The position numbers and the translations under genes were made by a program. A stretch of 49,264 nucleotides of DNA from assembly GCA_017420535.1 (NCBI GenBank), contig JAFOIV010000083.1:1-49264 (forward strand). Reading direction: 5' to 3'. Every line of letters begins with the position of its first letter. Position 1 is the first letter of the stretch. Positions 1-49,264 of this stretch are shown here, piece by piece. This stretch comes from Eubacterium sp. (GTDB lineage Bacteria; Bacillota; Clostridia; Lachnospirales; Lachnospiraceae). The notes under the pieces were generated by a model. That model searched no databases and was not told the origin of the DNA. It saw nothing but the letters and a program-made list of their open reading frames with translations.

Positions 1-1
1 A

Positions 2-2929
2 GATAATTCAGGAAAATTAAAAATAGGTTTTCAGACAGATGAAAAAGGAAATACTTTTTATCTAAATCCTAAGATTGAAACAGGAGTATTTAGTGATGAT
101 AGTGGTAAAAGATATGTTGCAGATCTTAATGGATATGTAGTATCTGGTAAAGGCTTAAAAGAAGTTCAAATAAGTGATAGAGAAAAAGAATACTATTATC
201 TTAATGAGGATGGAAGTCTTTATTATGGTTGGATAAATATAGATGGATATGATTTTTATTTTAAAGACGAGATGGCTCGTAATGGTGTAGGTTATTGGGA
301 TGTGGATTATGATTTTGAAAATCATAAACAATATTACTATTATAAATGTTTTGATGAAAAGGGACATATAGTTAAAGATGCATATGTAGCTTATCATCCA
401 AATTATGCAAATAATAAAAATGAATTATCTATCATAGGCAAAGATGGATATTGCTTAGATGGATGGTTTGAATATAAGGGAAATAAGTATTTTAGCAATG
501 ATGGAGCGGTTATTTCTAACAGAGTAGTTAGAATAACTGATGATGGACGGCTGTATTATTTTTGGGATACTAATACTTCTGAGGGTACGAAATATTATTT
601 CAGACCAGATGGATCGTTAAATAAAGGGTGGTATAAAGGTTATTATTCTGACTCTAACGGAATATTACAAAAAGATGGTTGGACTACAATTGATGGTACA
701 AAGTATTACTTTGAAAATGGAAAGGTATTAAGTAATGACACCTATTATTTTGATGAAAATGATAAGAAGGTTAATAAATATGACTCTTATAAATATAAAT
801 ACGCTTTTGACTCAGAAGGTAAAATCGCGAATGGTTGGGTAAAGCATTCAGATTATATTCAATATTTTGTTGATGGACAGGAATATACAGGCTGGATCAC
901 TGAAGAAAATAATAAATATTATATTTCTAATTCAATCATGATTCGCAATCATGAAAAGTATATAGATGGCGTTTATTATTATTTTAATGAAGATGGTAAG
1001 GCCGCTAAGGGATGGATTAAAGATAATGTTCATGAAATCTGGTATTATCTTGATGAAGACTTTAAAGGACATAACGGATGGATTGGAGATTATTACATTT
1101 ATAATGGTAAAATGTTAACTGATATAGTTATCTATAAACACAAAACAAATGATGGAACAATTACTTATTCATTTTCAGAATCCAATGCAGTAGCTGCATA
1201 TGTTCTGGGAAAAAATGGTAAAATTATTAAAGGAAAAGGTGTAATAAATAGATATAATTCGGGCGTAGGAATACCTGTATTGACAGATAGTAAAACAGGA
1301 ATTGCATATCAGGGAAAATGGGTTAAAGAAAATGGAAAATGGTATTGCTATTACTATGGAGTAAAATTAATGTCTTTCCTAAATAATGACAATTATTTTC
1401 AAGAAAGAATAAATGGTAAGTTATATATCTTTAATAAGGATGGATCATTAGCTACAGGGTGGATTAAATATGAGGATGTTATTTATGAAGCAATTGAAAA
1501 TGGTGGAGGTGGCTATATTATCAAGGAAGATACTCGTCGTTATTATAGCAGTTCTTGGTATTATGCAGATGCCAATGGAAACCTTAAGAATGGATGGCTT
1601 AAATACAATGGTGCCTGGTATTATTTTTATAATGGGATGATGATGGTTAATTCTTATGTAAGTGATGATCTTAAATGGTATGCTGGTGCAGATGGAAAAT
1701 GCTATGTGATCAATGCAATTAAGAATAAAAAAGGTACTGGTTGGACTAAAGTCGATGGTAAATGGTATTACACTGTAAATGGTAATTTAATCAGGAATGA
1801 AGTTAGATCAATCAATGGAAAAAAATATTATTTTCGACCAGATGGTTCAATGAATATTGGATGGTATCATAATGTAACGAGCCGCGGAAATCATGGATGG
1901 TATTATTCAGATTCAAATGGTGTAATTCATCCGGATGGATGGATCACATCTGGTGGAGCAAAGTATTATCTGGAAAATGGACATACTTTATGTAATGGAA
2001 CATATTACTTTGATAAGAATAATAAGAGAGTTGAAAAAACTTCAGATTATAAAACAAAGTACTATTTTGATTCCAAAGGCCGAGTTGCAAATGGTTGGGT
2101 TAATAACAAAGATTGGTTTTATTACAAAAATGGCCAGAAATTCACTGGTTGGGTAAAATCTGGAAATGATTATTATTATTTTAACAACTCAGAAATGATT
2201 AAATCTAGTGTTAATTATGAAATAAATGGAGTTAAGTACGGCTTTAAACCTGATGGTAAAATGGCTAAAGGCTGGTATAAACATAATTCTAGTTGGTACT
2301 ATTATGATAATAATGGCAGTCCATATACTGGATGGCAGGGAGATTATTTCATTGAAGATGGAATAATGAAGACTTGGAGTCCTATTTTTAAAGTTAAAAA
2401 CCTTGATGGAATCATATCATATAAAACTTCATATAACTCTTTTGAAGATACGGTAATTGCCGCTTATTATTTAGGTGCTGATGGTAAAATCATTAAAGGT
2501 AAAAAAATAAATAATACTGGATATACGATCAACTATATATTAACGGATGAAAAAACTGGATTAGTAGATGAAGTAAAATGGGTTAAAGAAAGTGGCAAGT
2601 GGTATTGCTATAGATGGGGGCTTAGCTGGGATAATACATATGATAAGAAAAAATATATTATAGACATTGATGATAAAGAATATGGATTTAATGCAGATGG
2701 CTCTTTAGCTTCAGGTTGGTTTACAGATCGTAGTGGAAATAGATGTTATGCTAAATCAAATGTAAATCCTGAGAAGGAAACCAATTTATATACAGGATGG
2801 ATTACTGAAAATGGTGATAAATATTACATTTTAGAAGGTCGTCTGCTTCTTAATGATTATGTACCATATTCAAATGGATGGTATGCAGGAGAAGACGGAA
2901 AATGTAGGTTTATTGATTTTTCCCAATAA
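2..2929 (+). CDS. Large cell-wall-binding repeat protein, 5' partial
   Basis: The reading frame is open to the left window edge, so the start and any signal peptide lie outside; 975 residues are visible. The whole visible part consists of about 20-residue aromatic and glycine-rich repeats of the choline/glucan-binding type (GW..., KYYF..DG, WYYY..NG). Such repeats anchor surface proteins to cell-wall polymers. No catalytic domain is visible, so any enzymatic part must lie upstream. Two long units of about 370 residues, beginning at the KYYFRPDGS motifs (nt 590 and nt 1823) and ending at the WYAG-DGKC motifs (about nt 1715 and nt 2926), align along their length. This shows an old internal tandem duplication. 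Composition is more AT-rich than the housekeeping genes. A hairpin terminator follows directly. The first internal Met (nt 272) is not a credible start because the repeats continue upstream of it. Ligand and function are unknown. Confidence 0.85.
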   Translation, partial: DNSGKLKIGFQTDEKGNTFYLNPKIETGVFSDDSGKRYVADLNGYVVSGKGLKEVQISDREKEYYYLNEDGSLYYGWINIDGYDFYFKDEMARNGVGYWDVDYDFENHKQYYYYKCFDEKGHIVKDAYVAYHPNYANNKNELSIIGKDGYCLDGWFEYKGNKYFSNDGAVISNRVVRITDDGRLYYFWDTNTSEGTKYYFRPDGSLNKGWYKGYYSDSNGILQKDGWTTIDGTKYYFENGKVLSNDTYYFDENDKKVNKYDSYKYKYAFDSEGKIANGWVKHSDYIQYFVDGQEYTGWITEENNKYYISNSIMIRNHEKYIDGVYYYFNEDGKAAKGWIKDNVHEIWYYLDEDFKGHNGWIGDYYIYNGKMLTDIVIYKHKTNDGTITYSFSESNAVAAYVLGKNGKIIKGKGVINRYNSGVGIPVLTDSKTGIAYQGKWVKENGKWYCYYYGVKLMSFLNNDNYFQERINGKLYIFNKDGSLATGWIKYEDVIYEAIENGGGGYIIKEDTRRYYSSSWYYADANGNLKNGWLKYNGAWYYFYNGMMMVNSYVSDDLKWYAGADGKCYVINAIKNKKGTGWTKVDGKWYYTVNGNLIRNEVRSINGKKYYFRPDGSMNIGWYHNVTSRGNHGWYYSDSNGVIHPDGWITSGGAKYYLENGHTLCNGTYYFDKNNKRVEKTSDYKTKYYFDSKGRVANGWVNNKDWFYYKNGQKFTGWVKSGNDYYYFNNSEMIKSSVNYEINGVKYGFKPDGKMAKGWYKHNSSWYYYDNNGSPYTGWQGDYFIEDGIMKTWSPIFKVKNLDGIISYKTSYNSFEDTVIAAYYLGADGKIIKGKKINNTGYTINYILTDEKTGLVDEVKWVKESGKWYCYRWGLSWDNTYDKKKYIIDIDDKEYGFNADGSLASGWFTDRSGNRCYAKSNVNPEKETNLYTGWITENGDKYYILEGRLLLNDYVPYSNGWYAGEDGKCRFIDFSQ

Positions 2930-2946
2930 TCAATTTTATAAGTTAT

Positions 2947-2976
2947 AAGTGGGCCATAACATGGCCCACTTTTATT
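2947..2976 (+). terminator. Rho-independent terminator
   Basis: A perfect 11-bp stem (AAGTGGGCCAT pairing with ATGGCCCACTT) with a 3-nt loop is followed by TTTATT, 17 bases after the stop codon of the repeat protein. It separates that gene from the next one, which begins with its own strong ribosome binding site. Confidence 0.85.
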
Positions 2977-2993
2977 AAAGGAGGTTATCTCAT

Positions 2994-4382
2994 ATGGATA
3001 AGAAAAAGAAGACTCATTTACTTATACTGACAGTGATTATATTTTTTCTGATAGGAACATTGTATCGACAGATAGGAATATCAGATGTTTTGGCTGATGA
3101 TCATAATCATGATTGGAAAGTCGAGTGGAACTGGGTAAGTGATAAAGACGAAAAGTATACTTCAGCTAAGGCATTAATGACATGTTCTGAATGTAATGAA
3201 AAGAAAGAAATTGAGGCAGAAATTTCTATCGAAGAAGATGATGAGAATATAATATATACAGCTAAGATTCAATTATCTGAAGGGGAATATACAGATAAAA
3301 AAATAGTTAAAAAGAAATCAAAACTTCCAGTAGGGTGGAATAAGATTGCAGGAAAATGGTATTATGTCGATTCTGACCAGAGTTATCATAAGGGCTGGAA
3401 AAAAATAAATTCAAAATGGTATTACCTTGATAATTCAACAGGTGAGATGAAAACAGGATGGGTAAAGGATCAAGGTAACTGGTATTTTATGAATAAATCA
3501 GGAGTGATGCAGAAAGGCTGGCTTTCCAATAATGGAAAATGGTATTATATGGCAAATTCTGGAAAGGCATCAACAGGTTGGCATCAAATTGGAGGTAAAT
3601 GGTATTACTTTGATAAAACAACATGTGCGATGAAAACAGGTTGGGTATTTGATTCAAATAAATGGTATTATTTTAAATCTTCCGGAGAAATGCTTAAAGG
3701 CGGATGGCAATTTATTGGTGGAAAGTGGTACTATTTGTCAGTTCATGGAGACATGCAGACCGGTTGGTTGAAATATAATAATGACTGGTATTGTTTGGAT
3801 ACTAATGGAGAGATGTTACGCAACACAGTAGTAGATGACTATTTTCTTAATGAAAGTGGAAAATGGGTGAATATATCTATGGCTGAAGCTACAGGCATTT
3901 ATTCGTTAAAACTGCGGTTTGCAGACGGAGAAGTTGTAAATGTAACGGGAATAGATTTAAAGAAGGCGTCTTATCATCATTATTATGATAATGAGACTGT
4001 TCCACAGGCAATAGTTGCTGATGCTATATGTAAATACTATGCTGATTTAATAATGGCAGAACCTTCATTAAAAACAGATAAGGATAAAGTTGCTACTGCT
4101 GCATCTGTATCAGCTTCATTTTGCAGAGAATGTGCATATGGTCAAGATTCAGAGAGACATTACAGATCGCCTTATGGAGTATATGTCGGTAAAGTTTTTA
4201 CATGCGCTGGAGCAACCAGAGCCTTGGGTAGAATTTTAGATTATATGGGATATAGCTGGACTCATGCTAATGAAAATGAGTATAAGCATCAGTGGTGCAT
4301 TTTGAAAATGGATGGTAAGACAGGTTATGCCGATGGACAGGGATATTACGTTGGCTATGGTAAACACCCAGAAGATAAGTAA
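2994..4382 (+). CDS. Secreted transglutaminase-like protein with cell-wall-binding repeats
   Basis: The 462-residue product starts 9 bases after a strong AAAGGAGG site. Residues 1-34 form a signal peptide (KKKK, hydrophobic 8-25, VLADD). Residues 35-110 are a small acidic domain with a CSEC pair. Residues 111-290 contain about eight cell-wall-binding repeats (GW at 114, 134, 155, 175, 195, 216, 237, 257). The C-terminal 170 residues look like a transglutaminase/cysteine protease-like fold: Cys404 in FTCAGATRAL, His432 in KHQWCIL and Asp447 in GYADGQ are spaced like a Cys-His-Asp triad. The enzyme would act outside the cell, attached to the wall, cutting or cross-linking protein or peptidoglycan; the substrate cannot be told from sequence. 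The repeat type is the same as in the upstream giant protein, so both probably bind the same wall polymer. Confidence 0.75.
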   Translation: MDKKKKTHLLILTVIIFFLIGTLYRQIGISDVLADDHNHDWKVEWNWVSDKDEKYTSAKALMTCSECNEKKEIEAEISIEEDDENIIYTAKIQLSEGEYTDKKIVKKKSKLPVGWNKIAGKWYYVDSDQSYHKGWKKINSKWYYLDNSTGEMKTGWVKDQGNWYFMNKSGVMQKGWLSNNGKWYYMANSGKASTGWHQIGGKWYYFDKTTCAMKTGWVFDSNKWYYFKSSGEMLKGGWQFIGGKWYYLSVHGDMQTGWLKYNNDWYCLDTNGEMLRNTVVDDYFLNESGKWVNISMAEATGIYSLKLRFADGEVVNVTGIDLKKASYHHYYDNETVPQAIVADAICKYYADLIMAEPSLKTDKDKVATAASVSASFCRECAYGQDSERHYRSPYGVYVGKVFTCAGATRALGRILDYMGYSWTHANENEYKHQWCILKMDGKTGYADGQGYYVGYGKHPEDK

Positions 4383-4435
4383 AATCTGTTAACGTCGAGG
4401 TTCAAAGAAAAAATATCATAAAGAAGGCAATCCTA

Positions 4436-4524
4436 GCCAAAATATAATAAAGACACGAAAGAATCCCTCCAAAGGGCATGTTTAGCCCGCTGGAGGGATT
4501 GCTTGAGCGTCTATTTATTTTGGC
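4436..4524. repeat. Dispersed ~90-bp palindromic element, copy A
   Basis: A long imperfect hairpin begins with GCCAAAATA and ends with TATTTTGGC, with inner stem AATCCCTCCA/TGGAGGGATT and a loop containing AAAGGGCATGTTTAGCCCGC. A second copy in inverted orientation lies at 32880-32970 with the loop almost unchanged and compensatory stem changes. This copy sits between the convergent transglutaminase-like gene and the ABC-2 permease gene and may also act as a bidirectional terminator. No protein is encoded. Confidence 0.8.
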
Positions 4525-4549
4525 GTCCGTTCGCCGTTATTTTGGTATT

Positions 4550-5584
4550 CTACAGATAACTTGTGAGGAAGAATCGTGATATCACCTGTAGCAATGCATT
4601 ATATTTACTCATATCAAAGAACACATTTCCGAATATAAGTGTAGCCACAAGTATCAGTGGCAGTACCTTTTCAAAAACTCCGCTTTTTCTAAATATAAAG
4701 CTGAATAAAAATGCTACAGCCCATGTAGCAATTCCATATAAAACCATTGTTCCTAAAGTGCTTAAAGCCTTTGATGGATCTGAGATAACAAGGGTTATAT
4801 AAGCCACAAGAGTTACCGGAAGAATAGTTGAGATGATATGTATCATTCTGAGTGTCAGGTTTTCTTTTGTAGTAAGCCTTAGATAAAGTCCTTTTTCCTT
4901 ATCATAAAGATAGGACAGAACTCCAAGCAGACCTGCAGCAAGAATGATAAATCCGGCAATCTTTCTGATAGGGAGAGCAGTTGGCTGGATGGAATTAAGA
5001 GTATTATATTTTCCGCCAGACATATCCTCTACAGTAAAGATGCTATCAGATTCTTTATATTCTTTAAAAAATCTATCAGTGAGAGTGTTAAGCTCTTCTT
5101 TATTGATATTATCAAATTCCTCGAAGCTATCCATTTTATATTTAAGGATCTTTAAAGCTCCGTAATCAAAGAAGGTGCTGAAAACTTCCTCTTTTGCAAG
5201 ACTTTGAAGCTCTGGAACTGCGGTTCTATATAAAATGATAGGCTTTAGAGTTTTCATATCACAGCAGCTGTCCATAAATCCCTCAGGAATGTAAAATCCC
5301 ATTTCAGCTTTCTTTGAAGCGATGTCATCATAGATTTGATCTAAGGAGGAAGCTTTATAAAAAACAAATATGGAATTACGACTAAGAAGATCATCCACCA
5401 TTTTTTCAGCTTCCTGAGAGGTGTCATCTGAATAAATGACTACAGGGATGTATTCACTTTTTTCTTCTGCCGGAAGATTTTTATATATAATAAGTACTGC
5501 TATTAAGATAAGCAGCATAATGATATTTAAAGGCTGTTTAATAGAGCGCTTTAACATCACTTTTAATCTGTTTAATGTAAGCAT
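4550..5584 (-). CDS. ABC-2 type transporter permease subunit (second permease of the operon)
   Basis: The 344-residue protein has a basic N-terminus and one membrane segment (about residues 18-36). A roughly 170-residue extracytoplasmic part follows (VVIYSDDTSQEAE...), then about five closely spaced membrane helices from about residue 208. This is the layout of ABC-2 export permeases such as YhgE/DrrB/YhaP relatives. It is preceded by AAAGGAGA and lies 9 bases after the other permease, so the two are probably made together as a heterodimer served by the ATPase upstream. The exported substrate is unknown. It ends convergently with the surface-protein gene, with a palindromic element between them. 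Confidence 0.75.
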   Translation of the reverse strand: MLTLNRLKVMLKRSIKQPLNIIMLLILIAVLIIYKNLPAEEKSEYIPVVIYSDDTSQEAEKMVDDLLSRNSIFVFYKASSLDQIYDDIASKKAEMGFYIPEGFMDSCCDMKTLKPIILYRTAVPELQSLAKEEVFSTFFDYGALKILKYKMDSFEEFDNINKEELNTLTDRFFKEYKESDSIFTVEDMSGGKYNTLNSIQPTALPIRKIAGFIILAAGLLGVLSYLYDKEKGLYLRLTTKENLTLRMIHIISTILPVTLVAYITLVISDPSKALSTLGTMVLYGIATWAVAFLFSFIFRKSGVFEKVLPLILVATLIFGNVFFDMSKYNALLQVISRFFLTSYL

Positions 5585-5593
5585 AATTCTCCT

Positions 5594-6694
5594 TTAGAAC
5601 ATTGAAGTAAGTACAAACTGAATAAGATGATAAAATGGATTATATGTTGCAAAATTCTTCATAAACCCTGGTAGGAGCGCCATAGGGATAAGTCCTCCGG
5701 AAATATACATTATAAGAATAACGCCAATAAATAAAGCAAGACAGGCATAGGTTTTGTTCTTTATAAATGTAAAACAAAGACCGATTAAAGTACTTACTAA
5801 AAGTGAGATAGGTATCATAGCAAGAAATGATACAGCTTTTGGTTTTATTCCTCCAATGAAAAATGCAGCCAGTATTATTAAAGCTGATACATAGATAGGT
5901 ATAGTGGTTGCAAGTATCTCGCTGATAACTACAGGACATTTCTTAAGCCCCATGGCATTCTGCCTTAACATATAGGAAGTATTCTTTGATTTATAAAAAC
6001 TTCCCAAAGAAAAGCATGTAAAGAATAGTATCAGCAGAAGATAGGCAGCAGCCATATTTTGTTGAAGAGAAAAGCGGGATAGGGATTCGAAGATCCTTTC
6101 TTCAAATGCATTTTCTCTTGAAAGAACATATTTAAAATTATTTGTATCTACTTCCACATAGTGTTCTGATGCAATTTCAGGATCTACTCCATAGAGATTC
6201 TGGATATCTCCAAGAGTATATACAGAAGCCTGGGCTGTACCAAGTACATTGGAAAGGCTGATGATAAGGTCATTTACAATATGCTCATCCAAAGTGTCAT
6301 TATTCTTAAAGATGATCTTCACATCAAGATTTTCTCCCGTTAAGACGCTGTTTACAAAGCCTTCAGGTATATCTATAAATACTAAAGCTTCGTTATTTTT
6401 AAGCAGTTCTTTACCTTCCTCTTCAGAGGAGACATTTATTATATTTACTGACTCCTGAAAACTTTCCATATTTTCCACAAATGAAAGACCGAGAGAGTTA
6501 TATCTTGAGTCATCCGGAAGATATAAGGCTACATTTACGTTGTCGTAACCTGCGCCAGAAAAGAAAAGCTTACTGCCATAGATCACAACTGTAGATGTAA
6601 CAAGAAGAAAGAGCAGAGTATATAGACATATCTTTGGTGTGATCTTAATACTTCTCTTTATATTTAAAATAAGTGTTCTTAAAAACTGTGACAT
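5594..6694 (-). CDS. ABC-2 type transporter permease subunit (first permease of the operon)
   Basis: The chosen start (MSQFLRTLILNIKRS) follows AAGGAA, two bases after the ATPase stop, and gives 366 residues. A longer frame 33 codons upstream would run into the ATPase gene and adds a non-conserved basic stretch. Architecture matches the neighbouring permease: one N-terminal membrane helix, a large extracytoplasmic domain (about residues 40-220, beginning YLPDDSRYNSLG), and five or six C-terminal helices. It probably pairs with the downstream permease. Substrate is unknown; lipid, peptide or drug export are all possible for this family. Confidence 0.75.
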   Translation of the reverse strand: MSQFLRTLILNIKRSIKITPKICLYTLLFLLVTSTVVIYGSKLFFSGAGYDNVNVALYLPDDSRYNSLGLSFVENMESFQESVNIINVSSEEEGKELLKNNEALVFIDIPEGFVNSVLTGENLDVKIIFKNNDTLDEHIVNDLIISLSNVLGTAQASVYTLGDIQNLYGVDPEIASEHYVEVDTNNFKYVLSRENAFEERIFESLSRFSLQQNMAAAYLLLILFFTCFSLGSFYKSKNTSYMLRQNAMGLKKCPVVISEILATTIPIYVSALIILAAFFIGGIKPKAVSFLAMIPISLLVSTLIGLCFTFIKNKTYACLALFIGVILIMYISGGLIPMALLPGFMKNFATYNPFYHLIQFVLTSMF

Positions 6695-6696
6695 AA

Positions 6697-7371
6697 TTAA
6701 TTCCTTAAAAGATCTATTAATGAGTCGTAGGACTGAGAGATATTTCTGATATCTGTCATAGTGCCGTTTTTTAATAGATAAATGGTGCTGCAAAGATCAA
6801 AGATCTTTTCTTCGTGAGATGCGATTATTACCATTCCCTTTGCTTTGGCAAAATTAGAGAGAAACAGGGAGATATCTTTCTTTGCCACCAGGTCAAGAGC
6901 GGCAAAGGGCTCATCTAAAAGAAGGACCCTTGGATCATTTATAAGGACTGATAAAATTGAAAGACGCTTCTTCATGCCGCCGGACATGGCCTTGATAGGG
7001 GTATCGATAAATGATGCAACACCAAGACTTGAATATGGCTGACGGTTCATCTTTTCCATAATTTCAGCTTTTGAAAGCTTTGTCCAAAGACGTAAGTTAT
7101 CTATGGCAGATAATTCTTCAATAAGTGGATTCTCCTGAGTTACTAAACCGAAGTTTTTTCTATAATCAGGAGAAGTGCTGTTAATGTCATTTAATGTGAT
7201 CTCTCCGGAATCAGGCTTTTTAATACCTGCAATGGTATGAAGGAGAGTGGATTTACCAGAACCATTTAAACCTAAAAGACCGATGATATTTCCGTATTCT
7301 GCATTAAGATATACATTGCTTAGAACGGTTTTTTTCTTATATGAAAGGGTGAGATCCGTGCATTTAAGCAT
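6697..7371 (-). CDS. ABC transporter ATP-binding protein (ABC-2 exporter)
   Basis: The 224-residue nucleotide-binding subunit has Walker A GLNGSGKST (about residues 34-42), signature MSGGMKKRLSIL, Walker B VLLLDEPFAALD and H-loop ASHEEK. The start MLKCTDLTLSYKKK is chosen because GAGGAGG lies about 9 bases before it. The frame extends 14 codons further upstream, but that adds a hydrophobic stretch with no ribosome binding site. It overlaps the end of the small upstream gene by 8 bases and ends two bases before the first permease, so the four genes form one operon. It powers the two ABC-2 permeases at the inner face of the membrane. Confidence 0.85.
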   Translation of the reverse strand: MLKCTDLTLSYKKKTVLSNVYLNAEYGNIIGLLGLNGSGKSTLLHTIAGIKKPDSGEITLNDINSTSPDYRKNFGLVTQENPLIEELSAIDNLRLWTKLSKAEIMEKMNRQPYSSLGVASFIDTPIKAMSGGMKKRLSILSVLINDPRVLLLDEPFAALDLVAKKDISLFLSNFAKAKGMVIIASHEEKIFDLCSTIYLLKNGTMTDIRNISQSYDSLIDLLRN

Positions 7372-7645
7372 AAAAATGGTCCTCCTCAATAACCTGAAAA
7401 TCAAGATAATCAAAATCGATACTTTCTACAAAAGAATCCTTGGTAAAGCGTGTCCTTGAATGCTTTATAAAATCTTTCTTATTGATATCAAGCCACTGAG
7501 GAACTGCCAGATCAAATTCGCGGCAGCAGTCTTCAAGTGCTTTATAAACCTTATGGGTTCTGGTCATTGCTTTATCATCTATTATGATAACGGTATCCCG
7601 CAGTAAATGATTTTCTTTAATTATCTTGGCCCAAACTCTGAACAT
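7364..7645 (-). CDS. Small conserved protein of unknown function, first gene of the exporter operon
   Basis: This is a 93-residue soluble protein beginning MFRVWAKIIKENHLLRDTV, with no signal peptide or membrane helix. It has an AGGGAGA ribosome binding site and overlaps the ATPase start by 8 bases, so it is translated with the exporter. I recognise the general pattern (MFR-W-KI...DTRTHKV..ALE..C..FDL..P.WL) from small uncharacterised Lachnospiraceae proteins, but no function is established. The overlap with the ABC-2 ATPase suggests a link to the exporter; that is inference. Confidence 0.7.
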   Translation of the reverse strand: MFRVWAKIIKENHLLRDTVIIIDDKAMTRTHKVYKALEDCCREFDLAVPQWLDINKKDFIKHSRTRFTKDSFVESIDFDYLDFQVIEEDHFYA

Positions 7646-7688
7646 GTAAATCTCCCTAAAAAAATATCTGTTTTTTTTAATTTGTGTT

Positions 7689-7716
7689 ATTATATCAAAT
7701 ATGGGGTTAATGTAAA
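7689..7716 (-). promoter_or_regulatory. Candidate sigma-A promoter for the exporter operon
   Basis: Reading the minus strand, TTTACA (7716-7711), a 16-bp spacer and TATAAT (7694-7689) lie about 44 bases before the start codon of the small first gene. The -35 differs from TTGACA at one position. It faces away from htrA, so the intergenic region is divergent. Confidence 0.55.
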
Positions 7717-7830
7717 ATTATAATCCCCCTAATATATCGAATGTTCAACAAATCAAAACAAGTATAACACAATTAAGTCACAATTGATTGCTAAATTTAT
7801 TCGATGTATTCTAAGAAAGGAGCGATCATC

Positions 7831-9378
7831 ATGGATAACAGATTTGAATACGGCAACAATAACAGTGTTTCAGGACAAAACTTTAGTAACAACACATCAG
7901 TAAATGCTGGAGGGGGAAATGGTGAAAGCCAGAATTTTGGATACAGCAGTCCCAAAAATAATTCTTTTATGAATCCAAATGGAGATAATTTCTCAGCTGA
8001 TTCTAATCTGGATTCAACAGCAAATACTAATAACCAGAGTTTTTATAATCAGAATCCTTATGGTTATAATAAGGGGCCACAGAGTGCATTTGGCAAGCCT
8101 GAAGAGGAACGTGCAGCATCGGTTGATATTCTGGGGCTGAATGAAAATCCAAAGAATAAAAAGAAGGATAGTAAGGGTAAAAAGCAGAAGGAAGAAAAGG
8201 GTACAGGCAGTCATTTCTTAAGAAGCCTTGTGAGCGGTGCTATATTTGGAATAGTTGCAGCGGCTGTTTTTATTGGAGCAAATCATGCTTCAGGCCTTAT
8301 ATGGAACAGCAAGAGAGATACAAAGACAACTGTTACTGAGCAGTCAAAGGGGAATGGAACTATAGAGCAGGGAAATCCAATTGACCCATCAGGAACATCA
8401 ACAGTTAATTATGATGTGGCTGAGATTGTAAAGAATTCACAAACTGCCATTGTATCTATAACTGTTACAATGAAATCCCAGTATGATTTCTTCTATGAGA
8501 CTTATGAGCAGGAAGCTGAAGGTGCTGGTTCAGGTATTATTATCAAGAAGGACGATAAAAAGCTTTATATAGCAACTAATTATCATGTTATAAAAGGTGC
8601 AGAAACAATAAAGGTTGGTTTCTCAGATGGCGAGATTGTTGATGCTAAGGTACTTGGCGGAGATGAGAAGCAGGATATTGCAGTTATTGAGATCAATCTT
8701 TCAGAAATCCCTGATTCAACAATGAATACAATAACAATAGCAGCTATCGGTAATTCAGATGAATTAAATGTTGGTGAGCCAGCCATCGCTATTGGTAATG
8801 CCTTAGGTTATGGACAGTCAGTTACTGTTGGTTACATCAGTGCCCTTAACAGAACTATCAGCGGAAATGACAATGATATGACTTATATTCAGACTGATGC
8901 AGCCATCAATCCTGGTAACTCAGGTGGTGCCCTTATCAATGCTAAGGGTGAAGTGATTGGTATCAATTCAGTTAAATATGTTGATAGCAAAGTAGAAGGT
9001 ATGGGATTCTCAATTCCTATCAATACAGCTATGGAACTTATCAATGAAATTATCGATGGAACATTTGGAGATGTATATCTTGGTATACAGACAGTTAATA
9101 TCAGCAAACAGTATTCTGAAATATACGGAATGCCAGAAGGTGTAATGATCAAAGCAGTTGAAGATGATTCTCCTGCAGATAAGGCACAGCTTCACAAAGG
9201 CGATATAATTGTTGAATTTGATGGTACCGAAGTTTATACTAATAAGGAACTTCAAAAATTATTAAAGGAAAAGGAAGCTGGAGATAGCGTTGAAGTTACA
9301 CTATATAGAGTTGATTCTATGGGAAGCTATAAGAAGCAGACGATTAAAGTAACCCTCCAGAAAGATACTTCCAAGTAA
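7831..9378 (+). CDS. htrA: Membrane-anchored HtrA/DegP-like serine protease with one PDZ domain
   Basis: The start is at MDNRFEYGNN, preceded by AGAAAGGAG at good spacing, giving 515 residues. The cytoplasmic N-terminus (1-127) is Asn/Ser/Gly-rich and ends in a Lys-rich stretch. One membrane helix spans about 129-158. The trypsin-like domain carries His252 (TNYHVIKGAE), Asp282 (KQDIAVIEI) and Ser364 (NPGNSGGALI). One PDZ domain covers about 415-510 (YLGIQTV...GDIIVEFDGTEV). HtrA proteins degrade or refold damaged proteins outside the membrane. It is followed after 6 bases by tgt, suggesting co-transcription. I found no clear CssR- or CIRCE-type operator upstream. Confidence 0.93.
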   Translation: MDNRFEYGNNNSVSGQNFSNNTSVNAGGGNGESQNFGYSSPKNNSFMNPNGDNFSADSNLDSTANTNNQSFYNQNPYGYNKGPQSAFGKPEEERAASVDILGLNENPKNKKKDSKGKKQKEEKGTGSHFLRSLVSGAIFGIVAAAVFIGANHASGLIWNSKRDTKTTVTEQSKGNGTIEQGNPIDPSGTSTVNYDVAEIVKNSQTAIVSITVTMKSQYDFFYETYEQEAEGAGSGIIIKKDDKKLYIATNYHVIKGAETIKVGFSDGEIVDAKVLGGDEKQDIAVIEINLSEIPDSTMNTITIAAIGNSDELNVGEPAIAIGNALGYGQSVTVGYISALNRTISGNDNDMTYIQTDAAINPGNSGGALINAKGEVIGINSVKYVDSKVEGMGFSIPINTAMELINEIIDGTFGDVYLGIQTVNISKQYSEIYGMPEGVMIKAVEDDSPADKAQLHKGDIIVEFDGTEVYTNKELQKLLKEKEAGDSVEVTLYRVDSMGSYKKQTIKVTLQKDTSK

Positions 9379-9384
9379 ATTGAA

Positions 9385-10521
9385 ATGTACAAACTCATTA
9401 CCACAGATGGTAGAGCAAAAAGAGGAGAATTTGTAACGCCACACGGCGTGATCCAGACTCCTGTATTTATGAATGTAGGTACAGTAGCAGCGATCAAAGG
9501 CGGTGTGGCAGCAGATGATCTAGAAGATATAAACACACAGGTTCTTCTGTGTAATACTTATCATCTTCATGTCAGAACAGGAGATGAGACAATTAAGAAA
9601 TTAGGCGGCCTCCATAAGTTTACAACATGGAGACGGCCTATTCTTACTGATTCAGGCGGATTTCAGGTGTTTTCTCTTGCCAAACTCCGCAATATCAAGG
9701 AAGACGGCGTAACATTTAACTCTCATATTGATGGACGCCGTATCTTTATGGGACCGGAAGAAAGTATGACTATCCAGTCAAATCTCGGTTCAACTATCGC
9801 CATGGCTTTTGATGAATGTCCACCGGCTAAAGCGGATAGAAATTATATCCAGCCTTCAGTAGACAGAACCTATAGATGGCTTCTTCGCTGCAAGAACAAG
9901 ATGGACGAATTAAATAAAATGGATGGCACTGTTAATCCACAGCAGATGCTCTTTGGTATAAACCAGGGTGGTGTATTTGATGACATCAGAATTGAAAATG
10001 CCAAGAGGATCAGAGAGCTGGATCTTCCAGGTTATGCTTTAGGTGGACTTGCAGTTGGTGAATCTCATGAGGAAATGTACCATGTAATAGATGTTACAGC
10101 CCCTCACCTTCCACAGGATAAACCTTTATATTTAATGGGAGTTGGTACGCCAGCTAACATTTTAGAGGCAGTTGACAGAGGTGTTGATTTCTTCGATTGC
10201 GTATATCCTACAAGAAATGGAAGACATGGTCATGTATATACTAACCATGGTAAGATGAACCTCCTGAATGCAAAGTATGAATTAGATGAAAGACCAATTG
10301 ATGATACTTGCGACTGCCCTGTATGTAAGAGGTATTCAAGGGCATATGTAAGACATCTTCTTAAGGCTAAAGAGATGCTTGGCCTTAGATTTTGCGTCTT
10401 GCATAATTTAGCTTTTTATAATAAGATGATGGAGGAAATCCGCGAGGCTATCGAAGAACATAGATATGCAGAGTATAAGAAAGATAAGCTCGCTAAGGTT
10501 ACCGGAAAAGAATTAGATTAA
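9385..10521 (+). CDS. tgt: Queuine tRNA-ribosyltransferase (tRNA-guanine transglycosylase)
   Basis: This 378-residue enzyme is the usual family length. It exchanges guanine-34 of GUN-anticodon tRNAs for preQ1 (the bacterial queuosine route). Asp89 (LTDSGGFQVFSL) and Asp271 (DFFDCVYPTRNGRHG) are the catalytic acids. The zinc site is Cys309, Cys311, Cys314 (CDCPVC) and His340. It starts 6 bases after htrA without a good ribosome binding site, so translation is probably coupled to htrA. The yajC gene follows after 10 bases. A tgt-yajC pairing is common in bacteria. Confidence 0.97.
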   Translation: MYKLITTDGRAKRGEFVTPHGVIQTPVFMNVGTVAAIKGGVAADDLEDINTQVLLCNTYHLHVRTGDETIKKLGGLHKFTTWRRPILTDSGGFQVFSLAKLRNIKEDGVTFNSHIDGRRIFMGPEESMTIQSNLGSTIAMAFDECPPAKADRNYIQPSVDRTYRWLLRCKNKMDELNKMDGTVNPQQMLFGINQGGVFDDIRIENAKRIRELDLPGYALGGLAVGESHEEMYHVIDVTAPHLPQDKPLYLMGVGTPANILEAVDRGVDFFDCVYPTRNGRHGHVYTNHGKMNLLNAKYELDERPIDDTCDCPVCKRYSRAYVRHLLKAKEMLGLRFCVLHNLAFYNKMMEEIREAIEEHRYAEYKKDKLAKVTGKELD

Positions 10522-10531
10522 GGAGACATTT

Positions 10532-10876
10532 ATGATTTTACTTACAAATGGAGCAGCCCCAGCTGGTACAGGATCATTTACACTTATTGGAATGGTTGTT
10601 TATATTATTATAATGATCGTTGTTTTTTCTTTTATTTCAAAGCGTTCACAGAAGAAACAGGCAGCACAGCAGGATGAATTATTCAAATCATTACAGCCAG
10701 GTGATAACATTATGACAACAAGTGGTTTCTATGGAACTATCCTTGATGTTGTTGATGATACAACTATTATCGTTGAATTTGGAAATAATAAGAATTGCCG
10801 TATTCCAATGCATAAGAAAGCGGTAGCTCAGGTTGAAAAGGCTGGTACTGCTGAAATTAACGGTGAGGAAGAGTAA
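10532..10876 (+). CDS. yajC: Preprotein translocase accessory subunit YajC
   Basis: The 114-residue protein has a short periplasmic-side N-terminus, one membrane helix (about 17-36) and a basic stretch KRSQKKQAAQQDE. The conserved YajC core follows (LQPGDNIMTTSGFYGTI...DTTIIVEF). YajC associates with SecDF at the Sec translocon. A ribosome binding site AAGGAGA is correctly placed. It lies directly after tgt, a classic arrangement, although secD/secF are not next to it here. The acidic tail ends EINGEEE. Confidence 0.92.
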   Translation: MILLTNGAAPAGTGSFTLIGMVVYIIIMIVVFSFISKRSQKKQAAQQDELFKSLQPGDNIMTTSGFYGTILDVVDDTTIIVEFGNNKNCRIPMHKKAVAQVEKAGTAEINGEEE

Positions 10877-10900
10877 TTCCTTAATACCAGGAGGTACATT

Positions 10901-11659
10901 ATGTTAAAGATGAGACGAACTATCGCTACAATTCTTTGTGGTGTAATGCTCCTGTCGACATTTACAGCTTGCGGTAAGAAGGATGATAAGAAATATGTAT
11001 CACCTAATCTTAATAATCCTACTACTGACAATACAGCAACTGAAACAGACGCAAGAAATAATAATAGCGTCCCTGGAGACTATTCAATATATAGTGTTGC
11101 ATCACCACTTGATGCCACAAAGGATGACAAGAAGTCCCAGAGCATAACAGGATATTACACAGATAGCGTATATTATAATGAATTTGCAGGTTTTGCAATT
11201 CAGGTTGATAATACAACATGGAATTTTTATGATGCGGCAACAGTTGCATCATTAACAGATGCCACAGAAGATGAGATCAATAATTACTGGTATGGTGTTT
11301 CTTCACCATATGCTACAAAGCTTACTTACTGTGCAGTAGCATATAGTAAAGATTCAGGTTCTAACATTATCGTTTCATACGTTAATCCAAAGGCATATTA
11401 TATGTCAGACCTTACACCAGTTGAATATCTTAATATGACAGCATCTAAGTATACAGGACTTACAGTATCTGAAGGATCATATCTTGGTAAGACATATGCT
11501 ATGTTAGATATACCGGCTGATCAGTCCAGTATTGGCGAGAGAGCCCAGTTTGTAACAGAGGTTGAAGGACTTTTAGTAGTTATTACATATACTATTCAGG
11601 ATGGAGATTCTCTTAAGGGCTTATCTAATCACGTAGTTCAGTTAAATTCAAAGAAATAA
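10901..11659 (+). CDS. Predicted lipoprotein of unknown function
   Basis: The 252-residue protein has a lipoprotein signal (MLKMRRTIATILCGVMLL then STFTAC) with Cys at about residue 25. It should therefore be lipidated and sit on the outer face of the membrane. A Thr/Asn-rich linker (about 35-60) precedes a globular domain of about 180 residues (GYYTDSVYYNEFAGFAIQVDN...), which I do not recognise. It has a strong AGGAGG site 24 bases after yajC and ends before a strong hairpin terminator, closing the htrA-tgt-yajC group. Confidence refers to gene reality and lipidation, not function. Confidence 0.8.
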   Translation: MLKMRRTIATILCGVMLLSTFTACGKKDDKKYVSPNLNNPTTDNTATETDARNNNSVPGDYSIYSVASPLDATKDDKKSQSITGYYTDSVYYNEFAGFAIQVDNTTWNFYDAATVASLTDATEDEINNYWYGVSSPYATKLTYCAVAYSKDSGSNIIVSYVNPKAYYMSDLTPVEYLNMTASKYTGLTVSEGSYLGKTYAMLDIPADQSSIGERAQFVTEVEGLLVVITYTIQDGDSLKGLSNHVVQLNSKK

Positions 11660-11686
11660 AAAAAACAACCGAAAGAGAACTTAGGG

Positions 11687-11726
11687 AAAAAATGGACCAT
11701 GGTGCCAGGCACCATGGTCCATTTTT
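11687..11726. terminator. Bidirectional hairpin terminator, member of a dispersed hairpin family (copy 1)
   Basis: A nearly perfect inverted repeat (about 19-bp arms, AAAAATGGACCATGG... with its complement) ends in TTTTT. Its core ATGGACCAT...ATGGTCCAT and A/T-tract flanks recur at 43317-43371 and 46963-47017. It closes the lipoprotein operon. The centre (GGTGCC/GGCACC) differs from the other copies yet stays paired. Confidence 0.8.
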
Positions 11727-11737
11727 ATGTCTACTTC

Positions 11738-11766
11738 TTGAGAAAAATACGATTTTATGATACATT
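11738..11766 (+). promoter_or_regulatory. Candidate promoter for the membrane protein gene
   Basis: TTGAGA, a 17-bp spacer and TACATT lie 39 bases before the start codon, just after the terminator hairpin. The -35 is good and the -10 mediocre. Confidence 0.4.
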
Positions 11767-11805
11767 TATAAGAGGGATTAAAGCGAAAATAAAGGACATA
11801 CTTTT

Positions 11806-12516
11806 ATGAAAAACAAGGAAAGTGTTTTAAAAAATCTTGGGTTGGGTGTTCTTGGTGCAGGACTTCTTGCAATCAGCGGCTGGCTCACAGGGGCATTAGG
11901 AAAAGATAATACAAAGAATGGGCTCATCATGACAAATTGGGCGAAGATTCCAGCCTGGAGATTTGAGACTGCCATAATAATAGCAGCCATTGGGGTGATT
12001 CTCCTGGGAATAGGAATGAAATACATGGCCTATGTCATTAAACTTATCAGGAGAAAAAGAGTTCCATTGGATTCAAAAATCGCTCTTATGACAAGTCTTG
12101 GAACACTTTGTACCAGTGTATCGGCTTATTTTATCATAGCTATCAAGAATATTATTCCATTACTTTATAAGGAATTATATGAATCATCACTTATGGAAGC
12201 AGATATGATGGATGCAGTTGAAGGAATATTTTATTATGTATCAATCCCATTTTTCTTCTTTTATGCCATATCTATCATTACTGTATCACTTGGTTTTATA
12301 TATTTTATCCTTTGTGAAAGACTTAGGATAAGTAAAATATATTTAATACTTAATCCACTTCTTTTCTACGGGATCAGTAAGATTCTGGGTTATATTTCCA
12401 TTATTCAGGTGGCAGATTTTGCATCAGGAATGGTGGCTCTGGGATATGCATTTATGCTTATGGGAATGATAAGCGGAACTGCAAAGATTCCGGCGAAGAA
12501 GAAGCGAGTAAGGTAA
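11806..12516 (+). CDS. Polytopic membrane protein of unknown function
   Basis: The 236-residue protein has about six hydrophobic segments (near 10-30, 52-78, 92-112, 143-168, 178-196, 205-225) and a basic C-terminus AKKKRVR. The ribosome binding site AAAGGAC is present. I recognise no catalytic or transport motif, so it is left as an uncharacterised integral membrane protein. It lies 37 bases before ldh, which has its own strong ribosome binding site; whether the two are co-transcribed cannot be told. Confidence 0.7.
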   Translation: MKNKESVLKNLGLGVLGAGLLAISGWLTGALGKDNTKNGLIMTNWAKIPAWRFETAIIIAAIGVILLGIGMKYMAYVIKLIRRKRVPLDSKIALMTSLGTLCTSVSAYFIIAIKNIIPLLYKELYESSLMEADMMDAVEGIFYYVSIPFFFFYAISIITVSLGFIYFILCERLRISKIYLILNPLLFYGISKILGYISIIQVADFASGMVALGYAFMLMGMISGTAKIPAKKKRVR

Positions 12517-12553
12517 TTTTGGAGGGCAAAAAAAATATAACAGGAGGTTTCAA

Positions 12554-13573
12554 ATGGAAAAAATTCATGTTTCAGAACCAAAGACAGATGTTAACATCAG
12601 AAAAGTAGCGATAATCGGATGTGGATTTGTTGGATCATCTACAGCATTCGCTTTAATGGAAAGCGGACTTTTCAATGAGCTTGTTCTTATTGATGTAGAT
12701 CACGACAGAGCAGAAGGTGAGGCCATGGATATAAGTCATGGTGTTCCTTTCGTTAAGCCAATGAAGATTTACGCTGGTTCTTATGATGATATTACTGATG
12801 CAGCAGTTATCATTGTAACTGCAGGAGCAGCACAGAAACCTGGAGAAACAAGACTTCAGTTGGTTCAGAAGAATGTAGGTATCTTTAAATCAATAATACC
12901 TGAGATTGCAAAGAGAAAATGTGCAGGTGTTCTTCTTATCGTATCTAACCCTGTTGATATTCTTACATATGTAGCTCAGAAGCTTTCAGGCTTCCCAACA
13001 AACAGAGTTATCGGATCTGGTACTGTTCTTGATACAGCAAGACTTAAATCTAAATTAGGTGATCATCTTGATGTAGACAGCCGTACAGTTCATGCATTTA
13101 TCATCGGTGAGCATGGTGACAGTGAACTTGCTGCCTGGTCATCAGCTATGGTAAGTGGTGTACCTCTTTCAAAATTCTGTGAAATGAGGGGACATTTTAA
13201 TCATGAGCAGTCAGAAAGACACATTCAGGAAATGGTTAAGAACTCAGCATATGAGATCATAGAGAGAAAGAAAGCTACATACTATGGTGTAGCTATGGCA
13301 GTAAGAAGAATCTGCGAAGTAATCGTAAGAGATGAAAAATCAATTCTTTCTGTTTCAAGTCTTATGAAGGGAGAATATGGACTTGAAGATATCTGTCTTT
13401 CAATGCCAGCCATCGTTGGGGCAAATGGTGTAGAAGAGAAGATCCCTATCTCACTTGATGAGGATGAGATCACAGCACTTATGGCATCTGCAAGACAGCT
13501 TAAGTCAATAGCTGATGAATTAGATCTTTCAATGCCAGAAGATAAGAAAGAGGAAGAAAAGAAAACAGAATAA
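12554..13573 (+). CDS. ldh: L-lactate dehydrogenase
   Basis: The 339-residue NAD-dependent enzyme reduces pyruvate to L-lactate. The dinucleotide fold motif is GCGFVGS (22-28). The substrate loop AAQKPGETR has Gln94, which marks lactate rather than malate specificity, and Arg100. The active site carries Asp160/Arg163 and His187 (GEHGDSE). The C-terminus extends into a charged tail (PEDKKEEEKKTE) longer than in typical LDH (about 315 residues). AGGAGG precedes the ATG. It would regenerate NAD in fermentative growth. An exonuclease III gene follows after a short gap. Confidence 0.95.
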   Translation: MEKIHVSEPKTDVNIRKVAIIGCGFVGSSTAFALMESGLFNELVLIDVDHDRAEGEAMDISHGVPFVKPMKIYAGSYDDITDAAVIIVTAGAAQKPGETRLQLVQKNVGIFKSIIPEIAKRKCAGVLLIVSNPVDILTYVAQKLSGFPTNRVIGSGTVLDTARLKSKLGDHLDVDSRTVHAFIIGEHGDSELAAWSSAMVSGVPLSKFCEMRGHFNHEQSERHIQEMVKNSAYEIIERKKATYYGVAMAVRRICEVIVRDEKSILSVSSLMKGEYGLEDICLSMPAIVGANGVEEKIPISLDEDEITALMASARQLKSIADELDLSMPEDKKEEEKKTE

Positions 13574-13595
13574 TAAATAATTGGAGGAAATCGTT

Positions 13596-14351
13596 TTGAA
13601 ATTCATATCATGGAATGTAAATGGGATCAGAGCTTGCGTGACTAAGGGATTCCTTGACAGTTTCAAAGAACTTGATGCTGATATATTTGCAATACAGGAA
13701 AGTAAAATGCAGGAAGGTCAGCTTGATCTTGATATTCCGGACTACCATCAGTATTGGAATTATGCTGATAAGAAAGGGTATTCAGGAACTGCAGTCTTTA
13801 CAAAGAAGGAACCGGTTGAAGTCATATATGGTATGGGAATAGATGAACACGACCATGAAGGAAGACTCATTACTCTTGATATGGGTGATTACTACTTTAT
13901 CACAGTCTATGTACCTAATTCTCAAAATGAATTAAAGAGACTGGATTACAGAATGAAGTGGGAAGACGATTTCCTTTCTTATGTATGTGACCTGAAGAAG
14001 AAAAAGCCTGTGATAATCTGCGGGGATATGAATGTTGCCCATAAGGAGATCGATCTAAAGAATCCTTCAAGTAACAGACATAATGCCGGTTTTACAGATG
14101 AAGAAAGAAATAAGATGACAGACCTTCTTTCAGCAGGCTTTATTGATACATTCAGATATAAATATCCGGATCAGGAAGGCATTTATTCCTGGTGGTCATA
14201 CAGATTCAAGGCAAGAGAGAAAAACGCAGGATGGCGCATTGACTACTTCCTTGTATCAGATGATATAAAAGAAAAAATAGAAGATGCTAAAATCCATACC
14301 GAAGTATTTGGTTCGGATCATTGTCCGGTGGAATTAACATTAAATATTTAA
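13596..14351 (+). CDS. xth: Exodeoxyribonuclease III (AP endonuclease)
   Basis: The 251-residue enzyme of the exonuclease III/APE1 family carries FISWNVNGIRA, QESKMQ (metal-binding Glu35), GDMNVAH, WWSYRFKAR and GSDHCPVEL (catalytic His near the C-terminus). It removes abasic sites and 3' blocks in DNA repair. The start codon is TTG: GGAGG lies 8 bases before it, and the product then begins MKFISWNVNG, the conserved family start. An in-frame TTG 15 bases earlier overlaps that ribosome binding site and is rejected. It is 22 bases downstream of the ldh stop codon, so it is probably co-transcribed. Confidence 0.93.
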   Translation: MKFISWNVNGIRACVTKGFLDSFKELDADIFAIQESKMQEGQLDLDIPDYHQYWNYADKKGYSGTAVFTKKEPVEVIYGMGIDEHDHEGRLITLDMGDYYFITVYVPNSQNELKRLDYRMKWEDDFLSYVCDLKKKKPVIICGDMNVAHKEIDLKNPSSNRHNAGFTDEERNKMTDLLSAGFIDTFRYKYPDQEGIYSWWSYRFKAREKNAGWRIDYFLVSDDIKEKIEDAKIHTEVFGSDHCPVELTLNI

Positions 14352-14372
14352 GAACAGATTTATGGGGAAAAT

Positions 14373-15527
14373 ATGAGAAAAAAAGAATTATTAAAAAAGG
14401 GGAGTGTACTCTGTTTAGCAGGATTATTAATGGGAGCAGCTGTTTTTTCAGGATGTCAGAATACTAAGGAACCTGCAACAGAAAATGTAACTAAAACAGA
14501 AGATAAAACTACAGAAGAAAAAAACACAGAGGAAAAAACCACTGAGGAAGATACAACAGAAGAAAGTGGCAGAACTGAAGTTGATTATAATGCTGTCTAT
14601 CAACCAATCATAGATGAAGTAAGCGATCTGGTTGATACTGGTTATGATGAAAATAAGGACTATAAATATATCACTCCTGGATTACAGGAAAAAATCTGCT
14701 ATGGCATGAATTCTGACCTGGGATATATCATTGAGGATGTAAATAACGACGGAATCCCAGACCTTTTGATAGGCTATAATGAAAGCGACGGAGCAGATAA
14801 TCTCAACAGTTATATAATCAATGCATATACTGCAAATGGAACTAATACACGCCTTCTTATAGACGGCTGGGTAAGGGCTAGTTATAGATGGCTCGGAGAC
14901 GGCAAATTCTATTATTTTGGATCTGAAGGAGTCAGCGTTACCTGCATGGGAGAATGCGGCATTAAAGACTATGATAATGGTATTGTCTGGGATGACGTAT
15001 ATTTTAGTATCCAGGATGAAGATGGAAATGAGACATATTATCATAACACAACAGGTGATCTGAATGATGAGAATTCAGAAAAGTTGGATATTACTCAGCA
15101 GGATTTCTATAAGATAGTTAGTGATTATGAAAATAGATGTAAAGTTCTCCATTGGATGTCCATAGGACAACCTAAAGGTTATGGAGAAGGACATATGAGT
15201 GGTCAGAATTGCTTTGACGTACAGTTTTATGGTCAGTGGCTTTTCTTAAATGGAGCAAGTCTTTATATAACATCTGATAATCAATGGGAATTAAGAGATG
15301 ATGAGGATAATTGGATCTGTGAAGGAAAATGGGAGTCGTATAATAAAGATGATTATGTCCATATCAGTTTAAAGAAAAGTGATGGAGGAACAGAGTTTAC
15401 AGAGGTTGCTACAGGCACAAATTACATAGATATAAAAACTGGCGATGAAATACTTGAGGTAAAATTTACAACTGAATTAGCAGACTATGCTAATAGCACA
15501 GTAGCTCTTACAAGAAAAGTATATTAA
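14373..15527 (+). CDS. Predicted lipoprotein with EF-hand-like motif
   Basis: This 384-residue protein has a lipoprotein signal ending VFSGC (Cys at about 27). A low-complexity Thr/Glu-rich linker follows (about 35-66). The domain after it contains DVNNDGIPDLLIGYNE, an Asp-rich calcium-binding or FG-GAP-like loop. The C-terminal part (QFYGQWLFLNGASLYIT... to the end) looks like a separate lipocalin-like or beta-rich domain. It should be a surface lipoprotein. Function is unknown. It starts 21 bases after xth and is closed by the bidirectional terminator near 15.6 kb. Confidence 0.8.
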   Translation: MRKKELLKKGSVLCLAGLLMGAAVFSGCQNTKEPATENVTKTEDKTTEEKNTEEKTTEEDTTEESGRTEVDYNAVYQPIIDEVSDLVDTGYDENKDYKYITPGLQEKICYGMNSDLGYIIEDVNNDGIPDLLIGYNESDGADNLNSYIINAYTANGTNTRLLIDGWVRASYRWLGDGKFYYFGSEGVSVTCMGECGIKDYDNGIVWDDVYFSIQDEDGNETYYHNTTGDLNDENSEKLDITQQDFYKIVSDYENRCKVLHWMSIGQPKGYGEGHMSGQNCFDVQFYGQWLFLNGASLYITSDNQWELRDDEDNWICEGKWESYNKDDYVHISLKKSDGGTEFTEVATGTNYIDIKTGDEILEVKFTTELADYANSTVALTRKVY

Positions 15528-15613
15528 GTATTTTGTTTTATAATATATATGGTAAGGGGTAAATGAAGGAAAAAAGAAATATTATTTCAACGAAGAAGGA
15601 TATCTGGAATAAA

Positions 15614-15651
15614 AAACAGCTCCAATAGTATCTATACTATTGGAGCTGTTT
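15614..15651. terminator. Bidirectional terminator between convergent genes
   Basis: A perfect 17-bp stem (AAACAGCTCCAATAGTA and its complement) with a 4-base loop carries an A-tract on one side and TTT on the other. It ends transcripts both from the lipoprotein operon (plus) and from fabF (minus). Confidence 0.88.
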
Positions 15652-15656
15652 TCTAG

Positions 15657-16910
15657 TTAATTGTATTTCTTCACAACTACGCTTGCATTTTGTCCACCGA
15701 ATCCAAATGCGTTACACATTGCCACATTTACTTCAGCCTCTCTTGCTTTGTTTGGTACAAAGTCAAGATCGCAATCAGGATCTGATGTAAACTGATTGAT
15801 AGTAGGAGGAAGGATATTTTCCTCAACTGCTTTTACACAGGCGATGGTTTCGATTAGTCCACCTGCACCCATGAGATGACCAGTGGAAGATTTTGTTGAT
15901 GATACTGCAAGACGATAGGCATGTTCTTTAAAGAGGGTCTTAATAGCTGATACTTCAATAGTATCACCCTTCTTTGTTGATGTGCCGTGAGCATTGATAT
16001 AGTCCACAGCTGTAATGTCAAGACCTGCAACTTCAAGAGCTTTATTCATACAGAAGATTGCTGCGATTCCATCTGGATGAGGGCTTGTAACATGATAGCC
16101 GTCAGTTGAATTTGCATAACCTGCAAGTTCACAGTGGATAGAAGCATTTCTTCTTAAAGCTGATTCTTCTTTTTCAAGTACAATAGCGCCGGCACCTTCA
16201 CCCATTACAAAACCATCTCTGTCCAGATCAAATGGACGGCTGGCTGTTTCAGGAGAATCATTTCTTGTTGAAAGAGCATGAAGACCTGAAAGACCAAGGA
16301 TAGTGATAGGAGAGTTAGCAGCTTCTGTACCGATACATACAACTGCATCTGCCATATCCTGATTAAGGAGCATCATACCTGTTGTTATAGCATCAAGACC
16401 TGATGAGCAGGCTGTTGATACTGTAAGAGAAGGTCCCTGAAAGCCCTTAGCGATTGCTACCTGTGCAGCAGCAATGTTTCCGATTATCTTTGTTATAAAT
16501 CTTGGATTAGTTTTTGTGTGAGCACCAGATGTAAGACTTGCCTGAGTCTCAGCTACATCAGCGATACCGGCAAAAACTGTACCAACTACGATTCCGATTC
16601 TTTCTTTAGCAATAGGATAGTTGCCATTTTCGTCAAGAACGATGCCGGCTTCTTTTAAAGCCTGATCAGCAGCAGCGAAAGCATACTGCATAAATGGATC
16701 CATCTCTTTTGCATTTTTCTTTGTCATAAAATCTTCTGGATTAAAGTCTTTAACTTCACCAGCAAATTTTACAGGAAGATCTGTAACATCGAACTTTTCA
16801 ATAGTTGCGATACCAGATTTTCCACTGATCATATTGTTCCAATACTTGTCTACACCAGTACCAAGTGGTGTGACAGCTCCCATACCTGTAATTACTGCTT
16901 TATTACTCAT
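15657..16910 (-). CDS. fabF: Beta-ketoacyl-ACP synthase II (second FabF copy)
   Basis: The 417-residue condensing enzyme has the Cys-His-His triad: Cys168 (STACSSGLDA), His308 (NAHGTSTKKGD), His345 (STGHLMGAGG). It condenses malonyl-ACP with an acyl-ACP. It overlaps the end of the acyl-activating enzyme gene by 8 bases (ATGAGTAA), so the two are translationally coupled. It is a distinct paralog, not a duplicate, of the plus-strand FabF of the main cluster: the active-site loop is ACSSGLD here and ACASGNN there. Pairing with an acyl-activating enzyme suggests elongation of an activated exogenous or special acyl group; that is inference. Confidence 0.95.
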   Translation of the reverse strand: MSNKAVITGMGAVTPLGTGVDKYWNNMISGKSGIATIEKFDVTDLPVKFAGEVKDFNPEDFMTKKNAKEMDPFMQYAFAAADQALKEAGIVLDENGNYPIAKERIGIVVGTVFAGIADVAETQASLTSGAHTKTNPRFITKIIGNIAAAQVAIAKGFQGPSLTVSTACSSGLDAITTGMMLLNQDMADAVVCIGTEAANSPITILGLSGLHALSTRNDSPETASRPFDLDRDGFVMGEGAGAIVLEKEESALRRNASIHCELAGYANSTDGYHVTSPHPDGIAAIFCMNKALEVAGLDITAVDYINAHGTSTKKGDTIEVSAIKTLFKEHAYRLAVSSTKSSTGHLMGAGGLIETIACVKAVEENILPPTINQFTSDPDCDLDFVPNKAREAEVNVAMCNAFGFGGQNASVVVKKYN

Positions 16911-18606
16911 TGCCCTTTTCCATTTCTAAGTCGCGCTTCTTTATCTCAGCACGTCTTATCTTTCCTGAATTTGTTTTAGGTAGTTCTTTTACGAATTCTA
17001 TAAGTTTAGGTCTCTTATAGGAAGCTAGGTTATTTCTAAGATATAACATAACTTCTTTCTTAAGATCATCATTTCCTGTTTTACCATCGCAAAGAACGAT
17101 AGAAGCTTTAATTGCCTGTCCTCTGATCTTGTCAGGAACAGAAGTAACTGCACATTCGAGAACATAAGGAAGTTTCATGATCTCATTTTCAATTTCGAAA
17201 GGTCCAACCCTGTATCCTGCTGACTTGATTATGTCGTCAACTCGTCCAACATACCATAAATATCCGTCTTTGTCCATATAAGCTGTATCACCAGTGTGAT
17301 AATATCCATCATGGATAACAGATTTAGTTTTTTCTTCATCATGGTAATAACCAAGGAAAAGACCGCATGGAACACCATCTTTAATGTTAACACAGACTTC
17401 TCCGGTTTCTTCTGGAGCGCAGATATCACCATCAGGATTAAGGATCTCTATCTTATACATAGGGCTTGGTTTACCCATTGAACCTGGGCGTGGTTCCATA
17501 CCCTTAAGATTTCCAACTGTAAGAGTTGTTTCTGTCTGGCCAAAACCTTCCATGATCTTAAGGCCTGTAGCCTCATAGAACTTCTTATAGATCTCTGGAT
17601 TAAGGGCCTCACCGGCGGTAGTAGCATTTTTAAGAGAAGAAAGATCATATTCCTTTAAATTTGCATGAACCAGTACACGGTAAACCGTTGGTGGTGCACA
17701 GAAAGTTGTTATCTTGTATTTTTCCAGTAATGCAAGAATCTCTTTTGCATAGAATTCATCATAATCATAGGTGAATACAGTTGCGTTGCTCATCCACTGG
17801 CCATAGAGCTTGCCCCATACTGCTTTACCCCAGCCGGTATCACTGATGGCAAGATGAAGACCATCCTGCTCAACCTGATGCCAGTATTTGGCAGTGATGT
17901 AATGGCCTAATGGATATTTGTAACTGTGAAGAGCCATCTTAGGATAAGAAGTAGTTCCTGATGTAAAGAACATAAGCATAGGATCATCGCCAGAAGGAGA
18001 TGATTCAGTACGCTTGTAAACGTCAGAGAAAAAACGCACATCCTTATTATAAGAATGCCAGCCTTCCCTGGATGCTCCTACAAGAACCTTAGCCTTAAGT
18101 CCGTCGTAACCCTTTGCAGCTTTATTGATCTCATCGGAAATGTTGCCGTCTGCAGATGCTATGATGCAGTCGATATGAGCTGCTTTAAATCTGTATTCAA
18201 AATCTTTCTTTGTAAGAAGGAAAGATGCTGGAACAGCAATAGCACCAATCTTATGAAGTGCTATAATTGTGAACCAGAACTGATAATTACGCTTTAAAAC
18301 AAGCATTACCTTGTCGCCTTTTTTAACTCCAAGGAATTCAAGATAATTAGCAGTTTTATTTGAATAGGTCTTCATATCTTCAAAAGTTATATATCTTTCA
18401 CGCTGGTGTTTTGAAATATGAAGCATTGCAAGTTTTTTTGGATTTCTTTCTGCTATTGCATCTACCACGTCAAAAGCAAAATTAAATTTATCAGAATCAT
18501 GAAAAACGATATCTTTAAGTAATCCGGTATTATCTACTTCGGTGGATATAAAATTTCCTGCAATCCCCGGTTCTCTGCGGAGTTCAGGATTATTAACTGT
18601 TTCCAT
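16903..18606 (-). CDS. AMP-dependent acyl-CoA/acyl-ACP synthetase (ANL superfamily)
   Basis: The start METVNNPELRREPG follows AAAGGAGA and gives 567 residues. The open frame runs 71 codons further upstream, but that stretch is AT-rich low-complexity sequence covering the promoter. ANL motifs are in order: FTSGTTSYPKMALHS, GFGQTETT, YHTGDTAYMDKDGYLWYVGR, DDIIKSAGYRVGPFEIE and the C-terminal lysine motif PKTNSGKIRR. The enzyme adenylates a carboxylic acid and transfers it to CoA or ACP. Overall similarity is to acetyl/medium-chain acyl-CoA synthetases; chain length cannot be read from sequence. Overlap with the second fabF and divergence from acpP point to fatty-acid metabolism. Confidence 0.9.
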   Translation of the reverse strand: METVNNPELRREPGIAGNFISTEVDNTGLLKDIVFHDSDKFNFAFDVVDAIAERNPKKLAMLHISKHQRERYITFEDMKTYSNKTANYLEFLGVKKGDKVMLVLKRNYQFWFTIIALHKIGAIAVPASFLLTKKDFEYRFKAAHIDCIIASADGNISDEINKAAKGYDGLKAKVLVGASREGWHSYNKDVRFFSDVYKRTESSPSGDDPMLMFFTSGTTSYPKMALHSYKYPLGHYITAKYWHQVEQDGLHLAISDTGWGKAVWGKLYGQWMSNATVFTYDYDEFYAKEILALLEKYKITTFCAPPTVYRVLVHANLKEYDLSSLKNATTAGEALNPEIYKKFYEATGLKIMEGFGQTETTLTVGNLKGMEPRPGSMGKPSPMYKIEILNPDGDICAPEETGEVCVNIKDGVPCGLFLGYYHDEEKTKSVIHDGYYHTGDTAYMDKDGYLWYVGRVDDIIKSAGYRVGPFEIENEIMKLPYVLECAVTSVPDKIRGQAIKASIVLCDGKTGNDDLKKEVMLYLRNNLASYKRPKLIEFVKELPKTNSGKIRRAEIKKRDLEMEKGNE

Positions 18607-18652
18607 TCTGTTTCTCCTTTCGATAGAGAATAATGGTATGTCAAAATGTGAC

Positions 18653-18673
18653 ATGTAGTTTTTAAAACTACAT
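18653..18673. promoter_or_regulatory. Palindrome in the leader of the acyl-activating enzyme gene; candidate operator
   Basis: A perfect palindrome with 10-bp arms (ATGTAGTTTT, one central T, AAAACTACAT) lies downstream of the minus-strand -10. A second short inverted repeat (ATGTCA-N5-TGACAT, 18638-18654) is adjacent. A related AGTTTTTTAACT site lies in the acpP leader. It may bind the MarR-family regulator encoded at the end of the fab cluster, or form an RNA hairpin. Confidence 0.5.
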
Positions 18674-18702
18674 CGAATATAAAAAAATATTAACTCAAAA
18701 TA

Positions 18703-18731
18703 ATAATAGGAAGATATAGAAAAAGTGTCAA
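18703..18731 (-). promoter_or_regulatory. Sigma-A promoter for the acyl-activating enzyme and second fabF
   Basis: On the minus strand TTGACA (18731-18726), a 17-bp spacer and TATTAT (18708-18703) make a near-consensus promoter about 97 bases from the start codon. Its -35 is only 11 bp from the -35 of the divergent acpP promoter. Confidence 0.75.
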
Positions 18732-18742
18732 GGTATTTTTTG

Positions 18743-18770
18743 TTGACAAATGATTCGAAGTACTTATAAT
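18743..18770 (+). promoter_or_regulatory. Sigma-A promoter for the acpP-fab cluster
   Basis: TTGACA (18743-18748), a 16-bp spacer and TATAAT (18765-18770) match consensus in both hexamers, about 70 bases upstream of acpP. A strong promoter fits the abundance of ACP. Confidence 0.82.
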
Positions 18771-18796
18771 AAAAATAGTTAAAAATTTTTAGATAA

Positions 18797-18808
18797 AGTT
18801 TTTTAACT
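18797..18808. promoter_or_regulatory. Candidate operator in the acpP leader
   Basis: AGTTTTTTAACT, followed by AA, resembles the AGTTTTTAAAACT core of the palindrome in the divergent leader. It lies between the promoter and the ribosome binding site of acpP. It is also the right half of a larger inverted repeat, TAGTTAAAAA (18776-18785) with TTTTTAACTA (18800-18809). Binding by the MarR-family protein is a guess from context. Confidence 0.4.
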
Positions 18809-18840
18809 AAATTTTTCATTTAGTAGAAGGAGACAAAAAC

Positions 18841-19065
18841 ATGTTCGAAGAGATTAAGAAAGTAATCGTAGACACACTTAGCTGTGATGAAGACAAGGTA
18901 ACACTTGAAGCTTCTCTTACAGATGATCTTGGCGCAGATTCACTTGATGCCGTTGAACTTGGCATGGCTGTTGAAGATGCACTTGGTGTAACAATTGAAG
19001 ATGATGATCTTCCAAACATCAAGACAGTTCAGGATCTTGTTAACTACGTAGAGTCACACAAATAA
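18841..19065 (+). CDS. acpP: Acyl carrier protein
   Basis: The 74-residue acidic four-helix protein carries Ser34 in GADSLDAVEL, the site of 4'-phosphopantetheine attachment. It carries growing acyl chains through fatty-acid synthesis. The ribosome binding site is AGAAGGAGA. It is the first gene of the plus-strand fab cluster, directly under a near-consensus promoter, and is followed by a hairpin that could reduce read-through and keep ACP levels above those of the enzymes. Confidence 0.97.
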   Translation: MFEEIKKVIVDTLSCDEDKVTLEASLTDDLGADSLDAVELGMAVEDALGVTIEDDDLPNIKTVQDLVNYVESHK

Positions 19066-19104
19066 GAGTTACTTTATATAATCTTTTGCAAAAGAAATCA
19101 ATGG

Positions 19105-19136
19105 CCTGTCTGTTCTATTTTTATAGGATAGACAGG
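19105..19136 (+). terminator. Hairpin between acpP and accD; attenuator or mRNA-stabilising stem
   Basis: A 14-bp stem (CCTGTCTGTTCTAT pairing with ATAGGATAGACAGG, two G-U pairs as RNA) has a TTTT loop. No proper T-tract follows, so it probably acts as a partial terminator or a 3' stabiliser of an acpP transcript rather than a full stop. Pairing relies on G-U in this orientation, favouring a plus-strand RNA role. Confidence 0.55.
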
Positions 19137-19206
19137 TTAATGATTTAATGAGAGTTATCAGGGACGTGAAGTAGGAAAAGATGTTTAGGGTACAGGAGTA
19201 AAGACA

Positions 19207-20163
19207 ATGGCAATTTTTGGAATATTTAAAAAGAATAAAAAAGGTTCCATTCAAGATATAAAGCTTGCGCCTGATTTTGATGCCGAGGAGCAGGAGATTC
19301 CTGCAGATATCCTGGCTAAAGTCAGCGAAGAGCCCGAGAAAGAAAAAAAGAAAACTGAAGATAAGAAGGACCAGGAAGAGGAGCTCTTTACATGTACTGG
19401 ATGTAACGAACAATTTCCAGTAAGTGAAATGAAGAGAAATCTTTATGTTTGTCCTAAATGTGGAAAACATCACAAGATTTCAGCGAGAAGACGTATCAGA
19501 GGATTAGTTGATCCAGGTACATTCCGCAGACTTCGATGTGATGTTTCTTTTATTGACCCGTTAGGTTATCCGGATTATGAGGATAAGATCAAAGCACTTA
19601 AGGAAAAGACAGGACTCGATGAAGGAGTTCTTGCCGGTGTAGGTGAGATCGAAGGACATAAAGCAGTCATTGCTGTTATGGGTTCTGAATTCCTCATGGG
19701 TAGTATGGGTATTGCAGTTGGTGAGAAGATCACTAATGCATTTGAAGTAGCTGATAAGCTTAATCTTCCAATAATAATATTTACAGCCAGTGGTGGTGCG
19801 AGAATGCAGGAAGGTATCCTCTCACTTATGCAGATGGCAAAGACTTCAGCTGCTGCTAAGAAGTTCTCAGAAAATGGAGGACTTTATATTGCAGTTGAGA
19901 CACATCCAACAACAGGTGGTGTAAGCGCCAGCTTCGCAACTCTTGCAGATATAACTCTTGCAGAGCCGGGAGCGCTTATCGGATTTGCCGGACCACGTGT
20001 TATCGAGCAGACAATAGGACAGAAACTTCCAGAAGGATTCCAGAGAGCTGAATACTTACAGGATCATGGATTTATTGATGGAATAGTTAATAGAAATGAC
20101 ATGAGAGATGAGCTTAGCCATATCTTAAGTCTTCATATAAGAAGAAGGAGGCCAACATTATGA
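19207..20163 (+). CDS. accD: Acetyl-CoA carboxylase carboxyltransferase beta subunit
   Basis: The 318-residue protein begins with a roughly 60-residue charged, Lys/Glu-rich extension. A four-Cys zinc ribbon follows (Cys63, Cys66, Cys82, Cys85; CTGCNEQF...CPKCGKHH), then the crotonase-like carboxyltransferase domain with ASGGARMQEG and TTGGVSASFA. With AccA it transfers carboxyl from biotin to acetyl-CoA, making malonyl-CoA. It overlaps accA by 4 bases (ATGA), so subunits are made in equal amounts. No accB or accC accompanies it in this window. Confidence 0.96.
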   Translation: MAIFGIFKKNKKGSIQDIKLAPDFDAEEQEIPADILAKVSEEPEKEKKKTEDKKDQEEELFTCTGCNEQFPVSEMKRNLYVCPKCGKHHKISARRRIRGLVDPGTFRRLRCDVSFIDPLGYPDYEDKIKALKEKTGLDEGVLAGVGEIEGHKAVIAVMGSEFLMGSMGIAVGEKITNAFEVADKLNLPIIIFTASGGARMQEGILSLMQMAKTSAAAKKFSENGGLYIAVETHPTTGGVSASFATLADITLAEPGALIGFAGPRVIEQTIGQKLPEGFQRAEYLQDHGFIDGIVNRNDMRDELSHILSLHIRRRRPTL

Positions 20164-21104
20164 TCAGAGAAATAGATGAAAGAATGATGGCCATCGAAGA
20201 TGAACTTAGAAGTGATGCTGCATCTTCAATACCAGAAGGAAAAAAAGAGGTTCTTGAGAAAGAATATTCAGAGCTTGCTGAGAAATGTGTAAATCTCACA
20301 GCTCATGACAAGGTTTATCTTGCAAGACATAGAAGAAGACCTAAAGTAGATGATTATATCAATGCTTTATTTACAGATCTTTTCATTCAGAGAGGAGATC
20401 TTCTTGGTAAGGAAGACCAGTCTATTTTCGGTGGTATTGCAAAATTCCACGGAATACCTGTAACAGTCCTTGGCCATAGAAAAGGCAGAAATATTCAGGA
20501 AAGCATGCAGTTTAACTTTGGTATGCCTGAACCTGAAGGATATAGAAAAGCTCTTCGTATGATGAAGCAGGCCGAGAAATTCAACAGACCTATCATCACA
20601 TTTATTGATACACCAGGTGCTTATCCTGGACTTGAAGCAGAAGAGCATGGACAGAGTAATGCCATTGCAGCAAACTTAGCTGAAATGAGTGCTCTCAAGG
20701 TTCCGGTTATTGCAATAGTAACAGGTGAGGGATCCAGTGGTGGAGCTCTTGCTATCGGTGTTGCCAACAAGGTATTAATGCTTGAAAATGCAGTTTACTC
20801 AGTTCTTTCTCCAGAAGGATTTGCTTCTATCCTCTGGAAGGATGCAACTAAGGCACCTGAAGCATGTGATCTTATGAAGCTTACAGCTGCTGATCTTTAT
20901 AGATTTGGCGTTATCGATGAGATAATCGAAGAACCTCTTGGAGGAGCTCATCATAATCCAGACAGAGTCTATAAGGAAATCGAGCTGGCCATCATAAAAG
21001 AATTTAATAGAGTAAAGCATCTTTCAGGAAATGAAATTGCAAAGCAGCGTTATGAGAAGTTTAGAGACATTGATTCACTTGTAAGGGAAGGTAAATTAAG
21101 ATGA
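20160..21104 (+). CDS. accA: Acetyl-CoA carboxylase carboxyltransferase alpha subunit
   Basis: This is a 314-residue AccA. An N-terminal helical region (about 1-45) precedes the carboxyltransferase fold with RKGRN, TFIDTPGAYPGLEAEEHGQ, GEGSSGGALAIG and LSPEGFASILWKDATKAPEA, all family hallmarks. It binds AccD to form the alpha2-beta2 carboxyltransferase. It is coupled to accD by a 4-base overlap and to fabK by another ATGA overlap, giving one tightly packed translation unit. Confidence 0.97.
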   Translation: MIREIDERMMAIEDELRSDAASSIPEGKKEVLEKEYSELAEKCVNLTAHDKVYLARHRRRPKVDDYINALFTDLFIQRGDLLGKEDQSIFGGIAKFHGIPVTVLGHRKGRNIQESMQFNFGMPEPEGYRKALRMMKQAEKFNRPIITFIDTPGAYPGLEAEEHGQSNAIAANLAEMSALKVPVIAIVTGEGSSGGALAIGVANKVLMLENAVYSVLSPEGFASILWKDATKAPEACDLMKLTAADLYRFGVIDEIIEEPLGGAHHNPDRVYKEIELAIIKEFNRVKHLSGNEIAKQRYEKFRDIDSLVREGKLR

Positions 21105-22036
21105 TGTTAAATGAAATGCTTGGCATTAAATATCCTGTGATCCAGGGTGGGATGGCCAATATTGCAACAGGTAAATTTGCGGCTGCTGTATCAAATGCAG
21201 GCGGACTTGGACTTATCGGTTCAGGCGGCTGGGATGCTGCAAGAGTTGAAGAAGAGATCCATGATGCTAAGAAAGCAACAGATAAGCCATTTGGTGTAAA
21301 CCTTATGCTTATGAATCCTGATAAGGAAAATATTGCTGATCTTCTTGTAAGAGAAAACATAAAAGTAATTACAACTGGTGCCGGAACACCAGGTAAGTTA
21401 GTTGATAAATGGAAGGCTGCAGGAGCTATCGTTATTCCGGTAGTTGCAAGCTGTGCTCTTGCCAGAAAGGTAGAGCAGCAGGGCGCTGATGCAGTTATCG
21501 CTGAAGGTGGAGAATCAGGCGGACATGTTGGAGATATGACAACTATGGCCCTTGTACCTCAGGTAATTGATTCAGTTAATATCCCGGTTATCGCAGCAGG
21601 TGGTATCGCAGATGGAAGACAGATGGCTGCAGCACTTATGCTTGGAGCAACAGGTGTTCAGGTAGGAACATGCCTTCTTGTCAGTGAGGAATGCCCAATT
21701 CATGAGAATTATAAGGAAGCACTTATTAAGGCAAGAGATAATTCTACAACAGTAACAGGACGTTCTCTTAATGCACCTGTACGTATCTTAAAGAATGTTA
21801 TGGCTCGTGAATATCTTAAGCTTGAAGCACAGGCTGCTTCACGTGATGAGTTAGAGCAGATCACACTTGGTGGTCTCCGTCGTGCCGTATTTGATGGAGA
21901 TGTACAGAATGGTTCAGTTATGGCTGGTCAGGTTTGCGGACAGTTAAAGGAAGTAAAGCCTTTAGCTACAATCCTTGATGAACTTTGCGAAGGCGCTAAG
22001 AAGAGACTTGCTGAAGCTGCAAGCATCAAATTCTAG
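21101..22036 (+). CDS. fabK: Enoyl-ACP reductase II (FMN-dependent)
   Basis: The 311-residue TIM-barrel flavoprotein has IQGGMANIATGKFAAAVSNAGG, AEGGESGGHVG (His142, the FabK active-site residue) and AAGGIADGRQMAAALMLGATGVQVGT. It performs the last reduction of each elongation round. FabK replaces FabI in many Firmicutes and is naturally insensitive to triclosan; that is family knowledge. The start overlaps the accA stop (ATGA). A second in-frame ATG follows immediately, so the first residue is uncertain by one. A 123-bp gap with a hairpin separates it from fabD. Confidence 0.96.
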   Translation: MMLNEMLGIKYPVIQGGMANIATGKFAAAVSNAGGLGLIGSGGWDAARVEEEIHDAKKATDKPFGVNLMLMNPDKENIADLLVRENIKVITTGAGTPGKLVDKWKAAGAIVIPVVASCALARKVEQQGADAVIAEGGESGGHVGDMTTMALVPQVIDSVNIPVIAAGGIADGRQMAAALMLGATGVQVGTCLLVSEECPIHENYKEALIKARDNSTTVTGRSLNAPVRILKNVMAREYLKLEAQAASRDELEQITLGGLRRAVFDGDVQNGSVMAGQVCGQLKEVKPLATILDELCEGAKKRLAEAASIKF

Positions 22037-22112
22037 CAGAAGTTGAATTCTATCAGGAATTAAAAGCAAACATAAGATTCTTGTTTCTATATAGAAAAGA
22101 GAAGCATATAAC

Positions 22113-22142
22113 AGAACCTGAGCAAAATAACTGGCAGGTTCT
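22113..22142 (+). promoter_or_regulatory. Hairpin in the fabK-fabD intergenic region
   Basis: AGAACCTG and CAGGTTCT form an 8-bp stem with a 14-base loop, ending 17 bases before fabD and just before the ribosome binding site AAGGAAGG. This is the only sizeable gap in the plus-strand fab genes after accD. I see no T-tract, so it could be an mRNA processing or translation-control element. Confidence 0.4.
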
Positions 22143-22159
22143 AAGGAAGGACATAAGAC

Positions 22160-23104
22160 ATGAAAATCGGATTTTTATATGCAGGTCAGGGTGCCCAGTA
22201 CGTAGGAATGGGTAAGGACCTTTATGATACATATCCTACATTTAAGGCTGTTATGGATCAGGCTTCAGAAAATGTAGGATTTGATGTTAAGTCAATCTGT
22301 TTTGACGGACCAGATGAGAAATTAAATGAAACTCAGTATACACAGCCATGTATGGTGGCATTTGCAGTTGGAGCTACTAAGGTTCTTGCTGAAAATGGTA
22401 TCAAGCCTGATATGGCAGCAGGTCTTTCACTTGGAGAATATTCAGCCCTTAATGCAGCTGGAGTTTTCGGTGATGATCAGGTTATCAGCCTTGTAAGATA
22501 TAGAGGCGAGTCAATGCAGAATGCAGTTTCAGGAAGAGACTGCAAGATGATCGCAGTTCTTGGACTTGCAGCAGACAAGGTAAGAGAAGGCTGTGCTAAG
22601 GTTAAGGAAGAACTTGAAAGTGAAGAATTCAACATTGCTGAGCCAGCTAACTTTAACTGTCCTGGACAGATTACAGTATCAGGAGATGCAAAGGCTGTTA
22701 ATCGAGCAGCTGAAGTAATGAAGGAACTTGGAGCAAAGCGTGTGCTTCCTGTTAAGGTAAGCGGACCTTTCCATACTTCACTTATGAAGCCTGCTGGAGA
22801 TAAGCTTCGTGAGAGATTTGCTTCAGAGAATTTCGGAGAGATGAATCTTCCGGTTATCTTTAATGCTATCGGAAGAGAGAAGAATTCTGAGGAAGATATT
22901 CCTGCTTTATTGGAAAGACAAGTTCAGAGCAGTGTTCTTTTCGAGGACACCATTAATTATATGGTAAAGGCTGGGGTTGAAGCATTTGTTGAGATCGGAC
23001 CAGGAAAGACTCTTTCAAAGTTCGTTCAGAAGACAACAGATGTACCTTGCTACAATTTTGAGAAGGCAGAAGATATCGCAGTATTAGTCGAAAAGCTTAA
23101 ATAG
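22160..23104 (+). CDS. fabD: Malonyl-CoA:ACP transacylase
   Basis: The 314-residue enzyme has the N-terminal AGQGAQYVGMG loop, nucleophile Ser90 in GLSLGEYSA, and His205 in GPFHTSLM. It loads malonyl groups from CoA onto ACP for all elongation steps. The ribosome binding site AAGGAAGG is present. It is followed by fabG after a gap of about 20 bases. Length and motifs are normal for the family. Confidence 0.96.
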   Translation: MKIGFLYAGQGAQYVGMGKDLYDTYPTFKAVMDQASENVGFDVKSICFDGPDEKLNETQYTQPCMVAFAVGATKVLAENGIKPDMAAGLSLGEYSALNAAGVFGDDQVISLVRYRGESMQNAVSGRDCKMIAVLGLAADKVREGCAKVKEELESEEFNIAEPANFNCPGQITVSGDAKAVNRAAEVMKELGAKRVLPVKVSGPFHTSLMKPAGDKLRERFASENFGEMNLPVIFNAIGREKNSEEDIPALLERQVQSSVLFEDTINYMVKAGVEAFVEIGPGKTLSKFVQKTTDVPCYNFEKAEDIAVLVEKLK

Positions 23105-23124
23105 ACATAGTGATAGGAGAAAAT

Positions 23125-23865
23125 ATGGATTTAAAGGGAAAGACAGCAGTAGTAACTGGTGGAAGCCGCGGCATTGGTAGAGCTATATGTATTAAGCTTG
23201 CCAGTCTCGGTGCAAATGTTGTTACATGTTATGCTAACAGTTCAACAGCTGCTGATGAAACAGTAGCAAAATGTAAGGAATTTGGTGTTGAAGCAGTAGC
23301 TGTTAAGGCAGATATTGCAGATCCTGCTTCAGGGGCTTCACTTATTGATGAAGCCATGAAGATAAATGGCAGAGTTGATATCCTTGTTAACAATGCAGGT
23401 ATCACAAGAGACAATATCATGCTTCGTATGAAGGACGAGGAATTTGACGCTGTTATAGATACAAACCTTCGTGGTACATTTTACATGATGAAGGCTGTAA
23501 CAAAGCCAATGATGAAACAGCGTTACGGACGTATCGTAAACATCAGCTCAGTAGTTGGTGTTTATGGAAATGCAGGTCAGGTTAATTATTCAGCATCAAA
23601 GGCCGGAGTTATCGGTATGACAAAGTCATATGCTAAGGAACTTGGAAGCCGCGGCGTTACATGTAATGCAGTTGCTCCTGGTTTTATTGATACAGATATG
23701 ACAGCAGTTCTTCCAGAGGATGTAAAAGAAAAGTTAAAGAGCACTATCGCTCTTGGACGTCTTGGAACTCCGGAAGATATTGCTAATGCAGTAGCATTTC
23801 TTGCTTCAGATGAAGCATCTTACGTTACAGGTCAGGTGCTTGAAGTATCAGGTGGTATGAATTAA
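23125..23865 (+). CDS. fabG: 3-oxoacyl-ACP reductase
   Basis: The start is ATG of MDLKGKTAVVTGG, after AGGAGA, giving 246 residues, the usual FabG length. An in-frame GTG five codons earlier is not needed. Short-chain dehydrogenase features: TGGSRGIG (11-18), NNAG (89-92), and the Ser142-Tyr155-Lys159 triad (NISSVVG...YSASK). It reduces 3-oxoacyl-ACP with NADPH. It lies between fabD and fabF with gaps under 25 bases. Confidence 0.96.
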   Translation: MDLKGKTAVVTGGSRGIGRAICIKLASLGANVVTCYANSSTAADETVAKCKEFGVEAVAVKADIADPASGASLIDEAMKINGRVDILVNNAGITRDNIMLRMKDEEFDAVIDTNLRGTFYMMKAVTKPMMKQRYGRIVNISSVVGVYGNAGQVNYSASKAGVIGMTKSYAKELGSRGVTCNAVAPGFIDTDMTAVLPEDVKEKLKSTIALGRLGTPEDIANAVAFLASDEASYVTGQVLEVSGGMN

Positions 23866-23878
23866 GAAAGGGATAACC

Positions 23879-25120
23879 ATGAAAAGAAGAGTAGTTATTA
23901 CAGGAATGGGTACTATCAATCCTCTTGGATATGATGTAGAAGAAACATGGAAGAATATTAAGGCAGGCGTTTGCGGTATCGATGAGATCAAGTCAGTTGA
24001 TACAACAAATTTCAAATTAAAGATCGCAGGTGAAGTTAAGGATTATGAGCCAGAGAAATTCCTTGATAAGAAGGAAGCTCGTAAGATGGACAGATATACA
24101 CAGTTCGCAACTATCGCTGCAAGACAGGCATTTAAGGATTCAGGTCTTGATATGACTAAGGAAGATCCTTATCGTTGCGGAACTATCATTTCAAGTGGTA
24201 TCGGTGGACTTCAGACAATCGAGTCTGAACATTCAAGAGGTTTAGAGAAGGGATTCGAGAAGATCTCACCTTTCTTTATCCCAATGTCAATCTCAAATAT
24301 GGCAGCTGGACAGATCGCCATTGAGACAGGCTTTAAGGGCGTATGTGAAAGTATAGTAACAGCCTGCGCCAGTGGTAACAATGCTATCGGTGAGTCATTC
24401 CGTAACATCAGAGATGGTTATTCAGATGTTATGATGGCTGGTGGTGCTGAAGCTTGTATATGTGATATGGGTATCGGCGGATTTACAGTTATGAAGGCTC
24501 TTAATTTATCAAATGATAAAGAGAGAGCATCAATCCCATTTGATGCTGACAGAGCAGGATTTGTCATGGGTGAAGGAGCAGGTATCCTTATACTTGAAGA
24601 GTTAGAGCATGCTAAGGCTCGTGGTGCTAAGATCTACGGCGAGATCGTAGGTTATGGTGCAACATGTGATGCACATCACATTACAGCTCCGGATCCAACA
24701 GGTATGGGAGCTGCAAACTGCATGACTCAGGCAGTTAAAGATGCAGGTATCACCCCTGATAAGGTTGATTATATCAATGCTCATGGAACATCAACTCATC
24801 TTAATGATGCTGGTGAAACAGCAGCTATTAAGATTGCATTTGGTGATCATGCAAAAGAAATGATGGTAAGTTCAACAAAGTCTATGACAGGACATCTCCT
24901 TGGTGCTTCTGGTGCAGTTGAAGCTATCATCACAACAAAGGCACTTCAGGATTCATTTGTTCCTGCAACAATCAATTACAAGAATCCAGATCCTGAGTGT
25001 GATCTTGACATTGTTCCAAATGAAGGAAGAAATGTAGATATCAAGTATGCAGCTTCAAATTCACTTGGATTTGGCGGACATAATGCTTGTACATTATATA
25101 AGAAGTGGGAGGGCCAGTAA
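23879..25120 (+). CDS. fabF: Beta-ketoacyl-ACP synthase II (main cluster copy)
   Basis: The 413-residue condensing enzyme has Cys163 (TACASGNNA), His302 ([11 protein letters not shown]) and His339 ([10 protein letters not shown]). It elongates acyl-ACP with malonyl-ACP. It ends one base before the fabZ start, with the fabZ ribosome binding site inside its last codons (GGGAGGG). It differs from the divergent second FabF in the region after the active-site Cys (ACASGNN versus ACSSGLD). In many Firmicutes accB lies between fabF and fabZ; here nothing does. Confidence 0.97.
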
Positions 25121-25121
25121 G

Positions 25122-25550
25122 ATGGAACTTGATGCAAATGAGATCCAGAAGATCCTTCCTCACAGATATCCAATGCAGTTAGTGGATAAGATCACTGACT
25201 TTGAGCCGGGTGTATGGGCAGAAGGAATTAAATGTGTAACTATAAATGAGCCTTTCTTCCAGGGACATTTCCCGGGACTTGCTGTAATGCCAGGGGTACT
25301 TATCGTAGAAGCTCTTGCACAGACTGGTGCTGTAGCAATCCTTTCAGAAGAAGAAAACAAAGGCAAGGTTGCATTCTTTGGCGGCATCAAGAATGCACGC
25401 TTTAAGAAGCAGGTTAAGCCAGGGGACGTGCTCCATTTAAGATGTGAGATCACAAAGCGTAAAGGTCCTGTAGGCTTTGGAACAGCAGTAGCAACTGTTG
25501 ATGGCAAGGTGGCTTGCCAGGCAGAAATATCATTTGCTATAGGAGAATAG
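25122..25550 (+). CDS. fabZ: 3-hydroxyacyl-ACP dehydratase
   Basis: The start [17 protein letters not shown] is chosen by family alignment and the GGGAGGG site, giving 142 residues, the usual FabZ length. The frame open upstream is antisense-free shadow inside fabF. The hot-dog fold has His49 (FQGHFPG) and Glu63 (VLIVEALAQ) as catalytic pair. It dehydrates 3-hydroxyacyl-ACP to the trans-2-enoyl form for FabK. No FabM or FabN isomerase gene is seen nearby, so the route to unsaturated fatty acids is not explained here. Confidence 0.97.
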
Positions 25551-25552
25551 GA

Positions 25553-26017
25553 ATGGAAAAAAATCTTCTTTCAGAAGTTTATTCCAAATTAAGAATACTT
25601 TATTATAGAGATGTCTTTAGAAGAATTCAGAACCGTGAACTTTCACTTACTACTACTGAGGCCTACTGTATTGAGATAATTGGTGCTTTAGGAAAACCGA
25701 CTATCAATGAATTTGCAAGCTTCATCGGTATTTCATCTCCAAATGCGACCTATAAGGTTAATTCTCTTATTAAAAAGGGATATCTTAAGAAACAGCAGTC
25801 AGGAACTGATAAGAGAGAATTTATCCTTGAAGTTACATCTAAGTATTATAAATACTGGAATATTAACGAAAAATATATGGATATAGTAGAGCAGAGACTT
25901 AAAGAGAAGTTATCCCCAGAGGAATATGAAAGTTTCAATGGAGTTCTTCAAAAAGCATTAGACGAAATTCTTCCTGCATTAACTTTAAAAGAAGAAAAGA
26001 ATACAAAAGACAAATAA
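25553..26017 (+). CDS. MarR-family transcriptional regulator (FabT-like candidate)
   Basis: The start is MEKNLLSEVYSKL, after TAGGAGA, giving 154 residues. The winged helix-turn-helix is seen in INEFASFIGISSPNATYKVNSLIKKGYLKK followed by the wing QSGTDKREFILEVT. It starts 2 bases after the fabZ stop, so it is translated with the fab enzymes. In streptococci the MarR protein FabT represses fab genes in response to acyl-ACP; this protein's position supports the same job, but here it is the last gene rather than the first. Palindromes in the divergent fab leaders are possible targets. A terminator follows. Confidence 0.85.
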   Translation: MEKNLLSEVYSKLRILYYRDVFRRIQNRELSLTTTEAYCIEIIGALGKPTINEFASFIGISSPNATYKVNSLIKKGYLKKQQSGTDKREFILEVTSKYYKYWNINEKYMDIVEQRLKEKLSPEEYESFNGVLQKALDEILPALTLKEEKNTKDK

Positions 26018-26025
26018 TGGAGTAT

Positions 26026-26066
26026 AATAGAAGCTGGAGCATGAAGTTGTTCTGGCTTCTATTTTT
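26026..26066 (+). terminator. Terminator or attenuator after the fab cluster
   Basis: AATAGAAGC and GCTTCTATT form a 9-bp stem with a 20-base loop, followed by TTT. It lies between the MarR gene and the small alarmone synthetase gene. A TATAAT (26023-26028) overlaps the left arm, but I see no good -35. The alarmone synthetase may be expressed by read-through. Confidence 0.6.
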
Positions 26067-26084
26067 AATTAAAGGGGTGTTAAG

Positions 26085-26720
26085 ATGAGTGAAGATAATT
26101 TAAATAATAACTCCATTTATGGGGAATATAAAGTAGTCCTTGAGACTATAATGAACAGACTATGCGCCAAATTTGAGGAAATGAATGAGGCTGTGTTTAA
26201 TGAAACAGGCGATCACCTCTATGAACATCTTACATCAAGAATTAAATCTGATGACTCTATGAGAGAAAAATGTGAAAGAAGAGGTTTTAAACCTGATGCT
26301 TATTCAGCGGTACATTTGCTGAGAGATGCTATTGGAATAAGGATAATAACATCTTTTAGAGAAGATATATATGCAATAATCGAGGCCATAAGAAAATTTG
26401 ATAATTGCCAGATATTAGAAGAGAAAGATTATATCAAGCATGCCAAGGATAATGGCTATAGAAGTTATCATATGATACTGGCATATAAAGCAGAATTTGA
26501 AGATCCTGAAGGAAATAATCCAGGAGAGTTCTTTGTAGAGATTCAGCTTAGGACCATTGCTATGGATTCCTGGGCCAGTCTTGAACATAAGATGAGATAT
26601 AAGAAAAACATTAAAAATCAGAACCTGATAGAACAGGAATTAAAGAGATGTGCAGATGAACTTGCATCCTGTGATGTCTCTATGCAGACAATCAGAAGAC
26701 TTATAAAAGAATCAGACTAG
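26085..26720 (+). CDS. Small alarmone synthetase, RelA/SpoT domain (first copy)
   Basis: This 211-residue protein carries only the (p)ppGpp synthetase domain, without a hydrolase domain or C-terminal regulatory domains. Motifs: LTSRIKSDDSMREKCERRG (ATP-binding basic loop), GIRIITSFREDIY, DYIKHAKDNGYRSYHMI (G-loop) and FFVEIQLRTIAMDSWASLEHKMRYKK (catalytic Glu). It makes ppGpp/pppGpp from ATP and GDP/GTP. The usual DIAGIR motif is DAIGIR here. It lies 67 bases after the fab-cluster MarR gene and 16 bases before a response regulator. A second copy is about 4 kb downstream. Confidence 0.92.
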   Translation: MSEDNLNNNSIYGEYKVVLETIMNRLCAKFEEMNEAVFNETGDHLYEHLTSRIKSDDSMREKCERRGFKPDAYSAVHLLRDAIGIRIITSFREDIYAIIEAIRKFDNCQILEEKDYIKHAKDNGYRSYHMILAYKAEFEDPEGNNPGEFFVEIQLRTIAMDSWASLEHKMRYKKNIKNQNLIEQELKRCADELASCDVSMQTIRRLIKESD

Positions 26721-26736
26721 AATGAGGTAAATAATT

Positions 26737-27417
26737 TTGAGAATATTACTTGCAGAAGATGAAAAAGACCTTTCAAGAGCTATAGCTACAGTTCTTAGAA
26801 TGAAAGAAAAATATGACGTGGATCAGGCATATGATGGAGTTGAAGCAGTAAGGCTTGCCAGAGAAAATGCATATGATGCCATGGTGTTTGATATAATGAT
26901 GCCTCGTAAAGATGGAATAGAGGCACTTAAAGATATTAGAAAGACAGGAGATAATACTCCTGTGATCCTGCTGACTGCCAAAGCTGAATTAGATGACAGG
27001 GTGGTGGGACTTGATGCGGGAGCTGATGATTATCTGGCAAAGCCATTTGCTATGGAAGAATTACTTGCAAGGCTTCGCGCCATGATGCGCCGTGCATCAA
27101 ATTATACTCCAAAGAAGCTTAGCCTTGGAAATATTAGCCTTGATGTGGAAGCTGAAGAGATGAAGGCTGTTAATTCCATAAGTATCAACAAGAAGGAAGC
27201 AAGGATGATGGAACTCTTCATGACCAATCCTGAGAAGAGCATCACCACTGAAGAATTTTTAAGCCATATCTGGGGGGATGAGAAGGATGTTGAGGATGGC
27301 GTTGTATGGATCTATATTTCTTATCTTAAGAATAAATTAGAAGCCATAAGCGCAGACTATACAATACGCGGTGAAATGGGAAGTGACTTTACATTTACAA
27401 AGATTCTTAAAGCATAA
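26737..27417 (+). CDS. OmpR-family response regulator
   Basis: A TTG start (MRILLAEDEKDLSRA) gives 226 residues. The receiver domain has Asp8 acidic pocket, Asp52 phospho-acceptor (FDIMMPRKDG), Thr80 and Lys102 (LAKPF). The C-terminal winged-helix DNA-binding domain covers about 125-224 (SLGNISLDVEAEEM...ISYLKNKLEA). It is followed after 12 bases by its histidine kinase, so they form a two-component system. The signal and target genes are unknown. The conserved family N-terminus leaves no better ATG. Confidence 0.95.
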   Translation: MRILLAEDEKDLSRAIATVLRMKEKYDVDQAYDGVEAVRLARENAYDAMVFDIMMPRKDGIEALKDIRKTGDNTPVILLTAKAELDDRVVGLDAGADDYLAKPFAMEELLARLRAMMRRASNYTPKKLSLGNISLDVEAEEMKAVNSISINKKEARMMELFMTNPEKSITTEEFLSHIWGDEKDVEDGVVWIYISYLKNKLEAISADYTIRGEMGSDFTFTKILKA

Positions 27418-27429
27418 GGATAATTATCT

Positions 27430-28710
27430 ATGGAGAAAAAGATAAAGAAAAAATTCATAGCGGTTGCCACCATATCCATTTTTACGGTTCTTCTAATAGT
27501 GCTGGGAATCATAGATATCATCAGTGTTGCAAATGTAAGAAAGGAAGTTTTTTTGGTTCTTAAATATATTGCTGATAACAGTGGTACGATTCCTTATGAT
27601 ACTGTGGAAGAGGATGAGGATGGCGACGACAGGAACAGGCCCTTCCTTACTGAAATCTCCCTTTTTGAGAAGGAATTCAGTATAACCCAGGAAGGAAAGT
27701 ATGAGGTCAGATATTTTACAGCGGTTTCAGATGAAAGCGGTATTGTAAAAAGCCTTGATATGAATCATATTGCAGCGGTTAGTCAGAGCGATGCAGCCCT
27801 CTATACTGTTCAGGCGGTGTTATCCCCTGTATCTAAGGACATCTTAAGAAAAGGCACTTCTCATTATGCCTATCTTAGAAGAAAACTTAAGAGTGGCGGT
27901 TATATGGTAATATTTATAGATTGTTCAAGGCAGGTTAGTTCAGTTTATGCCACAGTTAAGTTTTCACTTTATATAGGACTTGCCTGTATGGTGCTGTTCT
28001 TTATAATCGTAAGCATATTTGCCGGATATGCCATGGCGCCGATAATCAACAATATGGAAAGCCAGAAGCAGTTTATAACAAATGCAAGTCATGAATTAAA
28101 AACGCCTCTTGCGGTTATCAGAGCTAATACTGAAGTTATGGAGATGGTAGAGGGAAAGAGTGAGTGGACTGAAAGTACCAAAAAGCAGATCCAGCGTATG
28201 TCGGAGCTTATATCACAGCTTATAACTCTTTCTAAACTTCAGGAGAAAGATGCAGTTAAACTTGTGGAAGTTGATTTTACCAAGGAAACAAAGGATGTTA
28301 CCGGGGACTTTAAGACAGTAGTTGAAAACGATGGGAAACATTTTTCTACAAAAATTGCAGAAGGGGTAAAATGTCACGCAGACGAGAAAGGTCTTCATGA
28401 GCTTATTTCCATACTTTTAGATAACGCAGCAAAGTATTGCGATGAAGGAGGAGAGGTTTCAGTTACCCTTACAAAACGTGGAAAACTAGGAGGAATCCTT
28501 ACAGTTGCAAATTCCTATAAAGAGGGTGAAGAAATCGATTATGAGAAATTTTTTGAAAGATTTTATAGGGAGGACAGCTCTCACAATCAGGAATCAAAGA
28601 AAGGCTACGGCATAGGTCTTTCTATGGCCCAGAATCTTACTGAGATGTTCAGGGGACGAATAAGTGCAAAATATCATGATGGTATGATATATTTTATAGT
28701 AACATTATAG
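27430..28710 (+). CDS. Two-component sensor histidine kinase
   Basis: The 426-residue membrane kinase has TM1 at about 9-33, an extracytoplasmic sensor of about 140 residues (rich in acidic residues near 60-70) and TM2 at about 178-202. The HisKA domain carries phospho-acceptor His221 (NASHELKTPLAVI). The ATPase domain shows LLDNAAKYC (N box) and GYGIGLSMAQN (G box). It pairs with the response regulator just upstream. The sensed signal is not evident. No HAMP domain of full length is obvious between TM2 and HisKA. Confidence 0.95.
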   Translation: MEKKIKKKFIAVATISIFTVLLIVLGIIDIISVANVRKEVFLVLKYIADNSGTIPYDTVEEDEDGDDRNRPFLTEISLFEKEFSITQEGKYEVRYFTAVSDESGIVKSLDMNHIAAVSQSDAALYTVQAVLSPVSKDILRKGTSHYAYLRRKLKSGGYMVIFIDCSRQVSSVYATVKFSLYIGLACMVLFFIIVSIFAGYAMAPIINNMESQKQFITNASHELKTPLAVIRANTEVMEMVEGKSEWTESTKKQIQRMSELISQLITLSKLQEKDAVKLVEVDFTKETKDVTGDFKTVVENDGKHFSTKIAEGVKCHADEKGLHELISILLDNAAKYCDEGGEVSVTLTKRGKLGGILTVANSYKEGEEIDYEKFFERFYREDSSHNQESKKGYGIGLSMAQNLTEMFRGRISAKYHDGMIYFIVTL

Positions 28711-28732
28711 TGCTAAAGGAAAGGGACATGAA

Positions 28733-29521
28733 ATGAATACAACACTTGAAGCATTTGAATTTATAGACTCAAAGACAGTTAGGGACCACGTGGTTCAGGA
28801 ATATAAAGCTGACAGATTTCTTCCAACTATAGAAGATCTTATTACATTAGTCTGGAATTCCAATAATGATATTGATATGAAACAGGCTTATTTTATGAGT
28901 CTTAATAATGAAATCGCAGATGAGGTAGTAAAGCGCTTCGAAGCTGTGAGAAATTATATTCAAAATGAACATAAGGATGAAGTTTATTGTCTTATCGTAA
29001 ATGATAAATTCTATGGAGTATATAAACTTTTTTCATCAGCAAAGATGCAGTATGAAGAATTTGCAGAAGATATAAGTGAGGATGCAGATATTGCTCTTGA
29101 AATGTATAATTCAGTTGACAGTACATTTCGCGGGATAATCCGTCTTGATCATTCTTTTGCTATTACTGATTTTGATTTTACTCTTGATGTTATAAAAGAA
29201 GAAAAACTCTGGGATAATAAAAAAATAGATGAGATAAGAAGCAAATATGTTAAGATTCCGCATCCATTTGCTGTAGGAGACATTGTTTCCAGACCAGGAG
29301 ACTTTAATCTTTATATGGTAATGAATGAAGAACTTCCAGATACATTTGATGAGGACGCAGAAGAGAGAGATCTTAATTATGGTGATGCAGAGCTTCTTTG
29401 CCGTGTTTATACTGATGAAGAAGAAGATAAGGGTATTACTTACGATGATCTTTCAGATGAGGAAAAGAAGGATCCGGAAGATAAATGCCTGATTCATGTA
29501 ACAGAATTAGAATTTGATTAA
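28733..29521 (+). CDS. Acidic soluble protein of unknown function
   Basis: The 262-residue, strongly acidic protein has no signal peptide or membrane helix and no motif I recognise. The C-terminal 60 residues are especially rich in Asp/Glu (DEDAEERDLNYGD, EEEDKGITYDDLSDEEKKD). A segment FAVGDIVSRPGDFNLYMVMN could be a small beta-barrel. It starts 22 bases after the kinase with an AAGGAAAGGGA site, so it is probably in the same transcript. It ends next to the GC-rich palindromic element. Confidence 0.6.
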   Translation: MNTTLEAFEFIDSKTVRDHVVQEYKADRFLPTIEDLITLVWNSNNDIDMKQAYFMSLNNEIADEVVKRFEAVRNYIQNEHKDEVYCLIVNDKFYGVYKLFSSAKMQYEEFAEDISEDADIALEMYNSVDSTFRGIIRLDHSFAITDFDFTLDVIKEEKLWDNKKIDEIRSKYVKIPHPFAVGDIVSRPGDFNLYMVMNEELPDTFDEDAEERDLNYGDAELLCRVYTDEEEDKGITYDDLSDEEKKDPEDKCLIHVTELEFD

Positions 29522-29534
29522 AAAAACGTAAAAA

Positions 29535-29720
29535 AAACGTAGATATATATAGGTACCAGATATCTGACTCCGGCCCGGCTCTCGCCTTAGTTGCGGGGCC
29601 CCTTGCGGCCGCTTCGCTTGCTAAGCTCTCACTTCGCTTTTCAGCTCGTGAATCGCTAAGCACCGAGACCCGCAATGACCTGCGTCAGATATCTGGTACC
29701 TTTTTTAAATATCTACGTTT
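29535..29720. mobile_element. GC-rich palindromic intergenic element (MITE-like), no coding
   Basis: Nested inverted repeats define the ends: AAACGTAGATAT (29535-29546) with ATATCTACGTTT (29709-29720), and an 18-bp perfect arm beginning AGGTACCAGATATC (29551-29568) with its complement (29684-29701). The interior is about 63% G+C by my count (72 of 115), unlike the AT-rich surroundings, and has its own TTGCGGG/CCCGCAA pair and CTTCGCTT repeats. A minus-strand frame through it gives a Ser/Arg/Ala-rich string that I reject as a protein. Structure and composition suggest a non-autonomous mobile element or structured RNA. Confidence 0.65.
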
Positions 29721-29783
29721 ATATGCGTTTTTTATTTCTGTTTTATATCTACGTTTTATTTAGTTATGATTTACATAGTCGGG

Positions 29784-29812
29784 TTTATTGATTATGAAAG
29801 ATGGTATATAAT
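29784..29812 (+). promoter_or_regulatory. Candidate promoter of a short untranslated or leader RNA
   Basis: TTTATT, a 17-bp spacer and TATAAT (29807-29812) precede a stable hairpin but no gene for about 300 bases. The -35 is weak. It could start a small RNA or a long leader for the AraC gene. Confidence 0.35.
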
Positions 29813-29838
29813 GTTCTTTATATATCCCATAAAAGGAT

Positions 29839-29869
29839 ATAAGGCAGAGAACCAGAGTCTCTGCCTTAT
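29839..29869 (+). other. Stable hairpin in the long intergenic region
   Basis: A 12-bp perfect stem (ATAAGGCAGAGA and its complement) has a 7-base loop and no T-tract. Downstream, GAAGGTT (29878-29884)/AACCTTC (29918-29924) and TTAAAGAAG (29901-29909)/CTTCTTTAA (29921-29929) compete for the same bases, as in a switching leader. The rest of the 596-bp region outside the palindromic element and the AraC promoter holds nothing else I recognise. Confidence 0.45.
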
Positions 29870-29952
29870 ACATTAGTGAAGGTTAAAAGTATTTATATGA
29901 TTAAAGAAGATTTAGGGAACCTTCTTTAACAGGGGGCTAATTAAGTTTCGGA

Positions 29953-30002
29953 AACGTTTTACGTTCCGTTTACAGTTATTATAATACGACACAACCGGTT
30001 GT
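29953..30002 (+). promoter_or_regulatory. Promoter and candidate operator for the AraC-family gene
   Basis: TATAAT (29980-29985) has a poor -35 (TTTTAC, 17-bp spacer) lying inside the palindrome AACGT-TTT-ACGTT (29953-29965). A perfect 12-bp palindrome, ACAACCGGTTGT (29991-30002), begins where transcription should start. Two palindromes around a weak -35 are typical of a regulated promoter. The regulator is unknown; autoregulation by the AraC protein is possible. Confidence 0.5.
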
Positions 30003-30117
30003 AATTATACTACTATTCAGCAAAATATATCAAATTTTTGTGGCGTTTTTGTCGATTTTGTCGTAAAATAGAAAAGTAAAATATTGAAAATGCTATTTAA
30101 GTATCGGGGGTATTAGA

Positions 30118-30858
30118 ATGTCAGATATTAGAGATGAACTTACAAGGACGCTATTTTTTGAGAGGGAAAGTGAAGTTAAGCATCCTACATTTGAAAGAGA
30201 AATGGGGCTCTACAATTTGATAGGTGCTGGAAAGATTGATCAGATTGAAGAATATCAGAAAGATAAGCCTGCATCCAATGCAAAAGAGAGAGGGGTATTA
30301 TCTGAAGATCCAATCCGTAACACTATGTATCATTTTGTCGCAATGATAACTATGATCTCAAGGGTTTGCATAAACTACGGCCTTGAGCAGGACATTGCCT
30401 ATAAAATGAGTGATATTTTTATCAATAAAGCTGACCGCATGAAGAATATTGATGATATAATGAGAGTGCAGGATGAGATGATCCATCAGTATGCAAAGAC
30501 TATGGCTGAGATCAATAAGGTGAGAGTACATTCAAAACAGATCGTTCTTTGTCTTGATTATATCAGTGCAAACCTTCATGATAATGTATCAGTTACAGAA
30601 CTTGCAGATTATGTTAAACTAAATGAGACATATCTTTCTAAGTTATTTAAGAAAGAGATGGGACTTTCCATAAGTGAATATATTAGAAATAAGAAAGTAG
30701 AAGAGGCAAAGAGCCTGCTTAGATATTCGGACAAGACTAGTATTGAAATTGCAACAGATCTGGGATTTTCGTCACATAGTTACTTCATCAGTGTATTTAA
30801 GAAAGTAACTAATATGACTCCAAAGGAATATAGAAATAAACATTTTCGTACTATATAA
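30118..30858 (+). CDS. AraC-family transcriptional regulator
   Basis: The 246-residue protein has a C-terminal AraC/XylS DNA-binding domain with two helix-turn-helix motifs (about 148-246: LHDNVSVTELADYVKLNETYLSKLFKKEMG and SIEIATDLGFSSHSYFISVFKKV-TPKEYR). The N-terminal part (DPIRNTMYHFVAMITMISRVCINYGL) is an all-helical domain I have seen in Lachnospiraceae regulators; it is not a cupin arabinose-type sensor. It is preceded by a promoter with palindromes and followed after 36 bases by a small alarmone synthetase gene, suggesting one transcription unit. Target genes are unknown. Confidence 0.92.
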   Translation: MSDIRDELTRTLFFERESEVKHPTFEREMGLYNLIGAGKIDQIEEYQKDKPASNAKERGVLSEDPIRNTMYHFVAMITMISRVCINYGLEQDIAYKMSDIFINKADRMKNIDDIMRVQDEMIHQYAKTMAEINKVRVHSKQIVLCLDYISANLHDNVSVTELADYVKLNETYLSKLFKKEMGLSISEYIRNKKVEEAKSLLRYSDKTSIEIATDLGFSSHSYFISVFKKVTNMTPKEYRNKHFRTI

Positions 30859-30894
30859 ATCTCATATCTAGGTAAGCTTTAAAGATTTTAGGAT

Positions 30895-31569
30895 ATGAAT
30901 GAGATTATATTAGAGAATTCATCTATGTCATTAGACGAGATGGAGAGTTATGCAAAAGAGTTCACCCGCAGTGAGGAATTTGCAAAATATATGGCAATGT
31001 ACAGATGTGCCATTATGGAAATAGAGACAAAACTTAAGGTTCTTAATGAAGAATTTTCACTTCAGTATGACAGAAATCCATTTGAATCAATAGAGACAAG
31101 ACTTAAGAATCCTTTAAGTATAGTAGATAAGATGGTTAAGCGTAATGTTCCTCTTACTGTTGAAAATATGGAGAGAGATATTACAGATATTGCCGGAATA
31201 AGAGTAGTATGTTCTTTTAAAGAAGATTTATATAAACTTGCAGACCTGCTTGTTGAGCAGGATGATGTGTTACTTCTTTCCCGTAAGGATTATATTAAGA
31301 ATCCTAAGGATAATGGATATAGATCCTTACATCTCCTTCTTGATATACCTATTTTTTTGGCAGAAGGAAAAAAGCATATGAAGATCGAAGTGCAGTTCAG
31401 AACTATCGCTATGGATTTCTGGGCCAGCGTTGATCACAAATTGAAGTATAAGAAAGAAGTAAAATGTCCAGAAGAAGTTCAGGATAGATTAAAGAGATGT
31501 GCAGACATCCTGTCTGGCTTGGATGATGAAATGGAAGCTGTAAGAAAGAAGATAGATCGAGAGAACTAA
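30895..31569 (+). CDS. Small alarmone synthetase, RelA/SpoT domain (second copy)
   Basis: The 224-residue synthetase-only protein has motifs ESIETRLKNPLSIVDKMVKRN, DITDIAGIRVVCSFKEDLY, DYIKNPKDNGYRSLHLLL and IEVQFRTIAMDFWASVDHKLKYKK. It is closer to the consensus RelQ-type sequence than the first copy (intact DIAGIR and NPKDNGYRS). It would make (p)ppGpp without degrading it. An N-terminal extension of about 30 residues (MNEIILENSSMSLDEMESYAKEF) precedes the core, and the start lacks a strong ribosome binding site, so Met11 is an alternative. It sits between the AraC regulator and a SanA-like gene (1-base gap). Confidence 0.92.
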   Translation: MNEIILENSSMSLDEMESYAKEFTRSEEFAKYMAMYRCAIMEIETKLKVLNEEFSLQYDRNPFESIETRLKNPLSIVDKMVKRNVPLTVENMERDITDIAGIRVVCSFKEDLYKLADLLVEQDDVLLLSRKDYIKNPKDNGYRSLHLLLDIPIFLAEGKKHMKIEVQFRTIAMDFWASVDHKLKYKKEVKCPEEVQDRLKRCADILSGLDDEMEAVRKKIDREN

Positions 31570-31570
31570 T

Positions 31571-32236
31571 ATGAAATTTATAAAGATTTTTGTAAAGATT
31601 CTTATTCTGTTAGCAGGATTCTTCGTGATAGGAACATTTCTATTAAATGAATTCTTTTATTTTACAGAAAAGAGAAGTATCAAATCCGAAGAGGAAGTAA
31701 AGGATGAGGATGTTGATGCGATCCTTGTTCTTGGATGCAGTGTCTATAGTAATATGAAACCAAGCTCAATGCTTGAAGAAAGACTTAATAAAGTTATAGA
31801 AATCTATAATAATAATCCAACGAAGATTATTGTTAGTGGAGACCATTCTGATTACTATAATGAAGTTGAGGTAATGAAGAATTATCTTGTAGAAGCTGGA
31901 ATTCCTTCCACTGATATTTTTATGGATCATGAGGGTTATTCAACATATGCTTCTGTTTATAGAGCTGTAAAGAAATTTGGTGCAGAAAGACTTCTTATAA
32001 TAACTCAGGAATATCATCTTTACAGAGCACTTTATATTGCTGATGCTATGGGGATTGAAGCTATTGGTGTTGCAGCAGAAGGCTCAAAGTATAAAGGACA
32101 GATATGGAGAGATATAAGAGAGATATTTGCAAGGGATAAAGACTTTATCCAGTGTATTTTCCTTCCTAAGGACAAAGGAGATCTAACATTTGTTTCTCTT
32201 GCTTCAAATGGTGATGCCACCAACGAAAAGGAATAA
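31571..32236 (+). CDS. SanA/YdcF-like membrane-anchored protein (DUF218)
   Basis: The 221-residue protein has one N-terminal membrane helix (about 7-29). The DUF218 domain shows VDAILVLGCSVYSN..PSSMLEERL, KIIVSGDHSDYYNEVEVM and LLIITQEYHLYRALYIADAMG. Family members such as E. coli SanA and YdcF act in envelope integrity by unclear chemistry. It begins one base after the alarmone synthetase stop, so it is probably translationally coupled. The link between alarmone synthesis and an envelope protein is inference from position only. Confidence 0.88.
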   Translation: MKFIKIFVKILILLAGFFVIGTFLLNEFFYFTEKRSIKSEEEVKDEDVDAILVLGCSVYSNMKPSSMLEERLNKVIEIYNNNPTKIIVSGDHSDYYNEVEVMKNYLVEAGIPSTDIFMDHEGYSTYASVYRAVKKFGAERLLIITQEYHLYRALYIADAMGIEAIGVAAEGSKYKGQIWRDIREIFARDKDFIQCIFLPKDKGDLTFVSLASNGDATNEKE

Positions 32237-32287
32237 AATTAAAGCGGGTTAATATTAAAATTAAATAGTAAGGGTAAAAAACGAATC

Positions 32288-32851
32288 ATGGAACTTAAGA
32301 GTATAGAGAAAAAAGAAGAAGGAAAATTTATCACAAGATATGACCTTCATTATGAAACAGAAGATGGCTCTGCTAAAACATATGAGATAATCAGCAGAGA
32401 TAAAGAGATTGATTCTGAGGAAAGACTTAAGACGAAGAAGATTGATGCGGTAGTACTTATAATGACAACGCCAGATGAATCAAAGATTCTTCTTAATAAG
32501 GAATTCAGAATGGCTTGTGGTGACTGGGTTTATAATTTTCCAGCAGGACTTATAGAAGAAGGAGAGACTCCTGATATTGCAGCTGCAAGAGAATTATATG
32601 AAGAGACAGGTCTTAGGATCACTGAGATTGATGATAAGCTGGGACTCAGCTTCAGTGCAGTTGGTTTCTCAAATGAGAAGAATGCCTGCATAATAGGAAC
32701 TGCGGAAGGAACTATAAAACCTTCTAACAGCGAGTTTGAGGAAATAGAAGCAAACTGGTATACAAAGGAAGAAGTAAGAGAATTGCTCAGAACAAAGCCG
32801 TTTGCTGCAAGAACACAGGCGTATTGTTATCTTTGGTCTAGAGATTACTAA
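32288..32851 (+). CDS. Nudix hydrolase, ADP-ribose pyrophosphatase-like
   Basis: The 187-residue enzyme has the Nudix box G-x5-E-x7-REUxEExGU, seen as GLIEEGETPDIAAARELYEETG. The preceding NFPAG fits ADP-ribose pyrophosphatases, which hydrolyse ADP-ribose to AMP and ribose-5-phosphate. Substrate is not proved by the box alone. It lies 51 bases after the SanA-like gene. The stop is followed by copy B of the dispersed palindromic element. Confidence 0.88.
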   Translation: MELKSIEKKEEGKFITRYDLHYETEDGSAKTYEIISRDKEIDSEERLKTKKIDAVVLIMTTPDESKILLNKEFRMACGDWVYNFPAGLIEEGETPDIAAARELYEETGLRITEIDDKLGLSFSAVGFSNEKNACIIGTAEGTIKPSNSEFEEIEANWYTKEEVRELLRTKPFAARTQAYCYLWSRDY

Positions 32852-32879
32852 AACGGACGAAAGATTTTGATGAACGTAC

Positions 32880-32970
32880 GCCAAAATAGAATAGACGCGA
32901 AAGCGCCCCCTCCAGCGGGCTAAACATGCCCTTTGGAGGGGGCCTTTCACGTCTATTATTCTATTTTGGC
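32880..32970. repeat. Dispersed ~90-bp palindromic element, copy B
   Basis: This is the inverted-orientation partner of the element at 4436-4524. Ends are GCCAAAATA and TATTTTGGC; the inner stem is GCCCCCTCCA/TGGAGGGGGC; the loop contains GCGGGCTAAACATGCCCTTT, the complement of the other copy's loop with no change in the core. Similarity extends about 8 bases beyond the GCCAAAATA end (GAACG.ACGCC in both). Three inner base pairs differ from the other copy and all stay paired. Confidence 0.8.
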
Positions 32971-33166
32971 TGGGGTTGGCTACTTTGTGGTATGTTATAT
33001 GTATAGTTCCTTTGGCTGGGGGGCTATTTATAATAACTCAAAAGTTGAATATAACGCTTCGCACTGAATTTTTGGCATTTCGCTAGGTAACAACACACAA
33101 ATTAATTTTTTTATTTTATACTAGGTTTATCGAATTCGTTAACTTTTTATGCATAGGGGGGATTAG
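32971..33166. other. Intergenic stretch with nothing recognised
   Basis: The remainder of this 315-bp gap between the Nudix gene and the next small gene contains no convincing frame, hairpin or promoter. TATACT near 33117 could be a -10 for the next gene, without a good -35. Confidence 0.4.
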
Positions 33167-33577
33167 ATGAAAAAGAAGATTTTAATAGTAAGTATTATTC
33201 TTATTATATTTGCTATAGCAATAATAATTGTAAAAAAAATGAATCGAATTTTAAAGGATATAGATGCTAAAGAGGTTACAAGTATAAATGTGCATGATAT
33301 TGGTAAATACTATACTATAGATAAACAGGAAGATATAGAGTATTTTATTCAGAATTTAGCCCAAATGAATATAAAAATCCAGCCTCTTCCTCATAATGTA
33401 GATGGGGGAAAAGGTATTGAGATAATGAAGGATGATAAATTGTTGGTTGGAATAGGTTTAACGTCTGAGCGATTTAATATTAATGGTTTTTGTTTTTCCA
33501 TTGAAGATAAAGATTTTGATAGGATATGTGAGATTATTAATGAATTATCGTTAAATTATGAGGTCCATTATGATTAA
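33167..33577 (+). CDS. Small membrane-anchored protein of unknown function
   Basis: The 136-residue protein has an N-terminal membrane helix (about 5-23, MKKKILIVSIILIIFAI) followed by about 110 residues facing outside. No family is recognised; the pattern VTSINVHDIGKYYTID...DIEYFIQNLAQMNIK resembles small extracytoplasmic domains of Firmicutes that recur in paralogs. A purine-rich GGGGGGA precedes the ATG. It is AT-rich, flanked upstream by the dispersed palindrome and downstream by a strong hairpin, consistent with an accessory gene. Confidence 0.6.
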   Translation: MKKKILIVSIILIIFAIAIIIVKKMNRILKDIDAKEVTSINVHDIGKYYTIDKQEDIEYFIQNLAQMNIKIQPLPHNVDGGKGIEIMKDDKLLVGIGLTSERFNINGFCFSIEDKDFDRICEIINELSLNYEVHYD

Positions 33578-33633
33578 AAATGAAAAAATAGCGCGGCAAT
33601 AATAATAGAAGAAGGCTAGAAGAGGAAATAGCA

Positions 33634-33697
33634 CTTCAAAAAAGAAACAGCAGGATTAAACAGTAAATAACTGATTAATCCTGTTTCTTTTTTGAAG
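33634..33697. terminator. Long hairpin terminator upstream of clpB
   Basis: CTTCAAAAAAGAAACAG plus AGGATTA pairs with TAATCC and TGTTTCTTTTTTGAAG, about 22 bp with a 3-base bulge. The T-run in the right arm and A-run in the left suit termination in both directions. It insulates clpB from upstream transcription. Confidence 0.65.
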
Positions 33698-33703
33698 GAG
33701 ATG

Positions 33704-33732
33704 TTGACAATCATATCAGGCAGTGATATAAC
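33704..33732 (+). promoter_or_regulatory. clpB: Sigma-A promoter of clpB
   Basis: TTGACA (33704-33709), a 17-bp spacer and TATAAC (33727-33732) with an upstream TG at 33724-33725 form a strong promoter. The CIRCE operator begins 11 bases after the -10, so it covers the transcription start. Confidence 0.85.
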
Positions 33733-33743
33733 AGAATTACAGA

Positions 33744-33770
33744 TTAGCACTCACACGAAGAGAGTGCTAA
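33744..33770 (+). promoter_or_regulatory. CIRCE operator (HrcA binding site)
   Basis: TTAGCACTC, nine bases and GAGTGCTAA match the CIRCE consensus in both arms without a mismatch. HrcA binds it and represses heat-shock genes until denatured protein titrates GroEL. Its position just after the clpB promoter means clpB is under HrcA control. Confidence 0.96.
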
Positions 33771-33874
33771 CAAAATATTTATAGAACGCTATAAAATATA
33801 TGCGTCGTTTTGTTTAACGAAGAGAAAACCGTATTTTTGTAAAGAACAGAAAAAGTGGAAAGGAGTTGAAAAAT

Positions 33875-36460
33875 ATGGATGCAGAAAGATTTACAATGAA
33901 ATCCCGTGATGTTTTGCAGGGATGCCAGAAAGCGGCTTATGACAATTCAAATCAGGAAATTAAACAGGAACATCTTTTATACAGCCTGCTTACTGTAGAT
34001 GACAGTCTTATAGCAAGTCTTCTTAAGAAGATGGATGTAAATGTAGAGATGTTTGAGATCGCTGCTGAAAGAGCAGTAACTGATCTGCCAAAGGTTTCGG
34101 GTTCTTCAGAAGATGTTTATATGAGTCAGGAATTATCTAGAACCCTTATGAAAGCGGAAGATATTTCCAAGAAGATGAAAGACAGTTACATTTCTGTTGA
34201 GCACATTTTCCTCGCCCTTTTTGAAACTGGTAATTCAGTTATAAAGCAGTTATTCAGACAGTATAATATCGTAAAATCTTCATTCCTTAATGTCTTAAAA
34301 GAAGTAAGAGGAAATCAGTCAGTTCAGTCTGATAACCCGGAAGCAACTTACGATGCGCTTTCTAAATTTGGGGAAAACTTAGTAGAACGTGCAAGAGCAC
34401 AGAAGTTAGATCCCGTAATAGGAAGAGATACAGAGATAAGAAATATCATAAGAATACTTTCACGTAAGACAAAGAATAATCCTGTTCTTATAGGTGATCC
34501 TGGTGTTGGTAAAACAGCAGTAATAGAAGGACTTGCCCAGAGAATAGTAAAGGGCGATGTGCCGGATGTACTTAAGGATAAGGAAATATTTTCACTTGAT
34601 ATGGGTTCTCTTATAGCAGGTGCAAAGTATAGAGGAGAATTTGAAGAGAGGCTGAAAGGTGTTCTCGATGCAGTAAGAAAGTCTGAAGGAAAAGTAATCC
34701 TCTTTATCGATGAGATCCATACGATAGTTGGAGCTGGTAAAACTGAAGGCTCCCTTGATGCAGGAAATATGTTAAAGCCAATGCTGGCAAGAGGAGAACT
34801 TCACTGTATCGGTGCTACAACTGTAGATGAGTATAGAAAATATATCGAAAAGGATAAAGCTCTTGAGAGACGTTTCCAGCCAGTAACTATAAATGAGCCA
34901 ACGGTTGAGGATACTGTTTCAATTCTTCGTGGTATAAAGAACAGATATGAAGTGTTCCATGGCGTTAAGATTCAGGATAATGCACTTGTAGCAGCGGCAA
35001 CACTTTCAAACAGATATATTACAGACCGTTTCCTTCCTGATAAGGCCATTGACTTGGTAGATGAAGCCTGTGCCATGATAAAGACTGAGCTTAATTCCAT
35101 GCCTGCAGAATTAGATGAGATATCAAGAAAGATGATGCAGCTTGAGATTGAGCATACAGCCCTTAAAAATGAAACCGACCACCTTTCACAGGAAAGATTA
35201 AAGAATCTTACACAGGAATTAGCAGAACTAAGAGATAAGGCTAATGCCATGAAGGCAACCTGGGAAAATGAAAAGGCAGAAGTTGATAAGGTTCATAAGC
35301 TTAGAGAAGAAATAGAAGCTGTAAAAGATGAGATCCAGATTTCAGAAAGAAAGTATGATCTTAATAAGGCAGCAGAACTTAAATATGGAAAACTCCCACA
35401 GCTGACTAAAGAGTTGGAAGACTTAGAAAAATCTATGTCTGATACAGATAGAAAGCTTTTAAGAGAAACAGTAACAGAAGATGAAATTGCAGGCATCATT
35501 TCCAAGTGGACAGGAATTCCGGTTTCAAAGCTTAGTGAATCTGAGAGAAATAAGACTCTTCATTTGGCAGATGAATTACATAAGAGAGTCATAGGGCAGG
35601 ATGATGCGGTTGCTTTAGTAAGTGATGCCATAATCAGATCCCGTGCAGGTATCAAGGATCCATCAAAGCCAATCGGTTCATTCTTATTCCTTGGACCTAC
35701 TGGTGTTGGTAAGACAGAGCTGGCTAAAACTCTTGCAGCGGCGTTATTTGATAATGAAAATAATATGGTTCGTATCGATATGTCTGAATATATGGAGAAA
35801 TACAGCGTGTCAAGACTTATAGGAGCGCCTCCAGGATATGTAGGATATGATGAGGGCGGCCAGCTGACAGATGCAGTAAGACGTATGCCATACAGTGTAG
35901 TTCTTTTCGATGAAGTAGAGAAGGCACATCCGGATGTATTTAATATCATGCTTCAGATCCTGGATGATGGAAGAATCACAGATTCAAAGGGTAATCTTGT
36001 AGATTTTAAAAATACTATAATCATAATGACATCAAATCTTGGTTCTGAATTCCTTCTGGATGGTATTGATGAAGAAAAGGATATGATAAAGCCGGAAGCA
36101 GAGGAAGCTGTTCAGGGACTCTTAAAGGCTCATTTCCGCCCAGAATTCCTTAACAGACTCGATGAGATAATAATGTTCAGACCATTGTCAAAGGATAATA
36201 TCGCAGGAATCATCAAGCTTCTTATGGAAGACTTAAATAAGCGTCTTGCTTCTCGTGAGATAAAGATAAATCTTAGTGAGGAAGCAGAGCAGTTTATAAT
36301 CGATAATGGATATGATCCTAATTTTGGTGCAAGACCTTTAAAGAGATATCTCCAGAAGAGTGTTGAGACTTTAGCAGCAAGAAAGATCCTTAGTAATACA
36401 TTAAGAACGGGAGATACAATGTTAGTTGAAGTAGAAGACAATAAACTGGTGATAAAGTAA
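33875..36460 (+). CDS. clpB: ATP-dependent chaperone ClpB
   Basis: The start [16 protein letters not shown] follows AAAGGAG by 9 bases; an in-frame TTG three codons earlier touches that site and is rejected. The 861 residues contain the N-terminal Clp repeats (1-145), AAA-1 with Walker A GDPGVGKT (207-214) and [10 protein letters not shown], the coiled-coil middle domain typical of ClpB (about 400-525, [20 protein letters not shown]), and AAA-2 with GPTGVGKT and [12 protein letters not shown]. It resolubilises aggregated protein with DnaK. The middle domain length separates ClpB from ClpC/ClpA. It has its own promoter, a CIRCE site and a terminator. Confidence 0.97.
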
Positions 36461-36533
36461 TCGATTGGGATACATGAGACTAAGTGATAACCTGATATAT
36501 ATAAGATAAAGAATAATAATTTGATAAAATAAT

Positions 36534-36582
36534 AAACCGCGAAGGACTAAAGCGTTATACTTTAAGAACCTTCGCGGTTTTT
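36534..36582. terminator. Terminator between convergent clpB and paaK-like gene
   Basis: AAACCGCGAAGG pairs with CCTTCGCGGTTT, with additional CTAAAG/CTTTAAG pairing inside, followed by TT; the A and T ends allow use from both sides. Confidence 0.85.
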
Positions 36583-36611
36583 GCATGTGTTATTTGGAAA
36601 TGGCTAATTAA

Positions 36612-37928
36612 TTAATCATGGAGCTTTCTCTTATCAACAACTCGAACAGCTTTACCTTCTGATCTTGTGATTGACTTAGGTGCGAGAAGATGAACCTTAG
36701 GTCTTATACCAAGCATTGTCTTAAATGCAGCTGTAAGACTCTTCTTTTCATCAGTATCATCACCACCGTTTGAATGAATCTTTACGAACATTTCATCTGA
36801 AAGCTCAACATTTATATCGAAAGTATCTTCATTGTCGATACGATCAACCATAATCTGGTAGTTTGGTGTATAACCTTCTTTAAGAAGAACAGTTTCAATC
36901 TGTGAAGGGAATACATTTACGCCACGGATGATAAGCATATCGTCTGAACGGCCCATAGGTTTCTTCATTTTGATATGAGTACGTCCGCAGGAACATTTTT
37001 CATGACGGATAACTGTAAGGTCACGAGTTCTATATCTAAGAAGTGGGAATGCTTCCTTATCAAGGGAAGTAAATACTAACTCACCAACACTTCCTTCAGG
37101 AAGAACTTCTCCTGTATCGGGATCGATTATTTCTGCAAGGAAATGATCCTCATTTATATGCATACCTGTCTGGCTGCTGCATTCAAATGCAACACCAGGA
37201 CCTGAAATTTCTGTAAGTCCGTAGATATCATAAGCTTTGATGCCTAAGTTTCTTTCGATGTTCTGGCGCATTTCTTCTGTCCAAGGTTCAGCACCGAAGA
37301 TTCCGGCTTTAAGTCTTATATCATCAGGTGTAAGGCCCATATCATGGAGCTTTTCACCGATGTAAGCAGCATAAGAAGGAGTGCAGGCAAGGATAGTAGC
37401 ATTAAGATCTCTCATAAACTGGATCTGTCTTTCAGTACTTCCTGATGACATAGGAAGAGTGAGACAACCAACTTTATGAGAACCACCGTGGATTCCGGCA
37501 CCACCTGTGAAAAGACCATAACCGTAAGCTACCTGAACTACATCTTCATCTGTTCCTCCGGCAGCTACAATTGCTCTTGCACAGCACTCTTCCCAGAGAT
37601 CAATATCATGCTGGGTGTAAAATGCTACAACGCGGCGGCCTGTAGTACCACTTGTAGAGTGGATCCTTACACAATCCTTAAGAGGAGCTGAAAGAAGTCC
37701 GTATGGATAGGCTTCACGAAGATCAGATTTTGAAAGAAATGGAAGTTTTGAGACATCTTCTAATTCCTTTATATCTCCTGGTTCTACGCCTTTTTCCTGC
37801 ATTTTCTTTCTATAATATTCATTGTTTTTATAGACATAAGCAACCTGCTTTATAAGCTTTTCTTTCTGCATTGCTTTAATCTGATCAACAGATGCAGTTT
37901 CGATATCTTCCTGAAAATATCTTTCCAT
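36612..37928 (-). CDS. paaK: Phenylacetate-CoA ligase family protein (PaaK-like)
   Basis: The start MERYFQEDIE follows GGAGGAG; a TTG four codons earlier overlaps that site. The 438 residues match PaaK length. Motifs: HSTSGTTGRRVV, AGIFGAEPWTEEMR, DIYGLTEISGPGVAFEC, LLRYRTRDLT and GRSDDMLIIRGVNVFPSQIE. The enzyme adenylates an aryl-acetate and joins it to CoA. In gut and rumen anaerobes these act on phenylacetate or indoleacetate, often with indolepyruvate oxidoreductase; that partner is not in this window. It stands alone with its own promoter, convergent with clpB. Confidence 0.93.
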   Translation of the reverse strand: MERYFQEDIETASVDQIKAMQKEKLIKQVAYVYKNNEYYRKKMQEKGVEPGDIKELEDVSKLPFLSKSDLREAYPYGLLSAPLKDCVRIHSTSGTTGRRVVAFYTQHDIDLWEECCARAIVAAGGTDEDVVQVAYGYGLFTGGAGIHGGSHKVGCLTLPMSSGSTERQIQFMRDLNATILACTPSYAAYIGEKLHDMGLTPDDIRLKAGIFGAEPWTEEMRQNIERNLGIKAYDIYGLTEISGPGVAFECSSQTGMHINEDHFLAEIIDPDTGEVLPEGSVGELVFTSLDKEAFPLLRYRTRDLTVIRHEKCSCGRTHIKMKKPMGRSDDMLIIRGVNVFPSQIETVLLKEGYTPNYQIMVDRIDNEDTFDINVELSDEMFVKIHSNGGDDTDEKKSLTAAFKTMLGIRPKVHLLAPKSITRSEGKAVRVVDKRKLHD

Positions 37929-37975
37929 TTTCTCCTCCAAACGTAAAATTTAACGTAAAATGCAATATAAGTGAT

Positions 37976-38004
37976 ATTTTATACACTTTCGCACTTTAGT
38001 GCAA
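37976..38004 (-). promoter_or_regulatory. Candidate promoter of the paaK-like gene with palindromic spacer
   Basis: On the minus strand TTGCAC (38004-37999), a 17-bp spacer and TAAAAT (37981-37976) lie about 48 bases before the start codon. The short palindrome GCACT-TT-AGTGC (37991-38002) overlaps the -35 and could bind a repressor. Confidence 0.5.
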
Positions 38005-38103
38005 CAAATTTTTAAAAAAATTTTGTGGAAGAAGAAGATGCAAAGATTGTATAATGATTAACAGGGTTTTAAACTATGGGATTTCCGGAAGAGAGGTAGC
38101 ATT

Positions 38104-39738
38104 ATGATCTATTATCCAACAGCAGAGGAAGCAGGTATTATTGACCGTTATACAATTGAAGAGATCGGTGTTCCACAGATGGTGCTTATGGAAAGAGCTG
38201 CTTTACATGTGGCAGATGCAGTGGGCAATCTGATAGAACATGAAAGTGCTGCCGGCTTTAAAGATAGATTAAATAAAGATATAGTCAATAAAGATATAGT
38301 CAATAAAGATAAGAGGATAGTTGCTATAGCTGAGTCGGGAAATAACGGCGGTGATGCAGTGGCAGCTGCACGTATCCTTAAATTAAAGGGATTTGATGTG
38401 GACATCATCCATATAGATGGAATAAGTAAAAGATCCGAGGCATTTACTTATCAGCTGAATCTTTCAAAAAAAGCAGGGATAAGGATCATTTCACTTAAAG
38501 ATGAAATTAATCTAAGAGACGAATTGATAAATAAGTATGATTATTTAATAGATGGAATCTTTGGAGTTGGTCTTTCACGTGAAGTAAAAGGAATCCATAA
38601 AGATGTGATAGAACTGATGAATAAAACTAAGGGTAAAGTCATTTCCGTGGATGTCCCAAGTGGAGTATCCTCAGATACAGGAGAGATCCTTGGGGCGGCA
38701 GTGAAAGCAGACGTAACCGTTACCTTTGGATATATAAAAAAGGGCTTATTATTTAACCCGGCACAAAGTTTGGCTGGGCATATAATCTTAGGAGATATCG
38801 GTTTTTATCCGGATAAAAACAGTGAGATTCTTCATTATACATATGATAGAAATGACGTAAAAAACAGGTTGCCTGTCAGAAGAAATGATTCAAATAAGGG
38901 AACTTATGGAAAGGTTCTTATAGTTGCCGGTTCAGAAAATATAAGTGGTGCAGCTTTTCTTGCTGGAAATGCCGCCTATCGCACAGGAACCGGTTTAGTC
39001 AAAGTTTTTACTCATGAGAATAATAGAAAAGCATTGGAGACAATGCTTCCGGAAGCGCTGCTTTATTTTTACCGGGATTTTGATTCTGAAGCAAAGAAAG
39101 AATTGGAAAGCAGCCTGGATTGGGCCAGTTGTGCGGTAGTAGGACCGGGACTTTCTTTAGATAGCAATGCCAGATCTATAATGGATACTTTACTTAATAG
39201 AAAGAAGAATCCAGGGCTTATCTTAGATGCAGATGCTATAAATATCATTTCTGAGTCTAAGGAGAAAAAAGAATTATTAAAAGAAGTGGCTAAAAAGACC
39301 GATGTTATCCTTACGCCTCATTTGATGGAAATGGCCAGATTTATAGCAGATGGAGATGAAGATCTTAAAGAAAAAATATCCTATATAAAAAATAATCGTA
39401 GTAAAGTTGCAATAAATGCCGCAAAGGATTATCATATTATTTTGGTGCTTAAGGATGCACGTACTTTTGTGACTGATCCAGATAGCGAAAAAATATATAT
39501 AAATACTACTGGAAACAGTGGTATGTCTACAGGTGGTTCCGGAGATACACTTACCGGAATCATTGCAGGCTTAATAGCAGGCGGAGTGGATTGCGATAAT
39601 GCTGCCAGACTTGGAGTTTATCTTCATGGTGCTGCAGGAGACATAGCAAAAGAAAAACTTGGAGAACATAGTGTAATGGCTAGGGATATAGCTGACAATA
39701 TGGGCCAGGTAATTAAAGAGATAAGTGAAGGAAGATAA
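38104..39738 (+). CDS. nnr: Bifunctional NAD(P)H-hydrate epimerase / ADP-dependent dehydratase
   Basis: The 544-residue fusion protein repairs hydrated NAD(P)H. The N-terminal epimerase (about 1-240) has YTIEEIGVPQMVLMERAA, ESGNNGGDAVAAARIL and SVDVPSGVSSDTGE. The C-terminal dehydratase has KVLIVAGSENISGAAFLAGNAAYRTGTG, ILTPHLMEMARF and GNSGMSTGGSGDTLTGIIAGL. A tandem 15-bp repeat inserts NKDIV units after about residue 55 in the epimerase domain, a length not usual for the family. It lies 3 bases before alr; nnr-alr pairs are common in bacteria. Confidence 0.95.
   Translation: MIYYPTAEEAGIIDRYTIEEIGVPQMVLMERAALHVADAVGNLIEHESAAGFKDRLNKDIVNKDIVNKDKRIVAIAESGNNGGDAVAAARILKLKGFDVDIIHIDGISKRSEAFTYQLNLSKKAGIRIISLKDEINLRDELINKYDYLIDGIFGVGLSREVKGIHKDVIELMNKTKGKVISVDVPSGVSSDTGEILGAAVKADVTVTFGYIKKGLLFNPAQSLAGHIILGDIGFYPDKNSEILHYTYDRNDVKNRLPVRRNDSNKGTYGKVLIVAGSENISGAAFLAGNAAYRTGTGLVKVFTHENNRKALETMLPEALLYFYRDFDSEAKKELESSLDWASCAVVGPGLSLDSNARSIMDTLLNRKKNPGLILDADAINIISESKEKKELLKEVAKKTDVILTPHLMEMARFIADGDEDLKEKISYIKNNRSKVAINAAKDYHIILVLKDARTFVTDPDSEKIYINTTGNSGMSTGGSGDTLTGIIAGLIAGGVDCDNAARLGVYLHGAAGDIAKEKLGEHSVMARDIADNMGQVIKEISEGR
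38272..38311 (+). repeat. In-frame 15-bp tandem repeat inside nnr
   Basis: AATAAAGATATAGTC occurs twice in perfect tandem, followed by 10 bases of a third copy. Each unit adds NKDIV without changing frame. Copy number could vary by slippage. Confidence 0.9.
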
Positions 39739-39741
39739 GAC

Positions 39742-40899
39742 ATGAGTCATTTCAAAAGAATTGAAGCAGACATTGACCTTGACAAGATAAGACAAAATAT
39801 CAATACGATTAAAGCTCTTAATGATAAAGATAAGAAGACACTTCTTGTTGTAAAAGCCGATGCATACGGGCATGGAGCTGTAGAAATTGCAAGGGAAATG
39901 AGTGACCTTTGCGATTATTTCGGCGTAGCAGCAATAGATGAAGGCGTTGAACTTAGAAATTCAGGTATAACAAAACCAATACTCATTTTAGGATATACAG
40001 ATGAAGACGACTATGAAACAGCCATTGAGTATGATATAACTCAGGCGGTTTTTAATAAGGAATGCTGCAAGGCACTTTCGGATAAAGCCATTTCAATGGG
40101 AAAGAAGGCAAAGGTACATATCAAGGCTGATTCAGGCATGAGCCGTATAGGTTTCCAGTGCGATGAAGAAGGAGTAGAGGAAGCTGTCAGTCTTCTTTCT
40201 ATGGAGGGACTTGATATAGAAGGAATATTTACTCATTATGCAAAAGCCGATGAAGAAGATAAGACATCAGCCCTGTCACAGTATGAGAAATTTACCTGGT
40301 TTATAAAAGAGTTAGAAAGTAAAGGTTTTTCATTTAAATTAAAACATATGGATAATAGTGCCGGAGCTATGGAAATACATTCAGCCGGGTTTGACATGAT
40401 GAGGCTAGGCATAGTAATATATGGTCTGTATCCATCTGAGGAAGTAACAAAAGATGTTAAACTTTATCCGGCCCTTACATTAAAGAGCAGGATAACACAT
40501 ATAAAGACTCTTCCTAAGGGAAGAGGTGTGAGTTACGGATGGACTTACATAACAGATAAAGATATGAGGGTAGCAACTGTATCTGCCGGTTATGCAGACG
40601 GATATCCAAGAGCTCAGTCAGGAATAGGAAAGGTTATAATAAATGGTCATTATGCTCCTATTCTCGGAAGAGTATGTATGGATCAGTTTATGGTAGATAT
40701 TACAGATATTCCTGATGCGCATCTTCGTGATGAAGTAATACTTATAGGAAGAGATAAGGATTTAGAAATATCCGTTGAGGAAGTTGCTGGTCCTGCAGCA
40801 AGCTTTAATTATGAGCTGGTCTGCAACATTTCCAGACGAGTTCCAAGAGTTTACTTTAAAGCTGGTAAGGAAGTAGAAGAGGTAGACTATTTAAAGTAG
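39742..40899 (+). CDS. alr: Alanine racemase
   Basis: The 385-residue PLP enzyme interconverts L- and D-alanine for peptidoglycan. Lys38 in VVKADAYGHGAVEIA binds PLP; the catalytic Tyr is in SYGWTYI (about 265-270), and GRVCMDQFMVDIT is the C-terminal substrate-site motif. It starts 3 bases after nnr, so both are translated from one message; a CBS-domain protein follows after 10 bases. Confidence 0.97.
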   Translation: MSHFKRIEADIDLDKIRQNINTIKALNDKDKKTLLVVKADAYGHGAVEIAREMSDLCDYFGVAAIDEGVELRNSGITKPILILGYTDEDDYETAIEYDITQAVFNKECCKALSDKAISMGKKAKVHIKADSGMSRIGFQCDEEGVEEAVSLLSMEGLDIEGIFTHYAKADEEDKTSALSQYEKFTWFIKELESKGFSFKLKHMDNSAGAMEIHSAGFDMMRLGIVIYGLYPSEEVTKDVKLYPALTLKSRITHIKTLPKGRGVSYGWTYITDKDMRVATVSAGYADGYPRAQSGIGKVIINGHYAPILGRVCMDQFMVDITDIPDAHLRDEVILIGRDKDLEISVEEVAGPAASFNYELVCNISRRVPRVYFKAGKEVEEVDYLK

Positions 40900-40909
40900 T
40901 CGGAGGATT

Positions 40910-41728
40910 ATGTTTAAGAAAAAAGAAGAGGAAAAGGTCGAAGAAGAGATACTTTCCATAGTGGAAGAGGGCCACGATAAGGGGTACATCCACGAAAATG
41001 AAGCAGAGATGATCTCAAATATCCTGGATTTTGATGACAAATATGCCAGAGATATTATGACAAGCAGAAATAAAATCTTTGCATTAGATAAGAATATGAA
41101 GATTCTTGATGCATTGCCGGAAGCACTTTCAAGTAATTTTTCTAGATATCCGGTATATGATGAAGATATAGATAATATTGTTGGCACAGTTCATCTTAAG
41201 GATCTGGTTGCGGCTTATCTTGAAGATCCTTCAAGGGAAGTGAGTTCTGTTACAGAGGATGCCATGCTTATCCATCCTACAATGCTTATTTCAAAGCTGC
41301 TTAAAGCCATGCAGCGCCGTAAGATACATATGGCGGTGATAATCGATGAATATGGACAGACAGACGGTCTTGTAACATTAGAAGATGTGCTTGAAGAAAT
41401 CGTGGGTGATATTCAGGATGAACATGATACGCCAGAAAATGATGTAAAGCGGGCCACGGATGAAGGCTATATAGTTGATGGCCAGATGACATTAAATGAC
41501 CTGTCTGAAATCTTAACTGACGTGGAATTTCCTGAAGAGGATATTGAAACAGTCAATGGTTTTATGCTTTACAGCTTAGGGCATCTTCCTCAGGACAGCG
41601 AGGAAATTGATATAAACTATGGCGGATACAGTTTTGTTCCATTAGAAATGAAGGACAATATGATAACATCCGTTAAGATAAAAAAACTGCCGGAAGAAGA
41701 ATCCGAGGCAGATGAAAATGTTAATTAA
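40910..41728 (+). CDS. CBS-domain protein, CorC/HlyC family without membrane domain
   Basis: The 272-residue soluble protein starts with a Lys/Glu-rich stretch. An acidic linker (EAEMISNILDFDDKYARDIMTSR, the usual entry to CorC CBS pairs) leads into two CBS domains (about 45-170, ending MAVIIDEYGQTDGLVTLEDVLEEIVGDIQDEHD). A C-terminal CorC_HlyC transporter-associated domain covers about 185-262. The N-terminal DUF21 membrane domain of larger relatives is absent. Related proteins are linked to Mg/Co homeostasis. A ribosome binding site TCGGAGG is present. Confidence 0.9.
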   Translation: MFKKKEEEKVEEEILSIVEEGHDKGYIHENEAEMISNILDFDDKYARDIMTSRNKIFALDKNMKILDALPEALSSNFSRYPVYDEDIDNIVGTVHLKDLVAAYLEDPSREVSSVTEDAMLIHPTMLISKLLKAMQRRKIHMAVIIDEYGQTDGLVTLEDVLEEIVGDIQDEHDTPENDVKRATDEGYIVDGQMTLNDLSEILTDVEFPEEDIETVNGFMLYSLGHLPQDSEEIDINYGGYSFVPLEMKDNMITSVKIKKLPEEESEADENVN

Positions 41729-41746
41729 TTATAAGGAGTAATAAAT

Positions 41747-42484
41747 ATGTCAGGACATTCAAAATTTGCAAACATTAAGCATAAGAAGGAAAAGAACGAT
41801 GCTGCAAAGGGTAAGGCTTTTACACAGATCGGAAGACTTATCGTGGTAGCAGTTAGAGAAGGCGGTCCAGATCCAGAAAATAACTCAAAACTTCGTGATG
41901 TTATAGCTAAGGCTAAGGCAGCAAACATGCCAAATGATACTATCGCTCGTGGTATCAAGAAGGCTGCTGGTGAAGGCGCAAATGTTAACTACGTTTACAA
42001 TACATATGAAGGATATGGTCCAGCAGGTACAGCTATTATCGTAAAGACGCTTACAGATAATAAGAACCGTACAGCATCAAACGTTCGTGCTGCATTTACA
42101 AAGGGTGACGGAAACGTTGGTACAACAGGATGTGTATCATATATGTTCGATGAGAAGGGTCAGATCATCGTAGATAAGGAAGAGTACGAAGGAACAGCTG
42201 ATGATCTTATGATGATCGCTCTTGACGCTGGTGCTGAAGATTTTTCAGAGGAAGAAGATTCTTATGAAATCATTACTTCACCAGAGGATTTCTCAGCAGT
42301 TCGTGAAGCTCTTGAAGCTGCAAATGTTCCTATGATCTCAGCTGACGTTACAATGCTTCCACAGAACTATGTAACAGTTGATGATCCTGATGCAAGAAAG
42401 AAGATTCAGAGAATCATTGATCTTCTTGAAGATGATGATGACGTACAGGATGTTTATACAAACTGGGATGATGCAGAGATCTAA
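41747..42484 (+). CDS. yebC: YebC/PmpR family DNA-binding protein / translation factor
   Basis: The 245-residue TACO1/YebC family protein begins MSGHSKFANIKHKKEKNDAAKGKAF, the invariant family start. DPENNSKLRDVIAKAKAANMPNDTI and KTLTDNKNRTASNVR are further signatures. Family members have been described as transcription regulators and, more recently, as factors that relieve ribosome stalling at proline runs. The gene starts 18 bases after the CBS-domain gene with AAGGAG. A hairpin terminator follows. Confidence 0.95.
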   Translation: MSGHSKFANIKHKKEKNDAAKGKAFTQIGRLIVVAVREGGPDPENNSKLRDVIAKAKAANMPNDTIARGIKKAAGEGANVNYVYNTYEGYGPAGTAIIVKTLTDNKNRTASNVRAAFTKGDGNVGTTGCVSYMFDEKGQIIVDKEEYEGTADDLMMIALDAGAEDFSEEEDSYEIITSPEDFSAVREALEAANVPMISADVTMLPQNYVTVDDPDARKKIQRIIDLLEDDDDVQDVYTNWDDAEI

Positions 42485-42560
42485 TCTCCTTGAAGAGTAA
42501 AATAACTGGTATATCATTTTACCGGTTTCATTTTAGATTTGAATTTGGTGATATTTCACA

Positions 42561-42594
42561 AAAGCACACAGTGTAAATTGTGTGCTTTTTTTGT
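42561..42594 (+). terminator. Rho-independent terminator after yebC
   Basis: AAAGCACACA pairs with TGTGTGCTTT (10 bp, 8-base loop), followed by TTTT. It closes the nnr-alr-CBS-yebC operon. Confidence 0.85.
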
Positions 42595-42676
42595 TTTTTG
42601 TAGCTTTATTTTTTTTTGGTGCTATAATGCTATTATCCGGTGAGAGGGATGAAAAAACTTTATAAGGAGAATACCT

Positions 42677-43273
42677 ATGAAAAACAAAAAGAATGTGGGT
42701 TTCTCGCTGATTGAACTGCTTATAGTTATTGGAATTATGGCAGTTCTTGCAGCGGCGCTTGCACCAGTTCTGATCAGGTATATCAACAAGGCTCGTGCAT
42801 CTGTTGATATCGACAATGCGAGAGGAGTGTTCAACAGCTTTATGAATGCTCTTAACGATGAGGAGATTTCACTTCCAGATGATGTAGTTGTTGAGATCAT
42901 TATTTACCGTGATGGAACACGCAATGAAGTACGCACATTTAAGAATGGAACAGAGATGACTGATCCTGAAGTAGCAGCAAAGTTCTTTAATGACAAGGAT
43001 ATTGCCGAATCAGAGAAGAATTTCGTAAAGATGCTTACAAGACATGGATATGGACTTCACCTTATCAATGTAAAGCAGAGCGCAGAATGCTACATTGTTA
43101 CATTTAACGCAGCTGGTAAAGGATGCTATGCAGTAGTACCAACTGGTCATGTTAGCAGTAACCAGACATTTACAGGTCAGTATATACCTCAGCATGCAGG
43201 AATCGACGCTCCAAAGCAGAATTTCGGTTGGAACGAAGGCGAGTGCTACGAGTTCCAGTGGCCAAAACAGTAA
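42677..43273 (+). CDS. Type IV pilin-like protein (prepilin-type N-terminus)
   Basis: The 198-residue protein begins MKNKKNVGFSLIELLIVIGI, a class III signal: basic leader, cleavage after Gly, Phe at +1 and Glu at +5 of the mature protein, then a hydrophobic helix. The C-terminal part (about 45-198) is predicted extracellular with two Cys (YIVTF...KGCYAV and NEGECYEF). No pilus ATPase, platform protein or prepilin peptidase gene is in the window, so assembly would need genes elsewhere. TATAAT (42623-42628) may be its -10. Own terminator follows. Confidence 0.85.
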   Translation: MKNKKNVGFSLIELLIVIGIMAVLAAALAPVLIRYINKARASVDIDNARGVFNSFMNALNDEEISLPDDVVVEIIIYRDGTRNEVRTFKNGTEMTDPEVAAKFFNDKDIAESEKNFVKMLTRHGYGLHLINVKQSAECYIVTFNAAGKGCYAVVPTGHVSSNQTFTGQYIPQHAGIDAPKQNFGWNEGECYEFQWPKQ

Positions 43274-43279
43274 ATCCAA

Positions 43280-43308
43280 AACGCAGGAATTTTTCCTGCG
43301 TTTTTTTA
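43280..43308 (+). terminator. Terminator after the pilin-like gene
   Basis: AACGCAGGAA, TTT loop and TTCCTGCGTT form a 10-bp stem running into a T-tract. Confidence 0.92.
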
Positions 43309-43315
43309 TTTCATT

Positions 43316-43379
43316 GGTTAACATAAAAATGGACCATAGTCCCGGGGGCTATGGTCCATTTTTATGTTAACTTGTATGG
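43316..43379. repeat. 64-bp hairpin direct repeat, left flank of the ABC block (hairpin family copy 2)
   Basis: A perfect 23-bp inverted repeat (GTTAACATAAAAATGGACC... and its complement) with a 9-base centre is followed by TTGTATGG. The same 64 bases recur at 46962-47025, differing only in the centre. It overlaps nothing here, while the right copy provides the ends of two genes. Confidence 0.88.
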
Positions 43380-43421
43380 GGCTGAGGGCAAAAGCGTGCT
43401 TTATTGCCGTCAATTGTATAG

Positions 43422-43451
43422 TTGACATTTATGTTGATATCACGGTAATAT
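43422..43451 (+). promoter_or_regulatory. Candidate promoter of the ABC block
   Basis: TTGACA (43422-43427), 18-bp spacer and TAATAT (43446-43451), 59 bases before the first gene of the block. A second possible start, TTGAAT with TAACTA, lies just downstream. Confidence 0.5.
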
Positions 43452-43510
43452 TGAATTGGTATAAAGGTATTGTTAACTATATATGATAAGGGTTTAACAG
43501 GGAGGTTTAT

Positions 43511-44113
43511 ATGCGAAGAAGAATATTACTTTCTTTTTTTATGGTAATAGTTTTTTTGATTTTTGCAATTATATATATATCCATAGATTACAAAAAGAAA
43601 TTTAAAAACTCTTCATCGGAAGATATCATTTATGGTGGAGCATGGCAAAGTCGTTTTTTTGATGATTATTGTTACTCTAGTAGTTATAAATGTGATCTGG
43701 TTAAGGATAAGATAGAAATAGATGTAAAAGAGATTGAAGGAAGTGCTATTTTTGAGATATACAAAGTGCATGATGGAACTGAAGTTCGTTTAATTACAGG
43801 GGATAGAGATGGAACACTAACGTTGGAAAAAAATAGAGATAAGATGGATTTAGTTTATTCTGAAATAATAGCTGATAAGAAAGTATATAAAACGGAATTT
43901 GATTATTATCAGGGGCCGGGGGAATATGTCGTTTTTGTCGCCCCAGAAAAAAATTCAAAAATCAAAGCGGAACATAGAGAATCAAAATGGGTTGTTAGAA
44001 AATTCTTATATTACAAAAATATCAGGGATAAACATGGCGTGATTGGTAAAAAGGTTTTGGAATTATTAGGTGAAGATATTTCGACCTATGAAGATGCTTT
44101 AAAGGCATATTAA
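43511..44113 (+). CDS. Membrane-anchored protein of unknown function, first gene of the ABC block
   Basis: The 200-residue protein has one N-terminal membrane helix (about 5-24) and a roughly 175-residue domain outside. No known family is recognised. The pattern (IIYGGAWQSRFFDDYCYSSSYKCDLVKDKIEIDVKEIEG) suggests a beta-rich extracytoplasmic domain. GGGAGG precedes the ATG. It is followed by two FtsX-like permeases and an ATPase and may be their partner or substrate-binding protein; that is inference from order. Confidence 0.6.
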   Translation: MRRRILLSFFMVIVFLIFAIIYISIDYKKKFKNSSSEDIIYGGAWQSRFFDDYCYSSSYKCDLVKDKIEIDVKEIEGSAIFEIYKVHDGTEVRLITGDRDGTLTLEKNRDKMDLVYSEIIADKKVYKTEFDYYQGPGEYVVFVAPEKNSKIKAEHRESKWVVRKFLYYKNIRDKHGVIGKKVLELLGEDISTYEDALKAY

Positions 44114-44149
44114 TCGGTTTATAATAAGGGGGATTCATAATAACAAGGT

Positions 44150-45235
44150 ATGAGAAGACTAAAATATAAAAATGAAATTCTATTTTTAATCTTAAGTTGT
44201 TCGTTGGCGATAATTATGTTTTTTATGCTGGCAGTAAATATCTATAAAGAATCAAATCAGAAAAAAGATGAAATAGAAAGGCTATATCATTATAAGGCTG
44301 TTTTTAGTTTATATAAGATTGACGAAAAAACAATGCAGGATATAGCTGATCTTGAAATCAAAAATTGCAGAATATCTATTGGGAATTTACCCATTTTTAT
44401 TGATGAATCAGAGATATCTTCCTTTGCTGTAAGCATGGAATTATATAATGATACAGATAGAAAGATACATCTTACATCAGGTGCTTTTCCTACAAAAGAG
44501 GAAATAAATGAAGAGGGAAAAATGGCTCTTGTAGGAATAAAGAATAAGGGCATAGTACATGATGGTTATATTACGATCCAAGGCGAAAACTATAAAGTAG
44601 CAGGATACATATCTGGAAAGTATTCATCATTATATAGCTTTGATATTTTGTTGTTTGATAAAAACATCAGCAATAATTTCTTAAAATGCGTAGATATAGC
44701 GTCGCAGATGGGAATGCCATATCTTATTATTGAAAGTGATGAAATGACTATTGATGAGATAGTAAATGTCGTTTCAGGATCACTGGATAATGAAAAAGTT
44801 TATAATGTGATGAGTTATGATGATATTCCTGTGGGATCAACTGTTGAATCAAGTACGATCCAGAATGTAAGAAAAATAACGATTGTCTTTTGCATTTTAA
44901 TGATATTTATTATGTGTTCAATCTGGATAAATTCGAAAATGTATGAATATGCAGTTAGAAAGGCATATGGGGAAAGTATTATCAGGTTACTTAAATCAAC
45001 TTTTTATGATTTGTTTAGATACATTTTAATATCGACAGTAATAGGTGTTAGTATAGCAATTTTAACATTAAAAATCGAAAATGTTATTATAACAAAAGAA
45101 ATATATAGCCTTAGTATAAGTGTCGCAGCGATAGTTATTGTAGCCTTGTCTCTAATAACTATTGTTGTACCATTTTTTAAGTTGATCAGAATTGACGCAG
45201 TTACTTTGATAAAAGAAAGCAGGGGGAAGAGATGA
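44150..45235 (+). CDS. FtsX/MacB-like ABC transporter permease (first)
   Basis: The 361-residue protein has one N-terminal membrane helix (about 8-28), an extracytoplasmic domain (about 29-240) and three C-terminal helices (about 242-262, 287-309, 326-350). This is the topology of the FtsX/MacB/LolC group. Such systems extract or expel lipids, peptides or lipoproteins by mechanotransmission rather than by transport through a pore. The start has no clear ribosome binding site close by (AAGG lies immediately before it). It overlaps the second permease by 4 bases (ATGA). Confidence 0.72.
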   Translation: MRRLKYKNEILFLILSCSLAIIMFFMLAVNIYKESNQKKDEIERLYHYKAVFSLYKIDEKTMQDIADLEIKNCRISIGNLPIFIDESEISSFAVSMELYNDTDRKIHLTSGAFPTKEEINEEGKMALVGIKNKGIVHDGYITIQGENYKVAGYISGKYSSLYSFDILLFDKNISNNFLKCVDIASQMGMPYLIIESDEMTIDEIVNVVSGSLDNEKVYNVMSYDDIPVGSTVESSTIQNVRKITIVFCILMIFIMCSIWINSKMYEYAVRKAYGESIIRLLKSTFYDLFRYILISTVIGVSIAILTLKIENVIITKEIYSLSISVAAIVIVALSLITIVVPFFKLIRIDAVTLIKESRGKR

Positions 45236-46302
45236 AGCTGTCATATGTATTTAAATATTCAATCTATCATATATTTAATCATAAAAAGAAGTTTTGGCTA
45301 TCTGTTTTCTTGCTGTGTTTATCGGCGCTGCAAATATTTATTGGGGGAGCATCATTAAGAGAATTCTTTTTATTAAGATTAGAATTTAAAAAGATAGCAG
45401 ATAAACCTCTAGGTGACATTTATCATGTAGTATTAGATACATATTCAATGTCTGCAATGGGAGAACATCAGAAAAGAGAGCTGGATTTTCATAACAAGAT
45501 AATGGAAATGGATGAAATCAAATATATTGGTGGGATAGATAAATGGTCAGAGGGGGCAATTATTGATGAAGACATTCTAAAGATGTTTAAAGTATATGAT
45601 TCTGACGGAAACAGAATTACATCAATAGAAGATTTTGTTGATCCGAAGATTAAAAAAACAGGATATCTGTATTATTTTAATTGTAGTCAGCCTAATAAAC
45701 TTTATCCAGGAACCGGAGAAAACAACGCTGTTATAAGTATTGAGAAAAATGAAGGGATTAAAAATGCACTTGATTATAGAATGCGATGCTTATTCATTGT
45801 TTTTAAAGATGGAATGGCAGAACAGGGAATTGAAAAGATCAAAGAATATGCTTCTGAAACCGGAATAATACTGGATGGAGTAAATCCTTTAGATGAAAAA
45901 ATTAGCAAGATCATTAATCATAAAATAAAGGATAATATAGAAGATTGGTTACTTTTCTTAGTGCTTTTTATTGTTTCAATTATGGCTATATCAGCCGTGA
46001 ACTATTTAGAAATAAAATCTAACGCTAAATTATTCAAGATAATGAGTATTAATGGTTTAACGATAGTTGATATTTCAAAGATTGTTTTGGTCGCTATGAT
46101 GATAAAATATCTTGTAGCTTGTGGGATATCATCTTTGATCTTACTAAAGGCTTTATCTAGTATAAAACAGTTGTATTTATTTAAAGAGTTTGAAATGAGT
46201 CTTATCTATATATTCATAGTAATGATCGTTTTCCTTATTATAGTAACGTTCATTATGCTGAAAAGAAGTTATGATTCAATGGACCACGGGGGAGATTTAT
46301 AA
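45232..46302 (+). CDS. FtsX/MacB-like ABC transporter permease (second)
   Basis: The 356-residue protein has the same topology as its partner: helix at about 20-37, large outer domain to about 240, then three helices (about 241-262, 280-306, 322-345). Two different half-permeases with one ATPase imply a heterodimeric transporter. It overlaps the first permease by 4 bases and the ATPase start by 1 base, so all three are translationally coupled. Similarity between the two permeases beyond topology is low. Confidence 0.72.
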   Translation: MKLSYVFKYSIYHIFNHKKKFWLSVFLLCLSALQIFIGGASLREFFLLRLEFKKIADKPLGDIYHVVLDTYSMSAMGEHQKRELDFHNKIMEMDEIKYIGGIDKWSEGAIIDEDILKMFKVYDSDGNRITSIEDFVDPKIKKTGYLYYFNCSQPNKLYPGTGENNAVISIEKNEGIKNALDYRMRCLFIVFKDGMAEQGIEKIKEYASETGIILDGVNPLDEKISKIINHKIKDNIEDWLLFLVLFIVSIMAISAVNYLEIKSNAKLFKIMSINGLTIVDISKIVLVAMMIKYLVACGISSLILLKALSSIKQLYLFKEFEMSLIYIFIVMIVFLIIVTFIMLKRSYDSMDHGGDL

Positions 46303-46967
46303 TGATTATTTTGGAAAATGTATCAAAGATTTATAAAGGTGATACGTATAATATAAACGCAGTAGATGACATTTCTCTTAAGATTAATGAAGGAGACTTT
46401 ATAGCATTTATGGGTAAATCCGGATCTGGGAAAACTACATTGCTTAATATTATCGCAGCATTGGAAAAACCTAGCAAAGGAAAATGTATAATAGATGATG
46501 TGGAAACAAATGGCCTTGGGATGTTAAAAATGGATAGATTAAGAAGAGATAAGGTTGGAGTTGTATTTCAGCATTTCGCTCTGGTTGATGAATTTTCTGT
46601 ATTTGAAAATGTTGAGCTGGTTACCGATGCTCTAAATATGAAAAGAAAAGAGAAGAATGAAAAAATAAAAGATGCTCTTAAAAAACTTGGGATTTATGAT
46701 CTTAGAAGTAAGCTTCCGAGAAAGATATCAGGTGGAGAAAAGCAAAGAACAGCAATAGCAAGAGTTCTGGTTAAGGATAGCAAATATATCATTGCAGATG
46801 AGCCGACGGGTGCCCTTGATTCAGAAAATGCCACCAATATCATGAAGATCTTTAAGCAGTTAAATGAGGAAGGAAAGACCATAATAATCGCAACTCACGA
46901 TAAAGACATAGCTTCTTACGCAAATAAGATAATTACTATTTCAAATGGAAAGATAGAAGAAGGTTAA
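46302..46967 (+). CDS. MacB/LolD-like ABC transporter ATP-binding protein
   Basis: The 221-residue ATPase has Walker A MGKSGSGKTTLLNI (about 37-50), the Q-loop VVFQHFALVDEFSVFENV, signature ISGGEKQRTAIARVL, Walker B YIIADEPTGALDSENA and H-loop ATHDKDIA. The family pattern (DEPTGALD after a short insert, GKSGSGKTT) matches LolD/MacB/FtsE-type ATPases that pair with FtsX-like permeases. The stop codon TAA lies inside the right 64-bp repeat (GGTTAAC). Confidence 0.93.
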   Translation: MIILENVSKIYKGDTYNINAVDDISLKINEGDFIAFMGKSGSGKTTLLNIIAALEKPSKGKCIIDDVETNGLGMLKMDRLRRDKVGVVFQHFALVDEFSVFENVELVTDALNMKRKEKNEKIKDALKKLGIYDLRSKLPRKISGGEKQRTAIARVLVKDSKYIIADEPTGALDSENATNIMKIFKQLNEEGKTIIIATHDKDIASYANKIITISNGKIEEG

Positions 46968-47025
46968 CATAAAAATGGACCATAGCCTCCGGGACTATGG
47001 TCCATTTTTATGTTAACTTGTATGG
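46962..47025. repeat. 64-bp hairpin direct repeat, right flank of the ABC block (hairpin family copy 3)
   Basis: This copy has the same 23-bp inverted-repeat arms as the left one, with a different 9-base centre. It provides the TAA stop of the ATPase gene on the plus strand and the TAA stop plus last codons of the MurE-family gene on the minus strand, and should terminate both transcripts. Confidence 0.88.
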
Positions 47026-48524
47026 ATTTGATCGTAAATCTGGAGAGCTCGTAATGTGAGTTCTACGTCAGATGGATAATCTAAATATTCTCTACCGTAT
47101 TTCTGGCGGGTTTCTTCACCCTTACCGGTGATAAGGAATACTGTTTTATTCTCAGCAGAAAGGATAGCCTTTTCAATAGCGGTTCCTCTGTCCTCGATCA
47201 TTTCATAAGGGCAGTTCTGAGCCTCTACATACTGAGCGATATCTTTTGAGATATCAATATAAGGTTCTTCTCCCGGATCTTCGGCTACAAGATAAACCTT
47301 ATCAGCGTACATTCCTGCAATGGTTCCAAGATGCTCACGACGAAGCTGGGCTTTCTTACCAGGACATCCAAAGATTGAAACAATATCATAATCAGGATAT
47401 TCTTCCCTGGTTGATCCGAAGAGCTTTTCGAAAGAAAGCTTGTTATGAGCGTAGTCAACAACAGCGATCATTCTGTTATCTTTACTCATATAACACTCCA
47501 TGCGGCCTTTTGATCTGGCGCGACGAAGACCTGATTCGATATAGCATACAGGAATATCATAAACATAGGCACAGGCAACAGCAGCGAGAGCATTTTCAAC
47601 ATTGAAAAGTCCCGGCATTGTAAGTGCAAAATCGTGATCAAATTTATCGGTATGCACTCTGAAACGGATCTCATTTCCAACTTTTCTGATATGTGAGCCA
47701 TAAACGTCAGCTTCCGGTTTTGTACCGAAAGTAATTACATGCTTTGCAGCCTTTGAAGCTTCAAGGATCCTGTCATAATGATCTGAATCTACATTTATTA
47801 TGGCATTATCAGTTTGAGCAAAAATCTTAAGCTTTGATTCGAAATAATCATCAAATGTAGGATGTTCAATGGCACTGATATGATCCTCAGAAATATTCAT
47901 GAAGATTCCTACATCAAACTGAACCTGATTAACACGGTCATATTTTAAAGCCTGAGAAGAAACTTCCATCTCAAGATAATCAATACCGGAATCGATGGCA
48001 TTCTGGAAATGGCGCATCAACTCAACTGTTTCCGGTGTTGTGATATGTGATTCTTTAAGAGTCTTACCATCATAAACATCAATAGAAGAGATGATAGCAC
48101 TTTCCGGCTTCTCCACATCCTTTAAATAATCATCGATGATGGCCTTTATATAGTATGCAGTTGTTGACTTTCCTTTAGTACCTGTAATACCTGTAAGCTT
48201 AAGTTTTTCAGCTGGAGCATTAAAAAACTTCTCAGCAAGATATGGCATAGCCTTTCTTATGTCAGAAACAAGGATGAAAGGTGCATTGACGTCATACTTA
48301 ATTGCACTGATATAACCAACGGCTCCTTTAGATAAAGCTGTTTTAAGATATTCTTCTTTAAATGTAACACCTTTGCAGATAAAGAGAGTACCAGGAGTTA
48401 CCTCGTTTGAATCATAGGTGAGATTTGTAATCTCTACCTCAGCAGCCTGCTTTAAATCACAATCTGTAAAGAGAGACACATCCTTCATCAGGTCCTTATA
48501 GTTTTCGAGAGTGTAAGTTTTCAT
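47013..48524 (-). CDS. murE: MurE-family UDP-N-acetylmuramoyl-peptide ligase
   Basis: The start MKTYTLENYKDLM follows GGAG; the frame extends 14 codons upstream, across the end of the neighbouring ATP-grasp gene, and is rejected. The 503 residues have the Mur ligase layout: N-terminal DSNEVTPGTLFICKG, ATP loop GITGTKGKSTTAYYI, substrate region TTPETVELMRHFQNAI, EVSSQAL and C-terminal VVDYAHNKLSFEKLFG. The usual DNPR meso-diaminopimelate motif is replaced by EDPGEEP, and the HAL of EVSSHAL is QAL. It therefore probably adds something other than meso-DAP, or modifies a different acceptor. It lies 13 bases after the ATP-grasp gene. Confidence 0.85.
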   Translation of the reverse strand: MKTYTLENYKDLMKDVSLFTDCDLKQAAEVEITNLTYDSNEVTPGTLFICKGVTFKEEYLKTALSKGAVGYISAIKYDVNAPFILVSDIRKAMPYLAEKFFNAPAEKLKLTGITGTKGKSTTAYYIKAIIDDYLKDVEKPESAIISSIDVYDGKTLKESHITTPETVELMRHFQNAIDSGIDYLEMEVSSQALKYDRVNQVQFDVGIFMNISEDHISAIEHPTFDDYFESKLKIFAQTDNAIINVDSDHYDRILEASKAAKHVITFGTKPEADVYGSHIRKVGNEIRFRVHTDKFDHDFALTMPGLFNVENALAAVACAYVYDIPVCYIESGLRRARSKGRMECYMSKDNRMIAVVDYAHNKLSFEKLFGSTREEYPDYDIVSIFGCPGKKAQLRREHLGTIAGMYADKVYLVAEDPGEEPYIDISKDIAQYVEAQNCPYEMIEDRGTAIEKAILSAENKTVFLITGKGEETRQKYGREYLDYPSDVELTLRALQIYDQIHTS

Positions 48525-48537
48525 AAAATGACTCCGC

Positions 48538-49263
48538 TTAGTTATAATAGGTCTTAAACTTTTCAAAGTGGCTGAAATGAAGCTTTAACATACGAAGTGT
48601 ACGGTTAAGCTTATTATCTCCCTTTAAGAAGATAGGATTAACATATTTCTTCTCTTTAAAAAGCCTTTTTAATTTTTTAAGATTCTCTTCCTCAAAGACA
48701 TACTTCTTGGCAACTGCTTTTGGAACAACAAGCCAGAGGTGTTCTTCTTTAGCTGTTGTAAATGGAAGAAGATTATCATAGATATATTCTTCTACAATGT
48801 ACTTGGCAACATTAAATCCTGAACCGGTAACATAGAAATTAGAGCGGCCCTGGCGAGTGTTGATCTCGAAGAATTTATACTTGCCATCACGACGGTCATA
48901 CTTAATGTCGAAATTTGAATATCCAACATAGTGAAGCTCCTCAAGAAGTTTTCTTACCTTTTCAGTAAGAGCTTCACAAGGTTCTGTTATTATTACCGCA
49001 TGATTGCCCTTACCATGTGGTGTATGTTCCTCTAACAGAACGTGACCAAGACACATCATTCTTACGGTGCCATAGTGATCTGAATATGAAGTGAGAACAC
49101 GCATGTATTCGTCATTTCCAGGGATCATATCCTGGATGATAAGTGAATCATCATATCCTGCGCCATAAATGTCATTTATAACCTTAACAAGTGTTTCCTG
49201 ATCTCGTATAGTATAAACCTTTTCCTGAGTAGGAAATTCATGCTGCCAGTAATTGATACCATT
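48538..49263 (-). CDS. ATP-grasp carboxylate-amine ligase, 5' partial
   Basis: The reading frame is open to the right window edge; 241 C-terminal residues are visible. ATP-grasp signs: SLIIQDMIPGNDEYMRVL, GYSNFDIKYDRRDGKYKFFEINTRQGRSNFY, where Glu, Asn and Arg of the EINTRQGRS segment match the metal- and nucleotide-binding end of the fold. The internal Met often taken as start lies inside the domain and is not the true start. Together with the adjoining MurE-family ligase it suggests a pair that makes or attaches an unusual peptidoglycan residue, as D-aspartate ligase does in enterococci; this is inference. Confidence 0.8.
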   Translation of the reverse strand, partial: NGINYWQHEFPTQEKVYTIRDQETLVKVINDIYGAGYDDSLIIQDMIPGNDEYMRVLTSYSDHYGTVRMMCLGHVLLEEHTPHGKGNHAVIITEPCEALTEKVRKLLEELHYVGYSNFDIKYDRRDGKYKFFEINTRQGRSNFYVTGSGFNVAKYIVEEYIYDNLLPFTTAKEEHLWLVVPKAVAKKYVFEEENLKKLKRLFKEKKYVNPIFLKGDNKLNRTLRMLKLHFSHFEKFKTYYN

Positions 49264-49264
49264 A

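Follow-up and report, generated by a model that had tools for sequence, protein, structure and literature searches.

Palindromic repeats linked to a Y1 transposase as probable borders of gene-block turnover in a Lachnospiraceae genome

A transporter gene block between two hairpin repeats

The window analysed here is the whole 49,264-nt stretch at positions 1 to 49,264 of contig JAFOIV010000083.1, from a draft assembly (GCA_017420535.1; 134 contigs, 2.67-Mb genome) of Eubacterium sp. (Lachnospiraceae). It contains a four-gene ABC/FtsX block of 3.58 kb, which lies between a pilin-like gene and a murE-family gene and has a GC content of 30.5%, compared to 38.9% and 38.1% in the flanks (Table 1). 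The best NCBIfam match of the ABC ATPase was TIGR03608 (lactococcin 972-type export, 223.2 bits), under the cut-off of 254.85, and the 356-aa permease-like protein had no family match in Pfam, NCBIfam or PHROGs. Searches of the same three collections assigned none of the four block proteins to an integrase or transposase family, and the block thus does not carry the integrase gene of its own that is expected of an island at a gene 3′ end.

The block is enclosed by two 64-nt repeats (43316-43379 and 46962-47025) that are identical at 60 of 64 positions and differ only in the hairpin centre, confirming what the preliminary description had reported of this AT-rich region. Each repeat holds a 55-nt hairpin, for which folding as single-stranded DNA gave about -24 kcal/mol, whereas shuffles averaged about -4 (z about -12; 0/200 shuffles as good). 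Directly after both hairpins comes TTGTATGG, which in the right copy is, as had also been described, the end of the murE-family gene. Simple recombination within the hairpin does not account for the presence of these 8 bp on both copies. The left and right 55-mers agree directly at 51/55 positions and, with one of them reverse-complemented, at 54/55; hence, the two copies are inverted with respect to the centre and direct with respect to the flank. Two stop codons lie in the right hairpin's outer GTTAAC, one for the ABC gene (TAA at 46965-46967) and one for the murE-family gene (TAA at 47015-47013, minus strand).

Table 1. Features of the locus, with positions given in the window.
Feature	Position	Strand	Basis and remarks
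Diverged copy of the same hairpin family, core TGGTGCCAGGCACCA	11688..11734	+	36.1 bits against hairpin profile; family D3
Pilin-like gene, left neighbour of the slot	42677..43273	+	Pfam N_methyl 5.4e-07 (prepilin N-methylation motif); present in UBA3772 and RUG13451
Left hairpin, 55 nt, centre TCCCGGGGG, newcomer copy	43317..43371	+	Repeat comparison, hairpin profile, empty alleles, folding
TTGTATGG, 8-nt extension common to left and right copies	43372..43379	.	
Inserted block, 30.5% GC	43380..46961	+	Not at this site in UBA3772 or RUG13451
200-aa protein, N-terminal hydrophobic segment	43511..44113	+	No Pfam, NCBIfam or PHROGs match
FtsX-like permease, 361 aa	44150..45235	+	Pfam FtsX 2.7e-07; TIGR01654 2.1e-05, far under cut-off
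Second permease-like membrane protein, 356 aa	45232..46302	+	Assigned from position and hydrophobic segments
ABC ATPase, 221 aa, TAA stop within right hairpin	46302..46967	+	Pfam ABC_tran 8.3e-35
Right hairpin, 55 nt, centre CCTCCGGGA	46963..47017	-	Letters of the single RUG13451 hairpin
TTGTATGG, native right flank, within murE-family gene	47018..47025	.	
murE-family ligase gene, TAA stop within right hairpin	47013..48566	-	Mur_ligase_M 8.5e-41; Mur_ligase_C 6.1e-22; TIGR01085 murE 316.6 bits, above cut-off

The dispersed hairpin family and a Y1 transposase

The arms of the hairpin gave 88 matches (at most 3 mismatches) in the 2.67-Mb genome and 0 for a reversed-pattern control, and dozens of hairpin copies are present, clustered in part of the genome. 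A scan of the species genomes yielded 59 hairpin stretches, all but two in three Lachnospiraceae MAGs; the remaining two, from Trinickia and Saccharibacteria, each consist of one match on one strand only (37 and 44 bases) and were taken as chance. On the fetched contigs, the right hairpin has 57 and 55 identical bases in common with copies on C96 and C8, and the left hairpin 52 with a copy on C69, so that the hairpin parts of the two flanking repeats are largely no closer to each other (51/55) than to other copies, a result that had been named beforehand as speaking against a duplicated site. A unique attachment site was rejected since the hairpin forms a multi-copy family. A phage or viral origin was likewise rejected, as the viral collection contained 0 exact-form hairpins and the PHROG match among the block proteins was only to a general ABC ATPase.

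A gene 3′ end lies within 20 bp of 108/136 copies, compared to 543/5000 random intergenic bases, and only 2/138 copies fall inside ORFs; being repetitive, extragenic, palindromic and close to gene 3′ ends, the family is REP in the wide sense. The outer hexamers are mostly GTTAAC, GTTGAC or GTTTAC and are paired, as is the GTAGAC of 2/109 aligned copies, and the unpaired 5′ GTAG tag of the GTAG REP superfamily is missing. The arms span 22-23 bp and vary right up to their ends. In 60/109 full hairpins both arms agree at three variable positions (25.6 in shuffles), a pattern that fits symmetric units, with a large minority of them by now probably hybrid or mutated. Orientation was kept in 60/61 pairs of orthologous hairpins, with the centre inverted in the one other, which indicates that the array is not shuffling fast. 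A motif search around the hairpins returned only words occurring 6-13 times, in part from orthologous copies.

The genome encodes a Y1 (HUH) transposase (Pfam Y1_Tnp, 2.6e-11, 44.2 bits, cut-off 23), whose gene lies between 60-nt inverted arms, 87% complementary, at C96:26003 and 27480, together with an inner second ORF of 146 aa. This is the arrangement of TIRYT subclass 2.1, in which inverted repeats belonging to a genomic family enclose the gene. Residues H60, H62, Y119, N123 and P124 are invariant in 13 aligned relatives and give the HUH and Y---NP signature of TnpAREP class 2 (RAYT/TIRYT), as described in the available text of PMC6006769. The match to REP_Tyr_transpos (NF047646; E 1.9e-17, 63.5 bits) is under the cut-off of 80, and hence we file the enzyme as TIRYT-like and not as a canonical RAYT. 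Its residues 232-255 match HTH_Tnp_ISL3 weakly (E 7.9e-04, under cut-off), Q-I--R is conserved in the C-terminal part of the 13 relatives, and a PDB sequence search found no relative at E up to 1.

Among 61 genus genomes, an orthologue of the transposase (88-97% identity) occurs in three others, which contig and position identify as the three named hairpin-bearing MAGs. Other TIRYTs of the genus adjoin different hairpins at 6/13 loci, with no hairpin found at 7/13. A second hairpin family is most abundant in three genomes (65, 47 and 11 copies), each of which has a TIRYT gene, and no TIRYT match was found in four genomes with 2-9 copies of it. This co-occurrence, and the position of the gene between two copies, show that the transposase belongs with the hairpin, on which the enzyme presumably acts.

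Empty sites and hairpin-to-hairpin indels in sister species

In UBA3772 and RUG13451, both other species in which the locus was found, the pilin-like and murE-family genes are linked by one hairpin and the outer flanks are intact, exactly the arrangement that the preliminary description had predicted for relatives. Presence of the block at this site in all relatives had been put forward as an argument against insertion, and these two species lack it here; among 117 genomes searched (two best candidates scored per genome) the whole block was matched in its own genome only; the longest match elsewhere covered 584/3582 bases in the ABC-gene part. The RUG13451 empty site is identical to the right copy, letter for letter over 55 bases, and hence the newcomer is the left copy, whose centre is flipped. 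Median flank identity is 97.4% to RUG13451 and 93.1% to UBA3772, giving a sister/outgroup order. As both species have a single hairpin, gain of the block in its own lineage is the simplest reading, and by parsimony the block would have been added, with its own hairpin, beside the pre-existing hairpin after the split from RUG13451. The flanks fetched around 11 murE orthologues (57-64% identity) of hairpin-free genus members showed yebC in two cases, the block in none and no pilin-like gene, and these relatives did not serve to polarise the insertion. Of the earlier proposal of insertion with duplication of an attachment site, the addition of a block is supported by the single-hairpin sites, but the hairpin is no private site.

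Among 55 pairwise indels of at least 400 bp, 15 run from hairpin to hairpin and show a hairpin at the empty-allele junction (both long-allele ends and the short-allele junction within 20 bp of a hairpin, as close as 2.6% of bases lie), on contigs that were selected for holding hairpins and in three species whose pairwise indels are not independent. Counted from the indel list, they represent 9 distinct loci, in most of which the flank overlap is 49-64 bp, the length of the hairpin. The other 40/55 do not follow this pattern, 21 of them having no hairpin at either long-allele end, and ordinary indels are therefore also common. A RUG13451 hairpin has the form GTTTAC...GTTAAC, where the two long-allele species have a left hairpin GTTTAC...GTAAAC and a right hairpin ending in GTTAAC; to judge from these letters, the hybrid is a recombination scar. 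Two pairs of blocks that are 76-80% identical between the genome studied and UBA3772 lie in different hairpin-bordered neighbourhoods (C49:18849-20785 / C169:4926-6860 and C69:27857-32937 / C69:8944-13373). Other cargo in the same slot, also predicted, did not emerge cleanly: the transposase-side slot has a methyltransferase gene common to UBA3772 and RUG13451, with one further small ORF in RUG13451.

Block turnover, its alternatives and its meaning

We consider it likely that transposase-linked REP/TIR palindromic repeats act as borders and that a block with its own hairpin was gained here via hairpin recombination. The repeats would be copies of a dispersed palindromic family, of REP/TIR kind, of a Y1 (HUH) transposase of the RAYT/TIRYT group. 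Copies settle at gene 3′ ends, where the outer GTTAAC often supplies the stop codon, and hence two hairpins usually enclose a single gene or a small number of complete genes. Recombination between hairpins, near-identical palindromes of 55 bp in either orientation, could then add, delete or relocate blocks and would leave one hairpin once a block is gone; both occupied and empty alleles are observed at the 9 loci. In the window, the four-gene transporter block with its own hairpin would have joined the hairpin already present between the pilin-like and murE-family genes.

The empty sites could also mean that an ancestral block was lost in UBA3772 and RUG13451 through recombination between its hairpins. 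Such loss does occur, as at a 0.9-kb locus in RUG13451, but here it would need two losses on the flank-identity order, no whole-block match came from the 116 other genomes (two best candidates scored per genome), and the centre of the left hairpin is oriented unlike both single-hairpin alleles, which makes deletion improbable. An assembly artefact, in which a 3.6-kb block from elsewhere was joined here through the repeated hairpin, must be considered because the compared genomes are all draft and mostly MAGs, this one in 134 contigs, and exact hairpin matches of 52-57 bp, such as the 52- and 57-bp matches of the window hairpins, could mislead a short-k assembler. It would, however, require two wrong joins within a single contig, the flanks on both sides are specific, as is the 8-bp extension, and other long alleles were each seen in two independent assemblies (6.1 kb here and in RUG13451; 0.9 kb here and in UBA3772), so that we regard it as very unlikely.

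Regarding the agent, IS200/IS605 enzymes cut single-stranded DNA at hairpins, and the transposase might move hairpin-bracketed blocks as composite elements, pasting them at another hairpin. The coincidence of block borders with hairpins, the location of the transposase gene inside such a unit and the 76-80% identical blocks in different neighbourhoods all fit, but those copies are under the usual 93% orthologue identity and may be paralogues, the two hairpins flanking a block are found in either relative orientation, and empty alleles retain a complete hairpin, at least one of them a hybrid of both flanking hairpins, as recombination leaves. Composite transposition is thus a lesser possibility, and recombination between dispersed hairpins appears the more likely route. 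Site-specific action of a tyrosine recombinase (integron-like, dif-like or island-type attachment), close to the wording of the preliminary description, would agree with symmetric arms around an asymmetric centre, the cassette-like order gene-hairpin-gene-hairpin, 9 matches in the genome and a partial match, under cut-off, near hairpins on C19 and the matching UBA3772 contig. PF00589 matches are nevertheless found in 6/6 genomes, with or without hairpins, and hence do not track the repeats; moreover, the hairpin-bordered units with listed ORFs contained no tyrosine recombinase, centre inversion at orthologous sites is rare (1/61), and the 22-23 bp arms vary up to their ends. Such an enzyme was rejected as the driver and its involvement is most improbable; a serine recombinase was also rejected, with 0 PF00239 matches in this genome (5/6 genomes searched had matches).

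In integrons, each gene unit carries a repeated attC hairpin at its 3′ end and whole units are gained or lost, which is similar in outline: here, no attC consensus or attI platform was seen, the hairpin family differs, and the 9 tyrosine-recombinase matches, at most candidates for an integron integrase, are at general family level. Neisseria minimal mobile elements are different gene blocks exchanged between conserved flanks by homologous recombination; the varied blocks are alike, but the homology comes there from flanking genes and here from a dispersed repeat. The repeat kind itself is already known. In their available texts, TIRYTs (Di Nocera et al. 2013, PMC3733652), to which the majority of TnpAREP subclass 2.1 belongs (Quentin et al. 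2018, PMC6006769), share with our case a Y1 HUH transposase flanked by long, partly self-complementary inverted repeats in moderately abundant families, and GGGGWSAS-like cores, seen here in diverged copies (GGGGACAG) and around other TIRYTs of the genus; their C-terminal helix-turn-helix region may have a counterpart here in the HTH_Tnp_ISL3 match under cut-off. Dozens of clustered copies in a Lachnospiraceae genome and the bordering of gene-block gain and loss were not met in those texts, and the border behaviour appears to be new. REPINs and RAYTs (Bertels and Rainey 2011, PMC3116915), for which REPIN excision and tandem units of REPIN plus flanking sequence have been reported, also combine a Y1 transposase, present as one single-copy gene, with extragenic hairpins scattered at the 3′ ends of genes, but most copies here lack the GTAG tag (outer GTTAAC, GTTGAC, GTTTAC; few GTAGAC) and form one short tight palindrome instead of two REPs with a spacer.

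What RAYT-type enzymes and the associated repeats do for their hosts is a long-standing question. In three closely related genomes, the presence or absence of whole gene blocks coincides exactly with such repeats, and at least one locus retains a recombinant hairpin. Hairpin-bracketed blocks in these genomes should not be equated with islands that have their own integrase. More speculatively, and at a small probability, Lachnospiraceae may possess a gene-cassette system in which 3′ hairpins delimit complete gene units, to be excised and reinserted at other hairpins by a TIRYT-like enzyme or by recombination that it provokes, other species of the genus doing likewise with unrelated hairpins; if true, a single-strand transposase would here underlie an integron-like function. 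The named loci allow a test of the enzyme versus general recombination as the agent, and the repeats gain a concrete, testable role as borders for gene turnover.

The window block and its unoccupied counterparts

The two 64-bp repeats reported in the preliminary description on either side of the ABC/FtsX block were confirmed and are identical at 60/64 positions (table). Folded as single strands, the 55-nt window hairpins reach about -24 kcal/mol (z about -12), and their centre is flipped between the left and right copies (51/55 identity directly, 54/55 with one copy reverse-complemented). The stops of the ABC gene and of the murE-family gene both lie within the right hairpin, each coming from an outer GTTAAC.

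A single hairpin joining the outer flanks, which the preliminary description had proposed to seek in relatives when reading the block as an insertion beside an existing hairpin with site duplication, was found in G018 (UBA3772) and G061 (RUG13451). This comparison covers these two and the own genome, G000; the fetched pieces of SRR12081298_bin.41 lack the locus. The single hairpin of G061 equals the window right copy over all 55 letters. Since median flank identity is 97.4% between G000 and G061, compared to 93.1% between G000 and G018 (94.3% between G018 and G061), G061 is the nearer relative, so that a single gain on the own branch suffices to explain the window block. In a search of 117 genomes that scored the top two candidates in each, the whole block matched only itself, and the other matches were short and mostly to the ABC gene.

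Directly after both window hairpins lies TTGTATGG, by which the repeat runs 8 nt beyond the hairpin; at the other loci with junctions inspected, the copies ceased to match clearly sooner after the hairpin. At the left junction, such an extension would be expected by chance at about one junction in 65,000; it may stem from a small duplication that took in hairpin and flank, before or during the block gain. REPINs with flanking sequence as tandem units are described in PMC3116915. Elsewhere, the window holds numerous diverged direct repeats (core GGWTGG...WGGTATTAT), like those of a repeat-rich surface protein.

A dispersed hairpin family at gene 3′ ends

The own genome comprises 2.67 Mb on 134 contigs. 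Allowing at most 3 mismatches, the 22-base arm matched it 40 times in forward and 48 times in reverse orientation, and a half-site pattern matched 64 times (control 0 in both cases); the exact two-arm form had 39 forward matches on 11 contigs. Among 61 relatives searched, the exact form occurred only in G000 and G018. A scan of 84,980 species genomes named UBA3772, RUG13451 and SRR12081298_bin.41, all Lachnospiraceae MAGs, as well as two unrelated organisms with one single-strand match each. At four places one hairpin arm contains tandemly repeated AATGGACCATAGTCCCGGGG-like units, each some 20 bp long, as if from slippage or repeated half-site copying.

Placement was counted for 138 full hairpins with ORFs on both sides (fetched contigs of three genomes, mechanical ORFs of at least 80 aa). 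Two lie inside ORFs. Of the remaining 136, 108 have a gene 3′ end no more than 20 bp away (543/5000 for random intergenic bases), and 56 overlap an ORF end. REPs are already known for 3′-end placement and for supplying stop codons.

Gain and loss of blocks between hairpins

Pairwise alignments of fetched contigs yielded 55 indels of at least 400 bp with a short side of at most 150 bp. At least one long-allele end lay within 20 bp of a hairpin in 34 of these, both ends and the short-allele junction did so in 15, and 21 had no hairpin at either long-allele end, against a background of 2.6% of bases, in a set of draft assemblies whose contigs were picked for having hairpins and whose pairs are not independent. 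The 15 represent nine loci. Judged from these alignments, hairpin-bordered presence/absence is a general pattern, not confined to the window. The 0.9-kb block is present in G000 and G018 and missing in the intermediate relative G061, where the hairpin is a hybrid of the left and right ones, which indicates a loss in G061. Block events thus run both ways.

An AAA-ATPase/PDDEXK_9 gene with an N-terminal HTH (DNA 80% identical) occupies differing hairpin-side places in G000 and G018, each place being without the gene in the other species; the two may be paralogues. A complete-looking Wadjet defence operon (JetA 1.4e-72, JetB 4.7e-56, JetC 2.4e-175, JetD 6.7e-107) lies within a 12.7-kb stretch absent from G018, with a diverged GGGGACAG-core hairpin as one of its borders.

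Features and their coordinates (C, contig of the given genome)
Feature	Size	Location
Left window repeat		43316-43379
Right window repeat		46962-47025
TTGTATGG after hairpins		43372-43379; 47018-47025
Diverged direct repeats		590-3800
Y1_Tnp match		G000:C96:26525-26863
Partial tyrosine recombinase		G000:C19:29254-29439; G018:C82:535-720
AAA-ATPase/PDDEXK_9		G000:C49:18840-20699; G018:C169:4914-6776
Wadjet operon		G000:C14:30795-37406 (L032:10795-17406)
Tandem units in arm		G000:C49:14106-14170
Tandem units in arm		G000:C69:22463-22525
Tandem units in arm		G018:C69:5483-5552
Tandem units in arm		G018:C82:4742-4831
Indel locus, window block		
Indel locus, DUF5724/DUF4132 protein	6.1 kb	
Indel locus, SfsA	0.8 kb	
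Indel locus, GNAT	0.6 kb	
Indel locus, methyltransferase		slot adjoining transposase
Indel locus, two-component system	2.3 kb	
Indel locus, Fer4 protein	0.9 kb	
Indel locus	~2 kb	G018:C149:48292-50274
Indel locus	1.7 kb	G061:C4:93066-94731

Transposase and recombination as possible routes

The own genome has a single Y1_Tnp match, and matches in the same frame occur in the remaining hairpin genomes (G018, G061 and G062). The 261-aa protein (Y1_Tnp 2.6e-11; REP_Tyr_transpos 1.9e-17, under the model cut-off) has the HUH and Y---NP residues, and its gene, with one further ORF, is bracketed by two hairpins forming a 60-nt inverted pair. A related protein is found in 21/61 genus genomes, the own one included: near relatives in three genomes (88-97% identity, one over 125 residues only), the others at 28-39%. 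At 6 of 13 distant-relative loci there are other strong hairpins, several with GGGGAC cores. An unrelated hairpin family, GGGACGGTTCTG..CAGAACCGTCCC, has 65, 47, 11, 9, 4, 3 and 2 copies in 7/61 genomes (G002, G011, G025 and four others of the genus); the three richest have a distant relative of the transposase beside hairpins, and no transposase match was found in the four with 9, 4, 3 and 2 copies. A partial tyrosine-recombinase match, below cut-off and with one in-frame stop, has hairpins nearby in both G000 and G018.

At three positions, the two arms agree in 60/109 hairpins, compared to 25.6 in shuffles, and hence the hairpins spread as symmetric units, although 49/109 have since lost their symmetry there. 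Where single hairpins are orthologous, 60/61 pairs point the same way, often with identical sequences; the array is thus relatively stable rather than a fast shuffler. Around polymorphic blocks both relative orientations of the hairpins occur, as a palindrome permits. Recombination between dispersed hairpins would be the likelier route of block gain and loss; the transposase may also act on the blocks.

In the open PMC literature searched, we found no description of repeats of this type as borders of gene-block gain or loss.
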